Shown here: positions 1 to 64,000 of the stretch, piece after piece
Layout: each line of letters opens with the position of its first letter
Numbering within the stretch: the stretch's first letter is position 1
Assembly (NCBI RefSeq): GCF_005239135.1
Contig: NZ_QKNX01000002.1
Coordinates: 62,001-126,000, forward strand
DNA length: 64,000 nt
Direction: 5' to 3'
DNA from: Natronomonas salsuginis
GTDB lineage: Archaea > Halobacteriota > Halobacteria > Halobacteriales > Haloarculaceae
Position numbers and translations under genes: made by a program
Notes under the pieces: model-generated
Databases searched by the model: none
What the model was told of the DNA's origin: nothing
Seen by the model: the letters and a program-made list of their open reading frames with translations, nothing else

Positions 1-68
1 CGAAGCTCTTTCAGCGCCGCTTCGATGCACCAAAAGCAGCCGCCGGCGAGGGTTGCGGTTTCGGACAT
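1..68 (-). CDS. msrA: Peptide methionine sulfoxide reductase MsrA, N-terminal fragment
   Basis: Only the first 22 codons lie in the window; the gene runs off the left edge. The protein starts MSETATLAGGCFWCIEAAL, which contains the MsrA signature GGCFWCIEA with the catalytic cysteine. MsrA reduces the S-epimer of methionine sulfoxide in proteins. The ATG at 66-68 is the natural start because the signature normally begins about eight residues from the N terminus. MsrB, which handles the R-epimer, lies about 4 kb to the right. Confidence 0.9.
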   Translation of the reverse strand, partial: MSETATLAGGCFWCIEAALKEL

Positions 69-119
69 ACCGTCGTTTGGGGCTCGACGGGCTTGAATCG
101 TCTCCCTGCAGTTTCCCAA

Positions 120-986
120 CTATCGACGACCGAACAGCCGCTCCCGAAGCGATCGATCGCTCGGCCGCTCGGCCACGAGCACCGAGGTGTCGAGCTCGTT
201 GAGTACCGACAGAGTGAGCGAGCCGCCGACCACCCGTGAGAGGAGCCCCCGCTCGGTCGCCCCGATCACGACGAGGGTGTGCTCCGCGGCAGCGCGTTCG
301 ATGGCGGCCTCGACGTCGCCAGTCTCGACGACAACCTCGGCGTCGCCGAGTCCCCGCTCGGCCGTCCAGGTAGTGATGAACCGCCGTCCGGCGTCGGTTT
401 CGCCCTCGTCGGCAACGTACAGGATCGACACCGTCGAACCGAGCGCGTCGCGGAGCGCCCGCGCCACCGCCGCCGAGAGATCCGACGAGTAGCCGCCCGC
501 GGTCGGCAACAGGACTCGGGAGGGGTCGAACTCCCGCTCGTTCAACACGAGAAAGTCACACGGCAGCTCGTACGCCAGTTCGTCGAGCGGGGATTCGGCT
601 CGCCCGCCGGCGAGCCGAGCACCGCCGTACCCCATGACGACCGCGTCGGCGTCGGTCCGCCGGGCGAGATCGAACACCTCTGCGACCGCCCGGTGAGAGA
701 AGACGGTCCTCGTTTCGACCGCGACGCCCATCCCCGCCGAGTCGGCTGTCGCCGCCTCGAGCAACCGCTCGGAGTCGGCCCGGAGCCGATCGTCCTCGGC
801 GGCGGCAGACAACGCCGTCTGATCGGGCACCCGGACGACGTGCGCCGCCAGCACCCGCCCCCCTCGCTGCTTCGCGAGCGCGCCCGCGACGGTGACGAGC
901 GCGGACTCGGTCCGCGGGTTAGCGAGGGCGGCGAGAACGGTCGGTCCGCCGGTCGACTCACCCTCCCGATCGCCCGTCTCGATCAT
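120..986 (-). CDS. Two-domain universal stress protein (UspA family)
   Basis: This 288-aa soluble protein consists of two tandem UspA folds (about residues 15-145 and 155-275). The second has VVIGATERGLLSRVVGGS, a degenerate nucleotide-binding loop. Its whole length resembles the C-terminal cytoplasmic half of the amino-acid permease at 1627-3918: both share VPDQT, RAESxLDELAY, LPCDFLV, DPSR(V/I)L(L/V)PTAGG, ETGDVEAAIERAA and LRERLFG. It lies 6 bases downstream of another Usp gene on the same strand, so the two probably form an operon. Inference: a free copy of the permease's regulatory domain. Substrate and ligand are unknown. Confidence 0.85.
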   Translation of the reverse strand: MIETGDREGESTGGPTVLAALANPRTESALVTVAGALAKQRGGRVLAAHVVRVPDQTALSAAAEDDRLRADSERLLEAATADSAGMGVAVETRTVFSHRAVAEVFDLARRTDADAVVMGYGGARLAGGRAESPLDELAYELPCDFLVLNEREFDPSRVLLPTAGGYSSDLSAAVARALRDALGSTVSILYVADEGETDAGRRFITTWTAERGLGDAEVVVETGDVEAAIERAAAEHTLVVIGATERGLLSRVVGGSLTLSVLNELDTSVLVAERPSDRSLRERLFGRR

Positions 987-992
987 ACACTG

Positions 993-1409
993 TCACCGAC
1001 TCGGCAGCGCGACGACGGGCATCGTCCCCTCGGTGACGAGCCGCATCGAGGTGTCGCCGGAGAGCAGTCGGACGAGCCTGCCACCCTCCCGCGCGACGAA
1101 GACGAGCGCCGTCGCCTCGGCGCCCTCGGCGGTCTCGAACAGCGTCTCGACGACGTCCGTTCCGTAGGCCGTCTTCGTCTCCACGTCCGCGTTCTCGCCC
1201 AGCGTCTCCTCGACGATCCCGAGGATCTCCGCGGCGTCCTCCTCGCGCTTCGCCAGCGGTGCCTTGTCGATCCCCCCGCCCCCCTTCTCGATGACGTGTA
1301 CGGCGAGGACGCTCGACACCTCGTCGAGATGTGGTTCGAGCGCCGCACACGTCTGTTCGGCGTCGGCCTCCGTCGCGACGGGCATCACGATACGGGTCAG
1401 CAATGACAT
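993..1409 (-). CDS. Single-domain universal stress protein
   Basis: A 138-aa protein starting MSLLTRIVMPVATEAD, the usual beta-strand opening of a UspA fold. It fits the family length of 130-150 aa and appears cytoplasmic. The C-terminal loop is AREGGRLVRLLSGDTS, with a G and S/T arrangement like the ATP-binding loop but not a perfect match. It is the first gene of a probable minus-strand pair with the two-domain Usp (6-base gap). It is divergent from the Usp-fused permease; the roughly 220-base gap between them contains a TTAAG element suited to this gene and a TATAAA suited to the permease. Confidence 0.8.
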   Translation of the reverse strand: MSLLTRIVMPVATEADAEQTCAALEPHLDEVSSVLAVHVIEKGGGGIDKAPLAKREEDAAEILGIVEETLGENADVETKTAYGTDVVETLFETAEGAEATALVFVAREGGRLVRLLSGDTSMRLVTEGTMPVVALPSR

Positions 1410-1528
1410 ACTAGATCTCGACGGCGGCGTTTCTTAAGTGGTGTGGCGTCGCGGGGGGTCGTCCACCCGACCGCTCGCATCGCCCGTTCATCACGATAAT
1501 ACGTCCGGGTTCGGTCGAAACGGTCGGA

Positions 1529-1534
1529 TATAAA
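1529..1534 (+). promoter_or_regulatory. TATA box of the permease gene
   Basis: TATAAA lies 93 bases before the permease ATG at 1627, so transcription from here would leave a leader of about 65-70 bases. It is judged only by sequence and position. Confidence 0.45.
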
Positions 1535-1626
1535 CCGTCCGAGGCCGTTCCCCCGGTAATGACATCCTCCCGACGCGACGACTCAGAGCGTTCGTTGCGA
1601 AATTGTTGGCTCACTGGCACACGCCT

Positions 1627-3918
1627 ATGAGCGACGAGGAACTCGCGAAGGACCTTGGGCCGCTCGCCGCGCTCACGATCGGCGTGGGGACGATGATCGG
1701 CGCGGGCATCTTCGTGCTTCCCGGGACCGCGGTGCTTCGCGCCGGTCCGCTCGCCGCGCTCACCTTCGTTCTCGGCGGTATGATCGCCATCTTCACCGCT
1801 CTCTCGGCGTCGGAACTCGGCACCGCGATGCCGAAATCAGGCGGCGCGTACTTCTACATCAACAAGGCACTCGGCCCGCTGTTCGGCTCGATAAGCGGCT
1901 GGGCAAACTGGTTGGGACTGGCGTTCGCCTCCGCGTTCTACATGTACGGGCTCGGCGAGTACGTCAACACGCTCGTCGGCGCGTCCGCGCTGTCGGTCGG
2001 GCCGATATTTTTGGAGGCCGCACAGGTCATCGGCCTCGTCGGCGCGCTGCTGTTCATCGCGATCAACTACGTCGGCGCGAAGGAGACCGGGGGGCTCCAG
2101 ATCGTCATCGTTCTCATGCTGTTAGGCATCCTCGGGCTGTTCACCGTCGTCGGTCTGTTGAACGCCGACATCGAGTCGCTCCGACCGCTCGCGCCGCCCG
2201 GTGCAATGGGCGAGGTGTTACCCGTCACCGCCATCGTCTTCGTCTCGTATCTCGGGTTCGTTCAGATCACGTCCGTCGCCGAAGAGATCAAAGATCCCGG
2301 CCGGAACCTCCCGCGCGCGGTCATCGGATCCGTCGTCCTCGTGACGGTCGTTTACGGGCTCTTCTTGCTCGTACTGTTGGCGGCGGTGCCGAACGAACTC
2401 GTCTCCGGCAACGACACCGCGGTCGTCGACGCCGCCCAACTGCTCTTCGGCCAGTACAGCATATTCGGGTTCGAGTTGGGCGTCGTCGGGTGGGGGCTGT
2501 TGCTGTTCGGCGGCCTGCTCGCGACCGCCTCCTCGGCCAACGCCTCGATCCTCTCCTCGTCGCGGATCAACTTCGCGATGGGCCGAGAGAAGATCGTCAC
2601 GCCCGACCTCAACGAGATCCACGAGCGCTTTGGGACACCGTATCGGTCCATCGCCGTCACCGGCGGGCTCATCCTCGTCTTCTTGATCGGCGGCAACCTC
2701 GAACTGCTCGCGACCGCGGGATCGGTGCTTCACCTCGTCGTCTACGGCCTGTTGAACCTCGCGTTGATCGTGATGCGCGAGGCCGAACCACCGGGCTACG
2801 ACCCCGACTTCGAGGTGCCGCTGTATCCCCTCGTCCCGGTCATCGGCGCGATCACTTCCTTCGCGCTCATCGTCTACATCGAGCCACGCGTCATCGCCCT
2901 CTCAGCCGGCCTGGTCGCCTTCGCCGCCCTCTGGTATTTCGGATACGCTCGCAACCACGTCGAATCCCGCGGGGTCCTCGCCAGTTGGATCCTCGATCGA
3001 TCCGAGGAGATCCCCGACCTCGCCGTCTCGGCCGCGACGTCCGTGCAGCCGGAGGGTGACGATTACCGGGTGATGGTTCCGCTCTCGAACCCCGCGACCC
3101 AAAAACACCTCATCACGCTCGCCGCGGCCATCGCGAACCAACGAAACGGGACGGTCGTCGCCGTCAACATCGCGAACGTCCCCGATCAGACCTCCCTCGA
3201 GGCGGCTCGCGACCGCGGCGCGTACGACGCGGCCCGCGATCTCCTCGAACGGTCCCAAGCGGACGCGGAGACGCTCGGGGTCGAGGTCGAAACGCACGTC
3301 GTCCTCTCACACCGGGGCTTCGAGGAGATCTTCGATGCCGCCCGAACGTTCGGCGCCGACATCACCGTGATGGGCTGGGGCGAGGATCCCCACGGATCAC
3401 CGGGGCGAGCCGAATCCGCGCTCGACGAACTGGCGTACGATCTGCCCTGCGACTTCCTCGTCTACCGCGATCGGGGATACGACCCCTCGCGAATTCTCGT
3501 CCCGACGGCCGGCGGTCCGGCCTCGGATCTCTCCGCGGCCGTCGCCCGGACGCTTCGGTCGGAGTTCGACTCGACAGTGACGCTCCTCCACGTCGCGGAC
3601 GACGAGGTCGCTGGCCGCGCCTTCATCGAGGAGTGGGCTGAAGCACACGAGCTCGCTGACGCCGAGCTGCGCATCGAGACCGGTGACGTGGAGGCCGCCA
3701 TCGAACGCGCCGCGAAGGATTCGACGATGCTCGTCATCGGCGCGACCGAGCGGGGGCTCCTCTCGCGGCTCGTGCGCGGGTCGCTCGTGTTGGACGTGCT
3801 CTACGACGTGGACTGTTCGGTGCTGTTGGCCGAGCGGAAACACGAGCGCGGACTTCGAGAACGGCTCTTCGGGTCCTCGACGGGTGACTCCCGGCGAGAC
3901 GCCGGCGGCGGCGATTGA
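1627..3918 (+). CDS. APC-family amino-acid permease fused to two Usp domains
   Basis: A 763-aa membrane protein. Residues 1 to about 450 form an APC/amino-acid transporter with about 12 hydrophobic segments and the family's first-helix motif GVGTMIGAGIFVLPG; residues about 470-750 are two UspA domains on the cytoplasmic side. It probably imports or exchanges amino acids, with the Usp part sensing nucleotides or stress, as proposed for other haloarchaeal transporter-Usp fusions. I chose ATG 1627 (MSDEELAKDLG) over one eight codons upstream because charged residues directly precede the first membrane segment. Two separate Usp genes sit just upstream on the other strand. Confidence 0.88.
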   Translation: MSDEELAKDLGPLAALTIGVGTMIGAGIFVLPGTAVLRAGPLAALTFVLGGMIAIFTALSASELGTAMPKSGGAYFYINKALGPLFGSISGWANWLGLAFASAFYMYGLGEYVNTLVGASALSVGPIFLEAAQVIGLVGALLFIAINYVGAKETGGLQIVIVLMLLGILGLFTVVGLLNADIESLRPLAPPGAMGEVLPVTAIVFVSYLGFVQITSVAEEIKDPGRNLPRAVIGSVVLVTVVYGLFLLVLLAAVPNELVSGNDTAVVDAAQLLFGQYSIFGFELGVVGWGLLLFGGLLATASSANASILSSSRINFAMGREKIVTPDLNEIHERFGTPYRSIAVTGGLILVFLIGGNLELLATAGSVLHLVVYGLLNLALIVMREAEPPGYDPDFEVPLYPLVPVIGAITSFALIVYIEPRVIALSAGLVAFAALWYFGYARNHVESRGVLASWILDRSEEIPDLAVSAATSVQPEGDDYRVMVPLSNPATQKHLITLAAAIANQRNGTVVAVNIANVPDQTSLEAARDRGAYDAARDLLERSQADAETLGVEVETHVVLSHRGFEEIFDAARTFGADITVMGWGEDPHGSPGRAESALDELAYDLPCDFLVYRDRGYDPSRILVPTAGGPASDLSAAVARTLRSEFDSTVTLLHVADDEVAGRAFIEEWAEAHELADAELRIETGDVEAAIERAAKDSTMLVIGATERGLLSRLVRGSLVLDVLYDVDCSVLLAERKHERGLRERLFGSSTGDSRRDAGGGD

Positions 3919-3953
3919 CGGCCAATCCGTGAAACGCTTCGATCGACCGCGGT

Positions 3954-4133
3954 TCAGGACGTGGTAAATCCGGCCGCGTCGTCGTACTCTTCGAGCACCC
4001 ACTCGAGCTCCTCGATCGCCCGAAGGACCGCGATTTCGGCCGTGTCCTCGAGCTCGGATGACGGCGGGTCGTAGTCGTCGTATCTCGATTCCAGCTGCTC
4101 GATCCGTTCGCGGATTTCGGCTTCGGTTCGCAT
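3954..4133 (-). CDS. Small acidic coiled-coil protein, unknown function
   Basis: A 59-aa protein beginning [20 protein letters not shown]. It is predicted to be mostly helical, with a heptad-like pattern ([25 protein letters not shown]) typical of the short coiled-coil proteins common in haloarchaea. It stands between the permease (convergent) and msrB (divergent). I do not recognise a named family. Its acidic composition and high third-position GC support real coding, but its length limits certainty. Confidence 0.65.
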
Positions 4134-4221
4134 GCTAGAACGGTTCGTCGGAGCCCTCTTTGCGTTTGCGGCACCGTGCGATCGGCACAACGGCAAAGCC
4201 CTTCGAGCGCCAAGACAGGCC

Positions 4222-4617
4222 ATGGACGATGGCATTCCCACGACCGACGTCGAATGGCGCGAACGACTCACCGACGAGGAGTACCGAATCCTCCGCGAAC
4301 AGGGGACCGAGCCGAAGTTCTCCGGCGAGTACCTCGGCAAACACGACGACGGGTCCTATCGGTGTGCCGGCTGCGGTGCCGAGCTCTTCGACTCGGAGAC
4401 GAAGTTCGACTCGAACTCGGGCTGGCCATCGTTTTACGACGCCAAGGAGGGGGCCGTCGAACTCCGCGAGGACCGCAGCCACGGCATGGTGCGAACGGAG
4501 GTCGTTTGCGCGCGCTGTGGCGGTCACCTCGGCCACGTCTTCGACGACGGCCCCGATCCGACCGGCAAGCGCTACTGCATGAACTCCGTCGCCCTCGACT
4601 TCGACGACGGGGCCTGA
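4222..4617 (+). CDS. msrB: Peptide methionine sulfoxide reductase MsrB
   Basis: A 131-aa enzyme that reduces the R-epimer of methionine sulfoxide with thioredoxin-type electrons. All family landmarks are visible: two zinc CxxC pairs (CAGC near residue 49, CARC near 98), [21 protein letters not shown] and the catalytic cysteine in RYCMNS. I chose ATG 4222 ([16 protein letters not shown]) because it gives the standard SelR-domain length; the longer upstream extension has no family character. With msrA at the left edge and ubaA downstream, it belongs to an oxidative-protein-repair neighbourhood. Confidence 0.93.
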
Positions 4618-4794
4618 GCTTCGCTCCGCATCCCGAGATTTATATACCATCGCGGGACCAGACGGCCCGTGCGCTGACCGACGGACGGCGATCCGCCGAG
4701 GCGGGAGCGCGGTGGACGGATCGCCGGAGCGAGCCCACCGCCTGTTCGCACGTGTGACTACGGTTGAGAACCGTCCCGTCACCACCCCCGCCGA

Positions 4795-4800
4795 TTTATA
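4795..4800 (+). promoter_or_regulatory. TATA box of ubaA, leaderless arrangement
   Basis: TTTATA ends 22 bases before the ATG at 4823, the spacing expected when transcription starts at or next to the start codon. This supports both the promoter and the choice of start. Confidence 0.6.
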
Positions 4801-4822
4801 CGTGGAAATCCAACACGCCCCC

Positions 4823-5635
4823 ATGACGGGTCTTTCGCTCGACGCGGCGCAACTCGACCGTTACTCCAGACACATCATCATGGACGAGATCGGCCCCGCG
4901 GGTCAAAAGCGGCTGCTCGACGCATCGATCCTCTGTATCGGCGCCGGCGGGCTCGGCTCGCCGATTCTCCAGTATCTGGCGGCCGCGGGCGTCGGGACGA
5001 TCGGAATCGCCGACAACGACGTCGTCGAGCGCTCGAACCTCCAGCGGCAGGTGATCCACGGCGACCCCGACGTCGGCCGTTCGAAGGTCGATTCGGCGCG
5101 CGAGTTCATCGAGCGGCAGAACCCCGACGTGACTGTCGAACCCCACGAGACGCGCGTCACCGAGGCGAACATCGAGGGACTGCTCGCTGAGTACGACATC
5201 GTCGTCGACGGCTCGGACAACTTCGCCACCCGGTATCTCGTCAACGACGCCTGCACGCTCGCGGGCGTGCCGTTCGCCCACGGCGCGATCCTCCGGTTCG
5301 AAGGGCAGGTGACGACGTTCGAGGCGAATGAGAGCGGGCCCTGTTACCGGTGTCTGTTCCCCGAAGCGCCCGAACCCGGGACCGTCCCTGACTGTGCGAC
5401 CGCGGGCGTGTTGGGTGTCCTGCCCGGAACCGTCGGGTGTATTCAGGCGACCGAGGCGATCAAACTCGCCCTCGACTACGGCGAGACGCTCGACGGCCGG
5501 ATGGTCTTCTACGACGCTACCGACATGACATTCGAGGAGATTCGGATCGAGCCCCGTCCTGACTGTCCGATCTGCGGCGACGGTGGGATCGAATCGATCC
5601 ACGACGTCGAGTACGAACAGACCTGCGCGATCTAG
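4823..5635 (+). CDS. ubaA: E1-like SAMP-activating adenylyltransferase UbaA
   Basis: A 270-aa MoeB/ThiF/HesA-family enzyme, the same length as Haloferax UbaA. It adenylates the C-terminal glycine of ubiquitin-like SAMP proteins for protein conjugation and for sulfur transfer to molybdopterin and tRNA. Visible features are the ATP-binding loop GAGGLGSP (about residue 40), the RxxRQ segment NLQRQV, a candidate active-site cysteine in PDCATAG and two zinc CxxC pairs (CYRC, CPIC). The stop codon overlaps that of the convergent nadE-like gene in the shared bases CTAG. A JAMM protease that could remove SAMPs is encoded 2 kb away. Confidence 0.9.
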   Translation: MTGLSLDAAQLDRYSRHIIMDEIGPAGQKRLLDASILCIGAGGLGSPILQYLAAAGVGTIGIADNDVVERSNLQRQVIHGDPDVGRSKVDSAREFIERQNPDVTVEPHETRVTEANIEGLLAEYDIVVDGSDNFATRYLVNDACTLAGVPFAHGAILRFEGQVTTFEANESGPCYRCLFPEAPEPGTVPDCATAGVLGVLPGTVGCIQATEAIKLALDYGETLDGRMVFYDATDMTFEEIRIEPRPDCPICGDGGIESIHDVEYEQTCAI

Positions 5636-6462
5636 TCGCTCGCCGCTTCACCGACCGGCCCCATCGGCGGCTCGCGTCGGTCGCGGGCCGTCTCCCGACG
5701 GTGCCGAGCGATCCGATCGACGATCTCTCGATCGATGTCGAGCTCCCGGCTGATCCGCTCGGCTGTCCAGCCGTCCTCGACGAGTCCGTACAGGACCGCG
5801 TCGACCGTTTCGGGCGGCGCATCGATCCCGTACTTCGCCGTCTCTCCCGGATACTGCCCCACCAGCGGCGGCGTTTCGGTCACGAAGGATGGGAGTTCGA
5901 GGTCGTCGCCGAGCGCTTCGACTTCGGTGCTGTAGAGCCCGCCGAGCGGGAACAGATCGGCGGCTCTGTCGCCGTGTCTGGTGGTCGATCCGAGGAGGAA
6001 CTCGGTCCGGGTCACTGAGCCGACGACGAGGCGATTTCTCGCCTCCGCTGCGAGGTACGTTATCGCCATCCGAAGCCGGGCGACGAGGTGGGCACGGACG
6101 ATCGGATCACCGTGAAGATCCGTGTGTTCCGGCACCGTATCGCCGAAACACATCAACAGCGGCTGTAGGTGTACCGTATCCGTCTCGATGCCCAGCGCCG
6201 CCGCGATCGCTTCGGCGTCCTGTGCGCTCCGCGAGCCGAGTTTGCTGCTCGGGAGGACGAGCCCGTAGACGCGCTCGGGGCCGAGCGCCTCGACGGCCAC
6301 CGTCGCGACGGCGCTCGACTCCACTCCGCCGTCGAGTTCGACGACGACGCCGTCGGCACCGGCGTCCTCGACGACCGTCCCGAGGAACGACGTACACTCG
6401 GCCCGTAGCTCGGCACCGTCGCGCCGGAACGCCGCCGTCCCGTTCGACACCACATCTCTCAT
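5632..6462 (-). CDS. Divergent NAD synthetase-like ATP pyrophosphatase
   Basis: A 276-aa protein with the NadE fold order: PP-loop, VxGLxLPSSK, ARLRMAITYLAAE, VVGS..TEFLLG and GDRAADLFPLGGLYSTEV. Canonical NadE converts nicotinate adenine dinucleotide to NAD with ammonia and ATP. Several signature positions differ here: the PP-loop SGG[IL]DSA is DGGVESS, the KSE motif is RTE, and KYGDGAAD is RHGDRAAD. It is therefore either a diverged second copy with altered substrate or an inactive paralog. A C-terminal helix-turn-helix-like stretch (WTAERISRELDIDREIVDRI) also occurs in other NadE proteins. About 200 AT-rich bases lie upstream. Confidence 0.75.
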   Translation of the reverse strand: MRDVVSNGTAAFRRDGAELRAECTSFLGTVVEDAGADGVVVELDGGVESSAVATVAVEALGPERVYGLVLPSSKLGSRSAQDAEAIAAALGIETDTVHLQPLLMCFGDTVPEHTDLHGDPIVRAHLVARLRMAITYLAAEARNRLVVGSVTRTEFLLGSTTRHGDRAADLFPLGGLYSTEVEALGDDLELPSFVTETPPLVGQYPGETAKYGIDAPPETVDAVLYGLVEDGWTAERISRELDIDREIVDRIARHRRETARDRREPPMGPVGEAASD

Positions 6463-6675
6463 CCGTGTCGACCGCTCCGACGGCGATCGGACGTTCTTCG
6501 TTCGAGCATTCTGATTACAAATGCGACATTCTGTACGTATAAATATCGCCTATGGTCGTGTTATTATTCATTTTACACTCATATGTTCACTATATCTCTT
6601 GTATAATGGGAAATATAAATGTAGAACGGGAACGGGGTGCGGTGGACCGTTTCTCTGGTCGATCGAACCGATCAG

Positions 6676-7110
6676 TCAGGCCGTGCGAAGCGGGATCACG
6701 AGCGTTTGACAGTCCGTCTCCGTGATCACGTCTTGAGAGACGCTGCCGAGCATCCGACGCTCGTGACCGTCCGCGCCGCGGGTCCCCATCACGATGAGAT
6801 CGGCACCAATCTCGTCGGCGTACGCGACGATCTCCTCGCCGGGGCGGCCGCGACGAACGACCGCTTCGTGTTCGATTTCGGCGGCTTCCGCGGCCTCGGT
6901 GACCGCTCGGACCGCCCCCTCGGCGTTCGCGGTGAGTTCCTCCTCGACCGCGTCGGTCAGTCCGTCGTCGAGCGTGAGAAAGACGCCACGATCGATGACC
7001 GAAAGCGCGTGAACGGTTGCCCCACGCTGTGCTGCGATATCGACGGCCGCGTCGATAACCGAGCCCATCTGTTCGCCGCCGTCCGTCGGAACGAGAATGT
7101 CGTCGTACAT
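6676..7110 (-). CDS. Universal stress protein
   Basis: A 144-aa UspA-fold protein beginning MYDDILVPTDGGEQM. The ATP-binding loop is well preserved: VMGTRGADGHERRMLGSVS matches G-x2-G-x9-G-S closely, so it is probably an ATP-binding Usp, unlike the two-domain proteins to the left. I chose the start at 7108-7110 because the family begins directly at MYDxILVPTDG. It is divergent from a second, similar Usp gene; the 132 bases between them must hold both promoters. Confidence 0.88.
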   Translation of the reverse strand: MYDDILVPTDGGEQMGSVIDAAVDIAAQRGATVHALSVIDRGVFLTLDDGLTDAVEEELTANAEGAVRAVTEAAEAAEIEHEAVVRRGRPGEEIVAYADEIGADLIVMGTRGADGHERRMLGSVSQDVITETDCQTLVIPLRTA

Positions 7111-7242
7111 CGGGTTCGTCCGGCCGTTGCCGCCGCGGAAAGTAAACGGATTCGAATGTCTCTCGATGGATCGCGCGTCGGTTCGTACCGAACGCTGGGA
7201 GTCGGCGAAACACATAGGTGATCGCTCCGACCACGTTCGAAC

Positions 7243-7692
7243 GTGTACGACAGTATCCTGTTGCCGACGGACGCGAGCGCGGGGATGGACCGGGCGATCG
7301 ACCACGCTATCGATATCGCCGATCGGTACGACGCCACGCTGCACGTGCTCTACATCGTCGACACCGACACGTACAGCTCCTACTCCGGCGACGAGTACGT
7401 CCACGAGTTCGAGGGACTCGAAAGCGCACTCGAACAGGCGGGCGAGGAGGCCATCGAGTCCATCGTCGAGGCGGCCAACGCCGCGGGCGTGGAGACGACC
7501 GCTGTCGTCCGACACGGCGTCCCCCACGAGGAGATCCTCGCGTACGCCGACGAAGCCGATATCGGCCTCACGGTCATCGGCTCGAAGGATCGTCCAGGCG
7601 AGTACCGCCGCCTCCTCGGTAGCGTCGCCGAGCGCGTCGCTCGGATGACCGAACGACCCGTGACGGTCGTCAAAACCCCGGTCGACGGATAG
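7243..7692 (+). CDS. Universal stress protein with GTG start
   Basis: A 149-aa UspA-fold protein, MYDSILLPTDASAGM, starting at GTG 7243. No ATG gives the conserved N terminus. The nucleotide loop reads VIGSKDRPGEYRRLLGSVAERV, close to the ATP-binding consensus. It is divergent from the related Usp at 6676-7110 and was probably formed by local duplication (shared MYDxIL.PTD, HALS/HVLY and RRGRPGEEI/RHGVPHEEI segments). It is cytoplasmic; the specific stress it serves cannot be read from sequence. Confidence 0.87.
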   Translation: MYDSILLPTDASAGMDRAIDHAIDIADRYDATLHVLYIVDTDTYSSYSGDEYVHEFEGLESALEQAGEEAIESIVEAANAAGVETTAVVRHGVPHEEILAYADEADIGLTVIGSKDRPGEYRRLLGSVAERVARMTERPVTVVKTPVDG

Positions 7693-7712
7693 GCGTTCGG
7701 ATCGTACGACGA

Positions 7713-8120
7713 TCAGCCGATCCGAACCGGTTCGGCCTCGAACCGATCGCCGCGCCAGCGCCAGCTACCGATCGCCGGTTCGGCGGCCAGGGAGACGATC
7801 ACGTACGAGTGGTCGGGCCACGCCGCGAGCCGAGCGTCCGTGTCGCTCGGTTCGAGCGGGCCGTGCGGGTGGGAGTGATAAAAGCCGACGACATCGAACC
7901 CGGCCCCGTCGATCCGTTCGAGCAGTTCCAGCTCCGCCGTCGGCTCGATCTCGTATCTGACTTCGGGGCAGTTGGCCGCGTTCGTCGCCCGGTATACCCG
8001 GTCGACTCGCGACGGGTCCCCGCGCCGTCCAGCGAGGACGCCGACGACCTCCTCGGGCGCGCCGGAGCGGGCGTGGTCGACGATCTCGCGCCGAAGGTCG
8101 TCGGGCAGTTCGAGCGTCAT
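7713..8120 (-). CDS. JAMM/MPN+ metalloprotease (candidate desampylase)
   Basis: A 135-aa single-domain MPN+ protein. The zinc motif is complete: a glutamate in EEVVGVLAG and HSHPHGPLEPSDTD, matching HxHPx(6-8)SxxD. Haloferax JAMM1 has this size and cleaves isopeptide bonds between SAMPs and target proteins; other short JAMM proteins process sulfur carriers. The start ATG overlaps the stop of the upstream cobalamin-binding gene (ATGA at 8117-8120), so the two are translationally coupled. Desampylation is an inference from family, strengthened by ubaA about 2 kb to the left. Confidence 0.82.
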   Translation of the reverse strand: MTLELPDDLRREIVDHARSGAPEEVVGVLAGRRGDPSRVDRVYRATNAANCPEVRYEIEPTAELELLERIDGAGFDVVGFYHSHPHGPLEPSDTDARLAAWPDHSYVIVSLAAEPAIGSWRWRGDRFEAEPVRIG

Positions 8121-9031
8121 CCGAGCTCGGGGAGCGACGTCGCCATCCACGGCTCCGGGACGTCGAAGTGCTCCGGCTGGAGCAACGCTGCGAGCGTTTC
8201 GAGCGTCTCGACGACGCGCGGCCCCGGGCGATTCGTGAGGTGGTGGCCGTCCATCGCGTAGGCTCGGTTCATCCGAACCGCGCGGAGCGACGACCAGCCC
8301 TCCCGCACCGTCAGATCGGAACGGTTCTCGGCGATCTGGTCGAGTTCGAATCCGCAGGGGGCGGCGACGAGGATATCCGGATCGTCGTCGCGGATCTCCA
8401 CCCACTCCCGTGGCGTCGAGGCGTCGCCGGGGTCGGCGAGGCCGTACTCCCCGCCCGCGAGCTCGACCAGCTCGGGCACCCAGTGTCCGGCGACCATGGG
8501 TGGATCGAGCCAATCGAGGACGGCGACCGACGGCTCGATGGGGCTCTCGGCCGCCGTCGTGGCGACCCGGTCGATTCGTGCCCGAAGCTCATCGACGAGT
8601 TCTGCCGCTCGCTCTCGTCGCCCGAGCGCGTCGCCGATCGACTCGATGTCGCGCAAGATGTCCCCGACGCTGTGTGGGTCCGTCGTCACTAGTTCGCAGT
8701 TCAGCCCCAGCTCTTCGATCGCGGATTCGACGGCGACCGTGTCGACGGCGCACACCTCACAGATCCCCTGGGAGATGACGACGTCCGGAGCTGCCGCCGC
8801 CAGCGCCTCGCGATCGATCCGGTAGACGCCGCCCTCCGACGCGGATTCTTGGACCTGCGCGTCGATCTCGGCGCTGGATGCCGACGCGTCGATGCGTGAT
8901 TTGACGACCGACGGTGCGTCTCGGACCCTCGGCGGGTAATCGCACTCGTGTGAGGTCGCCACCGGCTCGACGCCGAGGGCGGCGACGATCTCGGTCGCCG
9001 AGGGCAACAGCGAAACGACGCGTGGGGGCAC
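8117..9031 (-). CDS. Cobalamin-binding, BtuF-like helical-backbone metal receptor
   Basis: A 304-aa protein beginning MPPRVVSLLPSATEIVAALG, the standard N terminus of the class III periplasmic-binding fold used by BtuF. No signal peptide, lipobox or membrane anchor is visible, so it is probably cytoplasmic or needs a partner, unlike a true ABC transport receptor. Later landmarks include ISQGICEVCAVD, VLDWLDPPMVAGHWVPELVELAGG and ILVAAPCGF. It is the first gene of a two-gene unit with the JAMM protease. Cobalamin or a related tetrapyrrole is the likely ligand by family, but no other cobalamin gene is nearby. Confidence 0.78.
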   Translation of the reverse strand: MPPRVVSLLPSATEIVAALGVEPVATSHECDYPPRVRDAPSVVKSRIDASASSAEIDAQVQESASEGGVYRIDREALAAAAPDVVISQGICEVCAVDTVAVESAIEELGLNCELVTTDPHSVGDILRDIESIGDALGRRERAAELVDELRARIDRVATTAAESPIEPSVAVLDWLDPPMVAGHWVPELVELAGGEYGLADPGDASTPREWVEIRDDDPDILVAAPCGFELDQIAENRSDLTVREGWSSLRAVRMNRAYAMDGHHLTNRPGPRVVETLETLAALLQPEHFDVPEPWMATSLPELG

Positions 9032-9103
9032 GGCTCTTTGAATCCTCCTACCCGGTGTTTGGCCGCCGGAAAAATGAATCTGCTGGCGATGTCGGGGCGC
9101 GAC

Positions 9104-10846
9104 CTACATCGACTCAGGTGCTTCGACCCCGAGGATGTCGAGCGCGTTCGCGACGGCGTGTCTGGCGGCGACCACGAGCGCCAGTCGGGCTGCTCGCGTC
9201 GCCTCGTCGTCGGCCGTGATGACCGGACACTCGCGGTAAAAGCCGTTGAACCGGTCGGCGATCTCGCGGGTGTAGGTCGCGATGCGGTGCGGTTCGTGGT
9301 CCTCGGCCGCGCTCTCGACGACGCCGGGGAAACGGGCGATCGTCCCGAGCAGGTCGCGCTCGGCGGCCGTCGAGAGCGCCGAGACGTCGAGTTTCGGCTC
9401 GATGCCGTCGGCCTCGTCGACGATCCCACAGCAGCGCGCGTGGACGTACTGGACGTACGGGGCCGATTGGGCCTCGAAGTCGAGCGCGCGATCCCACTCG
9501 AAGGTGATCGCCTTCGCGGGCTGCTTCGAGACGATGTCGTAGCGCACTGCACCGATGCCAACCTGTCTGGCGATCCGCTTGACGTCGCTCTCGTCGAGGT
9601 CGTCGTCTCTAAGCCGGTCGTCGAGGCGGGTCTCGACTTCCTCGCGGGCGCGGTCGATCGCCTCGTCGAGGAGGTCGTCGAGCTGGACGCCGGTCCCGGC
9701 GCGCGTCGACATCTTCCCCTCCGGCAGGTTGACGTACGAGTAGATGACCGTGTCGAGCCGGTCGGCGTCGTTGCCGAGATCCTCGAGCGCGACGCGGAGC
9801 TGTCGGGCCTGCAGTTTGTGGTCCTCGCCGAGGACCGTCACCGCGCGGTCGTAGTTGTCGAACTTCCACTCGTGGTGGGCGAGATCGCGGGTCGTGTACA
9901 GCGAGGTGCCGTCGGCTCGGAGGAACACGAGGTTCTTGTCGATCTCCTCGAAGGTGAGCTGCCACGCGTCCTCCTCGTAGACCGCCCGATCGTGCGCTTT
10001 CAGCCGGGCGACCACGTCGTCGGTCGAGCCGTCGCGCATGAACCGCGTCTCCTTGACGAACTCGTCGAACTCCGCGGGGAGGCGGCCGAGACACTCGCGC
10101 ATCCCGCCCAACACGGTGTCGACGACCTCGGTGACGCGCTCGTAGGTCGCTTCGTCGCCCGCCTCGAGCCCCTGGAGGATCGCCGCGATCTCGGCTTCGG
10201 CTTCCTCGACCTCGTCGGGGTCGGCGTTCTCGAGGAACTCGTTGCCCTTTCGGTAGTAGCGGACCATCCGATACTCCGCGCGATCGCGGGCCGGCTCCGG
10301 GAGCTCGGACTCGTCGAACGTCTCGTAGGCCCACGTGAAGACGGCCATCTGTCGCCCGGCGTCGTTGACGTAGTAGTGGCGCTCGACATCGTATCCGGCG
10401 TAATCGAGCAGGTTTGCGACGGCGTCGCCGACGATGGGGTTGCGCGCCCGCCCGACGTGGACCGGTCCCGTCGGGTTCGCGGAGGTGTGTTCGACGACGA
10501 CGGACGTCTCGCGCGAATCGAGCGAGCCGTAGTCGCCCGCTTGGGCCGCCTCGAGCGTCCCCTCGAAGTAGGCGTCGCTCGGGACAAAGTTGAGATACGG
10601 CCCTTGCGCGTCGACCTGGCCGATGTACGTGTGCGCATCGGCGTCCAGTTCCTCGAGCAGTTCGGCGGCGACCTGTGGCGGCGGCGCGCCGGCCTCTGAG
10701 GCGAGTCGGAAGGCGACGCTGGATGCGAAGACGGCGTCGACGTCCTCGGGCGGTTCTTCGATCCCGAGGTCCTTGGTCGGATAGCCGCGGGCGGCGAGCG
10801 CGTCGGTGAGCGCCGCCCGGACCTCCTCGCGTAGAGCGATGTACAT
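9104..10846 (-). CDS. argS: Arginyl-tRNA synthetase
   Basis: A 580-aa class I synthetase that charges tRNA-Arg. The HIGH motif is [12 protein letters not shown] (about residue 130) and the KMSKS-like motif is [12 protein letters not shown] (about 360). The N-terminal tRNA-binding domain and C-terminal anticodon-binding DALR domain are both present, with normal length. I chose ATG at 10844-10846 ([18 protein letters not shown]) because a long upstream reading frame crosses the divergent taw1 gene and its promoter. A tRNA-Arg gene lies 14 kb away. Confidence 0.96.
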
Positions 10847-10963
10847 ATCTGATGGTCCTCCCGCCCGATAAAGGGGCTTTCGAAGGACGCGAGCGGGAGC
10901 GTGCGAGCGGTCGACCGCTCGCGCAACCGCGACCTTTAGGGCGCTGTGTACCAATCGACGCGT

Positions 10964-11926
10964 ATGCCCAAGCAGGTCGACGACCCCGACTACCACAGCG
11001 AAAACCACACCGCCGCCCAGACCTGCGGGTGGACCGCCAACGCGTTGCGCGGCGAGGGTCGCTGTTACAAAAATCATTTCTACGGCATCCAATCGCACCG
11101 CTGCATCCAGATGACGCCCGTGGTCAAGTGCAACGAGCGCTGCGTGTTCTGCTGGCGCGACCACGCCGGCCACGCCTACGAGCTCGGGGACGTCGAGTGG
11201 GACGATCCCGAGGCCGTCGCAGACGCGTCGATCGAACTCCAGCGGACGCTCTTGTCGGGCTTCGGCGGCAACGAGAAGGTCCCAGAACGGGCCTTCGAGG
11301 AGGCGATGAAGCCCCGTCACGTCGCGATCTCGCTGGACGGCGAACCCACGCTGTACCCGTATCTGCCGGAACTCATCGACGCCTTCCACGACCGCGGGAT
11401 CACGACCTTCCTCGTCTCCAACGGGACCCGTCCCTCGGTCCTCGAACAGTGCGATCCGACCCAGCTGTACGTGAGCGTCGACGCTGCGGATCGACAGACG
11501 TTCAAAGACGTCGTCAAACCGGTCGAGGAGAACGCTTGGGAGCGTCTGATCGAGACGCTCGACGTGCTGGCCGAGAAGGACGACACTCGAACGGTGCTTC
11601 GGACGACGCTTCTGTCCGGGCACAACATGCACCATCCCGAGTGGTTCGCCGCGATGTTCGACCGCGCCGACGCGGACTTCGTCGAACTGAAGGCGTACAT
11701 GCACGTCGGGAATTCTCGCGGTCGATTGGACCGCGACGTGATGCCCGACCACGAGGACGTCGTCGCGTTTACCGAGGCCGTCCGGGAGTTCCTCCCGACG
11801 CACCCGTTCGTCCGGGACGTCGAGGCCTCCCGCGTCGCCCTCCTCGCCCGCGACGAAGACACGATGGTCCCGGAGCTGAAGGGCGGCAGCGACTTTTGGC
11901 GGCAGGAACCGTACGCCGAGTCGTAG
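10964..11926 (+). CDS. taw1: 4-demethylwyosine synthase Taw1/TYW1, radical SAM
   Basis: A 320-aa radical-SAM enzyme that builds the tricyclic wyosine base at G37 of tRNA-Phe from N1-methylguanosine and pyruvate. The radical-SAM cluster motif CNERCVFC is clear, and two other family cysteines are present in QTCGW and GRCYK. The sequence [16 protein letters not shown] is a TYW1 hallmark. I chose ATG 10964 ([12 protein letters not shown]); an ATTA/TTTAG element lies about 25 bases upstream, and the gene is divergent from argS. It is cytosolic and probably monocistronic. Confidence 0.93.
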
Positions 11927-12041
11927 TTCGACGCGCCGTCGATTCACCGCCTTCGACACGTTTTAATCGACGACTCCCGAACTTGGAGTACGATCTCGGT
12001 TCGGCCGCTCGCCTTTCCAAATTCGTTATGCGTACCATTTT

Positions 12042-12049
12042 CGTTACGA
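12042..12049 (+). promoter_or_regulatory. Candidate RibK/RbkR operator upstream of ribK
   Basis: The 9-base palindrome TCGT-T-ACGA (12041-12049) is the right-hand part of a TTCGTTA direct repeat (12022-12028 and 12040-12046, period 18) located 30-57 bases before the ribK start. RibK proteins with this domain order are known riboflavin regulators in archaea, so an operator here is plausible, but it rests on position and symmetry only. Confidence 0.35.
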
Positions 12050-12078
12050 TTAAGAGGGCCGATACCCTACCACGACCC

Positions 12079-12780
12079 ATGGCACAGACGACGGAACGCG
12101 CCGGCTACGACGAGTTGGCGACGCTGAAACTCGTCGCGCTCGACGGCGCGCTCGACGGTCGGACTACGGTCACGTGTTCGGAACTGGCCGACCGGCTCGA
12201 CGCATCCACCCAGACGGCCTCCCGACGGCTCCAACGGCTCGAAGATACGGGCTATCTGACCCGCGAGCTGACCGGCGACGGCCAGATTCTCTCGCTCACC
12301 GACGAGGGCGAACGCGCCCTCCAACGCGAGTACGCCGATTATCGCCGGCTGTTCGAGGGCGACGCGGACGTGACGCTTCGGGGAGTCGTGACGAGCGGCA
12401 TGGGCGAGGGCAGCCACTACATCTCGCTGCCGGGGTACATGCGGCAGTTCCGCGACCGTCTCGGCTACGAGCCGTTCCCCGGGACGCTGAACGTCGAGCT
12501 ATCCGACGAGAGCGTTCGAACTCGCGCCCGCATGGACGCCCTCGACCCGATTCGAATCGATGGCTGGGCGGACGACGATCGAACCTACGGCCCCGCCTTC
12601 TGTTGGCCGGCGACGATCCAGACGGCCGACGGCACTCGCTACGACGACGCCCACGTCATCGCCCCCGAACGGACCCACCACGGCTCGGACCAACTCGAAG
12701 TGATCGCCCCCAACAAGCTCCGCGAAGCGCTCTCGACCGACGACGGCGACACCCTTCAGATCTATGTCTCAGAGCAGTAA
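12079..12780 (+). CDS. ribK: CTP-dependent riboflavin kinase with DNA-binding domain
   Basis: A 233-aa two-domain protein. Residues about 10-85 form a winged helix-turn-helix ([20 protein letters not shown]); residues about 95-230 form the archaeal riboflavin kinase barrel with [14 protein letters not shown] and FPGTLNVEL. It makes FMN using CTP and, by family (RbkR), represses riboflavin genes. I chose ATG 12079 because it opens directly before the DNA-binding domain. It overlaps ribB by 17 bases, so the pair is co-translated and regulation of itself and ribB is likely. Confidence 0.92.
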
Positions 12781-13489
12781 ACACGCGCGGGCGATCCGCG
12801 GCGTCGACGCGACCATCTCGGCGTTCGCCGCCGGCGGTCCAGTCCTGATTCACGACGCGACCGACCGCGAAGGCGAGGTCGACCTCGTCTACCCCGCCGC
12901 ACCGGTCGTGCCAGCCGACGTCGCACGGATGCGAAATGACGCGGGCGGACTCGTCTGCGTCGCCCTCTCGGATGCGATCTGTGAGGCGTGGGCGCTCCCG
13001 TTCAAGCAGGAACTGCTCGATCACCCGGCCGGAGCCGATCATGAGTTGGGCTACGACGAGCGCTCCTCGTTCTCGATCACGGTCAACCACCGCGACACGT
13101 TCACGGGCATCACCGACGAGGACCGCGCGCTCACCATCTCCGAACTCGGCGCGGCCGCCGGCCGTATCGCCCGCGAACACGTGGTCGCGGGCGACGGCGC
13201 GTCCGAGGCGATCGCCACCGACGCCGAGCGCTTCGCCGAGCAGTTCCGCGCCCCTGGACACGTCCACCTCCTCCGCGGCGCGCCCGATCTCCTCGACGAC
13301 CGCGCAGGCCACACCGAACTCGGCCTCGCGCTGGCCGAGGCGGCCGGCGTCGAGCCCGCGGTCGTCGTTTGTGAAATGTTGGACGACGAGACGGGCGGTG
13401 CGCTCACGCCCACGGCTGCGCGAGCGTACGCCGACCGACATGGCTTCCCGTACGTCGAGGGGAGCGAACTGATCGCTCGGCTCGGGTGA
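12764..13489 (+). CDS. ribB: 3,4-dihydroxy-2-butanone 4-phosphate synthase
   Basis: A 241-aa monofunctional RibB that converts ribulose 5-phosphate to the four-carbon unit of riboflavin. Landmarks are [16 protein letters not shown] near the N terminus (metal and substrate binding), [15 protein letters not shown] and GHVHLLRG near the C-terminal third. There is no GTP cyclohydrolase II domain, as usual in archaea. Its start overlaps the end of ribK, forming the riboflavin operon. Stop at 13487-13489; the next 70 bases hold the promoter of a truncated gene. Confidence 0.92.
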
Positions 13490-13523
13490 GTCGCGCTTCG
13501 CAGTCACCGAGTCCGAGCACTGA

Positions 13524-13530
13524 TTTTATA
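13524..13530 (+). promoter_or_regulatory. TATA box of the truncated plus-strand gene
   Basis: TTTTATA ends 27 bases before GTG 13558, leaderless spacing. It suggests the broken gene retains its promoter. Confidence 0.45.
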
Positions 13531-13557
13531 CGGATGCTGGCGAAATAGCGGAGAGCT

Positions 13558-13716
13558 GTGGCACCCTTTTCGGCCCTCCACGCGGTTTCGACGGCGATGC
13601 TGCAAGCGCCTCCGAACGTCAACGTCGACCCCACGACCGGCGTCGCCAGCGGCACTATCAGTGCCTTCCTGACGACGCTCATCGTCGGAACGATAAGAGT
13701 AACACCGCGTCGATGA
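13558..13716 (+). pseudogene. 5' remnant of a haloarchaeal membrane protein gene
   Basis: From GTG 13558 the frame gives 52 residues containing NVNVDPTTGVASGTIS and FLTTLIVGTI, which resembles the N terminus of haloarchaeal membrane proteins that continue from such a segment into several membrane helices. The expected helices are missing: after about 13693 the reading becomes RVTPRR and stops. At exactly this point the minus-strand antiporter remnant also ends. The family name is uncertain; the truncation is well supported by the paired loss. Confidence 0.5.
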
Positions 13717-13891
13717 TCCCGAACACGGCGAACGTCTCGCCGTACTCGATGAGCCCGACGACGGATGGCCCGAGGACGAGTCCCGCCGCGATCTCCCCGA
13801 CGAGCGCCGGGACACCCGCCCGCTCGAAGGCTTCGCCGAAGACCAGCGCGACCAACAGCGTCACGCCGACCACCAGCAGTATGTCGGCCAT
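13679..13891 (-). pseudogene. 5' remnant of a CPA2-type cation:proton antiporter gene
   Basis: The frame MADILLVVGVTLLVALVFGE continues with FERAGVPALVGEIAAGLVLGP and FAVFGIIDAVLLL, unmistakably the first two membrane helices of a Kef/Nha-type antiporter (normally 380-600 aa). After VLLLS it breaks into FRR and stops, at 13679-13694. Only about 68 codons of the gene survive. The homologous intact family member in this window is at 34358-35575. Its lost 3' end faces the lost 3' end of the plus-strand remnant, as expected from one deletion across two convergent genes. Confidence 0.8.
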
Positions 13892-14016
13892 CGGCACCGA
13901 ATTCGTCACGAACCCTCCTGTTTTTTGCTCCCGAATGTGGCTGGCCTAACCTCGAAACGTCACCATCCAAACCCGTCCGTTGTCGTTCGGCCCGCTCGCA
14001 GCATTGTGCTGAGAGA

Positions 14017-14062
14017 AACGTCCTGACGGAGATTTGAACTCCGGTCCCTGGCTCCGCAAGCC
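14017..14062. repeat. attL: displaced 3' half of tRNA-Arg
   Basis: These 46 bases match 25142-25187 exactly. They cover the tRNA from the anticodon stem-loop to the discriminator base on the minus strand, then diverge (GTCTCC instead of AAGAGG). No functional tRNA can be made here because the 5' half is absent. Confidence 0.9.
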
Positions 14063-14357
14063 GTCTCCTAAAGTAGTCTCCTACTTCTAACAACAACTCT
14101 CGACTCCTCCGTATAGCGAACTTCTCCGTCTCCGTGCTGCGATTGTATGTGTTATTGGCTTATAAAGACCCGCCTCGATGGTGTGACCGACAACGTTGGT
14201 TCCATGAGTTTTGCTCCCCTGACCCAAAACCGAATGTATCCCTTGTCGAAGGTCGCGGCCACCTTCTTGGCAGAGACCAACAGCGGTCGTCGGTGTATCG
14301 AGCCAATTGAATCCCCCTGCCGGTATCGCCGCTCATCTTTTCGGGGAAGCACAGGGA
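14063..14357. other. Left end of the element, no convincing gene
   Basis: About 300 bases hold no reading frame I trust; a 66-codon minus-strand frame (14152-14352) has no recognisable family. A TATA-like CTTATAAAG lies at 14158-14166 on the plus strand without a gene in reach, so a short RNA is possible. Confidence 0.4.
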
Positions 14358-14404
14358 TTGCGGAACTTTCGCATATAAGAATACTATATGCCAGACTTCC
14401 GCAA
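14358..14404. repeat. 47-nt imperfect palindrome, copy A
   Basis: Arms TTGCGGAA (14358-14365) and TTCCGCAA (14397-14404) enclose CATATAAGAATACTATATG, itself partly symmetric. A box CCCACGTGCTTC follows at 14417-14428. It lies just after the stop of the GIY-YIG gene. The same arrangement is found at copies B and C. Confidence 0.85.
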
Positions 14405-14444
14405 AGCTACCCCTTGCCCACGTGCTTCTTCCAGAGATGAGCGG

Positions 14445-15335
14445 CTATGGAGGAATGTTCTCTGTGTGCCCAAACTGTGCGAGCGGCGCTTTCCCAACTT
14501 CGAGGTAGTACGCTCCGATGCAGTCAGTCTCGATTTCTTTGCGCTTGTGCGAGGCGTCGAGGTCACTCCGCTCGGCGTAGGCAAACAGGGCATCGCCCCC
14601 GAAGGTTTGTTCGTGGTTGTAGAGCCGTGAAGAGATGTTACTCGATTCTCCAATGTACGCCAACGTCGAATCCTGCCCCTCGTACCAGATGCGATAGACT
14701 CCTGTATCGGGTGGGTCGGCATTGAGTCGTTCTGCAAGTCGATATGGTTCGGACCATTCGAGGTGCATCCAATCTCGGGCCAGTGGTTCACGCCAGTTCT
14801 GCCAGTCAGGTGGCTGGACACCACTCGCAGAATTAGGTTCGTCCTCGCCCGATGCGAGTGGACCGCCCCTGTATGCAGGGTCGCTCTGACTGTAGGAGGA
14901 TTGTTTGTAGCCGTCGATGATGCGACCGAAGTTTGCTGTCGGGCTACAGTTTGCCTCCCGTCGATGGAGGGCGATGAGAGCCGCCTCTATTCCCTTGCGG
15001 TGTTGGTCATCCTCTGCCTTCGGGGGAGTGGTGTACGAGACGTCGAGTGCAGAGCCAACGTTATCTTGAACTGCCCACAGGCACGGAGCCGCAGTATGTG
15101 GGTCGCGGTAGGGCATCTCATCGGCATAGGCTCCTCTGGCAAGGCTCTGGATGCGCCTTCGTGTATCGCCAGACTCACCGATGTATTCGAGATGGTCTCG
15201 GTTCTCAGTCCTGTGACGGACACGGTACAGTCCCGGTTCTTTGGGCACCTCGGAGAACGAGTCTATCTCGAGAGAATTCCACTCGGACCATTCTATCTTA
15301 GATAGGAGCAAGCAGGGTGAATTGAGTTTACTCAT
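14445..15335 (-). CDS. Tandem GIY-YIG nuclease-domain protein
   Basis: A 296-aa protein with two GIY-YIG-like domains. Domain 1 (about residues 30-135) has PGLYRVRH, LEYIGESGDTRRRI, KGIEAALIALH and PTANFG; domain 2 (about 195-292) has TGVYRIWY, LAYIGESSNISSRL, KEIETDCIGAYY and APLAQFG. Each domain keeps the GxYxxx/YIG strands, an arginine and a glutamate at the catalytic spacing; domain 1 also keeps the late asparagine, which is Q in domain 2. The family includes homing, repair and restriction nucleases. Role unknown; located at the left end of the element and preceded by AT-rich DNA. It may be a dimer-like single-chain nuclease. Confidence 0.72.
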   Translation of the reverse strand: MSKLNSPCLLLSKIEWSEWNSLEIDSFSEVPKEPGLYRVRHRTENRDHLEYIGESGDTRRRIQSLARGAYADEMPYRDPHTAAPCLWAVQDNVGSALDVSYTTPPKAEDDQHRKGIEAALIALHRREANCSPTANFGRIIDGYKQSSYSQSDPAYRGGPLASGEDEPNSASGVQPPDWQNWREPLARDWMHLEWSEPYRLAERLNADPPDTGVYRIWYEGQDSTLAYIGESSNISSRLYNHEQTFGGDALFAYAERSDLDASHKRKEIETDCIGAYYLEVGKAPLAQFGHTENIPP

Positions 15336-15510
15336 TAGTACTTATTATTTTTCAAACCATTAACCTATATTATTCTGGATAACCATAGAGGATAATCAGA
15401 GTTGCTGTAGGATTTCAATAAGTGTGGTTATTGAATTTGAACCATCGAATATCCCAGACTATGTAGAGAAATGTAGTTTCTCACAATCTGTTGATTTTAT
15501 AATTAGCTAC

Positions 15511-16203
15511 TCAAAGTTTGTCAAGAAGCGATTGTTTCTTTTCTTCAAACTCTTTCTCGGTGAGTACGCCTTCGTCATGTAGCTGTTTGATATTCTTTAG
15601 CTGTTCCGTTGGGTCTGGGTCTGCAGATTCCTGTGTGATAACTTGTTGCTGTTTAGTTTCTGATATTTTCTCTCGTATGAACCGTACAGCATCTCTACAT
15701 TCGTCTTTTCCAGGTTCGTGTACTTCTATGTGATATGTCTGCCCAGGTGTTTGTAAACTTATTCGCTTATTCACTAATCCGGTATCTAAGTCAACGCTTG
15801 TAATACTATCATACGGGATAGACCGTTCATCACTTCCAAGCCACTGTGGTATTTTCACAGCAACTCTTTTGTCTGTTATTGCCGCCCGAACGTACCCTTT
15901 CGTTCCAGATTTTCTACTCCTGTCATCACCAAACAAGGATGTTCCCGCTGAGGAACCTTCAACATCTACTGTAGAGCCGCGAGTGAGATAATGAACTGTC
16001 TCATCATCATCCAAAACCGACTCTACTTTTTTTATTCTGGTATCTGTTACGTATGCTCCTCGGCCCATCCCACTTTTATCGGTGGCTTCTTTCTGACTAC
16101 TTGTATCGCTGTTTTCGACAATCTCAGACACATCTTCACCGCATTCACGGCAAAAGTTCTGTTGAGTAGAGAATCCCTCGCCGCAGTTTGGACAATGAGG
16201 CAT
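15511..16203 (-). CDS. Zinc ribbon, PH-like and SHOCT domain protein
   Basis: A 230-aa protein in AT-rich DNA. An N-terminal zinc ribbon (HCPNCGEGF, FCRECGED) is followed by a linker, a bacterial-PH-like domain (about residues 60-165: VHYLTRGSTVDVEG, AITDKRVAVKI, IPYDSITSVDLDTG) and a C-terminal SHOCT helix pair (EQLKNIKQLHDEGVLTEKEFEEKK). SHOCT and PH-like domains are common in small surface- or stress-related proteins whose function is mostly unknown. No membrane segment is seen. It is divergent from a second zinc-ribbon gene, sharing a 132-base promoter region. Confidence 0.75.
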   Translation of the reverse strand: MPHCPNCGEGFSTQQNFCRECGEDVSEIVENSDTSSQKEATDKSGMGRGAYVTDTRIKKVESVLDDDETVHYLTRGSTVDVEGSSAGTSLFGDDRSRKSGTKGYVRAAITDKRVAVKIPQWLGSDERSIPYDSITSVDLDTGLVNKRISLQTPGQTYHIEVHEPGKDECRDAVRFIREKISETKQQQVITQESADPDPTEQLKNIKQLHDEGVLTEKEFEEKKQSLLDKL

Positions 16204-16335
16204 ACTTGTCCTTGATAGATGCCCCAGATGGCATAATCTTTTGCCCTACATAACTGGGATAAGCGAATACATAATAATACGTGAAAGTACAATATATTAG
16301 CAAGATTTATATTATTTTGATATGAGGTTTAGGAC

Positions 16336-17301
16336 ATGTCATCAGAGGATACGATTTACTGTATAAATTGTGGGACAGAGATGTCGGAAGGAACAAAATT
16401 TTGTCCAGAGTGCGGTTCAACCCAAGACCAAAGTGAAATAGAAGAAACCAATGAGAGTGTTTCGGAAAGTTCAGGATTCACATCTTGGGCGCCAGGATTC
16501 AAGCCAGGTAGCACGGGTCGAAATATCTTGGTCGGAATTGCTTATTTTGTCTTTTTCTATGTTGGAATATTTGTGTTAGTATACGGGTATCTGAAGGAAA
16601 ATCCAGAATCAGGCAGCACGTTTGCTTGGGTGCTGGGTATACTCCTGATTTTAGCAGGATTTGGTGGTTTGACTGACGGAACAGCTCAGGGAATTATTGG
16701 AGGAATCATTGCCGTTTTAGTTGGGATAATTGTACTTCCGATAGTAAGAAATAAGATTGGGATTGGAAGCCCACCACCTGGCATCAAAAAAGGAAACACG
16801 GCGCGGAGAAATGCTCTGATTAGCGTTGGATACGGACTTGGCGCGATGGTAGTTGGTGGTGCAGCGTTACCCGAGTCCGAATCTTCCAGCTCACCAACTA
16901 CCGAAAATGGTGGGGGAAGTAGCAGTGATGGGGGAAGTAGCAGTGATGGGGGAAGTAGCAGTGATGGGGGAAGTAGCAGTGATGGGGGAAGTAGTGACCC
17001 TTATCCAAATGCGTATTATTATGATGAAGGAACTGGAATTGTGTTGGAGGATGATGTTAGTGCTGAAGCAGACAGTATTGGTTCATTGTACATACGAGGA
17101 ACAGCACGCAATGAAAGTGGACAAAGCTATAGTTATGTGCAAATAACGTATTCGGTGCTTGACAGCTCTGGCGCAAAGATTGCAGATGCGCTGGATAACA
17201 CCAGCGGATTGGATGAAGGACAAAGCTGGCGGTATGAGGCGTTAGCAGCATCTGCAGATAACGCCGATTCATACCAGATACAAGATATTACCGCATACTA
17301 A
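16336..17301 (+). CDS. Zinc ribbon membrane protein with FxLYD-like domain
   Basis: A 321-aa protein with an N-terminal zinc ribbon (YCINCGTEM, FCPECGST), about four hydrophobic segments between residues 60 and 185, a low-complexity linker of GGSSSD repeats and a C-terminal FxLYD-like beta domain (about 240-315: SLYIRGTARNESGQSYSYV, DSSGAKI, LDEGQSWRYEA). The C-terminal part is probably outside the cell and the ribbon inside. AT-rich codons, with ATA, AGA and TTT frequent, differ sharply from flanking genes and suggest recent acquisition. Upstream ATTTATATT (about 16305-16313) fits a leaderless promoter. Confidence 0.72.
   Translation: MSSEDTIYCINCGTEMSEGTKFCPECGSTQDQSEIEETNESVSESSGFTSWAPGFKPGSTGRNILVGIAYFVFFYVGIFVLVYGYLKENPESGSTFAWVLGILLILAGFGGLTDGTAQGIIGGIIAVLVGIIVLPIVRNKIGIGSPPPGIKKGNTARRNALISVGYGLGAMVVGGAALPESESSSSPTTENGGGSSSDGGSSSDGGSSSDGGSSSDGGSSDPYPNAYYYDEGTGIVLEDDVSAEADSIGSLYIRGTARNESGQSYSYVQITYSVLDSSGAKIADALDNTSGLDEGQSWRYEALAASADNADSYQIQDITAY
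16912..16983 (+). repeat. Four perfect 18-nt tandem repeats in coding sequence
   Basis: The unit GGGGGAAGTAGCAGTGAT occurs four times without change, plus a partial fifth, coding GGSSSD six-residue repeats. Perfect identity suggests recent slippage expansion. It serves as a flexible linker between membrane part and C-terminal domain. Confidence 0.9.
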
Positions 17302-17314
17302 GATTAACTTTTGA

Positions 17315-17776
17315 TTATTTTTCGTTGACCCCTAAATTGGGATTCGGTTCCTCGAAACCATCCCTGTAACACGGCCAACAGGAAAGACCTTCCATCAACG
17401 GAAGACAGTCGCAGTCTTCTGGTCGCTCGTCGGAGTGGTCGACTCCGTCTTTTTCGACCGTCACGCCTCCGTCTGCTTTCACGGTCGGCTCGGTGCTCAC
17501 CGCTTCGAGGACAGGCTCTCGAATCGCCACGGCGACCATATGCTTACACACTCCGTCCTGATACTCCCACGCAGGACAGGTACAGTTGAACGGAATACCA
17601 CCCTCAACGTGAACCGTGTAGGTGTGCTCCTCTGGTTCGTCGTGAGAACCATTCACGACTTCGACATCTCCGCCTTCGAGTAGTGTGAACTCGAACGCCT
17701 CCCACGAAGCGCGCTTCTCGACCGTTGTATCTGCATCCAGTAGTTCGACCACTTCCGAAGGGGCTAATTCCGACAT
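17315..17776 (-). CDS. SWIM zinc-finger protein
   Basis: A 153-aa protein with a SWIM motif (about residues 70-95): CTCPAWEYQDGVCKHMVAVA, matching CxCx(n)CxH. SWIM domains bind DNA or proteins in recombination and transcription factors; stand-alone SWIM proteins are common on haloarchaeal plasmids and viruses. A cysteine cluster CDCLPL..LSCWPC near the C terminus could bind a second metal. I chose ATG at 17774-17776 because it is two bases after the stop of the upstream small zinc protein, indicating a coupled pair. Confidence 0.78.
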   Translation of the reverse strand: MSELAPSEVVELLDADTTVEKRASWEAFEFTLLEGGDVEVVNGSHDEPEEHTYTVHVEGGIPFNCTCPAWEYQDGVCKHMVAVAIREPVLEAVSTEPTVKADGGVTVEKDGVDHSDERPEDCDCLPLMEGLSCWPCYRDGFEEPNPNLGVNEK

Positions 17777-17778
17777 CG

Positions 17779-17994
17779 TTAGCCCTCGATGAAGGTCGTG
17801 AACTCGTTTCCGCACTCGCTACATCTGTGAGTGAAGATTAGCGAATCGGAGTACCCCCGTCGCTTGCTCGTCGTGATTGCCTCGATGGAGCAGAGACACG
17901 GCACCCCTGCATCGAGACGGAATCCCGGTAGTTGTCGCAGTCGGTCGATTTGCTGTTCGCCAAGTTCTTGTGCGCCGTTGTTCGTAGTTTGCAT
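17779..17994 (-). CDS. Small putative zinc-binding protein
   Basis: A 71-aa protein with cysteines in VPCLCS and HRCSECGNEF, suitable for one zinc site. No named family is recognised. It directly precedes the SWIM gene on the same strand with a two-base gap, so the two are probably translated together. Upstream lies a long inverted pair GTGAGAAGG/CCTTCTCAC (18012-18020, 18084-18092) in the space shared with the divergent winged-helix gene. Confidence 0.6.
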   Translation of the reverse strand: MQTTNNGAQELGEQQIDRLRQLPGFRLDAGVPCLCSIEAITTSKRRGYSDSLIFTHRCSECGNEFTTFIEG

Positions 17995-18142
17995 TGGCCT
18001 CTTGCCTCACAGTGAGAAGGCCACCGTCCGCCTGTTCCAGCAGGCGGGCATTTTCCGAACGATATGCCCCGAAAGGACGGCTTCCTTCTCACCTTTTCCT
18101 ATGTAGGCTAAGGTGATAAGCCTTTGCCTTTGGAGGAAAGGG

Positions 18143-18150
18143 TTATATTT
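18143..18150 (+). promoter_or_regulatory. TATA box of the small winged-helix gene
   Basis: TTATATTT ends 21 bases before ATG 18172, which fits a leaderless transcript and supports that start. Confidence 0.55.
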
Positions 18151-18171
18151 CTGCCTGTGAGATATGCCAAT

Positions 18172-18402
18172 ATGACGAATCCAGAGCGAGACTCTGAATC
18201 GGGAAAACTAACCGAACGGTATTCCGACGAGGATTTTCTTGAAGCCGTCACGGAGCTTGAACCAGCGAGTACACGGGAAATTGCTGAAGCGGTAGGATGC
18301 TCTCGACGTAACGCGGATGTCCGATTGAGAAAACTCGAAGAGGCTAACGAAATACGAAAGAAGAAGGTCGGAAATTCGCTGACGTGGTTTTCAGTAGAGT
18401 GA
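18172..18402 (+). CDS. Small winged-helix DNA-binding protein
   Basis: A 76-aa protein consisting of one winged helix-turn-helix: DFLEAVTELEPASTREIAEAVGCSRRNADVRLRKLEEANEIRKKKVGN followed by a wing strand LTWFSVE. This length and arrangement are typical of plasmid and viral regulators in haloarchaea. It is divergent from the SWIM operon, and the inverted pair between them (18012-18092) could be its operator. I chose ATG 18172 from the TATA spacing. The regulated gene is unknown. Confidence 0.75.
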   Translation: MTNPERDSESGKLTERYSDEDFLEAVTELEPASTREIAEAVGCSRRNADVRLRKLEEANEIRKKKVGNSLTWFSVE

Positions 18403-18965
18403 GTTTTATTTTTTAAGCGATAGTGCACGAAGCCGCATAGTATACAGGCCACCCCTTTCGCGGACCTACCCCTCGCTGGAGTGGAGTAAATGCGGTTGTT
18501 AACAATCAACACTGAGGGGGAATATTGAGCCAAGAAACCCGGCTACCTCCAAATTTCATCTCATCTCAAAATGCGGTCAGGTTAATGCGACCCCATCGAG
18601 AATTACGCTGAATCCTGCTAATGTCCCTGAATATGCGTTATATGCATATATGGAATACACCCTATGCAGCCCAAGGATAGCGGCCAATGGACTCACTACG
18701 AGAAGTAATATTATTCTTACTGTAATGGATTTTGAGCCCGACAAATCGGAGGACATCATTGTGTAGTATAAGATTTCCTATATGGCTTCAGGTGGCCTAA
18801 AGGCGCTAATTTAGACACTCTCAGAAAATTCGGATGCGAAAAACCACCGGACGAGAAACCGTTTCATATTCCTACCCAGAATACATCAAATCCTTAATAC
18901 TAAGTACCTATCAGCCCTATACTGTAGTACATCCCGACGAAAAACACTGGGATGTCTGAGAACCA
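18403..18965. other. Mostly noncoding, AT-rich stretch with short palindromes
   Basis: About 560 bases without a convincing gene. Visible are the perfect palindromes TTGTTAACAA (18496-18505) and ATATGCATAT (18640-18649). A 60-codon minus-strand frame (18577-18759) is listed separately at low confidence. Composition is more AT-rich than the neighbours. Confidence 0.5.
18577..18759 (-). CDS. Possible small membrane peptide
   Basis: A 60-codon frame whose product has a hydrophobic segment VRIILLLVVSPLAAILGL and a second weaker one (GTLAGFSVILDGVAL). It would be a small membrane peptide. No family, promoter or partner supports it, and the AT-rich context could produce it by chance. Listed only because it is the sole frame of this size in a 560-base gap. 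Confidence 0.25.
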   Translation of the reverse strand: MMSSDLSGSKSITVRIILLLVVSPLAAILGLHRVYSIYAYNAYSGTLAGFSVILDGVALT

Positions 18966-19049
18966 ATGATAGCAGAATACCTACACGCAGAGCGGACGCT
19001 GTACGATTCGCAGAACGAGAGCGGCCAGTTCGGGGGTGTCGGCGAATGA
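18966..19049 (+). CDS. Possible 27-aa leader peptide
   Basis: ATG 18966 opens MIAEYLHAERTLYDSQNES and stops at TGA 19047-19049, which overlaps the ATG of the next gene (ATGA). This is the usual geometry of translational coupling. The preceding in-frame stop is only a few codons upstream, so the peptide cannot be longer. It is acidic and hydrophilic. No homology is claimed. Confidence 0.4.
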   Translation: MIAEYLHAERTLYDSQNESGQFGGVGE

Positions 19050-19591
19050 GTAAGTCTGAGCCGTGGCACGCAGGCTTCGACGTGGTCGACTTCGAAGCGA
19101 CACCACTAAGCGAACTACCCGAAGACGACGGGTTCCACCTCATCTGTCCCGTCGATGGATGTGAACACGAAGCTGAGTTCGACCATCTCGGAGAAGTCAG
19201 AGAAAGCGGGTGGACGAAACTAAGTCGGAAAGACGCGATTCTCACGGATGGAACAACGCTCAAGGAAGCGTACTGCCCAGCACATTCCCTCGGTGACACT
19301 CAGGAGATGGTTACTGAGCTTCGTGAAGGGCTCGGTGTTCCACTGGATACGCAAAACCAGCAGTCCACTCGTGAACAAGACAAAGACGAGTACGCTGCCT
19401 TCGAGTTCGCTGATGGTGAGGTTACGCTCGACGGATTCCTTCTGACGTGTGGGTGCGATGCCTGCTATCGGCAGGAACACGCCGATGCTCTCGGTGATGC
19501 CGAACGAGATGGTTGGGTGAGCGGCCAGATGGTCGGTATCTTAGCTGATGGGCAAATGCTGTTTAACGGTCGCTGTCCTGAACACCGATAG
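19046..19591 (+). CDS. Protein with two duplicated zinc-binding modules
   Basis: A 181-aa protein built from an internal duplication. Module 1 (about residues 30-80): FHLICPVDGCEHEAEF, LGEVRESGW, ILTDGTTLKEAYCPAH. Module 2 (about 130-181): FLLTCGCDACYRQEHA, LGDAERDGW, ILADGQMLFNGRCPEH. Each has two cysteines near the start and CPxH at the end, i.e. a CC-CH zinc site spread over about 50 residues, an unusual spacing. No named domain is recognised. It follows a possible 27-aa coupled peptide and is soluble and acidic. Confidence 0.68.
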   Translation: MSKSEPWHAGFDVVDFEATPLSELPEDDGFHLICPVDGCEHEAEFDHLGEVRESGWTKLSRKDAILTDGTTLKEAYCPAHSLGDTQEMVTELREGLGVPLDTQNQQSTREQDKDEYAAFEFADGEVTLDGFLLTCGCDACYRQEHADALGDAERDGWVSGQMVGILADGQMLFNGRCPEHR

Positions 19592-19616
19592 GAGACGAGC
19601 TGTAGTCATCGAACTA

Positions 19617-19712
19617 AGAGCCACTTCGGGTAAGGGAACAGGACACGCCTACAAAAACAAACGTAGGGTAGTTTCGTACCATCCCAATTCCTGTTCCCCT
19701 CGCAGTGGCTCT
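19617..19712. repeat. Large bipartite inverted repeat
   Basis: AGAGCCACT (19617-19625) pairs with AGTGGCTCT (19704-19712), and GGGAACAGGA (19634-19643) pairs with TCCTGTTCCC (19689-19698). Inside, CCTAC and GTAGG form a further hairpin around AAAAACAAAC. Nineteen exact base pairs in nested order make chance unlikely. Could be an RNA terminator/attenuator, an origin structure or a regulatory RNA. Confidence 0.8.
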
Positions 19713-19765
19713 CTACCCGTGACAGGTATGATGAGCCGCTAATCTATTGAGGAAGCACGTGGGGG

Positions 19766-19812
19766 TTGCGGAACTCTCCCATATAGAAAGACAATACGCC
19801 AAAGTCCCGCAA
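19766..19812. repeat. 47-nt imperfect palindrome, copy B (inverted)
   Basis: Arms TTGCGGAA (19766-19773) and TCCCGCAA (19805-19812), one mismatch. The companion box is on the left here (GAAGCACGTGGG at 19752-19763), so this copy lies in the opposite orientation to A and C. Confidence 0.8.
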
Positions 19813-19859
19813 AAAATATTAGCGGCAAAAAACACTTTCTCCAGTAAGCTTACAAAAAG

Positions 19860-19867
19860 TTTAAATA
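19860..19867 (+). promoter_or_regulatory. TATA box within the structured region
   Basis: TTTAAATA stands about 35 bases before two consecutive hairpins and 173 bases before the next gene. A transcript from here would begin near 19890 and contain both hairpins as a 5' leader, or end within them as a small RNA. Confidence 0.5.
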
Positions 19868-19902
19868 GGAGGAAGCCATACAAACTAATACGAAGAACTT
19901 GA

Positions 19903-19960
19903 ACACCGATTGGTAAACTCGGTGTGAGCTCGAATCGGACGACTCTATTTTGCCGATTCG
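19903..19960 (+). repeat. Two consecutive perfect hairpins
   Basis: ACACCGA/TCGGTGT (19903-19909, 19919-19925; 9-base loop) and CGAATCGG/CCGATTCG (19931-19938, 19953-19960; 14-base loop) are separated by five bases. They follow a TATA box by 35 bases, so they probably fold in RNA. Confidence 0.75.
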
Positions 19961-20039
19961 GGTACTGTGGTGGTTCACATCCAGCGTTGGTTCAGTCGGC
20001 GGTATGCGGTTACAAATCAGTCAACAAAGAGATACAACT

Positions 20040-20222
20040 ATGACACGAAATAACACAATCGTTCTCTCGGATGAGGAACGCGAACTGGTCGAACAGGTAA
20101 AACGAGCACGCTATGGCGACGAGAGTCTGCCTCACGGTTTCGTTATCGGAAATGCGCTCCGTCGAGACCTGCTCACCGCTCGGAAGACAGGGACGGCTAC
20201 GGAGGTGTCCGTCGATGGGTGA
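20040..20222 (+). CDS. Small haloarchaeal plasmid-type protein
   Basis: A 60-aa protein, MTRNNTIVLSDEERELVEQV..., resembling the short helix-rich proteins encoded widely on haloarchaeal plasmids and viruses; function is not known to me. Its pattern (SDEERELVEQVKRARYGDESLPHGFVI) suggests a ribbon-helix-helix or antitoxin-like fold, but this is only an impression. Its end overlaps the start of the zinc-ribbon gene by eight bases, so the two form an operon led by the structured region. Confidence 0.65.
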   Translation: MTRNNTIVLSDEERELVEQVKRARYGDESLPHGFVIGNALRRDLLTARKTGTATEVSVDG

Positions 20223-20592
20223 GATTACTGTCGAGGTTGATGGTATCGAACACACGTATGCCATAGAGGAGTGGCTGGTCTGCGACAGCTGTAGCCACGG
20301 GTGGCTGAAACTCCTCAATGAGAACTCCGAAGCGTGTCCCGAATGTGGTGCAAAAGAGGTCAGCCTCACGGCAGAGCAAATCACAGACCGGCCGAAGTGG
20401 CTCTGGGATAGAGCCAATAGCATCGAGGAGATGGCGGCTCGAACCGAGCACAAAGCGAAGCTCCTACGAAAGTTAGCGCAGAGGGGATGGGCTCTTAACG
20501 AGCCACCAAGGGATGGGTATGCGCGTCTGACGAAATCCACAGAACAAGACGAAAACTCCGACGAGATAGAGGTGACTCTCTCCGAACAATAA
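20215..20592 (+). CDS. Zinc-ribbon protein, unknown function
   Basis: A 125-aa protein starting MGEITVEVDGIEHTYAIEEW. The zinc ribbon is CDSC near residue 23 and CPEC near residue 41, separated by 14 residues. The C-terminal half is helical and charged (IEEMAARTEHKAKLLRKLAQRG). Overlap with the upstream 60-aa gene suggests coupled translation. The primase gene starts 172 bases later. It may be a nucleic-acid-binding accessory of replication, inferred from context only. Confidence 0.65.
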   Translation: MGEITVEVDGIEHTYAIEEWLVCDSCSHGWLKLLNENSEACPECGAKEVSLTAEQITDRPKWLWDRANSIEEMAARTEHKAKLLRKLAQRGWALNEPPRDGYARLTKSTEQDENSDEIEVTLSEQ

Positions 20593-20764
20593 GTCTCTGA
20601 ACCAGCTATTGGTGTAGCTGGCTCAGGGAGGTCAAAAGAATGATTCCAATTAATAGTTATAACTCTAAGTTATTAAAGGTTTCGGTCATATTACTATCGC
20701 AAGGGACTCGGAGAGGGTCGCGGGTGAACAACCTCGCCAAAGAAGCGGCCAGAGGAGATAAACA

Positions 20765-23700
20765 ATGAGCGCAGGGCAGTCGGTACAGACCGCCGATAGT
20801 GCCGACAGTTCTGGTGCTTTCAGCTCCGCAGTCCAGTTCTTCCACGACCAACTCGACCACGATATCAGTACCGTCGCTACGGCTCCTGTCGAAACGCCAC
20901 GCGAGTATTTCACCGAGGTACGGGGATGGTCCGAAGAGACTGTCGAGAATCTCAAACTCGGATATGCCCCAAAATCTGCGCCGTTGAAGGCTCATCTCCG
21001 AGACCTCGGCTACGACGATGAGGAATTACTGGCGACAGGACTGTTCACCGAACTCGACAGCGGAGACATCTCCTGCCTGTTCAAAGGCCGCTACGTCTTT
21101 CCCTACTACGATGAAGCTGGTGAGCCTGCCTACGCAATCGCACGAGAGGCTGGCGAACACTCGACTCTCGGTGGCAAATATGTTAAGTGTGCCACATCTG
21201 GCTCTTCGGAAGTACAGGAGCCAATCTTCGGAATCCACGAGTTCGACCCTGACAAGGGGTGCTGGATAGTCGAAGGGATGGCCGACGCTACCACCGCACT
21301 GGAACACGAGATGCCAGTCCTCTCTCCAGTCACAACCCAATTCAAGCAGGACGACCGAGAGCGACTCCTCGAAATCCTCGAAGTCCACGACATAGAGAAT
21401 GTAATGGTCGTCGCAGACAACGATGAGGCGGGCCTTCAAGGAGCGGTGTCGACTGCCACCTTCATCTCCGAGAGTGGCTACGATGCCTCTGTCACTACTC
21501 CGCCCAACGAGGGAGAAGACCTCGATGGATACGTCGAGTCCCGCGATGACTTCGAGAAGCTGGTCAGCCGTCAGACTCCCGTGGAAGAACACGAGTGCTA
21601 CAACGAGGTTTCGACCGAGAGTACCCAGAATAGTGGGACAGAAAGCAGAGACTATGACGGCCCTCTGTCGAACCTCACGATACCCGATGTCGAGCCACGT
21701 CTTTCGGCTGGCTATCGGGGCAAGAATCCGCTTTCACATTCGGGAAGTCGGACTAACTACTTCGTGGTCAAAGAGGATGGAAGGGTCGCCTTCGACCACA
21801 AGAAGAAGGTCGGTTATAATCCCATCACGTACCTGCTGTGCGACATCGGCACACGCTCGCCCGACAGTCCAAACGGCGAACTCTCCAACAACGAGATTCA
21901 GGCCGTCCGTGAAGCGGCGAGCAATCGTGGTCTCATCTCCGAGGACGAGGATGATACCTACCAATTACGCTCTGATGGAAGCGAGCAATCCATCGCCCTC
22001 CCTGAAATTCCATCGCCATCTGAGGGGGAGTGGCAGGACACTCTCTCGGACGATGAGACAGCCCTGACGCTGGATGAAGCGCGCACTCGATGCCAGAGAC
22101 AGATAGACACTGCTCTCCACAATGGCGCGCACAAGCTCATAGATGCCCTGCCAGCGATGGGGAAAAGTAGCGGCGTCATTCGGGGAGCGGCGAAGACTGA
22201 TACTCCCATCAGTGTGTTCACTGCTCGGCACGACCTCTACGGACAGTACAGCGAATGGTGCGAGGAACACGGCCTATCGTATCATCAGCTTCCGTCCTTC
22301 CACGAGGACTGTCCTACGGCTCGTGGCGAACACGGCGACGACTGGCGCAAAAAGGTCCTCGACATCTACGACGAGGGAGTGATGGCCAGCGAGATACACA
22401 AGTGGGCGGAGGAGTATTTCGGTGAGCCGCTCCCCTGTGATGACGGGCAGGAATGCTCTTACAAGCAGGAGTGGGATTTCGAATCCGATGAGTACGATGT
22501 CCTCATCGGTCATTACCAGCACGCCTACAATCCAGACATCACCGCAGGGCGGGTCGCCGTCTTCGACGAGTTTCCCGCCGATTCGTTCCTGTTGGAATTC
22601 GAGGGCAACACGGTTACATCAGCGGTATCGGCCTACGTCTCCAGACAGGGCGGCCTTCCCTTCGAGGACTTCACCGAACTAATCGAAGGACGCAACTCCG
22701 AACAAGGGGAAGCGGCGCGCGACTGGTTCGATGCCGACGACCTCGAACGAGACGGTGAGCCTGTCCTGAACGACGCGAGCGGCTCGGCCAATGCATACGC
22801 GCCACTGCTCACATACGCGGTCCTCGTCGGAGAGAATCTCGGCAATGGATGGGAACACGCCGACCTCGACGCAGAGACAGGTGTCGGCAATCACCGGAGG
22901 GCGGCGCGGAATCGAGACTCAGGCGAGGTGTTCCTCCTCCTACCACCAGAACTGAATGACGCGAATGGTGTCATCGCTCTGGATGGAACACCGACGCCCG
23001 ACCTCTGGCAACTGGCGGTCGACACTCGACTGAGCCACGAGCAAGTACTGTCCGACAAAGAGCGGGCCGACTATCTCACCGATGCGCTCGACTGCTCTAT
23101 CATCCAAACGACAGACGCTACCAAGACGTATTCGAGCGGGACATACGTCAAACCAGAAGAAGATGGCCTTCTCTTCGAAGCGGTGGCCAAGCGTGAGGAG
23201 ACGGAACCTGCCCTCATTTCCACAAGGAGAGCTATCGGCCAGTACGAGCAAGAAGGGGTACTCGCCCCTATCGGGAAGCACGAATATTACGGGAATCTGA
23301 AAGGTTCAAATCAGTTCAAGAGCGCGCGAGTCGGTATCGTCGCAGGGAGTCAGCACTACGGAGACGACTACGTCGAACGATGGGGCGCACTCGCTGGCAC
23401 AAGTGTCGAACGTGGTGACGGCAAAGGGATGGACCTCGATTACGGCAAGTTCGGGAACAAAGTTCTTCGCCAAATGCGCGAGCACGAGGTGCTTCAAGCC
23501 GTACTCCGATTCGGCCGAAACGGTGATGACGCGAACATCTACGTCCACACTGCTGTTCTACCAGAGTGGGTTCCAGTCGAAGCAGAGGGTCGCATCGAAC
23601 GCTGGAGCAAAGGAGTGCAAGAAGTGGTCGAAGTACTGGAGAACGACGCTCCCGACGAGTGGCGGACCAGCGATGTCGCGGAACAGGTGAGCATCTCCAA

Positions 23701-23839
23701 GCGACAGGTGCGGGCGAATCTGAAGAAACTCGCTGATGCTGGCTATGTCGAGAAGCGGAAAGAGGGTCGGGGAATTACGTGGGTCGTCAGCGAGGAGACA
23801 ATAGACCGACTCGGTCAAGTCGAGTTCCGCTCGTCATAG
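20765..23839 (+). CDS. DnaG-like TOPRIM primase / P-loop / winged-helix protein
   Basis: A 1024-aa likely replication protein of the element. Residues about 45-240 resemble the bacterial DnaG core (EYFTEVRGWSEETVENLKLGYAP, FKGRYVFPYYDEAGEP) with TOPRIM acids in IVEGMAD and VVADNDEAG; the CHC2 zinc finger of DnaG is absent. A P-loop ALPAMGKSS (about 461-469) and VAVFDEFP (about 600) suggest an ATPase or helicase domain. The last 70 residues form a winged helix (VAEQVSISKRQVRANLKKL). Start ATG 20765 overlaps a short upstream frame (ATGA). Archaea normally use eukaryote-type primase, so this is element-specific. Confidence 0.75.
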   Translation: MSAGQSVQTADSADSSGAFSSAVQFFHDQLDHDISTVATAPVETPREYFTEVRGWSEETVENLKLGYAPKSAPLKAHLRDLGYDDEELLATGLFTELDSGDISCLFKGRYVFPYYDEAGEPAYAIAREAGEHSTLGGKYVKCATSGSSEVQEPIFGIHEFDPDKGCWIVEGMADATTALEHEMPVLSPVTTQFKQDDRERLLEILEVHDIENVMVVADNDEAGLQGAVSTATFISESGYDASVTTPPNEGEDLDGYVESRDDFEKLVSRQTPVEEHECYNEVSTESTQNSGTESRDYDGPLSNLTIPDVEPRLSAGYRGKNPLSHSGSRTNYFVVKEDGRVAFDHKKKVGYNPITYLLCDIGTRSPDSPNGELSNNEIQAVREAASNRGLISEDEDDTYQLRSDGSEQSIALPEIPSPSEGEWQDTLSDDETALTLDEARTRCQRQIDTALHNGAHKLIDALPAMGKSSGVIRGAAKTDTPISVFTARHDLYGQYSEWCEEHGLSYHQLPSFHEDCPTARGEHGDDWRKKVLDIYDEGVMASEIHKWAEEYFGEPLPCDDGQECSYKQEWDFESDEYDVLIGHYQHAYNPDITAGRVAVFDEFPADSFLLEFEGNTVTSAVSAYVSRQGGLPFEDFTELIEGRNSEQGEAARDWFDADDLERDGEPVLNDASGSANAYAPLLTYAVLVGENLGNGWEHADLDAETGVGNHRRAARNRDSGEVFLLLPPELNDANGVIALDGTPTPDLWQLAVDTRLSHEQVLSDKERADYLTDALDCSIIQTTDATKTYSSGTYVKPEEDGLLFEAVAKREETEPALISTRRAIGQYEQEGVLAPIGKHEYYGNLKGSNQFKSARVGIVAGSQHYGDDYVERWGALAGTSVERGDGKGMDLDYGKFGNKVLRQMREHEVLQAVLRFGRNGDDANIYVHTAVLPEWVPVEAEGRIERWSKGVQEVVEVLENDAPDEWRTSDVAEQVSISKRQVRANLKKLADAGYVEKRKEGRGITWVVSEETIDRLGQVEFRSS

Positions 23840-23853
23840 ACCGAGTGCGCGAG

Positions 23854-23900
23854 TTGCGGAAGTTTCCCATATAAGAATACAATATGCCAGAGTTCCGCAA
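23854..23900. repeat. 47-nt imperfect palindrome, copy C
   Basis: Arms TTGCGGAA (23854-23861) and TTCCGCAA (23893-23900), exact. The centre CATATAAGAATACAATATG differs from copy A by one base; CCCACGTGCTTC follows. It lies between the 3' ends of the primase and the integrase. Confidence 0.85.
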
Positions 23901-23943
23901 AACACCCAGACCCACGTGCTTCCAAGAGAGATGGGCGGCGGCG

Positions 23944-25086
23944 TTACCCCATCCGGTTTAGAGCATCTCGCCGGTCGTCTGGCGGGGCGTGGTCATAGCG
24001 GAGTGTTGTTTTCGAAGAGCGATGTCGGAGTTGGGCCTGAGCCGCCGCCAACCCCTCTTCTCGCGTCATAAACGTCCCGACACTGTGGCGAATCGAGTAC
24101 CAGCTTATGTCTCGATTCTCCGTGTCAATCCCCGCCTGTTCGCACACTCGTCGGAGGACGTGATTCAGTGCGTGACTTCCGTAGGGGTTCGCCTGTCGAG
24201 TGAGCCAGAGAGTGTCCGTGTTTTCATACATCTCGTACTGTTCCCTCTCATCCAACCATCGAGACAACGCTTCCGCTGTCCTATCTGTTAGGCTCACTGT
24301 CCAGTTGTCGACGTTTTTCGAACTCTCCTCTTTCGGGATGCGGAGAACTCGGTTTTGCGCGTCAACCCACTCGGTGGTGGCACGTTCGACCTCGATAGGG
24401 CGAAGACCTGTATCGAGTGCGGTCCAGAGGAGAGAAGGGAATTTCCACGAGTTCGCACGGTCGAAGTCGTTGGGGCCAATTTCGGTCTTCGGTTTCACGA
24501 ACCGTTGCGCGAGATATTCCTTCCATTCGTCTCGCTCCTCTGGTGAAAGCGAGTTGTACGAAGGAACCGACCCGTACTTCAAGACCGCTTCTCGAATCTG
24601 CTGACGCTCCTCAACAGAAAGGTAGTCGCGGGGGTTCGTCGTACTGGTGTCGTTCGAGAAGGTGAGTTCTGGCTCCCACTCATCTTCACCGAACTCCCAC
24701 CCGCGCCACCAAAACAGGGTCTTCAGTGCCTTCATCATATTCGCCTTCGTGTCCTGTGAGGCGTCACTGTATGCCAGTTCACGCATATACGTGTCTGCGT
24801 GCTCGTGCGAGACGCGCGTGGTGTACCCATCCTCTTGCTCCCACACCCATCGGTAGAACTTATCGACCCTCGCACAACGGATGTCTGCTGTCGCTTCGGC
24901 ATAGCCTTCACCGCGCTCTGGGTCTTTTCCGAGGTTGAGTACCCACTTGATGAACTTCTCCCGATGCGCGCGATAGTCCGAAATCTGCCGTTCTGCAAGC
25001 TCTTCTGCCGTTGGCTCAGTTATGATTGTAATCCCGTGACTGCGTGGGGATGATTCACCCGAACCTGTTTTCTTGGCTTTCGTCAT
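23944..25086 (-). CDS. Tyrosine recombinase / integrase
   Basis: A 380-aa phage-type integrase that most likely moved this element into tRNA-Arg. The N-terminal half has a SAM-like core-binding domain (KFIKWVLNLGKDP, TTRVSHEHADTYMREL). Catalytic residues are the arginine in DTGLRPIEVERA, RH in WYSIRHSVGT, the histidine in QLRHRS and the tyrosine in LRYDHAPP. Box II reads Y-x-x-R instead of H-x-x-R, which is common in haloarchaeal integrases. The gene is intact, lies 58 bases from the tRNA and is not split by integration, unlike SSV-type integrases. Confidence 0.93.
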   Translation of the reverse strand: MTKAKKTGSGESSPRSHGITIITEPTAEELAERQISDYRAHREKFIKWVLNLGKDPERGEGYAEATADIRCARVDKFYRWVWEQEDGYTTRVSHEHADTYMRELAYSDASQDTKANMMKALKTLFWWRGWEFGEDEWEPELTFSNDTSTTNPRDYLSVEERQQIREAVLKYGSVPSYNSLSPEERDEWKEYLAQRFVKPKTEIGPNDFDRANSWKFPSLLWTALDTGLRPIEVERATTEWVDAQNRVLRIPKEESSKNVDNWTVSLTDRTAEALSRWLDEREQYEMYENTDTLWLTRQANPYGSHALNHVLRRVCEQAGIDTENRDISWYSIRHSVGTFMTREEGLAAAQAQLRHRSSKTTLRYDHAPPDDRRDALNRMG

Positions 25087-25090
25087 TGTG

Positions 25091-25111
25091 TGTCTCCGTT
25101 CGTCGGAGACA
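25091..25111. repeat. Perfect hairpin at the integrase start
   Basis: TGTCTCCG (25091-25098) and CGGAGACA (25104-25111) flank the loop TTCGT. The hairpin begins four bases before the integrase ATG, where it could block translation or bind a regulator, and it lies 30 bases inside the attachment site. Confidence 0.7.
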
Positions 25112-25141
25112 GAGAAAACCGCTGTACGGCGGAGGAATTGT

Positions 25142-25187
25142 AACGTCCTGACGGAGATTTGAACTCCGGTCCCTGGCTCCGCAAGCC
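25142..25187. repeat. attR within the tRNA-Arg gene
   Basis: Exact copy of 14017-14062. It covers the 3' half of the functional tRNA-Arg gene including the anticodon loop, plus two bases beyond the discriminator. Confidence 0.9.
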
Positions 25188-25216
25188 AAGAGGATAGTCC
25201 ACTACCCTACCAGGAC
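25144..25216 (-). tRNA. tRNA-Arg (anticodon GCG)
   Basis: The 73-nt minus-strand sequence folds into a full cloverleaf: acceptor GUCCUGG/UCAGGAC (with one G-U), D arm GGGU..AUCC, anticodon arm UUGGC-UUGCGGA-GCCAG with anticodon GCG, T arm CGGAG-UUCAAAU-CUCCG and discriminator G. CCA is not encoded. It decodes CGC and CGU. Its 3' half was regenerated by the integrated element. Confidence 0.93.
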
Positions 25217-25385
25217 TCACCTACTCGTATCCGGCATCGACGTATAGGGGTTACGATTCGGTCGCCCGCGCCCGAGGGTATTTATCGGATGCCGGGGCCA
25301 CTCGGCGTATGCCACACCCAGACCGCGGCGGATCGACCCGACACCGACAACGCTTTTCGGGAGGCCGTGTTTGCTCTCCGTAGCA

Positions 25386-26771
25386 ATGGGCGCTATCGAG
25401 GAAATTTATGAGGACCTCGACGCCGACGTCTCCGAGGAGGAGTTCCGTGAGGCCGTCGAAGCGAAGGTAGAACAGATGGGCGGGCTCGCGGACGAGGAAA
25501 CGGCCGCGATGCTCATCGCCCACGACCTCGACGGGGGCGAGGTCGAGACGATCGCGGACATCGAACCCGGCTTGGAGGAAGTGAAGTTCCTCGGCAAGGT
25601 CACCGGGGTCGGCGAGTTGCGGACGTTCGAGCGCGACGGCGAGGACGACGAGGGCCACGTGTTGAACCTCGACGTCGCCGACGAGTCCGGTGCCGTCCGG
25701 GTCGCGCTGTGGGACGAGGACGCCATCGCCGCCGAGGAGGAGATCGCCGTCGGGGACGTCTTTCGAATCAAGGGGCGGCCCAAGGACGGATACAACGGCA
25801 CGGAGGTCAGCGCCGACCGGCTCGAACCCGACGACGAGGCGACGATCGACGTCGATATCGGGGGGCGCGTGACGGCGGACTCGCTGTCGATGGGCCAATC
25901 CGACGTGAACCTCCGAGGGGTCGTACTCGACACCGGTTCGATCAGGACGTTCGATCGCGACGACGGCAGCGAGGGGCGTGTGTCGAACCTGACGCTCGGC
26001 GACGAGACCGGCCGTGTTCGGGTGACGCTGTGGGACGAGCGCGCCGACGCCGCGACGGAACTCGCCCCCGGCCAGAGCGTCGAGATCGTCGACGGCTACG
26101 TCCGCGAGCGCGACGGCTCGCTCGAACTCCACGTCGGCTCCCGAAGCGAGATCGACGAGCTCGATGAGGCGATCGAGTTCGTCCCCGACGCGGACGACAT
26201 CGCGGACCTTGAGATCGACCAGACCGTCGATATCGCGGGGGTCGTCCGCTCGGCCGACCCGAAGCGGACGTTCGATCGCGACGACGGCAGCGAGGGGCAG
26301 GTGAGAAACGTTCGCATTCAAGACAAGACTGGCGACATCCGGGTCGCGCTGTGGGGCGAGAAAGCCGACGCGGACCTCGGTCCCGGCGACGAGGTGTTCT
26401 GCGCGGACGTCGAGATTCAAGATGGGTGGCAAGACGACCTCGAAGCCTCCGCTGGCTGGCGGTCGACGATCGCCGTCATCGACGGCGCGGAGCCGGATCG
26501 GGGTGCCGATTCTGCCGGACTGGATGAGTTCGCCGACGGCTCAGCGCCGGAGCGTTCCTCGTCGACTGAACCGGACGACGATCGGGACTCGGGCGACGAC
26601 GAACCGGAGACGTTCACCGGCACCGTCGTCCAGCCGGGTGAGCCGGTCATCCTCGACAGCGGCGAGGAGACGATCCACGTCGAGACGGACGCCGACGTAC
26701 ACCTCGGCCAGGAGGTCACCGTTCGGGGTCGCCGCGACGGCGATACGTTCCTCGCCGACGACGTTTTCTGA
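25386..26771 (+). CDS. Single-strand DNA-binding replication protein A, multi-OB type
   Basis: A 461-aa RPA without a zinc finger, matching in type the essential Haloferax Rpa2/RpaC. Three OB folds repeat the same pairs: RTFERD then RVALWDE, RTFDRDDGSEGR then RVTLWDE, RTFDRDDGSEGQ then RVALWGE. An acidic linker and a short C-terminal OB-like segment (GTVVQPGEPVILDSG) follow. It coats single-stranded DNA in replication and repair. I chose ATG 25386 (MGAIEEIYEDLD). The next two genes are histone and histone deacetylase, an order also known in Haloferax. Confidence 0.88.
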   Translation: MGAIEEIYEDLDADVSEEEFREAVEAKVEQMGGLADEETAAMLIAHDLDGGEVETIADIEPGLEEVKFLGKVTGVGELRTFERDGEDDEGHVLNLDVADESGAVRVALWDEDAIAAEEEIAVGDVFRIKGRPKDGYNGTEVSADRLEPDDEATIDVDIGGRVTADSLSMGQSDVNLRGVVLDTGSIRTFDRDDGSEGRVSNLTLGDETGRVRVTLWDERADAATELAPGQSVEIVDGYVRERDGSLELHVGSRSEIDELDEAIEFVPDADDIADLEIDQTVDIAGVVRSADPKRTFDRDDGSEGQVRNVRIQDKTGDIRVALWGEKADADLGPGDEVFCADVEIQDGWQDDLEASAGWRSTIAVIDGAEPDRGADSAGLDEFADGSAPERSSSTEPDDDRDSGDDEPETFTGTVVQPGEPVILDSGEETIHVETDADVHLGQEVTVRGRRDGDTFLADDVF

Positions 26772-26821
26772 CCCGCCACGCGCTCGCAAAGATTAAGGCC
26801 GACTCGCTCCCGGTGTGATGT

Positions 26822-27259
26822 ATGAGCGTCGAGTTACCGTTCGCCCCGGTCGATACGGTCATCCGACGGAACGCGGGGCAGCTGCGGGTCAGCGCCGAGG
26901 CCGCCGAGGAACTCGCCCGACGAATCCAGATCCGCGGCGCAGAACTGGCCGCATCCGCTGCTGAACGGGCGACGGAAGACGGCCGAAAGACGCTGATGGC
27001 CGAGGATTTCGACGCTCAGACCGTCGATAAGGATCTCCTCGAACTGCCGGTCGCCCCGATCGATCGGATCGCAAGACTCGACATCGACGATCAGTACCGG
27101 GTGTCAATGGATGCTCGGATCGCCCTCGCGGGCGAACTCGAATCGTACGCCGACACCGTCGCCACCGCCGCGGCCATCCTGGCTCGCCACGCCGATCGGC
27201 GGACGATCAAGGCCGAGGATATGACCGCGTACTACGAACTCGAACCGTACTTCGAATGA
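26822..27259 (+). CDS. hstA: Archaeal histone with two fused histone folds
   Basis: A 145-aa protein made of two histone folds in one chain: fold 1 from LPFAPVDTVIRRNA to LMAEDFDA, fold 2 from LPVAPIDRIARLD to IKAEDMTAYY. Tandem-fold histones of this length are standard in haloarchaea; in Haloferax the homolog acts more as a global regulator than as a packager. It is acidic, unlike most archaeal histones. The stop overlaps the deacetylase start in ATGA (27256-27259). Confidence 0.93.
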   Translation: MSVELPFAPVDTVIRRNAGQLRVSAEAAEELARRIQIRGAELAASAAERATEDGRKTLMAEDFDAQTVDKDLLELPVAPIDRIARLDIDDQYRVSMDARIALAGELESYADTVATAAAILARHADRRTIKAEDMTAYYELEPYFE

Positions 27260-28263
27260 AGTTCGGCTACCGCGAGATCTGCTTAGAACACGATACTGGC
27301 CCGCGGCACCCCGAGACGGCGGACCGCATCCGGGCGATTCGCCGTGGGCTCGCCAAACGCCACGGCGTCGAGTACCACGACGGGGCCCCCGCTGACCGTG
27401 ACGCCGTCGAGGCGGTGCACGATCCCGCCTACATCAGCGAAATCGAGTCCTTTTGCGCCGACGGGGGCGGCACGTGGGACGCCGACACCGTCGCCGTCGA
27501 GGAGACGTGGGACGCGGCGCTGGCGTCGGCCGGACTCGCCCGCTGGGCGGTCGAAGAGGCGATCGACGGATCGGATGGCCGCCAGACCCCCTTCGCCATC
27601 GGCCGGCCGCCGGGCCACCACGCCGAGTTCGACGAGGCGATGGGCTTTTGTTTTTTCAACAACGCCGCCGTTGCCGCCCATTGGGCGGTCGATCACGCTG
27701 AGGGCGTCGATAGCGCAGTGATCTTCGATTGGGACGTCCACCACGGAAACGGCACGCAGGACATCTTCTACGATCGGGACGACGTCTTCTACGTCTCCAT
27801 CCACGAGCAGGGGCTCTTTCCGGGGACGGGCGAGGTGCTCGAAACCGGCGGGCCGAACGCCCGAAAGACGATCCTCAACGCGCCGTTGCCGGGCGGAAGC
27901 GGAGACGAGGAGTACACCGCGGTCGTCGACGAACTACTCGACCCGGCGATCGAGCGGTTCGCCCCGGACCTCTTCGTCGTCAGCGCCGGCTTCGACGCCC
28001 ATCGCCACGATCCTATCTCGCGGATGCGCGTCTCGACGGAGGGGTACGGCCACATGACCGATCGCGTCCGGACGATCGCGGATCGACACGACGCCGCCCT
28101 GGCGTTCGTCCTCGAGGGCGGCTACGGGCTCGACGCGCTCGCCGAGTCCGTCGGGATGGTGCACGAGGTCTTCGACGGTCGGGAGCCCGTCGAACCCGAC
28201 GGTGACGTGCTCTCGAAGGCCGAACGCGTCATCGACGACGTCAGAGCCGCCCACGAACTGTGA
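27256..28263 (+). CDS. hdaI: Histone deacetylase family protein (HdaI-like)
   Basis: A 335-aa zinc-dependent class II-type deacetylase. The active site is visible: RPPGHHAEFDEAMGFCFFNN (general-base histidines), DWDVHHGNGTQ (zinc aspartate and histidine), SAGFDAH (zinc aspartate) and LEGGYG. Targets could be acetyl-lysine on proteins, acetylpolyamines or other amides. Coupling to the histone gene by a four-base overlap suggests a functional link, although halophilic histones have few lysine-rich tails. Cytosolic. Confidence 0.92.
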   Translation: MKFGYREICLEHDTGPRHPETADRIRAIRRGLAKRHGVEYHDGAPADRDAVEAVHDPAYISEIESFCADGGGTWDADTVAVEETWDAALASAGLARWAVEEAIDGSDGRQTPFAIGRPPGHHAEFDEAMGFCFFNNAAVAAHWAVDHAEGVDSAVIFDWDVHHGNGTQDIFYDRDDVFYVSIHEQGLFPGTGEVLETGGPNARKTILNAPLPGGSGDEEYTAVVDELLDPAIERFAPDLFVVSAGFDAHRHDPISRMRVSTEGYGHMTDRVRTIADRHDAALAFVLEGGYGLDALAESVGMVHEVFDGREPVEPDGDVLSKAERVIDDVRAAHEL

Positions 28264-28272
28264 GCTGCGAGC

Positions 28273-29616
28273 TCAGGGTCTCGGATAGAAGTACTTCGCC
28301 AGCTCCGTACCGAACTGCGCCGCGAGCGCCGCCACTTCTTTGCCGACGAGTATCTCGTGGTCGGCCTTGAGCGCCGACTCGACGTGTGGACCGAGCGAGA
28401 CGTCGAAAAGCGTCGAACGGACGAGCTCGCCGGGCGTTCTGGCGTCCCGCGTTCGTTCGACGACGTAGCGTCCGTTCTCGTCGATAAACGGGCCGGTCGT
28501 GTCCCCGTCACGATAGGCGCGATAGAATCCCTCGGCGTGCTCTCGGACGCCGACCGGCGGGCCGTCGTGTCTGGCGATCGCCGGGAGTTCGCCGACCGCA
28601 CACTCGACGAGCAACACGGCGTCGTCGGCCGCGAAACACGAACTCCGCATCGGGGCGAACCCTGCACGTTCGAGCGCGCCCTCGATGCCAGCGAGGGACT
28701 TTTCGAGCTGTGGATACAGCTGGTCGTCGACGATGCTCGGCGTGGCGAACCGGACGGCGATCGGGGCCGTCGCGCGGTCATCGAGCGCAGCCTCGACTTC
28801 GTCGGCCGAGAGCGGGTTCCGCGTGGATGCCTCGAACAGTTTGACCCGCGGATCCGCCGACAGGTCGCGGGCGTAGTGGATCGTCCGCGCAACGTTTCGG
28901 GCCGAACAGACGGCCGCGACGTTGCGCTCGGGGTCGGTCGGATCGATCATCACTAGCGGGTCGTCGAACGACCGCGTCCCGTGCCCTTCGGGATCGAATC
29001 GGAGCGGCGGCGTCCAGTCGACTGCGGCGTCGATGAACGCCCGAAATCCGCCGTACTCCAACACGAGCAACTCCGTCAGGAAACCGGAGAACCCCTTCGT
29101 TCGCAGGTCGCTCCCGTACGTTCCGATCGCCGAGAGGAACGCCTTTGCGACGCGGACGTCGTCGGCCACCGGATCGATTCGGTCCGCGAGGTACGCCGTG
29201 TGAAACGGCGTTCTATCGACTGCCGAACGGATCTCGGCCGCGTCCTCGACGGCGTAGCACGGAACGCAATCGACGTCGAACCCGCGGAACTCCCCCTTGA
29301 CGTAGGGATGCTCTGCGAACTCCTCGTGGCCGTTCGGGAGCACCGCGTGTCCGACCTCGAGCCCGTAGCGTTCGAGTTCGTCTCGGCCCAACTCGGGCGA
29401 AAAGAGCACGAACAGATCGATATCCCGATCCCCGGCGAGCCACGTTCCACGAGCGGTCGACCCGACGAGTTTCGTTTCGGCAGCAACCGGCAACGAATCG
29501 ATCGCCCCGCTCGCCCGCTCGGCGAGCGCTTCGACGGCCGATTCGAGGGCCTCGACCTCCGATTCGTCGGGAACCACGCGATCGCGGACCTCGGTCACGA
29601 CCGATTCGAACGACAT
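28273..29616 (-). CDS. cca: Class I CCA-adding tRNA nucleotidyltransferase
   Basis: A 447-aa archaeal (class I) enzyme that adds CCA to tRNA 3' ends, needed here because the three tRNA genes lack encoded CCA. The nucleotidyltransferase motif is GSTARGTWLAGDRDIDLFVLF with the two catalytic aspartates (DID). ETKLVGST and KAFLSAIGTYGSDLRTKGFSGFL are characteristic. Length fits the family (430-460 aa). It is convergent with the deacetylase gene, ten bases apart. Confidence 0.95.
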   Translation of the reverse strand: MSFESVVTEVRDRVVPDESEVEALESAVEALAERASGAIDSLPVAAETKLVGSTARGTWLAGDRDIDLFVLFSPELGRDELERYGLEVGHAVLPNGHEEFAEHPYVKGEFRGFDVDCVPCYAVEDAAEIRSAVDRTPFHTAYLADRIDPVADDVRVAKAFLSAIGTYGSDLRTKGFSGFLTELLVLEYGGFRAFIDAAVDWTPPLRFDPEGHGTRSFDDPLVMIDPTDPERNVAAVCSARNVARTIHYARDLSADPRVKLFEASTRNPLSADEVEAALDDRATAPIAVRFATPSIVDDQLYPQLEKSLAGIEGALERAGFAPMRSSCFAADDAVLLVECAVGELPAIARHDGPPVGVREHAEGFYRAYRDGDTTGPFIDENGRYVVERTRDARTPGELVRSTLFDVSLGPHVESALKADHEILVGKEVAALAAQFGTELAKYFYPRP

Positions 29617-29749
29617 ACCCGCGGTTGCGGCGTCGATTTATAAAGCGTATCGGTGCGACTCGATCGTTCGTGGATCGGATGAGTCGACAGCGGGCGGCAG
29701 TGAAACGAAAGCCATATCAAGCAAATCGCAGTATGATGGAATGCGAAAG

Positions 29750-29822
29750 GCCGCCGTAGCTCAGTTGGTAGAGCACCTGGTTGTTACCCAGGTTGTCCCA
29801 GGTTCGAGACCTGGCGGCGGCG
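29750..29822 (+). tRNA. tRNA-Asn (anticodon GTT)
   Basis: The 73-nt cloverleaf has acceptor GCCGCCG/CGGCGGC, D arm GCUC..GAGC, anticodon arm CCUGG-UUGUUAC-CCAGG (anticodon GUU), T arm CCAGG-UUCGAGA-CCUGG and discriminator G. No encoded CCA. Confidence 0.95.
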
Positions 29823-29912
29823 TCACAGTTCCTCTCTCGTCCCTTCCCGTCCCGAGCGAGTCGTCTCCCCGCTATACCGCCCGTCGTCTCTCGCTTCGGC
29901 GGACGCGGCCAT

Positions 29913-30322
29913 CTAGTCGGCGCGCTCGGCCGCGAGATCGATCCACTCCCGTTCGCTCTCGAACGCACTCCGAAGTCGCTCTCGATCGACAGTCGCCGGT
30001 CGCCGCATCCCGTCGACCCCGTCCTCGAATCGAAAAAGACGAGTTCGATATCCGGCGTTCCCTCCTCGCTGCGTCGAAACGACACGTCGACGCCGGTGTA
30101 TTCGGCGGCGTGTTCCGTCCAGTACACCGCCACATCGTCGGTGAGCACCTTCACGTTGTGATCGCTCTCGCTGTTGTTAACGACGGTGATCGTCGTCACC
30201 CCCGCGAGCGGGTGCTCGCCGCCACCGAGAATATCGTCTGCCCGCGATTCCACGTCCGATCGAACCTCAGAGCAACCCGCGAGCGCTACTCCAGTGATCG
30301 CGTGGCGACGGCTCAACTCCAT
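29913..30322 (-). pseudogene. Haloarchaeal lipoprotein gene with single-base frameshift
   Basis: The frame starts MELSRRHAITGVALAGCSEV, a Tat-type lipoprotein signal with an unusually short hydrophobic core and lipobox ALAGC, then ITVVNNSESDHNVKVL. After IELVFF the frame loses coding character, but one added T in the run of five (A5 on the plus strand, 30033-30037) would continue as RFEDGVDGMRRPATVDRERL and end at a stop at 29913-29915. The unshifted frame runs through the tRNA-Asn gene. Either a recent mutation or a homopolymer sequencing error. Function unknown. Confidence 0.6.
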
Positions 30323-30428
30323 GTCTGCGATATGTGCCGAGGTATGGTATATGTCGTCGCCGACTCGGCCACTGAGTCGATCACTATTCGGCAGACTGAA
30401 GAGGAACGGGGGGATATCAAGATCCGAA

Positions 30429-30533
30429 GGGCCCTTAGCTCAGTGGTTAGAGCGCTCGGCTCATACTCCCGGTCGCCTCCGTGCGACGGGATGGGACACC
30501 GAGTGGTCGCTGGTTCGAATCCTGCAGGGCCCA
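30429..30533 (+). tRNA. Intron-containing tRNA with CAU anticodon (Ile2 or elongator Met)
   Basis: Exons 30429-30465 and about 30498-30533 form a cloverleaf with acceptor GGGCCCU/AGGGCCC, D arm GCUC..GAGC, anticodon arm CUCGG-CUCAUAA-CCGAG and discriminator A. A 32-base intron follows position 37, the canonical archaeal site, and contains the hairpin GUCGC/GCGAC. The T stem has one U-U mismatch. The anticodon reads as Met, but the GGGCCC acceptor with A73 resembles archaeal tRNA-Ile, where C34 would be changed to agmatidine to read AUA. Confidence 0.85.
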
Positions 30534-30864
30534 TCGAAATTTCACGCGGTATCGAGTCGTTACCCAACAGCGCATGGGTCACCTTAGACGGCCGAAACTG
30601 GTTGTTTCGGAATCTCGAACGTCGGTCACAGCGTCGTGGCCGAACGAGACTCTCGTTTGGAGTCTCCGCCATCCGGCGAATCCTGTAACTGCGACCGTGG
30701 CAATGTCCGTGGTGGCATGGTCCCTCCATCGGCATTCCCACTCCGCTTCTCGCTAGCTCCCGTCTCGACACGGAGAACGCCGTCTCCAAGTTGTTATGAT
30801 TAATAATAGTCATTTCTAGCCGGGTGGAACTGGTCGCTCTCAGATCGAGTACGCCGAGGGGCAG
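30534..30864. other. Intergenic region, no gene seen
   Basis: About 330 bases after the tRNA contain no frame I consider coding and no clear repeat. TGATTAATAATAG near 30798-30810 is AT-rich and may be a promoter or terminator remnant. Confidence 0.4.
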
Positions 30865-31050
30865 CTACGCGTGGCCGTCGCGCCCGAATCGCGCCCTGAT
30901 CGTGTTGATGAGAATCGGGAGAACCATGCCGACGCCGATGAGGAGCGCGAGTCGAAGCAGCCGATTGTCGCTAAACTGCAACGCGAGGAGCCACAGCCCG
31001 ATGCCGAGCAGCCCGAACGCCGTCGCGATCTTCCCGTCGACACTGGCCAT
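30865..31050 (-). CDS. Small two-helix membrane protein
   Basis: A 61-aa protein: MASVDGKIATAFGLLGIGLW, then a helix LLALQF, then LLRLALLIGVGMVLPILINTIRA and a basic tail. Two membrane helices joined by a short loop. Small proteins of this pattern are frequent in haloarchaea; the family has no known function to me. It is divergent from the CBS-domain gene. Confidence 0.65.
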   Translation of the reverse strand: MASVDGKIATAFGLLGIGLWLLALQFSDNRLLRLALLIGVGMVLPILINTIRARFGRDGHA

Positions 31051-31178
31051 GTCGGTCGGATATCGGGCGACCGAAGTATAGCTGCCGATCGACCGCTCCC
31101 GGACGAAACGGTCCGGAACGCGCTATCTGACGGGACAGGTCGGTGGACTTAGTACGGAGGCGCGGAAAGGGAGTCGGT

Positions 31179-32030
31179 ATGAACGTTGCAGACGCGATGA
31201 CGCCACGCTCGGAGGTGATCACCGTTGAGATCCCCGGAATGCGTGAGGACGTGCTCGAATATCTGCAGGACCGTGGGTTCTCGTCGGTCCCCGTGATTCG
31301 ATCGACCGACGACGGCGAGCAGTTTCGCGGGCTCGTCACCCGCGAATCGCTCATCGAACAGCCCGACGAGGACCAGCTCGCGCTCCTCAAGCGCGAGGTT
31401 CCGTCCGTCGGCCGGTCCACCTCCATGACCGAACTCGCCGAGCTCGTCCTCGAATCCGGCGAGCGTCGAGTTCCGGTGGTCGAAGACGGCGAGCTTCTCG
31501 GAATCGTCACCGTCACGGACATCGTTCGGGCCATCGCCGAGGGCGAACAGGACGGCGACGCCACCGTCGACGCGTTGGCGACGCGCGAAGTCAACACCGT
31601 GTATCACGCGACGCCTCTGCCAGTCGCCGAGCGGGAGATCTCATACGCGAACGTGCCCTACGCCGTCGTGCTCGACGACGATGGCAGACAGACCGGGATG
31701 GTCACCGAAGTCGATATTATCGAAGTCGCCCGCGTGGTGCAGGGCGAGTCCAACCCAGGCGACGCCGTCGCCAACCAAGACGACGAGTGGATGTGGGAGG
31801 GGATCAAGGCTGTCGGGAGTCGGTCGATCCCCACGCTCAACGTCGAGATCCCGTCGACGGCGGTCTCGGAGTTCATGACGGAGGATCTCGTCACCGTCTC
31901 GAAGACCCGATCCGCTCGCGACGCCGCACAGCTCATGCTCTCGAACGACATCGAACAGATCCCGCTGCTCTCCGGCGACGAACTCATCGGCATCGTGCGC
32001 GATATCGATCTGCTGGAGGCGCTGGTATGA
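31179..32030 (+). CDS. Four-CBS-domain protein
   Basis: A 283-aa protein containing four CBS motifs (VADAMTPRSEVITV, REVPSVGRSTSMTELAELV, VNTVYHATPLPVAEREI, VSEFMTEDLVTVSKTRSA), i.e. two Bateman modules that usually bind adenine nucleotides. No other domain is present, so it probably regulates a partner. Its stop overlaps the glyS start in ATGA (32027-32030), and this strict coupling suggests the partner may be glycyl-tRNA synthetase or at least coordinated expression. I chose ATG 31179 by domain start. Confidence 0.87.
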   Translation: MNVADAMTPRSEVITVEIPGMREDVLEYLQDRGFSSVPVIRSTDDGEQFRGLVTRESLIEQPDEDQLALLKREVPSVGRSTSMTELAELVLESGERRVPVVEDGELLGIVTVTDIVRAIAEGEQDGDATVDALATREVNTVYHATPLPVAEREISYANVPYAVVLDDDGRQTGMVTEVDIIEVARVVQGESNPGDAVANQDDEWMWEGIKAVGSRSIPTLNVEIPSTAVSEFMTEDLVTVSKTRSARDAAQLMLSNDIEQIPLLSGDELIGIVRDIDLLEALV

Positions 32031-33763
32031 GCGAGACGAGGGAACTCGCGGAACTCGCGAAGCGCCGCGGGTTCTTCTTTCCCTCGAACGAGGCGTACGG
32101 CGGCACGGCCGGATTCTACACCTACGGACCGGAGGGCGCGGCGCTCAAGCGAAATCTCGAGGACGTCTGGCGCGACCTCTTCGTCCGTGAACTCGACAAT
32201 GTAGAGCTCGAAGCGCCGACGATCATGCCGGAAGCGGTGTTCGAGGCATCGGGTCATCTCGACGGGTTCGACGACATGATCGTCGAGTGCGCCGAGTGCG
32301 GGGCGACCCACCGAGCCGATCACCTCGTCGAGGACGCCGTCCCCGACATCGAGGACGCCGAGGCGCTCGGCCCCGAACGGGTCGGCGAACTCATCGCCGA
32401 ACACGGGATCGTCTGCCCGGCGTGTGACGCCGACCTCGCCGACGAGCCGGTCGAGGAGTTCAATCTCATGTTCGGGACGAACATCGGTCCTGGATCGGCC
32501 GCACGTGGGTACCTCCGGCCCGAAACTGCACAGGGAATCTTCGTCGAGTTCCCCCGCTTGAAGGAGTACGCGAGAAACAGCCTCCCCTTCGGCGTCGCTC
32601 AGATCGGGCGGGCCTACCGGAACGAGATCTCGCCGCGACGCGCGCTGGTCCGCGTTCGCGAGTTCACGCAGGCCGAACTGGAGCATTTCATCGACCCTGA
32701 GTCCGACGAACCGCCGATCGATCGCGTCGCCGACGTCGAACTCCCGTTGTACGCCGCGCCAGCCCAACACGACGACGACGGGACGACCGAGACGCACACC
32801 GTCCGCGACGCCCTCAACGAGGGGATCATCGGCAACGATTGGGTCGCCTACTACCTCGGCTGTGCGATCGACTTCTACGAACGCATCGGCATCGACATGG
32901 ACCGATTCCGCTATCGGCAGCACCTCGCAGGCGAGCGGGCCCACTACGCCGCCGACTGCTGGGACGCCGAGACCGAACTCGGTGGCAACTGGATCGAGGT
33001 GACTGGGTTCGCCTACCGATCCGATTACGACCTCTCGAAGCACGGCGAGTACGCCGATGAATCGTTCACTATCTTCCGACAGTACGACGAACCCAAGACG
33101 ACCGAGCGGGCGATCGTCGACCCCGACATGAGCTACCTCGGCCCGGAGTTCGGCGGCGACGCGGCCGCGATCGCCAAGGAACTTGAGGCGCTCGCCGGTC
33201 GCGATCGATCGGCCTTCGAGGGAGAGACCGTCGATATCGAACTCGACGGCGACACCTATTCGATCCCCGTGGAAAAAGCCGACTTCGCCGTCGAAGAACA
33301 GACCGAGGCTGGCGAACACATCACGCCGCACGTCGTCGAACCCTCCTTCGGCGTCGACCGACTCGTCTACAGCGTGTTGATCCACGCCCACGAGTCCGAC
33401 ACCGTCGACGACGAGGAGCGAGCGTTTCTCGATCTCCCCGCGGAGATGGCGCCGACGACGGTCGCCGTGGTCCCGCTGATGGCGAAAGACGGTCTCGACG
33501 AGCGGGCGCAGTCGATCGCCGAGGAACTCCGCGCGGCGGGATACGAGGTCGCCTACGACGACACCGGAAACATCGGGCGTCGATACCGACGACAGGACGA
33601 GGTCGGGACCCCCTACTGTGTCACCGTCGATTACGAGACTCAACAGGACGGTACCGTGACGGTTCGAGAACGCGATTCGACCGAACAGACGCGGGTCGGA
33701 GCCGACGACCTCGCTGCGGTGATCCGACGACTCGTCGACGGTGACTCGCTCTCGGACCTGTAG
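32027..33763 (+). CDS. glyS: Glycyl-tRNA synthetase
   Basis: A 578-aa class II archaeal/eukaryotic-type dimeric GlyRS. Motifs are FFFPSNEAYGG.GFYTYGP at the N terminus, motif 2 FRxE-type YRNEISPRRALVRVREF and motif 3 FGVDRLVYSVL. A zinc-binding insertion is visible (CAECGATH.. CPACDAD). The C-terminal anticodon-binding domain is present (APTTVAVVPL...YDDTGNIGRRYRRQDEVGTPY). Length is normal. Co-translated with the CBS protein. Confidence 0.96.
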   Translation: MSETRELAELAKRRGFFFPSNEAYGGTAGFYTYGPEGAALKRNLEDVWRDLFVRELDNVELEAPTIMPEAVFEASGHLDGFDDMIVECAECGATHRADHLVEDAVPDIEDAEALGPERVGELIAEHGIVCPACDADLADEPVEEFNLMFGTNIGPGSAARGYLRPETAQGIFVEFPRLKEYARNSLPFGVAQIGRAYRNEISPRRALVRVREFTQAELEHFIDPESDEPPIDRVADVELPLYAAPAQHDDDGTTETHTVRDALNEGIIGNDWVAYYLGCAIDFYERIGIDMDRFRYRQHLAGERAHYAADCWDAETELGGNWIEVTGFAYRSDYDLSKHGEYADESFTIFRQYDEPKTTERAIVDPDMSYLGPEFGGDAAAIAKELEALAGRDRSAFEGETVDIELDGDTYSIPVEKADFAVEEQTEAGEHITPHVVEPSFGVDRLVYSVLIHAHESDTVDDEERAFLDLPAEMAPTTVAVVPLMAKDGLDERAQSIAEELRAAGYEVAYDDTGNIGRRYRRQDEVGTPYCVTVDYETQQDGTVTVRERDSTEQTRVGADDLAAVIRRLVDGDSLSDL

Positions 33764-33841
33764 TGAGTTCGTCTATCGCCCCAGCCCTCCCATCGTCGAT
33801 CGACCTGTAGGTTTTATTCGCTCCGGTGAGAAATTCAGGTA

Positions 33842-34354
33842 ATGACCGTCTACGAATCGGACTTACCGGGCGTCGGGAAGAAATTCGAAATCGAACTTGG
33901 CGACGGATCGACGCTCATCATCGTCATTCACAACACCGGCAAACGCGAGGTGTTCCGACGCGAGGGTGAGAGCGATTCCGTCAAACTGTTCGAGATTTCG
34001 GATCAGATGGCCCGACAGGTCGGTTCGATACTCGAGGGGGCGTACTTCCAGCCGATCGCGACGGACACGACCGAAACGATGCTAGACGACGATTCGTTGC
34101 TCGAGTGGGTCAAGGTTGTTCCAGGATCGAGTATCGTCGGCCAAACGCTCGAGGAACTCGACTTTCGCAACGCTACTGGGGCGTCGGTCGTCGCCGTTCA
34201 ACGCGACGAGGACACCGAGTCGAATCCCGGTCCGGACACCGTCATTCAGGCCGACGACACGCTCATCATTCTCGGAACGCGGGGCGCGTGCCGGAGCGTC
34301 GAGTCCCTCGCCGCAGGCGAAGCGGCCGTCGACGATTCCGAGGACCACGACTGA
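33842..34354 (+). CDS. TrkA-C/KhtT-like regulatory subunit
   Basis: A 170-aa cytoplasmic protein that pairs with the following antiporter. The N-terminal half (MTVYESDLPGVGKKFEIELG) is the KhtT-type domain; the C-terminal half is a TrkA_C/RCK_C fold (SSIVGQTLEELDFRNATGASVVAV, QADDTLIILG), which senses nucleotides or ions. It ends four bases before the antiporter start, so the two are one operon. By analogy with bacterial KhtT-KhtU it gates K+/H+ exchange. Confidence 0.88.
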   Translation: MTVYESDLPGVGKKFEIELGDGSTLIIVIHNTGKREVFRREGESDSVKLFEISDQMARQVGSILEGAYFQPIATDTTETMLDDDSLLEWVKVVPGSSIVGQTLEELDFRNATGASVVAVQRDEDTESNPGPDTVIQADDTLIILGTRGACRSVESLAAGEAAVDDSEDHD

Positions 34355-34357
34355 GAG

Positions 34358-35575
34358 ATGGCGGAGGTACTCTTCGAAGCCGGGCTCATGCTCGCGGTGC
34401 TCGCGCTCGCCGGCACCGTCGCACGACGGATCAACCAGTCCGTAATTCCATTCTACGTTCTCTCTGGGATGATCATGAGCCCGTTCGTCCTCGGTCGGCT
34501 CGGCTTCGATTCCGTCGCTGGATACGCGATCGAACTGCAGACGTACATCACGCTGTTGGCCGAGCTGGGCATCGTCTTCTTGCTGTTCTTTCTCGGGTTG
34601 GAGTTCAGCCTCGATCGGCTCCTCGGATCGAGCGAGAAGATCGGGAAGGCGGGTACGCTCGATCTGCTCGTGAACCTCCCGGCCGGTGTCATCATCGGTC
34701 TCCTCCTCGGGTGGTCGGTGCTTGAGGCGTTCGTCCTCGGCGGGATCGTCTACATCTCGTCGTCGGCGGTCATCACGAAGTCGCTCATCGATCTCGGCTG
34801 GATCGCGAACGACGAGTCAAACCCGATCCTCGGAACGCTGGTTTACGAAGACCTGTTCATCGCGTTTTATCTGGCGGTCCTCTCGGCGATACTCTTGGGT
34901 GGCGGCGCGCTCGCCACGATCGCCGTCGACGTCGCAGTTGCGATGGGATTCTTGCTCGCGCTCGTGAGCGCCGTCTACCTCGGAACGGATCACTTCGGCC
35001 GATTCTTGGACGTCGACTCCGAGGAGATGTTCGTCCTCCGGGCGGTCGCGGTGACCGTTTTCGTCGCCGGATTCGCCCTCGCGATCGGCGTCAGCGAGGC
35101 CGTCGCGGCCTTCTTCATCGGTATGGGGTTCTCCGGGACGGATCACCTCCACGACCTCGAACGGCGACTCATCCCGTTCCGCGACGTATTCGCGGCCGTG
35201 TTCTTCTTTTGGATCGGCCTGCGAACCGACCCGGCGGTCTTCCCCGCGGTCGCCGGCGTCGTCGCGCTGCTCGTCGTCGTCACCGCGCCGACGAAGCTGT
35301 TCACCGGGTTCTTCGGCGGTCGGTTTTACGGGCTCGACGACCGACGCAACGTTCGGGTCGGGCTGGGGATGGTGACCCGCGGCGAGTTCTCGCTCATCAT
35401 TGCGGCCATCGCGGCCGACTCGACAATCGGCGGGACGGTCCTCACCGATACCATTCCCGCCGTCGCCGTCGGCTACGTGCTCGTCATGAGCATTCTCGGG
35501 ACGATGCTCATGCAGTACTCGGGGCGCTTCGAGCGATACGTCGTCGACGGTCGATCGGCGGCCCCAGCAGAGTGA
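34358..35575 (+). CDS. KhtU-type K+/H+ antiporter
   Basis: A 405-aa CPA2-family membrane antiporter with about 12 hydrophobic segments and family motifs FYVLSGMIMSPFVLG, LGIVFLLFFLGLEFS and RGEFSLIIAAIA. It has no C-terminal TrkA-N domain; regulation is supplied by the separate 170-aa protein upstream. It probably exports K+ or Na+ in exchange for protons. A truncated gene of the same superfamily lies at 13679-13891. Confidence 0.9.
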   Translation: MAEVLFEAGLMLAVLALAGTVARRINQSVIPFYVLSGMIMSPFVLGRLGFDSVAGYAIELQTYITLLAELGIVFLLFFLGLEFSLDRLLGSSEKIGKAGTLDLLVNLPAGVIIGLLLGWSVLEAFVLGGIVYISSSAVITKSLIDLGWIANDESNPILGTLVYEDLFIAFYLAVLSAILLGGGALATIAVDVAVAMGFLLALVSAVYLGTDHFGRFLDVDSEEMFVLRAVAVTVFVAGFALAIGVSEAVAAFFIGMGFSGTDHLHDLERRLIPFRDVFAAVFFFWIGLRTDPAVFPAVAGVVALLVVVTAPTKLFTGFFGGRFYGLDDRRNVRVGLGMVTRGEFSLIIAAIAADSTIGGTVLTDTIPAVAVGYVLVMSILGTMLMQYSGRFERYVVDGRSAAPAE

Positions 35576-35758
35576 GCCGGGGGCGCACGCGAGCCCCGAA
35601 GCGAATTGCGAACAGGCGGCGCTCCGATCCGGCAGTCCGTTCGCCGCGCTCCCACCTCGACGGACTGCCGGCGGTCTCTCAGGTCATAGGACGTCTGGCC
35701 GCGTTCTCGTTGATAAACCATTGGGCCGCGATTTCACTTTCACTTCGCCGGCCGAACC

Positions 35759-35764
35759 CTTATA
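35759..35764 (+). promoter_or_regulatory. TATA box of hef
   Basis: The sequence CCCTTATACAGC places a TATA element 27-32 bases before ATG 35791, consistent with a leaderless transcript and with the chosen start. Confidence 0.55.
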
Positions 35765-35790
35765 CAGCGAACCGACGAACTGTCGAACAG

Positions 35791-38313
35791 ATGGCGACAG
35801 CTTCCGGTGAGTCGGGATACATCGAGGGGCCGCTCTTGGTCGACGGACTCCTCGAAAAGCGGCACTATCAGCTCCAGCTGGCCGAAACAGCTGTCACCGA
35901 CCACACGCTCGTCTGTCTGCCGACCGGGCTCGGGAAGACCGCAGTCAGCCTCCTCGTCACCGCCGAGCGACTGGCCGAACACGGGGGGACGTCGGTCCTG
36001 CTCGCCCCAACGAAGCCGCTCGTCCAACAGCACGCAACGTTCTACCGAGAGGCGCTCACGATCGACGACGACGATATCGTCGTCTTCACCGGCAACGTCA
36101 GACCCGACGACCGCGCGGCGCTTTTCGACTCCGCTCGCGTCGTCTGCGCCACGCCGCAGGTGATCGAGAACGATCTCGTCGGCAACCGGATCTCGCTGGC
36201 CGACGTGACGCATCTGACCTTCGACGAGTGCCACCGAGCCACCGGCAACTACGCGTACAACTACATCGCTGATCGGTATCACGCGGATGCCGACGAGCCG
36301 CTCGTCACCGGGATGAGTGCCTCCCCCGGCGGCGACAAAGAGGAGATCCTCACCGTCTGCGACAATCTCGGCCTCCGGGACGTGGCGGTCATGACCGAGG
36401 ACGACGCCGACGTGGCCACACACACCCACGACACGGACGTCGAGTGGGAGCGGGTCGAACTCCCCGAGACGGTCATCGAGATCCGCGACGCGCTCAACGA
36501 GGTGATCGCCGAACGGCTGACGAAGCTGAAGGGGTTGGGCGTGACGAACTCGACGGACCCGAGCATGTCACAGTCCCAACTCAACGCCATCCGCGGGAAG
36601 CTTCAGGAGCTGATCAACAACGACAGCTCGGAGGGGTACAAGGGGATGAGCGCGCACGCCGAGATCATGAAGCTCCGCCGGGCCGTCGAGTTGGTCGAAA
36701 CCCAAAGCGTCGAATCGCTCCGCCGGTACTTCGAGCGCCAGCGCGAGGACGCGAAATCCTCGGGCGCGTCGAAGGCCAGCCAGCGCTTCGTCAGCGATCC
36801 GCGGGTCAAAGAGGCCATGCGTCGCGCCGAGACGTTCGACGATCTCCACCCGAAGTTCCGCCGAACGAGAATCTTGCTCGCACAGACGCTCGGTATCGAA
36901 AACGGCGAACGGGTCATCGTCTTTACCGAGTCCCGCGACACCGCGGAGACGCTGACGGAGTTCCTCGGCGAACACTTCGCGACCCGTCGGTTCGTCGGAC
37001 AGGGCGACAAGCAGGGCTCCGACGGGATGACCCAGACCGAACAGAAGGAAACGCTCGACGCGTTCAGGGCCGGCGAGTTCGAGGTGCTCGTCTCGACCTC
37101 GGTCGCCGAGGAGGGTCTCGACGTCCCTGACGTGGATCTCGTCCTCTTCTACGAGCCGGTGCCGAAGGGGATCAGGTCGATCCAGCGGAAGGGTCGGACT
37201 GGCAGGGCGAGCGACGGCCGCGTCGTCGTGTTGCTCGCCGAGGACACGCGCGACGAGGCGTTCTTTTGGATCTCGCGCAACGAGGAAAAGCGAATGGAAG
37301 ACGAACTCCGGAAGCTCAAGAATCTCGAGGGGGAAATCGAGACGGAGATCCGGAAACAGGTCGGGTTCGACGCGTTCGCGGAGGGATCAACTGGGGAGGA
37401 AGGCGGGCCCACGCGTGCTTCGGAGCCCGCCTCGACCGCCGGAAACGACGGCGCGGATCACGACGCGAACGCGGACCGAGAGCGCGCCGGCAACGGCGCA
37501 GGGCAGGCCGGACTCGCGGATTTCGCGGCCAGTGCGGCGTCGGACCGCGAAGAGGGAACCGACGAATCGAACACCGCCGCGGCAGAGACGTCCGCGTCCG
37601 GGATCGCCTCCGATGCCGACGAGCCAACCGTCGAAACGGCGTCCCCGGTGGACGGAACCGTCGAGATCGTCGCCGACCAGCGCGAACTCGACTCCCACAT
37701 CGCCCGCGATCTCTCGACCCGAGAGGGGATCGAGACACGGCTCGAAACCCTCGACGTTGGCGACTACGTTCTCTCGGATCGTGTCGTCGTCGAGCGCAAG
37801 GAGGTGGACGACTTCCTCGACACGCTCGTCGGCGGCGACCGATCGCTGTTCGAGCAGGTCGGCGCGGCGGCGCGCTACTACGCCCGTCCGGTCGTCATCA
37901 TCGAAGGTGATCGCCTCTACGAGGCCCGAAACGTCCACCCGAACGCGATCCGCGGCGCGCTCGCCTCGCTCGCGGTCGATTTCGGCGTCAGCGTCATGCG
38001 CACCGACGACGCCGACGACACTGCGAACCTGCTCGAAGTCATCGCCCGACGCGAGCAGGAAACGGACGACAGAACCGTCTCGGTACACGGACAGAAGGGC
38101 GGCAAGACGCTCGCTGAACAGCAGGAGTACGTCGTCGGCTCGGTCGCGGAGGTTGGCCCCGTCACTGCCAGGGCGCTCCTTGAACACTTTGGCAGCGTCG
38201 AGGCGGTCATGCGCGCGGGCGAGGACGACCTTCGCGAGGTCGACGGGATCGGCGAGATAACCGCCGAACGGATCCGAACCGTGACGAAAAGCGAGTACGC
38301 GAATCGCAACTAG
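35791..38313 (+). CDS. hef: Hef helicase-nuclease (FANCM/XPF family)
   Basis: An 840-aa repair enzyme acting at stalled replication forks. The N-terminal SF2 helicase has motif I LPTGLGKT, DEAH-like FDECHRA and motif VI QRKGRTGRA. An acidic low-complexity linker covers about residues 530-620. The C-terminal XPF-type nuclease has VVVERKEVDDFLDTL with catalytic ERKxxxD, followed by tandem helix-hairpin-helix motifs (VGPVTARALLEHFG, VDGIGEITAERI). A reading frame extends far upstream, but ATG 35791 has a TATA box at the right distance. Its stop shares CTAG with the convergent next gene. Confidence 0.94.
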   Translation: MATASGESGYIEGPLLVDGLLEKRHYQLQLAETAVTDHTLVCLPTGLGKTAVSLLVTAERLAEHGGTSVLLAPTKPLVQQHATFYREALTIDDDDIVVFTGNVRPDDRAALFDSARVVCATPQVIENDLVGNRISLADVTHLTFDECHRATGNYAYNYIADRYHADADEPLVTGMSASPGGDKEEILTVCDNLGLRDVAVMTEDDADVATHTHDTDVEWERVELPETVIEIRDALNEVIAERLTKLKGLGVTNSTDPSMSQSQLNAIRGKLQELINNDSSEGYKGMSAHAEIMKLRRAVELVETQSVESLRRYFERQREDAKSSGASKASQRFVSDPRVKEAMRRAETFDDLHPKFRRTRILLAQTLGIENGERVIVFTESRDTAETLTEFLGEHFATRRFVGQGDKQGSDGMTQTEQKETLDAFRAGEFEVLVSTSVAEEGLDVPDVDLVLFYEPVPKGIRSIQRKGRTGRASDGRVVVLLAEDTRDEAFFWISRNEEKRMEDELRKLKNLEGEIETEIRKQVGFDAFAEGSTGEEGGPTRASEPASTAGNDGADHDANADRERAGNGAGQAGLADFAASAASDREEGTDESNTAAAETSASGIASDADEPTVETASPVDGTVEIVADQRELDSHIARDLSTREGIETRLETLDVGDYVLSDRVVVERKEVDDFLDTLVGGDRSLFEQVGAAARYYARPVVIIEGDRLYEARNVHPNAIRGALASLAVDFGVSVMRTDDADDTANLLEVIARREQETDDRTVSVHGQKGGKTLAEQQEYVVGSVAEVGPVTARALLEHFGSVEAVMRAGEDDLREVDGIGEITAERIRTVTKSEYANRN

Positions 38314-39005
38314 AGCCGGCGAACGCTTTCGAGCGTCTCCGCCGCTTCCCGCGCCGCGGCGAGGAGGTCGCGCTTTCTGCCGACATCTCGCGTTTCGGCA
38401 GCTCGCTGGGTCAGCGACCCGATCTCGTTTACGAGCGTGCGTTCTGTGGTTCGGAGCGTTTCACCGTCTCCCCCTGTCTCGATGGCGCGTCCCGCCTCCT
38501 CGCCGCTGGCGTCGGGATCACGGCGGGCAGGCGGATCGACCCGTGCCGGTCGGGTGTCACGCGCGGGTGTCGGCGCCGATTCCGCTGTTGGTGCCGATTC
38601 CGCCGTCGGTTCTGACCCGTCGTCGGTTTCGACGGACGCTTCGCCCGACTCCTCGACGGCCGTCGTTTCCACCGTCTCTCGATCCGTTCCAGGCTCCGTT
38701 TTCGACCCGACGTTGCCGTCCGCATCGGCCGGTGCTGTCGACGGCTCGGCGTCGCTCGCGGCCTGCCCGTCATCGCCGTCGAGCAGCTCGCCGTCCTCGG
38801 TTACCTCCTTCTCGCAGGTCGGACAGAACTCACGTCCGTCGTACCGAAACACCGGGGACCGACATGTCGGGCAGTGTCGGTTCGTCATCGTCGCACCCTG
38901 TAGCAGGAGCTCGCTCATCCGCTCGGACGCCGCGCGTTTCTCCTTGTCGCGCTCGTACTTCTCGCGGAGTTTCTCCCGTTCGGCCTCGCGATCGAAGTCG
39001 CTCAT
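38310..39005 (-). CDS. Autoantigen p27 (SSSCA1)-family zinc-ribbon protein
   Basis: A 231-aa protein. The N-terminal part is charged and helical (DREAEREKLREKYERDKEKR), followed by LLQGATMTNRHCPTC and FCPTCEKE, the two-CxxC ribbon typical of the Sjogren/scleroderma autoantigen 1 family in archaea and eukaryotes. A long acidic Ser/Thr/Ala-rich linker leads to a C-terminal helical region (LVNEIGSLTQRAAETRDVGRK). Function unknown. The linker contains a small repeat TAESAP. Convergent with hef. Confidence 0.85.
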   Translation of the reverse strand: MSDFDREAEREKLREKYERDKEKRAASERMSELLLQGATMTNRHCPTCRSPVFRYDGREFCPTCEKEVTEDGELLDGDDGQAASDAEPSTAPADADGNVGSKTEPGTDRETVETTAVEESGEASVETDDGSEPTAESAPTAESAPTPARDTRPARVDPPARRDPDASGEEAGRAIETGGDGETLRTTERTLVNEIGSLTQRAAETRDVGRKRDLLAAAREAAETLESVRRL

Positions 39006-39098
39006 ACGTACGCCAACGCGTCTTTGCCGCAAAAGGACTGCGCTCGATCGCCGCTACCAACCGGCGGTTTTTAAGCGATGAGGCGACGACGATCCGGT

Positions 39099-39578
39099 AT
39101 GCAGGTGAAATCCCGCCACCACCTCCGATCCGACGAGATCGACGAGCTGGAGGCGTCGCTCGCCGACCACCTCGGTATCGACCTCGACGGCGACAGCTAC
39201 GAACGCGTCGAGTTCACCGACGTCGATCGCGAGGTCGTGCTCGTCGACGGCGAACCGCTCGTCGCCTCCTTCGACGGCGACCTCTTCGTCACCGTTCGCG
39301 GCGCGAACGCTCACCCGCCGACGAACCACGTCGTCACGGTCGACGCGGGCGCGATCTCGTTCGTCTCCGACGGCGCGAACGTGATGCGCCCCGGAATCAC
39401 GGCCGCTACTGACGACATCGAACCGGGCGATCTGGTCGTGATCGCCGAGGAGACTCACGGCAAGGCGTTGGCGGTCGGGCGCGCCGAAGCCGACGGCTCG
39501 GACATGGTCGGCGACTCGGGACGGGTCGTTGAGTCGCTTCACCACGTCGGCGACGACCTCTACGAGTTTCACGTCTGA
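39099..39578 (+). CDS. PUA-domain RNA-binding protein
   Basis: A 159-aa protein with a C-terminal PUA domain (VTVDAGAISFVSDGANVMRPGI, IEPGDLVVIAEETHGKALAVG) and an N-terminal domain like the archaeal MCT-1/Tma20 relatives. Such proteins bind tRNA or rRNA and are linked to translation initiation or recycling. I chose ATG 39099 (MQVKSRHHLRSDEIDEL) because TTTTTAAG stands about 25 bases upstream. Confidence 0.87.
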   Translation: MQVKSRHHLRSDEIDELEASLADHLGIDLDGDSYERVEFTDVDREVVLVDGEPLVASFDGDLFVTVRGANAHPPTNHVVTVDAGAISFVSDGANVMRPGITAATDDIEPGDLVVIAEETHGKALAVGRAEADGSDMVGDSGRVVESLHHVGDDLYEFHV

Positions 39579-39682
39579 CTGGTCGACCGATCGCGTCGTC
39601 GCCCCTGGACCTGTACGGGTTCCGAACGGTCCACGGTCCGTTGGACGTAAAACCTATGCCACCAGCAGACGCTGTCGAAGAT

Positions 39683-40036
39683 ATGGGACTCATGAGCAAA
39701 CTCCTCGGCGGCGGCTCGGCCAACACCGAGGACTACGTGGCGCTCGACGTCGACGACTTCGACGCCGACGCGTCGGTCGCGTCCGTACAGATCAGGTTCG
39801 CCGAAATCAGCGAGAAAAACGACGTCATCGATATCAAAGACGCCGTCTACGACGGCGACATCGTCGTCGCCGACATCATCAGACACACGACCAGCGACCG
39901 AACGATGGAGCACATCACCGACGAGCTGAAACAGGTCGCTCGCGAGGTGGGCGGCGACATCGTGCAAAAGGAGGACGACCAGATCATCATCACGCCGGGC
40001 GGCGTCGGCATCTCGCGTTCGAAACTGGGCCGATAG
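39683..40036 (+). CDS. sepF: Archaeal SepF cell-division protein
   Basis: A 117-aa protein starting MGLMSKLLGGGSANTEDYV, with an N-terminal amphipathic stretch that anchors SepF to the membrane, followed by the SepF fold (VQIRFAEISEKNDVIDIKDAVYDGDIV, EVGGDIVQKEDDQIIITPGGVGIS). It tethers FtsZ1 and organises the division ring in haloarchaea. An in-frame ATG 14 codons upstream is less likely because the membrane anchor should be N-terminal. Confidence 0.92.
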   Translation: MGLMSKLLGGGSANTEDYVALDVDDFDADASVASVQIRFAEISEKNDVIDIKDAVYDGDIVVADIIRHTTSDRTMEHITDELKQVAREVGGDIVQKEDDQIIITPGGVGISRSKLGR

Positions 40037-40119
40037 CCGGACGTTCCGTTCGCCGATGAGTATTTTGGCGACGCCGATCAGACCGCGGAGCTTTGTCGCT
40101 TCGAATCCAATCGAGACGC

Positions 40120-41046
40120 ATGTCTCCTTGGTCCCCCGCGGAGATCTCTGACCGGTCCGACCAAACGGCGATCGTTACCGGCGCGAACAGCGGTCTCGGC
40201 TTCGAGGCGACGAAGGAACTCGCCCGCGCCGGCGCACACGTCGTGATGGCGGGCCGCGACCGCGCTCGGCTATCGAACGCACGCGAAGAGATCCGTGGAG
40301 CCGTCGAGGGCGCGTCGCTCACGCTCGGCGAACTCGACCTCGCCTCGCTCGACTCCGTTCGCTCGTTCGCCGCGACCGTCGAGTCGGACCTCGACCGCGT
40401 CGACGTGCTCTGCAACAACGCCGGAATCATGGCTGTCCCGCGCGCCGAGACCGACGACGGCTTCGAGGCCCAGTTCGGCGTCAATCACCTCGGTCACTTC
40501 GCGCTCACCGGCCGTCTGCTCGACGCCCTGACTGCCGCCCCCGACCCGCGAGTCGTCACGCACAGCAGCGGCCTGCACACCCGCGGTCGGATGGCGTTCG
40601 AGGACCTCCACGGCGAGGACGAGTACGACAGGTGGGACGCGTACGCACAGAGCAAGCTCGCCAACCTGCTGTTCGCATACGAACTCGACCGTCGGTACGG
40701 CGACGTGCTGACGAGCGTCGCGTGTCACCCCGGCTGGGCGGCGACGAACCTCCAGCGGCGCGCTCCCGAACGGATGGGATCGCGGCTGCGCTTGATGGCG
40801 ATGGGAGCCGCGAATCGCCTGTTCGCCCAGTCGGCGGCGAAGGGCGCGTGGCCGATGCTGTACGCCGCGACCGACCAGTCCCTCGACGGCGGCGAGTACG
40901 TCGGCCCCGGCGGGCTCTTCAACATGCGCGGACCGCCGGTAGAACAGCGTTCCAGCGATCGCTCCCACGACGCCGACGATGCGGCCGAACTGTGGCGGCG
41001 CTCGGAGACGCTAACCGGCGTCGAGTACGGGTCGGTCGACCGCTGA
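40120..41046 (+). CDS. Short-chain dehydrogenase/reductase, retinol-dehydrogenase-like
   Basis: A 308-aa NAD(P)-dependent oxidoreductase. The Rossmann motif is TGANSGLG, followed by NNAGIM and the catalytic YAQSK with serine in HSSGLH. Its extended C terminus (PGGLFNMRGPPVEQRSS) fits the WW-oxidoreductase/retinol dehydrogenase-like subgroup. Substrate unknown. I chose ATG 40120 (MSPWSPAEISDRSDQTA). It stands alone; the next gene starts 131 bases later. Confidence 0.88.
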   Translation: MSPWSPAEISDRSDQTAIVTGANSGLGFEATKELARAGAHVVMAGRDRARLSNAREEIRGAVEGASLTLGELDLASLDSVRSFAATVESDLDRVDVLCNNAGIMAVPRAETDDGFEAQFGVNHLGHFALTGRLLDALTAAPDPRVVTHSSGLHTRGRMAFEDLHGEDEYDRWDAYAQSKLANLLFAYELDRRYGDVLTSVACHPGWAATNLQRRAPERMGSRLRLMAMGAANRLFAQSAAKGAWPMLYAATDQSLDGGEYVGPGGLFNMRGPPVEQRSSDRSHDADDAAELWRRSETLTGVEYGSVDR

Positions 41047-41177
41047 CCGACGACGACGCGCGCACCGCCGAGGCGGTCGATCGCGACGCGAGTATCGCGC
41101 GGTCCGCGAAACGGACGTGTGTGACGACCGCGACCGATCGAAACACCGTTTTGTACCGGTGGCCCGTACGGCCGCAC

Positions 41178-41807
41178 ATGAGCGCTGACTCCCCCGAACT
41201 CACGGTCTACTCGGATTACGTGTGTCCGTTCTGCTATCTGGGTCGGGCATCCCTCGAGCAGTATCAAGAAACCCGCGACGAGCCGTTGCGGATCGACTGG
41301 CGGCCGTTCGACCTGCGATCGCAGAAGCGCCGCCCCGACGGGACCATCGACCACGCCGTCGACGACGGAAAGGACGACGACTACTTCGAGGAGGCCAAGC
41401 AGAACGTCCGCCGGCTCGCGGACAAATACGACGTCGAGATGGGTATCGACCTCGCCACGGACGTCGACTCCCTCTCGGCGCAGGTCGTCTCCTACCACCT
41501 GCGTGAGCACCGCGACTACGGGACGTGGCTCGCGTTCGACGAGGCGGTCTTTTCGGCGCTCTGGGAGGACGGCGAGGACATCGGGGACGCCGATCTGCTG
41601 GTCGAACTCGCGGCGGATGCGGGGGCCGACCCCGAGGAAGTCCGGTCGGTGCTGGACGACGAATCGTTCCGCGAGGAGCTCCGCGCGCAGTTCGAGGAAG
41701 CCTCTCGCGACGGCGTCACGGGCGTTCCGACGTTCACCTACGACGGCTACGCCGCACGGGGTGCGGTGCCGCCGGAACAGCTCCGGCGACTGGTCGAGGG
41801 CGTCTAA
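41178..41807 (+). CDS. DsbA/FrnE-family thioredoxin-fold oxidoreductase
   Basis: A 209-aa cytosolic protein with the active-site pair CPFC in YSDYVCPFCYLG, a DsbA helical insertion and the cis-proline loop GVTGVPTFTYDGY. The FrnE branch carries out dithiol-disulfide exchange or isomerisation and often responds to oxidative stress. No signal peptide, so its action is inside the cell. A TTTTGTACC element lies about 25 bases before the start. Confidence 0.88.
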   Translation: MSADSPELTVYSDYVCPFCYLGRASLEQYQETRDEPLRIDWRPFDLRSQKRRPDGTIDHAVDDGKDDDYFEEAKQNVRRLADKYDVEMGIDLATDVDSLSAQVVSYHLREHRDYGTWLAFDEAVFSALWEDGEDIGDADLLVELAADAGADPEEVRSVLDDESFREELRAQFEEASRDGVTGVPTFTYDGYAARGAVPPEQLRRLVEGV

Positions 41808-41851
41808 ACGGAAGAACGGGGCCGGGAACCGGTTCCGTGGCCCGATCGGTG

Positions 41852-42613
41852 TCAGCGAAACGGCATCGCGGCGGCCGCGGCGACGTATCGCGCGCCGCTA
41901 CCGCTCTTTTTCAGCGCGGTCTTCATGCCCCACGCGGTCTTTCGCCCGGCGGCTTTCGCGTAGTGACCGCTCGCGCGCTGGATCGAGGCGCGCTGTCCGC
42001 GGACGCCGGTGTTCCCGCGCTGGATCGCCGCGACGATGTCGTCGCTGTCGATCTCGTTGAACGGTTTCTCCACGGTGAGTTCGGTGTAGGCGCGTCCGAC
42101 CGTCAACAGTGAGTGGGCGTCGCTCCCGCCGACGGCGGGGTAGCCGTACCGGGTGGCGTACCGACGCGCCCGCCGGTTCCGGTAGCCGGTGAACAGCCAG
42201 GCGTTGAACGTCTCGATCGCGTCGGGGTCGACCCCATTGAGCCGCCGTTTCCGCACGCCGTGGCGCGTCCGCTGGAAGGGATGGGGCACGATCGACGCGC
42301 CGTCGAGGTCGTCGACCGCGGCGACGGTTTCACCCATCGACTGCCCCGACTCGGGCATCTCCTTGACGCCGATCGCGAGGAGGTGGCCCTCCGCGGTCGA
42401 GATCTCGACGCCCGGAATCCCGACGAGGCCGTACTCCTCGGCCAGCACCGCCGCATCGAGCGACGCGTGGATCACGTCGTGGTCCGTGACGACCACGGCG
42501 TCGAGCCCGATGTCCGCCGCGTGTTCGAGGATCAACTCGACCGGCTCGTGCCCGTCGTACGAGGCCTCGCTGTGGACGTGAAAGTCCACCTCGAGGTCTA
42601 CTGACCGGTTCAT
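41852..42613 (-). CDS. PHP-domain metal-dependent phosphoesterase
   Basis: A 253-aa PHP protein. Metal ligands are DFHVHSEASYDG (HxH), VVTDHD, PGVEIS, IVPHPFQ and GGSDAHS. Such proteins hydrolyse phosphoesters, for example nucleotide 5'-3' phosphates. The C terminus has a basic alanine-rich tail (GRKTAWGMKTALKKSG). I chose ATG at 42611-42613 (MNRSVDLEVDFHVHS). It is divergent from nucS, which may share its roughly 105-base promoter region. Confidence 0.88.
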   Translation of the reverse strand: MNRSVDLEVDFHVHSEASYDGHEPVELILEHAADIGLDAVVVTDHDVIHASLDAAVLAEEYGLVGIPGVEISTAEGHLLAIGVKEMPESGQSMGETVAAVDDLDGASIVPHPFQRTRHGVRKRRLNGVDPDAIETFNAWLFTGYRNRRARRYATRYGYPAVGGSDAHSLLTVGRAYTELTVEKPFNEIDSDDIVAAIQRGNTGVRGQRASIQRASGHYAKAAGRKTAWGMKTALKKSGSGARYVAAAAAMPFR

Positions 42614-42718
42614 CGTCAGTCGTTCGGCGTCACGGAATAAAAAGTGGCCGAAAGCGGTTCTCGTCCCTGATGTCATCAGAACGCGACATTTAACGCGCCG
42701 AGGCGGCTATCGACATCC

Positions 42719-43462
42719 GTGACCGTGGACGAGCCGAAGCCGACGCCCCGAACGCTCGCCGATCCGTCGGCGACGACGGCGGCCGCGTTCGTGACCGATG
42801 CCGTCGACAGGGGGGCGCTCGTGACGTGTTTCGGCCGCTGTACCGTCGAATACGAGGGCCGGGCGGCCTCCGAGTTGGCTCCCGGCGACAGACACGTCAT
42901 GCTGAAACCCGACGGAACGGCGCTCGTCCACACCGACGAGGGGCAGAAACCGGTGAACTGGCAACCCCCCGGCTGCGAGCACGACGCCCGCGTCGGCGAC
43001 GACGCGCTCGTGCTCGAGAGCACCCGCACGTCGCCGGACGAACGGCTTGTCGTCTCCGTTTCGGACGTCGCGCTCGTCGCGGCGTTCGACCCGACCGACG
43101 ACGAGTCGATCGAGCTCGTCGGCACGGAGGCGGATCTGAAGCGACGGATTCTCGCGGACCCTGCGCTCCTCGAACCGGGCTTCACCCCGCTTGCGACCGA
43201 GCGCGACACCCCGGCCGGCGCGGTCGACATCTACGGCGAGGACGACGAGGGGCGGACGGTCGTCGTCGAGTTGAAGCGCCGCCGGGTCGGCCCGGACGCC
43301 GTCGGCCAGCTGCACCGCTACGTCGAGGCGCTCGAACGCGATCTCCACACCGACGCCGAGCTTCGCGGGATACTTGTCGCTCCTTCCGTCACCGAGCGGG
43401 CGAAGGCGCTCCTCGCCGAGGAGGGGTTCGAGTTCGTCCCGCTGACGCCGCGCGAGGAGTAG
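42719..43462 (+). CDS. nucS: Mismatch-specific endonuclease NucS/EndoMS
   Basis: A 247-aa nuclease that cuts both strands near mismatches. The N-terminal DNA-binding domain (LVTCFGRCTVEYEGRAAS, LVHTDEGQKPVNWQPPG) is followed by the RecB-like nuclease with catalytic GAVDIYGEDDEGRTVVVELKRRR and QLHRYVEAL. It starts at GTG 42719; no ATG gives the conserved N terminus. A CATTTAACG element is about 25-30 bases upstream. Convergent with mutS, 19 bases between stops. Confidence 0.93.
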   Translation: MTVDEPKPTPRTLADPSATTAAAFVTDAVDRGALVTCFGRCTVEYEGRAASELAPGDRHVMLKPDGTALVHTDEGQKPVNWQPPGCEHDARVGDDALVLESTRTSPDERLVVSVSDVALVAAFDPTDDESIELVGTEADLKRRILADPALLEPGFTPLATERDTPAGAVDIYGEDDEGRTVVVELKRRRVGPDAVGQLHRYVEALERDLHTDAELRGILVAPSVTERAKALLAEEGFEFVPLTPREE

Positions 43463-43481
43463 TGTCGAGACGACTCGGGCG

Positions 43482-46076
43482 CTATCGGAGTTCCGACTGC
43501 AGTCGCGAGAGGAGATTCAACGCGTCGAGCGGCGTGGTTTCGGCGAGGTCGACGGCCGCCAGCTCGGCGAGCAGTTCCTCGCGCCCGCCGTCGGTGGAGG
43601 CGTTTTCTGCTCGCGCATTCGCCGCGCCGACTTCCGTCGGCTCGGTCGCTCTCTCGTCGGCGGGCTCGTCGAGCAATTCCGACGCCCGGTCGACGACGCT
43701 CGCGGGAACGCCGGCCATCTCGGCGACCTCGACGCCGTAGGACGCTTCGGCTGGGCCCCTCCTGAGATCGTGTTCGAACTCGACGCCGTCCGGTGATCGA
43801 CTGGCCGAGAAGTGGTAGTTCCTCGCTCGCGGGAGTCCGTCGGCGACCGCCGTTAGCTCGTGGTGGTGCGTCGCAAACAGCGTGTACGCGCCGACCGCGT
43901 CGTGGAGGTGTTCGGTCGCCGCCTGCGCGATCGCGTAGCCGTCCCGCGTCGACGTGCCGCGGCCGACCTCGTCGAGGACGACCAACGAGTTCGCGTCGGC
44001 GTCCTCCAAGATGGCGGCCAGTTCCGTCATCTCGACCATGAACGTCGAGCGCCCGCCGGCGATGTCGTCCGACGCGCCGACGCGGGTGAACACCCGGTCG
44101 ACGATCGGGAGTTCGGCGCGCTCGGCCGGCACGAAACTGCCGACTTGCGCGAGCACGCAAGTGAGTGCGACCTGCCGCATGTAGGTCGACTTCCCGGCCA
44201 TGTTGGGGCCGGTGATGATCGCCATCGGCTTTTCAGCCGGCAGTTCCGTCGGATTCGGGACGAACGGCCCCCCGGTCCGTTCCACGACGGGATGGCGGCC
44301 GGCGTCGATCTCGATCCCGTCCGCGCCGATCGTCGGCCGCCGGTAGCCGTGCTCGGCGGCCACGGTCGCGAGCGACCGGAGCGCGTCGAGCCTCGCGATC
44401 GCGCTTGCGGTCCGCTGGATCCGTTCGGTCGCCCCGGCGACCTCGCTTCGGACCGACCTAAAGAGGTCGTACTCCAGGTCGTCCGCGCGCTCGCCGGCGC
44501 GGATTATCTCGTCTTCCCGCTCTTTCAGTTCGGGCGTGTAGAACCGTTCGGCGTTCTTCAGCGTCTGCCGCCGGTGGTAGTCGTCGGGCACCGAATCGAG
44601 GTTCGGATCGGTCACCTCGATGTAGTAGCCGTGGACCGAGTTGTGCCCCACCTTCAGCGAGTCGATTCCGGTCCGCTCTCGCTCTCGCGCTTCGAGGTCG
44701 TCGACCCACGCCTTCCCCTCGCGTTCGGTCGCTCGCAGCTCATCGAGCGTCTCGTCGTATCCATCGCGGATGACGCCGCCCTCGGTGATCTCGATCGGCG
44801 GCGACTCGGCGATCGCTCGGTCGATGAGTTCCCGCACGTCGGCGCAATCGTCGAGTTCGGATTCGATCGTCGCCAGCAACTCGCTGTCGGCCGTGGCGTC
44901 GGCCAGACACTCCCTGAGATCGGGCACCACCGACAGCGTTGATTCGAGCGCCCGCAGGTCCCGCGCGTCGGCGCGCCCCCTCGAGACGCGCGCGACGAGC
45001 CGTTCGAGATCGTAGACGTCGGCCAGCAGCTCCCCGGCGCGTTCGCGATCCTCGACGCGCTCGCGCAGCGCTCCCACCGCGTCGAGGCGGGCGTCGATGC
45101 GATCGGCGTCGAGGAGGGGGCGTCGGAGCCAATCGCGAAGCGTCCGGCCGCCGAGCGCGCTCGCCGTCTCGTCGATCGTTTTGACGAGCGCGGCTCCCGC
45201 CAGCCCGTGGACGTGTCGCGGCTCGAACACCTCCAGCGAGCGCAGCGCGACCGCGTCGAGCAGCATGTACTCGCGGGGATCGTACCGCGTCAGGTGGGTG
45301 AGATACTCGAGACGGCCGGTTTCGCCGTCGGTCCCCACCCCGCGGGCGTACTCCGCGTACGTGAGCAGCGCGCCCGTCGCGCGGATCTCGGCGTCCTCGG
45401 CGAGTCGTCCCTCGCCGAAGTACGAGCGGACCTTCGCCTCGGCCGCGTCGAGGCCGAAGGCGGATCGCTCGTAGGGCGTCACCATACAGTCCGCACCAAA
45501 CGGGTCGGTCGGCGCGTCGGGACCGATGATCGCCTCGGCGGGATCGAAGCGTTCGAGCTCGTCGGCGACCGCGTCGAGGCGGTCGAGCGTCGTCGCGTAG
45601 AAGTCCCCGGTCGAGACGTCGAGCAGCGCCAACCCGTAGCCGTCGGTCAGACAGGCGACGAAGTTGTTGTCCGCGTCGGCGAGCAGTTCGGTTTCGGTGA
45701 GCGTCCCCGGTGTCACCACGCGGGTGACCGCCCGATCGACCAGTCCCGACGCCGCCTCGGCGTCCTCGACTTGGTCTGCGATGGCGATCCGATAGCCCGC
45801 ATCGAGCAGGGTTTCGATGTACGATTCGGCGCTGTCGACCGGGATCCCGGCCATCGGGTACGTGCCGGTCGAATCCTCGCGTTGGGTGAGCGTGATCTCG
45901 AGGATGCGGGCGGTCGTCTCGGCGGCCGCACAGAACGTCTCGTAGAAGTCCCCGACCTGAAACAACACGAGCGCCTCGTCGTAGCGCTCACAGAGGTCGA
46001 GATACTGCGACAGCATCGGCGTGAGCTCGTCGGCCTTCTCGGCCATCTCCGGCGGCGGCCCAAGCGCCTCGTCCAT
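43482..46076 (-). CDS. mutS: DNA mismatch recognition protein MutS
   Basis: An 864-aa full-length MutS. The mismatch-binding N terminus ([31 protein letters not shown]) contains the phenylalanine and glutamate of the FxE motif in GDFYETF. The ATPase has Walker [20 protein letters not shown] and HHHEL. A linker of low complexity precedes the C-terminal helix pair. I chose ATG at 46074-46076 ([15 protein letters not shown]); a longer frame overlaps the divergent next gene and lacks family character. Found beside nucS. Confidence 0.95.
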
Positions 46077-46163
46077 ATCCGGAGGTGCGTCTCGCCGAAC
46101 AAATACCCACCGGAGAGCCGGACGACCGACACCGTTTTCGGCGTCTCGGTCGAACGATCGGGC

Positions 46164-46574
46164 ATGGCAGACGACGCCGATACGATCACACTCGCGTTCG
46201 AGCTGGCGGCGCTCGAACGGCTCGCGGATCCCTCGGGCGTGATCAGCGACACCCAGCGGTGGACGAACCATCTCGGCATCGTGAGCGACGAGCCGTCGTA
46301 TCTGGTCAGAAAGCGCGCGCGGGATTACGGGTTCACCCCCGATTTCCTCCCCGGCCCGCGAACCAGATCCGAGAGCCTCGTGAAGGTGAAAAATCAGCCC
46401 GAACACGCCGCGGATCGGTACATCTACGTCTCCGCGGACGAGGCGATGCGAGCGGCCGCCGAAGAGCACGGGTGGGAGTTCAGACCGATCGAGGAGGCCG
46501 CGGAGACCGCGGGCTGGCGGCTCCACTCCGGGACGATGGAAGACGAATCCGATCAACACACTGGCTGGCCCTGA
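46164..46574 (+). CDS. Haloarchaeal conserved protein, unknown function
   Basis: A 136-aa acidic protein starting [20 protein letters not shown]. It contains [29 protein letters not shown] and [19 protein letters not shown], and resembles the haloarchaeal DUF7124 type, of unknown function. No membrane segment and no cysteine. Divergent from mutS across about 90 bases and followed by the transporter pair, so it may share regulation with mutS. Confidence 0.7.
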
Positions 46575-46709
46575 GACGCCTCGCCGGTCGATGGGTTCGC
46601 CCGAACCGCCGGCCAAACGATTCGTCCCGCCGGTCGGACCCAGCGGAGTGAGACTCCCGAATTCGACCGCGGTCGGTAGATTTAACTCGAAACTGCGTCA
46701 CTCACGGAC

Positions 46710-47279
46710 ATGGACTTCCGGGAGGGGTTCTGGTCGATCTACCGGGAGGCCCTCCCGATTCTTTGTGTCGCCCTCGTCGGCGGGCTCTTCTCCGGACTCG
46801 TGCTGGAGGAACTCCTGGCGAGCGTCGAGCGGTTCCCCGGCCTGTTGGTGATGGTGCCCGTCTTCCTCGCGACCCGCGGCAACGTCTACGGCGCGCTGGG
46901 CGGACGGATCGCGAGCGGGCTCCACCAGGGGCTCATTCCGCCCCAGTTCGAGTGGAACGAGCGGCTGGTGAACGCGATCGTCGCCTCCTTCGTCAACGGG
47001 ATCTCCATCTCCGTCGTCATCGGCGTCATCTCGTGGCTCGCCTTACGACTTCTGGGGTGGCCCGCAGCCCCTCTCTCCGAACTCGTCGCCATCGTCTTTC
47101 TCGCCGGAGCCCTGACCTCGGTCGTGCTCATCTTCGGCCTGCTCGGCATCCTGTTTACGGGTTATCGGCTCGGCTACGACCCCGACAACTTGGTTGGACC
47201 GATCGTCACGACGCTGGGCGATATCTTCGGAATGCTGTTTCTGTTCGTCGCCGTGTTCGTCGTCGAGGTGATCGCCTGA
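46710..47279 (+). CDS. MgtE/SLC41-type divalent cation transporter, first half
   Basis: A 189-aa membrane protein with about five helices: LCVALVGGLFSGLVLEELL, PGLLVMVPVFLATRGNVYGALGGRIAS (the MgtE pore-like segment), AIVASFVNGISISVVIGVISWLAL. Whole MgtE proteins fuse cytoplasmic N and CBS domains to the channel; here only the membrane part is present, and it is split over two genes. It overlaps the second half in TGATG (47277-47281). Probably Mg2+ or another divalent cation. Confidence 0.85.
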   Translation: MDFREGFWSIYREALPILCVALVGGLFSGLVLEELLASVERFPGLLVMVPVFLATRGNVYGALGGRIASGLHQGLIPPQFEWNERLVNAIVASFVNGISISVVIGVISWLALRLLGWPAAPLSELVAIVFLAGALTSVVLIFGLLGILFTGYRLGYDPDNLVGPIVTTLGDIFGMLFLFVAVFVVEVIA

Positions 47280-47854
47280 TGGTCGAGCAGTTGAACTCGC
47301 TCGGGACCTGGGACGCCAGAACCATCGTCTCGAACATGTTCCCGCTGTTGGTGGTCCTCTGTACGATCGTTCTCTGGGCCGGGATCACCCTCGAGGAGGC
47401 CGAGCAACTGCTCAACGACTACGGGCTGCTCGCGGTCATGGTCCCGACGATGGTCGGGGCTGGCGGGAATCTCGGTACGATCCTGAGTTCGCGGCTCACG
47501 ACGCGGCTCCACCTCGGGACGACCGACCTCGATCTCCGCGATCGGATTCTGTGGGCGAACGTCGCGGCCGTGTTGGCGCTCGCGGCGACGATCTTTACCG
47601 CGCTCGCCGTCGGTGCCTGGGTGATCGGCCGGGTGATCGACGCGCCGCTGGCGCTCTCGGAGCTGCTCACCATCTCGCTCGCGAGCGGCATGTCGGTCGC
47701 CACCCTCGCCGTGCTGTTCAGCTTCGCGACGACGTACGGCTCCTACCGACTCGGTATCGATCCCGACGACACGACCATCCCGGTCGTGACGAACGTGGTG
47801 GACGTGTTCGGGATGGTGATCTTTCTGGGCGTCTCGCGACTCGTGTTGGGGTGA
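47279..47854 (+). CDS. MgtE/SLC41-type divalent cation transporter, second half
   Basis: A 191-aa membrane protein homologous to the gene before it: YGLLAVMVPTMVGAGGNLGTILSSRLTTRLHLG is the pore-like counterpart, followed by helices NVAAVLALAATIFTALAVGAWVIG and VTNVVDVFGMVIFLGVSRLVLG. The two halves probably form a heterodimer. Start ATG 47279 overlaps the previous stop. The convergent PhoU/TrkA-C gene 19 bases downstream is a likely regulator. Confidence 0.85.
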   Translation: MVEQLNSLGTWDARTIVSNMFPLLVVLCTIVLWAGITLEEAEQLLNDYGLLAVMVPTMVGAGGNLGTILSSRLTTRLHLGTTDLDLRDRILWANVAAVLALAATIFTALAVGAWVIGRVIDAPLALSELLTISLASGMSVATLAVLFSFATTYGSYRLGIDPDDTTIPVVTNVVDVFGMVIFLGVSRLVLG

Positions 47855-47873
47855 GCGGCTCGTGTCGGCGTGA

Positions 47874-49076
47874 TCACGAGGCGAGCTCGTCGAACTGCCC
47901 CGCGGCGGTTCGGGTTCCCTTCGCGATCACGACGTCGCCGGCCCGAAGCGCCGTGTCCGCGTCGCCGACCAGCAGCCACCCCTCATCGGGACGGCGGATG
48001 GCGATGATCGACATCGTCGCGTCGGCGTCGGGCACGCCCCCCGTCACGTCGGTGCCGTCGAGCGCGCTCTCGGCTTCGATCTCGATTCGGGTGATGATCT
48101 CGTCGCTCTCTTGGACGGCCATCCCGACGACCGGATGAACCGCGATGTCGCGGAGGACGCCCTCGCTGATGTCCACCGCCGCGTCGCTTATCATCTCGGT
48201 GCTGGTCCCGAGGTGGATCAAGCCACGAAGGGAGACTGGATCCTTGGCCTCCGCGGCGGCCCGAAGCACCCACGCCTCGAACCGCGACTCGAGCGCGTCG
48301 ACCTCGACCTCCAGGTTACGAACCTCCTCTGCGAGCTCCTCGCTGTCGAAGAGGACGCTGCTGTAGGCGAGATCGACCGCGAGCTCCGAGAGGTTCTTCA
48401 TGTGCAGGATGGTGTCGACCGCTCGTTCGAGATCCTCGATGGCCGGCGTTTCGGTCTCGGGGGGCCGGTATTCAGTCCCTGTCAGCGTTCGGTACACGTC
48501 GCCGATCTCAGACTCGGGGCCGCGAAGCAGCGCCACGTCGCCGGCTTCGATCCGGGTCTTCGGTCCGGGGTTCAACAGCCACTCGTCGCCGCGGCGCAAC
48601 GCGATGACTCGGATCCCGGTTTCGGATTCGAGATCGATATGCTTCAGCGTTCGGCCGGCGTACGACGACTCCTCGGAGACGACGCCCCGAACGAGCGTTT
48701 CGACCGCTTCGGGGAGCGCCGTCCGCATCGCCTCCGGGATGCGGATGTCCTCGAGGACGATCTTCGCGATGTCGCCGGCCGCGTCGCTGATCTGATCGGC
48801 GGCGGCGACGATGCCGAGCACCGGTGCGAGCTGTTCTGCGTCGTCCGGGCTTCGGGCGGCCATGAGGAGACTCATCCGGGCGCGCATCTCGAGGACGTCC
48901 ATCCGCTCTTCGAGGCGCAGCACCTCCTCGGCGAGGTCGGCGTTTCGGTGCAACACTGCCGAGTACGACAGGTCGATGAGGAGTTCGGCGGTGTCTTTCA
49001 TCTCCACCAGCACGTCCTTGACGCTCACCGGCTCGTACTCGACGGGGGACGATGCCTCGCCCTCAAGCGGGTCCAT
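47874..49076 (-). CDS. Tandem PhoU-TrkA_C regulatory protein
   Basis: A 400-aa cytoplasmic protein with two repeated modules. Each has a PhoU-like helical bundle (DTAELLIDLSYSAVLHRN.. LRLEERMDVLEMRA; LSELAVDLAYSSVLFDS.. RNLEVEVDALESRF) followed by a TrkA_C ligand-binding domain (GIRVIALRRGDEWLLNPGP; TMSIIAIRRPDEGWLLVGD). Such proteins gate cation transport. Its location, tail to tail with the split MgtE genes, suggests it regulates that transporter. Start at 49074-49076 (MDPLEGEASSPVEYE). Confidence 0.87.
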   Translation of the reverse strand: MDPLEGEASSPVEYEPVSVKDVLVEMKDTAELLIDLSYSAVLHRNADLAEEVLRLEERMDVLEMRARMSLLMAARSPDDAEQLAPVLGIVAAADQISDAAGDIAKIVLEDIRIPEAMRTALPEAVETLVRGVVSEESSYAGRTLKHIDLESETGIRVIALRRGDEWLLNPGPKTRIEAGDVALLRGPESEIGDVYRTLTGTEYRPPETETPAIEDLERAVDTILHMKNLSELAVDLAYSSVLFDSEELAEEVRNLEVEVDALESRFEAWVLRAAAEAKDPVSLRGLIHLGTSTEMISDAAVDISEGVLRDIAVHPVVGMAVQESDEIITRIEIEAESALDGTDVTGGVPDADATMSIIAIRRPDEGWLLVGDADTALRAGDVVIAKGTRTAAGQFDELAS

Positions 49077-49138
49077 AGCCGCTACATTCTTGGGGCGGTA
49101 AAAAAGCGTTTCCCGGACGCCGTCCCGTGGATCGGTTT

Positions 49139-49678
49139 TCAGCACCGATCGCGTTTCGTCAGCCACACGATCGTCCCCCGATCGGGATCGAGCCACCGGA
49201 GCGCCCGGACGATCGCCCCGTCGTCGGGCCCGCAGACGCCTCGAACCGCGCGCGCGCCGGCAAGCCAGCCGCGAAGGTACGCCGCGTCGTCGTCCCCGTC
49301 GTAGCCGACGAGTGCGACCGTGGTGCCGTCGCGACCGAACGAGCGGCAATCGAGCCCGAAGACGAGGTACGTCCGAACCGAGAAGTCGCGATCGACGACG
49401 TACAGCGCTTCGTGTTCGATCGGATCGACGTACCCGTCCAGTTCGGCGAAAGACAGTCCCGTCGCGATCGGGTCGGGATCGACCGCCGTCTCGCCGTCCT
49501 CCAATAATCGGCCACCTTCCGGCGCGAGCAGCGTTTCGGCTCGCTCGCGCGCCCACCCATCGTTCGGCGGCCCGCCGAAGGGCGTTTCGGGTGTGAGTTC
49601 GGTCGGATCGACGCCCCAATGTGCGTAGTGGAGATCGTAGCCGTTCCTGTCGTATGCGACGAGCGTTCGGTGGCCCAT
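49139..49678 (-). CDS. Haloarchaeal DUF6735-type protein
   Basis: A 179-aa protein starting MGHRTLVAYDRNGYDLHYAH, the pattern of a haloarchaeal family of unknown function (DUF6735-like). It contains EALYVVDRDFSVRTYLVFGLDCRSFG and VALVGYDGDDDAAYLRGWLAG; no membrane segment or catalytic motif is evident. A GATATAAACG element (RC) lies near the start. Located between the PhoU protein and the site-2 protease, both on the same strand. Confidence 0.72.
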   Translation of the reverse strand: MGHRTLVAYDRNGYDLHYAHWGVDPTELTPETPFGGPPNDGWARERAETLLAPEGGRLLEDGETAVDPDPIATGLSFAELDGYVDPIEHEALYVVDRDFSVRTYLVFGLDCRSFGRDGTTVALVGYDGDDDAAYLRGWLAGARAVRGVCGPDDGAIVRALRWLDPDRGTIVWLTKRDRC

Positions 49679-49727
49679 GGACCGTCTGGCCCCGCTTTCG
49701 GATATAAACGTCGGGCCGCACGCCGCG

Positions 49728-50885
49728 CTAGGCGTATCCGTCGGGGAGCTCCATCTCGTCCCGCGGTCCGAGCCCCTGCAGCACCTCGATCATCCGGACC
49801 AAATCGGCGGACGTGATCTGCCCGACGAACCGGCCGCTCTCGACGACGAGGATCCGATCACCTCGGGCAGAGCTCATCGTCACCAGCGCGTCGAAGGCGT
49901 CCGCATCGGGACCGACCGTCGGCGGCGTGGGACCCATCACATCGGCGACGGTCGTCGAGTCGCGGGCCTCTAGCGGGACCTTTTGCACCGAATCCAGCGT
50001 CACGACTCCCGTCACCGTCCCGCGCTCCATCACCGGATACGCGGTCGTCCGTTCGGTCACGACGCGATCGACGAACGCGGCGACCGTCGTCTCGGGCGTG
50101 ACCGTCCGAACGTCCGTCGACATCAGTTCGCGGACCGTCAATCCGCGGAACAGATCCCGGAGCACCGTCGTCCGCGATTCGGCCCCGGCGGCGATGTAGA
50201 CAAACATGGCGATGAGCAACAACAGCGGCGCGAACGCGAGCACGGCGAACACCGCCATCAACACCGCGATGAGCTTTCCGACCGTCGCGGCGGTCTGCGT
50301 CGCCTCGGCATACGGCTGCGAACGCGCGAGAAGCGCTCGAAGGACCCGCCCGCCGTCCATTGGAAATGCCGGAATCAGGTTGAACACCGCGAGCGTCACG
50401 TTGATCACGGCGAGCGAACCGACGACGAAGAGCACGACCGGCTGTCCGGGGAGGACGAACAAAAGAACGTAACAGGCCGCACCCACGAGCACGCTCATCA
50501 CCGGCCCCGCAATCGCGACGTACAGCTCGATGTCCCAGTCCTCCGGGAGGTCCTCCATATGCGCCATCCCGCCGAATATCCATAGCGTGATCGACGCGAT
50601 CGTGACGTCGTAGCGGCGGGCGACCCACGAGTGACCCAACTCGTGGAGCAACACGCCGACGAAGAGCCCTATCGCGGTCGCGACGCCCGCGAGTATCGGC
50701 ATGTTCCCCGATTGAATCACCGCGACGTCGATCGACCGCGGTGAGATGCTATTGACGACCCCGGCGTAGAAGAGGAGTTGCGCCTCTCGGCTGATGAGCC
50801 ACGCGAGGAGCGGCAAAAAGACGACGAGCGTGGCGTTGAGACGGATCGGGATACCGGTGATTCGGCCGATCTCGACGTTTCGCAT
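49728..50885 (-). CDS. Site-2-type intramembrane zinc metalloprotease with CBS domains
   Basis: A 385-aa membrane protease. Zinc motif HELGH lies in helix GVATAIGLFVGVLLHELGHSWVARR; the third ligand is the aspartate of FNLIPAFPMDGGRVLRALL. Two CBS domains (VRELMSTDVRTVTPETTVAA, TVADVMGPTPPTVGPD) form the cytoplasmic tail and probably sense adenine nucleotides. It cuts membrane-bound substrates such as anti-sigma-like or transporter regulators; the target is unknown. An ATG five codons upstream (50898-50900) is equally possible. Confidence 0.9.
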   Translation of the reverse strand: MRNVEIGRITGIPIRLNATLVVFLPLLAWLISREAQLLFYAGVVNSISPRSIDVAVIQSGNMPILAGVATAIGLFVGVLLHELGHSWVARRYDVTIASITLWIFGGMAHMEDLPEDWDIELYVAIAGPVMSVLVGAACYVLLFVLPGQPVVLFVVGSLAVINVTLAVFNLIPAFPMDGGRVLRALLARSQPYAEATQTAATVGKLIAVLMAVFAVLAFAPLLLLIAMFVYIAAGAESRTTVLRDLFRGLTVRELMSTDVRTVTPETTVAAFVDRVVTERTTAYPVMERGTVTGVVTLDSVQKVPLEARDSTTVADVMGPTPPTVGPDADAFDALVTMSSARGDRILVVESGRFVGQITSADLVRMIEVLQGLGPRDEMELPDGYA

Positions 50886-50933
50886 ACGAATACTTCTCAC
50901 GCCTCGAACAAAAGCGCTGCCGTGGCCGGTGTT

Positions 50934-51752
50934 CTACTCCATCTCGCCCGCGTTCGGCGCGTTCCGCTTAACGCTGTTCACCGCTTTTTCCGCAGCGCTT
51001 CGCGAGGAGTATCCTTTACCGGAGTCGGCGACGAAGTTGCCGTTTTGGTGTCATACTCGCCAGCGATGCTCGTCGCTCCTGTCTGCGAACAGCTCGAAGC
51101 GGGCCTTGGACTGTCGGATGGATGCTACCTCTGCGGCCGCCGCATCGGCAGTCCCCTCCCCTTCGTCGCGTTCGATGCGCGCTTCGTCACGCGCCTGCTC
51201 AGCCCGCTCGAATCGTGCTTCGGTCGCCGCGAACGTCGCCTCCCGCTGTTCGCGGGCGATGCGTTCGCTTTCGGTTTCGGTCTCCGCTCGACTCAACATC
51301 GGGATGAACACCGGCGATAGCGCGATAACGACGAGTCCCGCCGTGTACAGTCCGATGACGCTCGGTTCTCCGCTGGCGGTACTCCAGGCGGTCGGATAGA
51401 CGGTCAGAAACCACGCGAGCGCCCCCAGACAGACGACGGTGCCGAACAGCGTCAGCCAGGTCGCCACCCTTCGTGGCGGGAGTCGGATGGCAACACCGCC
51501 GAGCATCACCGGAACGCCACCAGCTGGGAGGACGACACCGATCTCCCGGAGCATCCAGTACGTTCCGCCCTGTGCGGCCGGCGGCTGTTCGAGGGTAGCC
51601 GTGTAGAAAAAGAGCGCGACGCCCACGACGCTCGCCACCAGTCCGACGACGAACAGCCAGTAGCCGTACACCTCGCCGCCTGTCGACGGTTCCGTTATCG
51701 GCTCGCTGTAGACGGCGACCAACGCGTTCGCATCTTTGAGTGGCTGTGACAT
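50934..51752 (-). pseudogene. Membrane protein with DUF1508 C terminus, interrupted by an in-frame TGA
   Basis: The open part (51051-51752) codes 233 residues: four hydrophobic helices (YGYWLFVVGLVASVVGVALFFY to VIGLYTAGLVVIALSPVFIP), a charged coiled coil (ERIAREQREATFAATEARFERAE) and the start of a DUF1508/YegP domain, ARFELFADRSDEHRWRV. Then TGA (51051-51053) interrupts. The same frame continues without error as HQNGNFVADSGKGYSSRSAA, EKAVNSVKRNAP, and stops at 50934-50936. One C to T change (CGA to TGA) explains the break. Either a recent nonsense mutation or a sequence error; a truncated membrane protein could still be made. Confidence 0.8.
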
Positions 51753-51975
51753 ACTATGGCGTTCTCTGTGTAGGATAATAAACATTTTTCGAATCGATCG
51801 GTATGTACGGCTTAATAACTCTCCACGTGGGTGTTATAGTGGTAGAAACGATATATCTGGGGTCCGATCTTGGTAGAATATCTCTCTAATGTATGTAATC
51901 TATCAAATCTTCGGCTGGACGATCGAGTGTAGTGACCACTCTCCAATGGCGGAGCGACACGTCCCCGATCGATTG

Positions 51976-51981
51976 AAAAAA
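51976..51981 (-). terminator. Poly-U terminator candidate after rpl15e
   Basis: Six T residues on the minus strand (AAAAAA at 51976-51981 on plus) lie 29 bases after the rpl15e stop. Archaeal terminators are often simple U-runs. No strong hairpin precedes it. Confidence 0.35.
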
Positions 51982-52009
51982 CGAAACCCGGCTCGACGCC
52001 GCTTCGACG

Positions 52010-52600
52010 TTACTTCCCGCGGTTGTTGTTCGAACGGATGCTCGGGCGGGTGTGTTCGGCACCCTTCCCGCGCGTCTGCAGGCCCCGACCGCGCCGACCC
52101 GCGGAGGTCCGGCCGCGGTAGGTCCGGCCGCGCTGGCTGTCGTCGCAGATCCAGTTGAGGTCGTCGTCGTTCTCGATCGCCCCGTGTTCCGGATCGAGCA
52201 GAATCACTTCGAACCACTTCTGGGAGCCGTCCTCACCGACCCAGTAGCTGTTCAGCACGCGCAGGTTTCGGAACTTCCGGACGGATCGCTCCTCGGCGAT
52301 CCGCTGGAGGTTCTTCCGCCGCGTGATCTTGTTGACACCCTGTCGCTTGGACCGGCGGCCGGCCTTGAATCGCTGCTTTCGGGCGCTGCCCTTCCGGACC
52401 GAGACGCGAGCGACGACGACGCCCTGTTTCGCCTTGTAGCCGAGCGAACGGGCTCGGTCGAGTCGCGTCGGACGGTCGACTCGCGTGACCGATCCCTGTT
52501 TGCGCCACTCCTGTTGTCGTTGCCACTGCAGTTCCGCGAGCTTGCCTTCCTTCGGCGTCTTCCACGCCTCTCGGATGTGTGAGTAGAAGCTTCGTGCCAT
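52010..52600 (-). CDS. rpl15e: Large-subunit ribosomal protein L15e
   Basis: A 196-aa basic ribosomal protein, [20 protein letters not shown], with the L15e sequence [20 protein letters not shown] and the highly conserved [11 protein letters not shown]. It is part of the 50S subunit in archaea and eukaryotes, absent from bacteria. Length and start agree with the family. The 190-base leader upstream contains several hairpins, listed separately. It sits alone, with rio2 next on the same strand. Confidence 0.96.
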
Positions 52601-52616
52601 TGTGTTCACCACGGGC

Positions 52617-52675
52617 GTTGTGTGGTTCAACCCCGCACGAGTGCGGTGGTCACATCCCGACCTGTGTGGACAGGT
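52617..52675 (-). promoter_or_regulatory. Hairpin series in the rpl15e leader
   Basis: Three stem-loops lie within 60 bases directly before rpl15e: GTTG/CAAC (52617-52631), CCGCAC/GTGCGG (52633-52646) and ACCTGT/ACAGGT (52660-52675, loop GTGG on plus). A direct repeat GGTGCCC (52673-52679, 52683-52689) overlaps the last. A leader hairpin that mimics rRNA and permits autoregulation is a common ribosomal-protein arrangement, but this is inference. Confidence 0.5.
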
Positions 52676-52793
52676 GCCCACCGGTGCCCGTCGTCCGGCG
52701 AGTTGCCGAAATTCTATCGCAAGCGCTGTTAAGGGCTTCGAAAGGGCGCAGTCGATATCTGTGAGACATCGATTTAATATCGCAATAGACGGT

Positions 52794-53702
52794 TTATAGC
52801 TCGAACTCCCGCACCGTCTCGAAGCTCCCCCCGGCCACCGCGTCTGCCACGTGTTCTCTGTCGATCTCGGGCGTTTCACTCGGATACTTCCGCTCGAAGT
52901 GCCCGAACACGTTGTCGATGTCCCGCCGCAGCAGTTCGCGGCTGTTCGCGTGCTCGGTCGGCACCGCTTGGGGCCAATCGAAGATCGTCACGCCGTCGCT
53001 CGCGACGAACACGTTGTACTCGCTCATGTCCGCGTGGACGAAGCCGGCCTCGTAAGCCGCCGCCATCTCCGAGAGGACGAGATCGAGAACGCCGACGACC
53101 TGTTCGGGTTCCAGTTTCACCCGGGACAGTTCGACCCCGTCGATCCGCTCCATCACGATCGCGTGACGGTTCTGATCGACCGGTCGGGGGACGGAGACGT
53201 TCGGATACAGCGTTTCGAGCGCCTCGTACTCCCGCTCGGCCGCCTTTCGTGCGGTGTAGAGCCACGATCGGTGCTCGTTGTCCGCCGTGTACTCCCGCTC
53301 TTTTTGGACCTCGCGGAAGTTCGTGTACCCCTCCCGGTGGTACTTCAGCGCGAGCGGCCGGAACGATCGGGCTTCGTAGACGTCGCTCTCCTTGCCGACC
53401 CCGAGCGGCGAACCGACCCCGTCGATCGTCTCCCGCTCGGAGAACGTCCGAAGCGCGAGCGCGTCGTATCCCTCGAAGGTGAGTCGGTAACCCGTGTACT
53501 GCACCGTCTTCTGTTCGAGCAGTTTGCGATCCATACAGCGGTCGATCCGGTACCCGATATCGCCCGGATCGAGCCGCGAGAACTCCGGCAGCTTCTCTCG
53601 CGCCACCCATCGAGAAAACCGCATCCCGTGTTCGATGCCCGAGAGCAGGTGGAAGTCTTCCCGTTCCAACTCCACCATCCGCGTGGCGACGTTCTGTACC
53701 AT
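52794..53702 (-). CDS. rio2: Rio2 atypical serine/threonine kinase
   Basis: A 302-aa RIO2 with an N-terminal winged helix ([22 protein letters not shown]) and the kinase: nucleotide loop [12 protein letters not shown], catalytic [11 protein letters not shown] and metal-binding IFDWPQAV. Rio2 acts as an ATPase in late maturation of the small ribosomal subunit. Its position next to rpl15e fits ribosome assembly. Start at 53700-53702 ([15 protein letters not shown]); a second ATG eight codons later is possible. Confidence 0.93.
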
Positions 53703-53816
53703 CGTGGTACGCTGTTCGAACCGAGCGCTGAAAAGCGCCGCGTGTCTGTAGTTGGGGTTCGGTACACGTTATCGCGATATGTCAAAACGGATCCGGATGG
53801 TCGGGACGCCCCGTCG

Positions 53817-54212
53817 CTACCGCCGCAAAAACGCGGGGAGATCGAGCCGATCCGGTGGCTCCTTCGATCGGCGCATCCACCCCGGGGCGCGGATCGATTC
53901 CGGAACAGCGTCCTCGGAATCCTCTTCGGCCCCCGCCCGTTCCGCCCCGAGTTCTACTTCGACGAGTCGCTCCCAGATCGCGTCGTCGTCGGCCTCCTCC
54001 GCCTCGAGTTTCAGCGCTCTCGCGCGTCCCTCGTCGTAGGCGAGTTCGATGATAGTCTCGTCGTAGGTGTCCGGCGACTTTCTCTTGAGCCGTTCGTACT
54101 CGCCGTCGCCGGGGTCAGCACACACCGACGCGACGCCGAGCGCGTACGCGCGTTCGAGCACGTCGGCGGTCGTGTACTCCGCGTCTTCATCCCCGAAGTA
54201 CCGATCGTACAT
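53817..54212 (-). CDS. Haloarchaeal protein of unknown function coupled to a KaiC-like gene
   Basis: A 131-aa acidic protein starting MYDRYFGDEDAEYTTADVLERAYALG. It has a helical character (DETIIELAYDEGRARALKLEAEEADDDAIWERLVEVE) and a proline/arginine-rich end. No known domain is recognised. ATG at 54210-54212 overlaps the KaiC-like stop in TGATG, so translation is coupled and the protein probably works with the ATPase. A GTG one codon upstream is an alternative start. Confidence 0.7.
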   Translation of the reverse strand: MYDRYFGDEDAEYTTADVLERAYALGVASVCADPGDGEYERLKRKSPDTYDETIIELAYDEGRARALKLEAEEADDDAIWERLVEVELGAERAGAEEDSEDAVPESIRAPGWMRRSKEPPDRLDLPAFLRR

Positions 54213-54901
54213 CACGCCCTCCGTTTCGCTCCAACGCTGATCCCGTCGGCTCCGAACGAGATGTCGTGAATGTCCGTCTCTATCCGTGTCCCTCGCATCT
54301 TCAACACTTGCACGCCGCGCTGCATCCCGCCGTTTTCGAGGAAGTTGTGCATGAATATGACGCCGTGAGCCAGGTAGTGTTCGTCGGCATACGCCGACGG
54401 ATCGGTCATCTCAGAGATCAACACCACGGTTGCGTCGGTGCGCTTCAGCGAGGTCAAAAACTGTACCGTGGTGCTCTCGGCGTCCGCCAGCAGATACTCC
54501 AAGAGCATCGTGGAGTCGACGATGACGCGGTCGATCCCGTTCGAATCGATGAACCCCGTGAGGCGGTTGATCAGACTGGACGAGCCGTGGTGTTTCCCCG
54601 GCGGCCGGAACAGCCGCTTTCCCTCCGAGGAGAACACGTCGACGAAGGTCAACCGATCGCTGCCGACCGCTCGATCGAATCCGAACTCGTAGCCGGACAT
54701 GTCGTCGACGATGTCGTCGCGGGATTCGTGCATGCTCACGAACAGACAGCTCTCGCCCTGTCTCGCCCCCTCGACCAGAAACTGGGTCGAGAACGTCGTC
54801 TTTCCGCTTCCCGGCGGGCCCGAGAGCACGTAGAGTCGCTTGGCCGGCATCCCCCCGCCGACGAGGTCGTCGAACCCTGATACACCGCTGGAAACGCGCA
54901 T
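54212..54901 (-). CDS. KaiC-like single-domain RecA-fold ATPase
   Basis: A 229-aa RecA-superfamily ATPase of the KaiC/GvpD-like group: SGVSGFDDLVGGGMPAKRLYVLSGPPGSGKTTFSTQFL (Walker A GPPGSGKTT) and a Walker B strand RVIVDSTMLLEYLL. One KaiC domain rather than the two of circadian KaiC. Haloarchaea have many such proteins in signalling roles. The partner is the coupled unknown gene downstream. Start chosen at 54899-54901 (MRVSSGVSG); an ATG six codons earlier is possible. Confidence 0.83.
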   Translation of the reverse strand: MRVSSGVSGFDDLVGGGMPAKRLYVLSGPPGSGKTTFSTQFLVEGARQGESCLFVSMHESRDDIVDDMSGYEFGFDRAVGSDRLTFVDVFSSEGKRLFRPPGKHHGSSSLINRLTGFIDSNGIDRVIVDSTMLLEYLLADAESTTVQFLTSLKRTDATVVLISEMTDPSAYADEHYLAHGVIFMHNFLENGGMQRGVQVLKMRGTRIETDIHDISFGADGISVGAKRRA

Positions 54902-55001
54902 ACCCACCGAAGCGCGCACATCGAATATAATCCCTCACGTCGACTCACGTTTCAAATCCAGCACCGAGCGTCGAGGCGGGTTCTCGCCGGAACACAAATC
55001 A

Positions 55002-55931
55002 ATGCCGAGCGCGAACGCCCACCGAATGCTACGCGAACTCATCGATACGGTTCGACAACCTGAATACACCGGGGAAAACCGGTGTCCGCCGTGTACGATC
55101 GTGAACCTAGCGATCGCCGCGGCACTTGGTGCCGCGGTTTCACGAAAGTCGAAGCGGGCCGGCGCGCTCACCGTCGCCGGTTCCGTCGTGCTGATCTACC
55201 TCCGAGGCTACCTCGTTCCGGGGACTCCGGAGTTGACGAAGCGATACCTCCCACCAAGCGTGTTGCGGTGGTTCGGGAAGGATCCGAGCGTCGACCTCGA
55301 TAGCATCGCCGGTTTCGAGGCGTCCAACCCCGCGACGAACGGGGCCGAGACGGATACCGACGCTGACGCCGACGCCACCGCAACCGTGCCGAACGACCTC
55401 GAGACGTATTTCCTCGACGCTGGGCTTCTCGAACCCTGTACCGACCGGGACGATCTCTGTCTCACCGACGCGTTCGAGTCCGCTTGGGTCGAGGAGATGG
55501 ACGCGATCGTCGACGCCGATTCGGACCCCCTTGATCTCGTCGTCGACTCCTTCGGTTTCGATGCCAACCCCAACGAATTCGAACTCACGGAGAAGGAAGA
55601 GGGTGGATACGTCCTCCACTACGGCACCCGCTATGCTGGCAGATGGCCATCCAACGCCGCGCTCATCGCCGATATCGCCTCCGGGGCAATTCTCGATGCG
55701 TGGCTTGACGAGTGGGACGAGTACACGCCTCGCGATAAGGGGAAGATCCTGAACAGCCTCCGGATGTTCCTCGAGGTGTGTCCGACCGCGGAAGGCGGTG
55801 TCGAACTGAACGAGGAACTCGTCGAATCCTGTTGTACGTCGAACACTGTCATCGCCGTCGTCTGCGAGGAGACCGGCGAGCGCGTGTTCGAACATCAGGT
55901 ATTGGGCGACCAGAGACAGACTGCAGACTGA
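55002..55931 (+). CDS. Haloarchaeal membrane-anchored protein, unknown function
   Basis: A 309-aa protein with two N-terminal membrane helices (IVNLAIAAALGAAVS, ALTVAGSVVLIYLRGYLVPG), preceded by RCPPCTIVN, and a long acidic cytoplasmic domain (DLETYFLDAGLLEPCTDRDDLCLTDAFESAW.. LHYGTRYAGRWPSNAALIADIA). Five cysteines and a pair CC near the end (ESCCTS) could bind metal. The pattern is shared among haloarchaea, but I know no function. ATG 55026 (MLRELIDTV) is an alternative start. Confidence 0.7.
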   Translation: MPSANAHRMLRELIDTVRQPEYTGENRCPPCTIVNLAIAAALGAAVSRKSKRAGALTVAGSVVLIYLRGYLVPGTPELTKRYLPPSVLRWFGKDPSVDLDSIAGFEASNPATNGAETDTDADADATATVPNDLETYFLDAGLLEPCTDRDDLCLTDAFESAWVEEMDAIVDADSDPLDLVVDSFGFDANPNEFELTEKEEGGYVLHYGTRYAGRWPSNAALIADIASGAILDAWLDEWDEYTPRDKGKILNSLRMFLEVCPTAEGGVELNEELVESCCTSNTVIAVVCEETGERVFEHQVLGDQRQTAD

Positions 55932-56123
55932 CCTTCTCCTGCTGTTTTGGCACGAATGTGGCGCTGAGACGGCCGTTTGTAGGTACTGCGCATGCGCCCC
56001 GATCGATCTGGTATAAACTCTATACAACTATATCGAATCGGGATAACGTCCCGCGCGACATGCCGAGCCGGTGCCGCTCGGGCACGTACAAAGATAATAG
56101 TGCCTCTGCGGCGGACATACGGT

Positions 56124-56606
56124 ATGGTCGAAAAGATCGACGACGTGGACAGAGCGATTCTGTATGCACTACAGGAAGACGCCCGGAACATGTCGTCCGG
56201 AGATATCGCTGAGCGAACCGGCACTTCGGACAGCACCGTCCGAAAGCGCATTCAGCGTCTCGAATCCGACGGCGTGATCAAGGGGTACAGCGCCAGCGTC
56301 GATTATCAGAAGTCGGGGTATCCGCTCCGAATGTTGCTCTACTGCACCGCGTCGATCCCCGAACGCGGCGACACCCTCCCCGAGATCCTGAACGTCGAGG
56401 GCGTCGTGTCGGTTCAAGAGCTTGTCACCGGCGAGCAGAACCTGCTCGTCACCGCCGTCGGCGAGTCGGACAGCGACATCACGCCGGTGGCCCAGGAACT
56501 CTTGGACATGGGTCTCACCGTCGCCGACGAGGTCCTCGTTCGGAGCCACGAGACGACGCCGTTCAGCAAGTTCGACCCTGAAAATTGCACAGAGAACGAT
56601 CGCTAA
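56124..56606 (+). CDS. Lrp/AsnC-family transcriptional regulator
   Basis: A 160-aa regulator with N-terminal helix-turn-helix (VDRAILYALQEDARNMSSGDIAERTGTSDSTVRKRIQRLESDG VIKGYSASVDY) and C-terminal RAM ligand domain (LRMLLYCTASIPERGDTLPEILNVEGV, LVTAVGESDSDI). Effector is probably an amino acid or related small molecule. Start ATG 56124. Its stop overlaps that of the convergent amidohydrolase gene (CTAA, 56603-56606). Upstream ACAAAGATAATAG near 56088-56100 is a promoter candidate. Confidence 0.9.
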   Translation: MVEKIDDVDRAILYALQEDARNMSSGDIAERTGTSDSTVRKRIQRLESDGVIKGYSASVDYQKSGYPLRMLLYCTASIPERGDTLPEILNVEGVVSVQELVTGEQNLLVTAVGESDSDITPVAQELLDMGLTVADEVLVRSHETTPFSKFDPENCTENDR

Positions 56607-57619
56607 GCGATGACGCGTCTGATGTCCAGCGCGCACGCGCGCCGGACGACCGCCTGTACCGGATCGACCGAGCCAGCCAAATTGTCCGAGTCGCCGTCGA
56701 GGACGATGAGTGCCGCCCGCCGATCAGGAGCGATAACACCACCGTCGAGTCCAGCGATCTCGGCACCGGCAGTGGTCGCCATCCGCAACACCTCTCGGGC
56801 GGTGACGTCGAATTGTTTCGCCGTGTACGCCATCTCCCGGAACATCGACGGAGCGTTCAACATCACGTTGTCCGTTCCGAGTGCGACTGTCGTGTGGTCG
56901 AGTAACTTCCGTATCGGGGGCTTTCCGACGCCGAGAACGGTGTTCGCACGCGGGCACACGGCGACTGGAACTGACTGCTCTGCGACTCGCTCGAGATGCT
57001 CTCGTTCGGCGTGTACCATGTGGACGAGTAGATCTGGCTTCAGTTCGAGTGCCGGATGGATGTCGGTCGCGTCCGGTTCGCCAGCGTGGATGGCAAAGGG
57101 AACGTCACGTTTCTCGCACGCCGCACGCTGTTCGGCAAACGCGCCGTCGTTCGCACCGGAGGCCCCGTATCCATCGGCGATGTCCAGGACAGACTGATCT
57201 CCGCTCCCGAAGATGAACGGATCAACGCCGACCCCGTGGGCTGCCTCACGAAGCGCGCGTGCCCCGGCGATACCGGATTCCCTGAAATCCAGACAGGAGA
57301 TCGTGCCGGTTCGTCGCATGAATCGAAGCGTGCGATGCATCGCAGTCACAAGATCGGGCCGGTCAGCGGCCGCTAGTCGTCGGTGTTTCAGACTCTCCGG
57401 CGGTGCCACAGCCTCCTCGAGTGACAGCCCGACAGCCGCTTCTTTTGCAACGGAATCGCCAATGTGCGTGTGCGCGTTGACGAATCCTGGTAGCACGATA
57501 TCGGTCGACGTCGTCTCTACCTCCTCGACCGCCTGGATCCGACCGTCCTCGACGACGACGCGACCACGGGTCGGCTCGAACGACTGCCCGACGAGAACGG
57601 TCCCTTCAATTTCTTCCAT
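56603..57619 (-). CDS. Amidohydrolase-family metal-dependent deaminase/hydrolase
   Basis: A 338-aa amidohydrolase. Metal ligands: LPGFVNAHTHIGDS (HxH), HAGEPDA (H), VHMVHAE (H) and LGTDNVMLN (D). This is the pattern of cytosine/guanine deaminase or 5-methylthioadenosine deaminase relatives; the substrate is not determined. Length is shorter than typical TRZ/ATZ enzymes (about 430 aa). Start at 57617-57619 (MEEIEGTVLVGQSF). Convergent with the Lrp gene. Confidence 0.83.
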   Translation of the reverse strand: MEEIEGTVLVGQSFEPTRGRVVVEDGRIQAVEEVETTSTDIVLPGFVNAHTHIGDSVAKEAAVGLSLEEAVAPPESLKHRRLAAADRPDLVTAMHRTLRFMRRTGTISCLDFRESGIAGARALREAAHGVGVDPFIFGSGDQSVLDIADGYGASGANDGAFAEQRAACEKRDVPFAIHAGEPDATDIHPALELKPDLLVHMVHAEREHLERVAEQSVPVAVCPRANTVLGVGKPPIRKLLDHTTVALGTDNVMLNAPSMFREMAYTAKQFDVTAREVLRMATTAGAEIAGLDGGVIAPDRRAALIVLDGDSDNLAGSVDPVQAVVRRACALDIRRVIA

Positions 57620-58171
57620 ACGGATACTCCGTACTCGATAACGATATGGTTTTTTAAGCGGAAATATCGAACGATTCGATACTCTCTTTCGGGGGCAAGT
57701 CTCCGGTAGGTACCGATAGCCAACCTTCTCACGTGTGAGCAGGGCGAATCGCGTATAAATGAACACGGATCGTCTCGCACCCGGCATCGAATCAGCCTAG
57801 TCCTGGACTGGGCCGTGCTTCGTCGAGACCCCCGTACATGAATCAGATACCCAGGCTGTCCTCGTCGTCTCGCGTCCGATGAGTAGCTGCAAACACCAGG
57901 AACCGTTCTAACCGATTGATCCCGTACGGCTGGACTCATCTTCTCGAAGACATAGTCCATGTCACCCGTCTACTCATCCACGCTTCATTGTTGGGTGTCC
58001 TCTATCCACATGGCCCAAAACCATAACGTTCTATAATTGCATATTTGCGAACGATCTGTGAACATAGATAGATTTAATACATAATCTGTTCCAATATTGG
58101 GGTAGAGACGACCAATAACGGATATGCGAGCTCGCCTCGATCGCCGGGATGGTCGCAACACGGACTGAACG
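57620..58171. other. 552-base intergenic region before dabB
   Basis: No frame has convincing protein character. Features: palindrome CTCACGTGTGAG (57728-57739, arms CTCAC/GTGAG), a TATA-like GCGTATAAATG near 57751-57761 and an AT-rich stretch 58000-58110 with AGATTTAATAC (about 58070), the most likely dabB promoter, giving a leader near 70 bases. Confidence 0.5.
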
Positions 58172-59656
58172 ATGTCAGGACATAGCTCACAGAAGACGGT
58201 CGGAGCGCTCCCGGACACGACGGTGGAGTCGCCGTTCGTGCCCGTTGTACTCACGTGGCTCGTGTGGTCGCTGTTCGCGGCGAGTATCGTTGCCCTCGCC
58301 GCCCGGGTCCGATTTGGGGGGGGCTGGGAGATCTCCGGCGTGATCGTCGTCGACGGACTGACCGTCTTGCTGTGGGCGGTCGTGACGTCCTTCAGCGGGA
58401 TCGTCCACAGCTACTCGCGCCGCTACATGGCCGGGAGCGCCCACGAGACGCGCTTCTTCGTCGCCACGTTCGGGTTCACGGTAATCGTGATGGGGCTCGT
58501 CGCGGCCGACCACCTCGTCCTGTTCGCGCTTCTGTGGCTGGCGATGGGTCTGTCGATGGCGAAGCTCATTGGGATCGTCGACGGCTGGAAGCAGGCACGG
58601 GCGGCTTCGGCGGTCGCCGCGAAGTACTTCGTCGCCAGCAGCGCGCTGCTCGGTGTTGCGCTGGCGACGCTGTGGTGGATGACCGGCGCGACGTCGGTCT
58701 CCGGCGTCGCCGCCGCGACCGAGACGCTCGGGGGACCGCTGTGGCTCCTCGCGGCCGGAGCGCTCGTGCTTGCGGCGATGATCCAGTCTGCCCTGGTGCC
58801 GTTTCACGGCTGGCTTCTCTCCTCGATGACTGCGCCGACGCCGGCCTCGGCGCTGATGCACGCCGGATTCGTCAACGCGGGAGGCATCCTGCTGACCCGC
58901 TTCGCACCGGTCGTCACCGTCGACACGACCCTCATGCTCGCGATCGTCGTGATCGGCGCGGCCAGCGCGCTTCTCGGGAAACTGCTCAAATCCGTCCAGC
59001 CGGGCGTCAAGAGCATGTTGGGAAGTTCGACGGTCGGGCAGATGGGATTCATGATCATGCAGGTCGGCCTCGGCTTCTTCGGGGCCGCCATCACCCACCT
59101 CATCCTACACGGATTCTACAAGGCCTACCAGTTTCTGAACGCGGGCGAACAGATCGAACGCACGAGCCCAACCGGCGGGACGAAGCGCGCGACTGGGCCG
59201 ATCGGGGTCGCAGCCACGCTCCTCACCGCTACAGCCGGGGGCGCGCTGTTCGCGGTACTGACCGGAAAGGGGACGAGCCTCGACAGCGGGCTCCTGCTTG
59301 CCCTCTTCGTGGTACTCGCCACACTGCACGCGGCCCGCAGCGCGATTCAGCACATCTCGCTCCCGTCGACGGTCCGCTACGCGGCGGTCCCACTGGCGTT
59401 CTTCCCGGCCATCATCGTCTACGCGCTGGTCTACACGGCTATTTCGAGCGTCCTGGCCGAGCTCCCGGTCGTCGCAGCCCCGACGGAACTGACGGTGTTC
59501 CACGCGCTCGTTGCCGTCGCCTTCCTCGCCGCGTACCTCGCCATCGAAACCGGCGTCCACGAGCGCAGCCAACGGCTCTACGTGGCGCTTTTGAACGCGA
59601 GCCAGCCCGATTCCAGCACCGTCCTGACCACCACGGAGAACTACAATGAGTATTGA
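58172..59656 (+). CDS. dabB: DabB: proton-conducting membrane subunit of the DAB carbon system
   Basis: A 494-aa complex I-like (NuoL/MrpA family) membrane protein with about 13-14 helices. Family features: IVHSYSRRYMAG, LFALLWLAMGLSMAKLIG, SALVPFHGWLLSSMTAPTPASALMHAGFVNAGGILLTRFAP (the lysine- and histidine-bearing proton path helices; here H residues are kept). It overlaps dabA by 11 bases, the arrangement of DAB operons. By family it couples proton motive force to bicarbonate formation from CO2 by DabA. Confidence 0.9.
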   Translation: MSGHSSQKTVGALPDTTVESPFVPVVLTWLVWSLFAASIVALAARVRFGGGWEISGVIVVDGLTVLLWAVVTSFSGIVHSYSRRYMAGSAHETRFFVATFGFTVIVMGLVAADHLVLFALLWLAMGLSMAKLIGIVDGWKQARAASAVAAKYFVASSALLGVALATLWWMTGATSVSGVAAATETLGGPLWLLAAGALVLAAMIQSALVPFHGWLLSSMTAPTPASALMHAGFVNAGGILLTRFAPVVTVDTTLMLAIVVIGAASALLGKLLKSVQPGVKSMLGSSTVGQMGFMIMQVGLGFFGAAITHLILHGFYKAYQFLNAGEQIERTSPTGGTKRATGPIGVAATLLTATAGGALFAVLTGKGTSLDSGLLLALFVVLATLHAARSAIQHISLPSTVRYAAVPLAFFPAIIVYALVYTAISSVLAELPVVAAPTELTVFHALVAVAFLAAYLAIETGVHERSQRLYVALLNASQPDSSTVLTTTENYNEY

Positions 59657-62075
59657 ACCCACTACCGAAGACAGCATTCGAGACGGCATCGAAGACGGCA
59701 TCGACAAAGCTGCGGCCAGCGTCGGATCGGTCTGGCCCATCCACTCGTTCGTGACGGCGAACCCGCTCGCGGGCTTCGAGGACATGCCGTTCGACGAGGC
59801 CGTCACGCAGGCTGCGGACCTGCTGGGTGGCCGCGGCTATCCGAGTCCGGAGACGTTCCGAGCGGCCCTCGACGACGGGCAGATCGACCCCGAAATACTC
59901 GGGGCGGAACTCGCCGAACGCGGCCATGAGGACGATCCCGAAACGCTGCTGAAGCGCATGGACTCTAGCGTCGAGGCGGAGCCGCCGGCCGCCGCCACCG
60001 ATCGCACGGACCGCGTGCTGGCGAAGTGGCTTTCGGTCTTCCTCGACGAGGGGCACGCCAAGTGGTCGATGCCGAACCGCGAGGACGGGTTCTACGCCGC
60101 CTTCCGCGCGGTGGCCGAGTACGACCGCGAGATCCCCGACGAAGGGATCGTCGCCGACCTGCCCGAAACGCCGACCGAGGCCATCGAGGCCGTCTTGGAG
60201 CCACACCCGAAAAGCCAGTGGGTACCCATCTTCGAGGAGCAACTGGCCGCGCTGCCCGGCTGGACCGGATTCATCAAACAGCGCGCCGAGGGTGGGGACG
60301 CCTGGCAGTCGGCACACCCCATCACGCTCGTCGGCTATCTCGCGGCCCGCCTCTCGTTACTCGACGGCTTCGGCACCGACCTCGAGCCGTCGACGGGTTC
60401 CACCACCCCCGAGATCGCCACCGCTGACGAACTCGCCGAAGCGTTCTTGAGCGCGTGGGAGGCGAGTTACCGCACCGAACTCGTCGATCGCGTCGCCGCC
60501 GAGAGCCGATCGATCGCCGGACGCGAGCCGTCGGCTCGCCCCGACGCGCAACTGGTGTTCTGTATCGACACCCGTTCGGAGCCCATCCGTCGTCACATCG
60601 AGGCCGCGGGCGACTACGAGACGCACGGCTACGCCGGGTTCTTCGGCATCCCGATGGAGTATCAGGGATACGATACCGAGGTGTCGTACGGCGCTTGTCC
60701 CCCGATCCTCGATCCACAGCACCACATCACCGAGATCCCGACCGACTCGGACACACAGACGGCCCACGGTCGCTGGTCGAGTGTCCGTGGAGCCGCCGGT
60801 GAGATCGTCGAGGCGCTGAAAACGAACCCCGCCACGGCTTTCGGATTCGTCGAGAGCGCCGGCAGCGGCTACGGGCTGGCGCTCGCGGCTCGCACGCTCG
60901 TCCCCGATCGTGTCTACGATCTGTTCGAGACCGCCGACGACGCGGTCCCGGATACTCACGAGTTCTGTGAACAGCTCGTCAACCACCAACACTCCTACGT
61001 CGGCGATCTCCCGGTAGGAATGACCCACGAGGAGAAAGTCGAGTACGCCGCGACCGCCTTCGAGCTGATGGGCTGGGAACGCTTCGGTCGACTCGTCGTC
61101 TTCACGGGCCACGCCAGCGAGACGGCGAACAACCCGTACGATTCGAGTCTGGACTGCGGCGCCTGTGCCGGCAACGCGGGTGGCCCGAACGCCCGCGTCC
61201 TCGCGACGATCTGCAACGATGGCGAGGTCAAGACCGCATTGGGCGAACGCGGCTTCGACATCCCCGACGATACCGTCTTCGTCCCCGGCGAACACAACAC
61301 GACGACCGACGAGATCGAACTGTACGACGGCGACGTGCCCGAGAGCCACGCGGACGACCTCGACGAGTTGCGCACGGACCTCGCGACCGCCCGCGAGCAC
61401 ACGACCGCTGAGCGCGCCGAATCGATGGGTGCCGACGGCTCGATCGGCGTAGACGAGGCCGAACGCCGCGCCGCCGACTGGGCCGAGACGCGTCCCGAGT
61501 GGGGACTGGCCGGCAACGCCGGGTTCGTCGTCGGTCCTCGCGAACTGACGAGTGATCTCGACCTCGACGGCCGCACCTTCCTCCACTCGTACGACTGGTC
61601 GACCGACCCCGACGGCGACGCGCTTGAGGGGATCCTCACGGGCCCGATGGTCGTCACACAGTGGATCAACACCCAGTACTACTTCTCGACGGTCGACAAC
61701 GCCGTCTACGGGAGCGGGTCGAAGGTGACCCACAACCCGGTCGGGAACGTCGGCGTCTATCAGGGCAACGGGGGCGATCTGATGGCCGGTCTCCCGCTTC
61801 AATCGGTGATGGCCGCCACCGACGAACCGCACCACCAGCCGCTGCGCCTCTCGACGGTCGTCCACGCCCCGGTCGAGCGCGTCACCGAAGTCTTGGCCGA
61901 CCACGGAAAGCTGACCGAACTGCTGGACAACGACTGGCTCTCGCTGACGGCCGTCGATCCGACGCAGGAGCACCGCGCCTTCCGCTACGAAACGGATCTC
62001 GAGTGGGCTCCGACGGCCGCACAGCCCGAGGCAGCCCCCGAGATGCCGAACGCTCCCGTGACCGCAGACGACTGA
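59646..62075 (+). CDS. dabA: DabA: zinc protein of the DAB inorganic-carbon system (UPF0753)
   Basis: An 809-aa DUF2309 protein distantly related to beta-carbonic anhydrase. Zinc-site motifs are LVFCIDTRSEP (C and D) and VVFTGHASETANNPYDSSLDCGACAGN (H and C). N-terminal VWPIHSFVTANPLAGFEDM is typical. It is soluble but membrane-associated through DabB. Together they hydrate CO2 in one direction and accumulate bicarbonate. In haloarchaea the role may be anaplerosis or pH control rather than CO2 fixation. Confidence 0.92.
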   Translation: MSIEPTTEDSIRDGIEDGIDKAAASVGSVWPIHSFVTANPLAGFEDMPFDEAVTQAADLLGGRGYPSPETFRAALDDGQIDPEILGAELAERGHEDDPETLLKRMDSSVEAEPPAAATDRTDRVLAKWLSVFLDEGHAKWSMPNREDGFYAAFRAVAEYDREIPDEGIVADLPETPTEAIEAVLEPHPKSQWVPIFEEQLAALPGWTGFIKQRAEGGDAWQSAHPITLVGYLAARLSLLDGFGTDLEPSTGSTTPEIATADELAEAFLSAWEASYRTELVDRVAAESRSIAGREPSARPDAQLVFCIDTRSEPIRRHIEAAGDYETHGYAGFFGIPMEYQGYDTEVSYGACPPILDPQHHITEIPTDSDTQTAHGRWSSVRGAAGEIVEALKTNPATAFGFVESAGSGYGLALAARTLVPDRVYDLFETADDAVPDTHEFCEQLVNHQHSYVGDLPVGMTHEEKVEYAATAFELMGWERFGRLVVFTGHASETANNPYDSSLDCGACAGNAGGPNARVLATICNDGEVKTALGERGFDIPDDTVFVPGEHNTTTDEIELYDGDVPESHADDLDELRTDLATAREHTTAERAESMGADGSIGVDEAERRAADWAETRPEWGLAGNAGFVVGPRELTSDLDLDGRTFLHSYDWSTDPDGDALEGILTGPMVVTQWINTQYYFSTVDNAVYGSGSKVTHNPVGNVGVYQGNGGDLMAGLPLQSVMAATDEPHHQPLRLSTVVHAPVERVTEVLADHGKLTELLDNDWLSLTAVDPTQEHRAFRYETDLEWAPTAAQPEAAPEMPNAPVTADD

Positions 62076-62434
62076 GCTCCCCTTCGAACCGATCGCCGAA
62101 TGGCTGTGTTAGCCCTCTCGTGGATGGAGCCATCCCGCCTCGAGGGAGTTGTGACGACTGACTTGTCAGCGCCCATCCACGGCCGTGTGGTGACTCCGGT
62201 GCAATCTGTGTGTCCGGATGTATCCCACGACGCATTTGATATCGCAGAATTTGGTTTATACTGGCTGCTGCGGGTCCGACACCACATCTGCAGCGACCGC
62301 GATTAAACGCACTGCGACGGTCACATCGAGTGGGTGACGGCTCGCCGCGGCCGCCAACGACCCCGGTTTGTCGCTTCAGCCGGCGATCCCGAGTCGGGTG
62401 TTCGATTTATCATTCCGCGGGACGACGACCACGC
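62076..62434. other. Intergenic region with two short hairpins, no convincing gene
   Basis: A 359-base gap. Hairpins GGCT/AGCC (62102-62114) and GGATGG/CCATCC (62122-62135, two-base loop) follow shortly after dabA. A 68-codon plus-strand frame (62100-62306) is not convincing. TTTGGTTTATACTGG near 62250 is a TATA-like element. Possibly a transposon-end remnant, unproven. Confidence 0.4.
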
Positions 62435-63016
62435 ATGGACGTTGAGATACTCCTCTTCGACGGATACGACGAACTCGACGCGATCGGTCCGTACGAGGTC
62501 TTCCGGCTCGCCGGCGCTCGAACCGATTCGATCGACGCCTCGCTCGTGACGCTCGACCCGACCGACGTGATCGAGGCTCGCAGCGGGCTCCGCGTCCAAC
62601 CGGACGGCGTCGTCTCCGAGCACCCCGAGATGCTGTTGGTTCCCGGTGGCGGGTGGAGCGATCGCGATTCTCCCGGCGTCCGCCGCGAGTACGAACGCGG
62701 CGAGATCCCGGACGCGCTCGCCGATCGATTTGACTCGGGAACGACGCTCGCGTCGGTCTGTACCGGGTCATTGCTGTTCGTCGCTGCGGGGGTCCTCGAG
62801 GGCCGACCGGCCGCGACGCACCACACCGCACACGATGACTTCCGCGAGATGGGTATCGACCTCCGCGAGGAGCGGTTCGTCGACGACGGCCGGGTGCTCA
62901 CGGCCAGCGGGATCACTTCGGGGTTCGATCTCGCGTTGCACATCGTCGAACGCGAGTGCGGCGAGGCGGTCGCCGACGCGGTCGCTCGCGAGTTGGAGTA
63001 CGAACGAGCCATTTAG
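62435..63016 (+). CDS. DJ-1/PfpI-family protein
   Basis: A 193-aa DJ-1/PfpI/ThiJ-fold protein starting MDVEILLFDGYDELDAIGPYEVFRLAG. The nucleophile elbow cysteine is in SVCTGSLLFVAAGVL and the acidic partner in the first-strand E/D (GPYEVFR). Members act as glyoxalases, chaperone-like proteins or isonitrile hydratases; this one is closest in pattern to the latter and to DJ-1 proteins with transcription-regulator relatives. Cytosolic. Function within the group uncertain. Confidence 0.85.
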   Translation: MDVEILLFDGYDELDAIGPYEVFRLAGARTDSIDASLVTLDPTDVIEARSGLRVQPDGVVSEHPEMLLVPGGGWSDRDSPGVRREYERGEIPDALADRFDSGTTLASVCTGSLLFVAAGVLEGRPAATHHTAHDDFREMGIDLREERFVDDGRVLTASGITSGFDLALHIVERECGEAVADAVARELEYERAI

Positions 63017-63041
63017 GGGGCTGCCCGCCCGACGGAACGCT

Positions 63042-63773
63042 GTGCGGATCGAAAACACCTATATCGGGGTCGACGGCGTCGGAGAAACCACCGAGCGGAG
63101 CCTGTGGGAGTGCGGTGCGCTCACGTGGTCGGAGTTCGATCGGACGCTGTGCGGGAGTCAGACGGCGGATCGGATCGAGTCATTCATTGACCGTGCGCGG
63201 CCGCGGCTGGCCGACGGTGACTCGGCGTTCTTCGAGTCGGTGCTTCCCTCGAACGAGCGCTGGCGGCTCTATGAGGACTTCCGCGAGGAGGCGTGCTTTT
63301 TCGACATCGAGACGACGGGGTTGAACCACACCAACGACGTCGTCACGTGCGTGAGCGCACACCGCGGCGGCGACACGGAGACGCTCGTTCGCGGCGACGA
63401 CCTGAGCCGAGAGAACCTCTCGGAACTGCTCGACGCGCCCCTCCTCGTCACGTTCAACGGCGCGCGGTTCGACGTTCCGTTCCTCGAAACCTCGTTCGAC
63501 GTGGATCTCGATCGCCCGCATCTCGATCTCATGTACCCCTGCAAGCGCGTCGGGCTGACGGGCGGCCTGAAGGCGATCGAACCCGACGTCGGCGTCGAGC
63601 GGGATCGCCCGGACATCTCCGGGCGGGACGCCGTCCGTCTCTGGCACGAACACGAACGCGGCGTCGACGGCTCCCTCGAAACGCTCGTCTCGTACAACCG
63701 CGAGGACGCGGTGAACCTGCGAACGGTCGCCGACGAGGCGGTCGACAGGCTCGACCGGAAACTCCTCCCGTAG
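63042..63773 (+). CDS. DEDD-type 3'-5' exonuclease-like protein (YprB type)
   Basis: A 243-aa RNase H-fold protein: exonuclease I motif CFFDIETTGL (D-x-E), motif II TFNGARFDVPFLE (D) and motif III SYNREDAVNL (D). Annotated in related genomes as ribonuclease H-like or YprB. It starts at GTG 63042, 26 bases after the DJ-1 stop, so they may be cotranscribed. The N-terminal 70 residues are haloarchaeal-specific. Acts on DNA or RNA; substrate unknown. Confidence 0.85.
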   Translation: MRIENTYIGVDGVGETTERSLWECGALTWSEFDRTLCGSQTADRIESFIDRARPRLADGDSAFFESVLPSNERWRLYEDFREEACFFDIETTGLNHTNDVVTCVSAHRGGDTETLVRGDDLSRENLSELLDAPLLVTFNGARFDVPFLETSFDVDLDRPHLDLMYPCKRVGLTGGLKAIEPDVGVERDRPDISGRDAVRLWHEHERGVDGSLETLVSYNREDAVNLRTVADEAVDRLDRKLLP

Positions 63774-63811
63774 GACACAACCGATTTGTCCGTCGCCACA
63801 TCAGAGGTGGT

Positions 63812-64000
63812 ATGGACTGGCGGCTCATCTCCGAAGAACGACTCCCCGGCCCGCTCTCGATGGCCTTCGACGAGGTCGCCGCCGAGACGATCGCGTCGGG
63901 CGGCCCCGCGACGGTTCGACTCTATCGGTGGACGCCGAGCACCGTCTCGCTGGGCTACGGCAACGACGCCTCGATCGTCGACTGGGACCACTGCGCCGAC
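63812..64000 (+). CDS. Lipoate-protein ligase A-like protein, N-terminal fragment
   Basis: The first 63 codons are in the window; the gene continues past the right edge. MDWRLISEERLPGPLSMAFD is followed by EVAAETIASGGPATVRLYRW and PSTVSLGYG, the opening of LplA-family biotin/lipoate ligases (here the substrate-loop strand). It would attach lipoate or octanoate to 2-oxoacid dehydrogenase or glycine cleavage proteins. Start ATG 63812. Confidence 0.85.
   Translation, partial: MDWRLISEERLPGPLSMAFDEVAAETIASGGPATVRLYRWTPSTVSLGYGNDASIVDWDHCAD

Follow-up and report, generated by a model that had tools for sequence, protein, structure and literature searches.

A covarying palindrome linked to a Toprim primase–helicase gene, the probable initiation site of an integrated haloarchaeal element

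In the Sulfolobus plasmid pRN1, replication requires a stem-loop downstream of the gene for a primase–helicase–winged-helix protein, and within the pRN1 family the pairing of this stem-loop is conserved while its sequence is variable (PMC4234260). In the haloarchaeal virus SNJ2, the replication protein carries a MarR-like winged helix and depends on a DNA hairpin that follows its gene; mutations that break the stem abolish replication and a structure-preserving one does not, and mutation of the winged helix also abolishes replication (PMC13107129). The present study concerns an 11.2-kb element integrated in tRNA-Arg in a 2.9-Mb haloarchaeal genome, analyzed within a 64-kb stretch of DNA (the window). 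Specifically, comparison with related elements suggests that the primase–helicase probably starts to copy the element at a short palindrome next to the 3′ end of its own gene. The analysis set out from a 450-base region inside the element, upstream of the replicase operon, in which a sequence-only reading had seen a hairpin-dense candidate origin, copy-control RNA or other structured RNA. This region consists of several parts and is not one unit.

The features of the element are collected in Table 1. The operon encodes, in order, a 60-aa protein, a zinc-ribbon-like protein and the replicase. The 60-aa protein has no Pfam match, the label CopG-like describes a pattern only, and its AlphaFold model (pLDDT 54) is unusable. 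The helicase part of the replicase was modeled with a pLDDT of 87 and matched XPD/DinG helicases (Foldseek E 2.5e-11). The element also encodes a 92-aa wHTH regulator (18124–18402), and an in-frame tandem repeat of ~15–21 bp (GGGGGAAGTAGCAGTGAT) at 16908–16997 of the window encodes the Ser/Gly/Asp-rich linker of a 321-aa zinc-ribbon membrane protein. One close relative was found, L039 (in genome G026), which has the same tRNA ends and a replicase 84% identical to that of the window element. Of 392 genomes sampled from the order, 83 have relatives of the replicase (E≤1e-40). Two more lie in the same genome as the element (G000:C11:3107-6547 and G000:C2:23083-24858), which suggests that this genome has hosted several such elements. 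As a DNA query, the 450-base region had no match among phages and plasmids, and neither the replicase nor the 60-aa protein gave a confirmed case when used to scan genome contigs.

Table 1. Features of the integrated element, in window coordinates
Feature	Position	Strand	Description
attL, left element end	14017–14062		46-bp copy of the tRNA-Arg(GCG) 3′ part, 100% identical to 25142–25187
Palindrome unit A	14329–14446	−	47-bp core 14358–14404; R2 E 1.1e-4
Nested stem-loop	19617–19712		9+4+10 bp stem, 45-nt loop; element-specific
Palindrome unit B	19735–19827	+	47-bp core 19766–19812; asymmetric arm 19736–19765; outer GCCGCTAAT/ATTAGCGGC
TATA-box-like TTTAAATA	19860–19867	+	~25 nt before 19890
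Predicted noncoding 5′ leader	19888–20039	+	two hairpins, 19903–19925 and 19931–19960; two sequences only
60-aa protein, first operon gene	20040–20222	+	strand-helix-helix pattern like RHH/CopG
125-aa zinc-ribbon-like protein	20215–20592	+	weak Pfam matches only
Replicase, 1024 aa	20765–23839	+	DnaG_N + Toprim primase, XPD/DinG-like SF2 helicase, C-terminal winged helix
Palindrome C core	23854–23900	−	candidate primary origin or initiator-binding site; R2 E 7.1e-4
Tyrosine integrase of the element	23944–25086	−	adjoins tRNA; 94% identical in L039
tRNA-Arg(GCG)	25144–25216	−	paired with the 46-bp perfect copy at attL

In more than 25 related elements, the 3′ end of the replicase gene coincides with, contains or is closely followed by a palindrome of one design, 47–53 bp long; the carriers include free circular plasmids, megaplasmids and chromosomes. 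It is built from outer arms of ~12–14 bp, an inner pair CACGTA/TACGTG or CATAT/ATATG, and an asymmetric center of 7–13 nt. The window element has three copies, A, B and C, with C starting 15 bp past the replicase stop codon. An asymmetric arm of the form CCCACGTGCTTC-N6-AGATGAGCGGC flanks one side of each copy, and the core of unit A is flanked by the inverted arms GAAGCAC/GTGCTTC and GCCGCTCATCT/AGATGAGCGGC. L039 has three copies at the corresponding places and in the same orientations; in both elements B has the opposite orientation to A and C, and C with its arm is 89% conserved in L039. Several members carry it within the ORF, in frame and ~50 codons from the stop, so that it is translated into a stretch resembling LARSSIYTWEF. 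This position excludes a plain terminator, a reading that was rejected because no terminator-like site was found and many relatives carry the palindrome inside ORFs. In one relative it lies well inside the replicase ORF, ~2.4 kb before the stop (L105, 3834–3883), and a palindrome of the window type with a partial arm, cut by the contig end, occurs in a genome of another family (L086, 1501–1556; G410:C37). A second, unrelated multi-copy palindrome, TTAACCAACA...TGTTGGTTAA, of ~40–50 nt, was noticed on haloarchaeal plasmids with this replicase, often near gene ends (L077 at 3103, 4510, 6172 and 22498; L078 at 1667), with more sites in L080 (1483) and L082 (6831 and 13329).

The dyad of the replicase-linked palindrome covaries. 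In ungapped arm alignments of 16 sequences, 84.7% of cells are paired, compared with 25–47% when the arms are slid, double changes occur in 11 of the 20 pairs, and none of 500 shuffles was as good. With 29 palindromes there are 75 double-changed cells, where shuffling predicts 31, and the covariation is 0.349 compared with 0.134 (0/500 shuffles). The pairing signal collapses once the partner arm is slid by a single base. Columns 2–12 of the outer arms, in 36 copies, hold 333 Watson–Crick, 9 G·T and 54 other combinations, against expected counts of 246, 23 and 127. This depletion of G·T pairs indicates a constraint on DNA symmetry and not on an RNA stem, and the palindrome does not show the evolution through G·U intermediates that is expected of structured RNA. 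Covariation of this kind would be seen with a cruciform and with a dimer-binding operator alike.

A covariance model, R2, was trained on 16 relatives, none of them from the window or L039. In the 64 kb, at E up to 10, it matched A, C and B alone, B being the most degenerate of the three copies (E 0.32). The lower value for B under the earlier model R1 (E 7.5e-4), in which the dyad was shifted by two columns, is not evidence of pairing, and the L039 counterpart of B has no R2 match at E≤1. The model found the site in all four held-out IMG/VR viral contigs (E 4e-15 to 5e-6), ~54–81 bp after the helicase match. Among 142 whole genomes it matched 12 places at E≤0.01, nine of which are training members; the other three are a site beside a replicase remnant in G012, copy A of the window element and an orphan in G116. 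The orphan (L134, 2450–2499; G116:C29) lies near an integrase-like gene and a wHTH gene; the first 20 kb of that contig contain no replicase, and the site is a remnant or possibly a satellite element. At 19 of 28 more distant replicase loci R2 had no match at E≤1, which suggests either that the palindrome belongs to a single replicase clade or that the site has diverged beyond the model.

With moderate confidence, we favor a model in which the palindrome is the cis-acting recognition site of the replicase that the element encodes, present at B as a second-site copy; C would be the main origin-like site and B an auxiliary or autoregulatory one. By analogy with described replicons, C is most likely the origin core or an initiator-binding site. 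Lying 48 bp before the TATA box and being the most degenerate copy, B more probably serves the initiator as an auxiliary or autoregulatory site than as the origin itself; as the weakest copy, with an L039 counterpart that the model missed, it may not be an origin. GC skew points to none of the three copies. According to this model, the element would first be excised from tRNA-Arg and then circularized, and the primase–helicase would recognize the palindrome through its C-terminal winged helix, binding as a dimer and chiefly at C, the copy just behind its gene. Melting or extrusion of the dyad would follow, the XPD/DinG-like helicase would load, and the Toprim primase would make the first primers. 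At B, before the operon TATA box, the initiator may feed back on its own promoter, or B may serve as an auxiliary initiator site, and the leader hairpins (19903–19960) would belong to the promoter-leader control region. A reading of unit B as a MITE was also considered and rejected: flanking arms are present, but no target-site duplication was seen by eye and the genome holds no further copy.

Rather unlikely, in our judgment, is that the palindrome is an operator only, at which a dimeric wHTH protein (the replicase tail or the 92-aa regulator), bound to A, B and C, controls transcription while the origin lies elsewhere. Consistent with this reading are the strong TATA box 48 bp downstream of B, the three copies per element and the symmetric half-sites, which fit a dimer. 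However, only the copy at the replicase 3′ end is universal, and it often falls within the ORF, where no promoter is expected; the small plasmids that have a single copy (the 10.8-kb NZ_CP100453 and the 8.9-kb NZ_CP095486) carry it there. An improbable alternative is that the palindrome serves a tyrosine recombinase as a dif/res-like site, for site-specific recombination or multimer resolution, in which case the inverted copies would permit inversion. Four plasmids with this replicase do encode a small recombinase of 204–214 aa, and palindromic arms around an asymmetric center, with B inverted relative to the other copies, would suit such a site. Against this, the small recombinase is absent from the examined stretches of L040–L044, L048, L049 and L051, several of which have the palindrome, the window element and L039 have the tRNA integrase only, and the total of 47–53 bp exceeds the usual core sites. 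A cognate small recombinase is thus found with some carriers of the palindrome and not with all of them, and a host recombinase is possible.

The favored model, replicase recognition at the palindrome, leaves the promoter and leader between B and the operon as a control region. The TATA box, TTTAAATA, sits within a block, CAAAAAGTTTAAATAGG, that is identical in L039, and promoter and leader together (19860–20039) are 80–84% conserved in that one relative. Between the two sequences the leader differs by single-base, frameshifting indels, which indicates that it is noncoding. Its hairpins are perfect, with stems of 7 bp (19903–19909/19919–19925) and 8 bp (19931–19938/19953–19960); in the two sequences compared, the second is invariant and the first has one compensatory change, C-G to T-A. 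A copy-control or structured RNA, as proposed by the sequence-only reading, is possible for this leader only, with two sequences and one compensatory change to go by; the depletion of G·T pairs speaks against it for the palindrome. A wider proposal makes the leader, as a copy-control or cis-regulatory RNA, the main functional unit and the palindrome incidental; this, too, we regard as improbable. Haloarchaeal mRNAs are often leaderless, which counts in its favor, as does the conservation of a noncoding stretch with its hairpins. It is weakened by its reliance on two sequences, in each of which the leader alone folds no better than shuffles (z −0.8 in the window element and −0.95 in L039), by the lack of an Rfam match, and by the absence of the leader from the 392 sampled genomes of the order and of the leader pattern from IMG/VR.

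Comparison with L039 also divides the 450-base region itself: 19592–19735, including the nested hairpin, cannot be aligned, and 19766–20040 is 80% identical, about as much as coding regions are. The structures named in the sequence-only reading are mostly where it placed them: a nested inverted repeat over 96 bases, an inverted copy of the element's 47-nt palindrome, a TATA box and two perfect hairpins of 7 and 8 bp (Table 1). It was also borne out that no known RNA family accounts for the region, in which Rfam gave no match at the gathering score and none at E up to 5. The nested hairpin, with a 1×1 internal loop and a 3-nt bulge in its stem and small hairpins within its loop, folds strongly (MFE −42.4 kcal/mol with RNA parameters; z −6.7 for the exactly cut piece), and the whole 448 nt, read as RNA, folds better than shuffles (z −4.7). 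At the corresponding place L039 has a different, longer sequence with no comparable hairpin, and the sampled genomes gave no match, so that conservation of stems in related elements, which the reading had proposed as a check, holds for the palindrome, with its compensatory changes, and fails for the nested hairpin. The latter is a real, element-specific structure with no demonstrated role. That this 96-nt stem-loop is itself an origin of the pRN1 kind is very improbable: its strong fold, 23-bp stem and 45-nt loop resemble the ~100 nt, 21-nt stem and 58-nt loop of pRN1 (PMC4234260), but it has no counterpart in the otherwise collinear L039 or match in sampled genomes and lies far from the replicase 3′ end. 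Hairpins other than the palindrome are thus unconserved, or part of an ordinary promoter and leader. The proposal of an origin pointed in the right direction as regards the palindrome component, with the main site elsewhere, at C.

The view that nothing else in the window matches the region in hairpin density did not survive. A 150-nt fold scan of 13–27 kb gave z −6.1 at 18001 and −5.9 at 14301, both stronger than the −3.7 at 19601, and several 448-nt tiles elsewhere in the 64 kb have 6–9 perfect 7-bp hairpins, compared with 3 in the region, a number reached by 2.4% of its shuffles. The strongest structure in the scanned 13–27 kb (z −6.1) is at 17996–18100, as RNA on the minus strand, before an ATG at 17994. 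This stretch, which has no Rfam match, is 92–94% conserved in L039. Of 243 haloarchaeal genomes sampled from the order, 47 gave BLAST matches to it at E≤0.01, many of them short. Small zinc-finger genes follow directly after several of the ten loci that were aligned, and the consensus fold of these ten sequences shows compensatory changes at 9 pairs. We regard it as a candidate new leader RNA.

The element was compared with described archaeal replicons. In the pRN1 family (orf56/orf904), a small repressor gene is followed by one for a primase–helicase–winged-helix protein and, immediately downstream, by a stem-loop (PMC4234260), and the layout of the element is similar. The primase, SF2-like helicase and wHTH are all present, the 60-aa first gene product has an RHH-like pattern only, and the palindrome, downstream of the replicase gene, keeps its pairing and not its sequence. 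In contrast to the archaeo-eukaryotic primase and SF3 domain of pRN1, the replicase combines a Toprim/DnaG primase with an XPD/DinG-like SF2 helicase, and archaeo-eukaryotic prim-pol and SF3 domains are absent from it. Moreover, the palindrome spans 47–53 bp and not ~100, is often inside the ORF and, in the window element, has three copies, one of them before the operon. A sliding-fold search for pRN1-sized stem-loops was swamped by generic long-range folds. Because the replicase belongs to other primase and helicase families, the element is an analogue of the pRN1-type replicon and not a member. It is also similar to SNJ2 and its betapleolipovirus Rep-Arvir, another case of a haloarchaeal integrated element with a wHTH-bearing replication protein, in which an inverted repeat adjoins the essential hairpin after the rep gene (PMC13107129). 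However, SNJ2 relies on a rolling-circle endonuclease, whereas the present replicase is unrelated in sequence, has no recognized endonuclease domain and matched none of the endonuclease families searched, among which the Rep-Arvir profile was not included.

In replicons of the P1 RepA and pSC101 RepA type, relatives of the initiator site occur both at the origin and, inverted, near the rep promoter. An inverted palindrome near the replicase promoter plus one at the candidate origin would be reminiscent of this layout, with different protein families. A broader proposal, which we put forward tentatively, is that the element represents a new class of archaeal replicon, in which a Toprim primase/XPD-like helicase/wHTH protein initiates at a covarying palindrome, at times within the coding frame of the replicase, and extra inverted copies such as A and B act on the replicase promoter, setting copy number or silencing the integrated state. 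If the assignment of the palindrome to initiation is true, then a short, specific origin candidate would be available for many haloarchaeal plasmids and integrated elements, which so far form a large anonymous group, and the palindrome would be a marker for such replicons, their remnants and possible satellites. It would also extend the design of a replication protein with a downstream DNA hairpin, as found in pRN1 and SNJ2, to an unrelated replicase.
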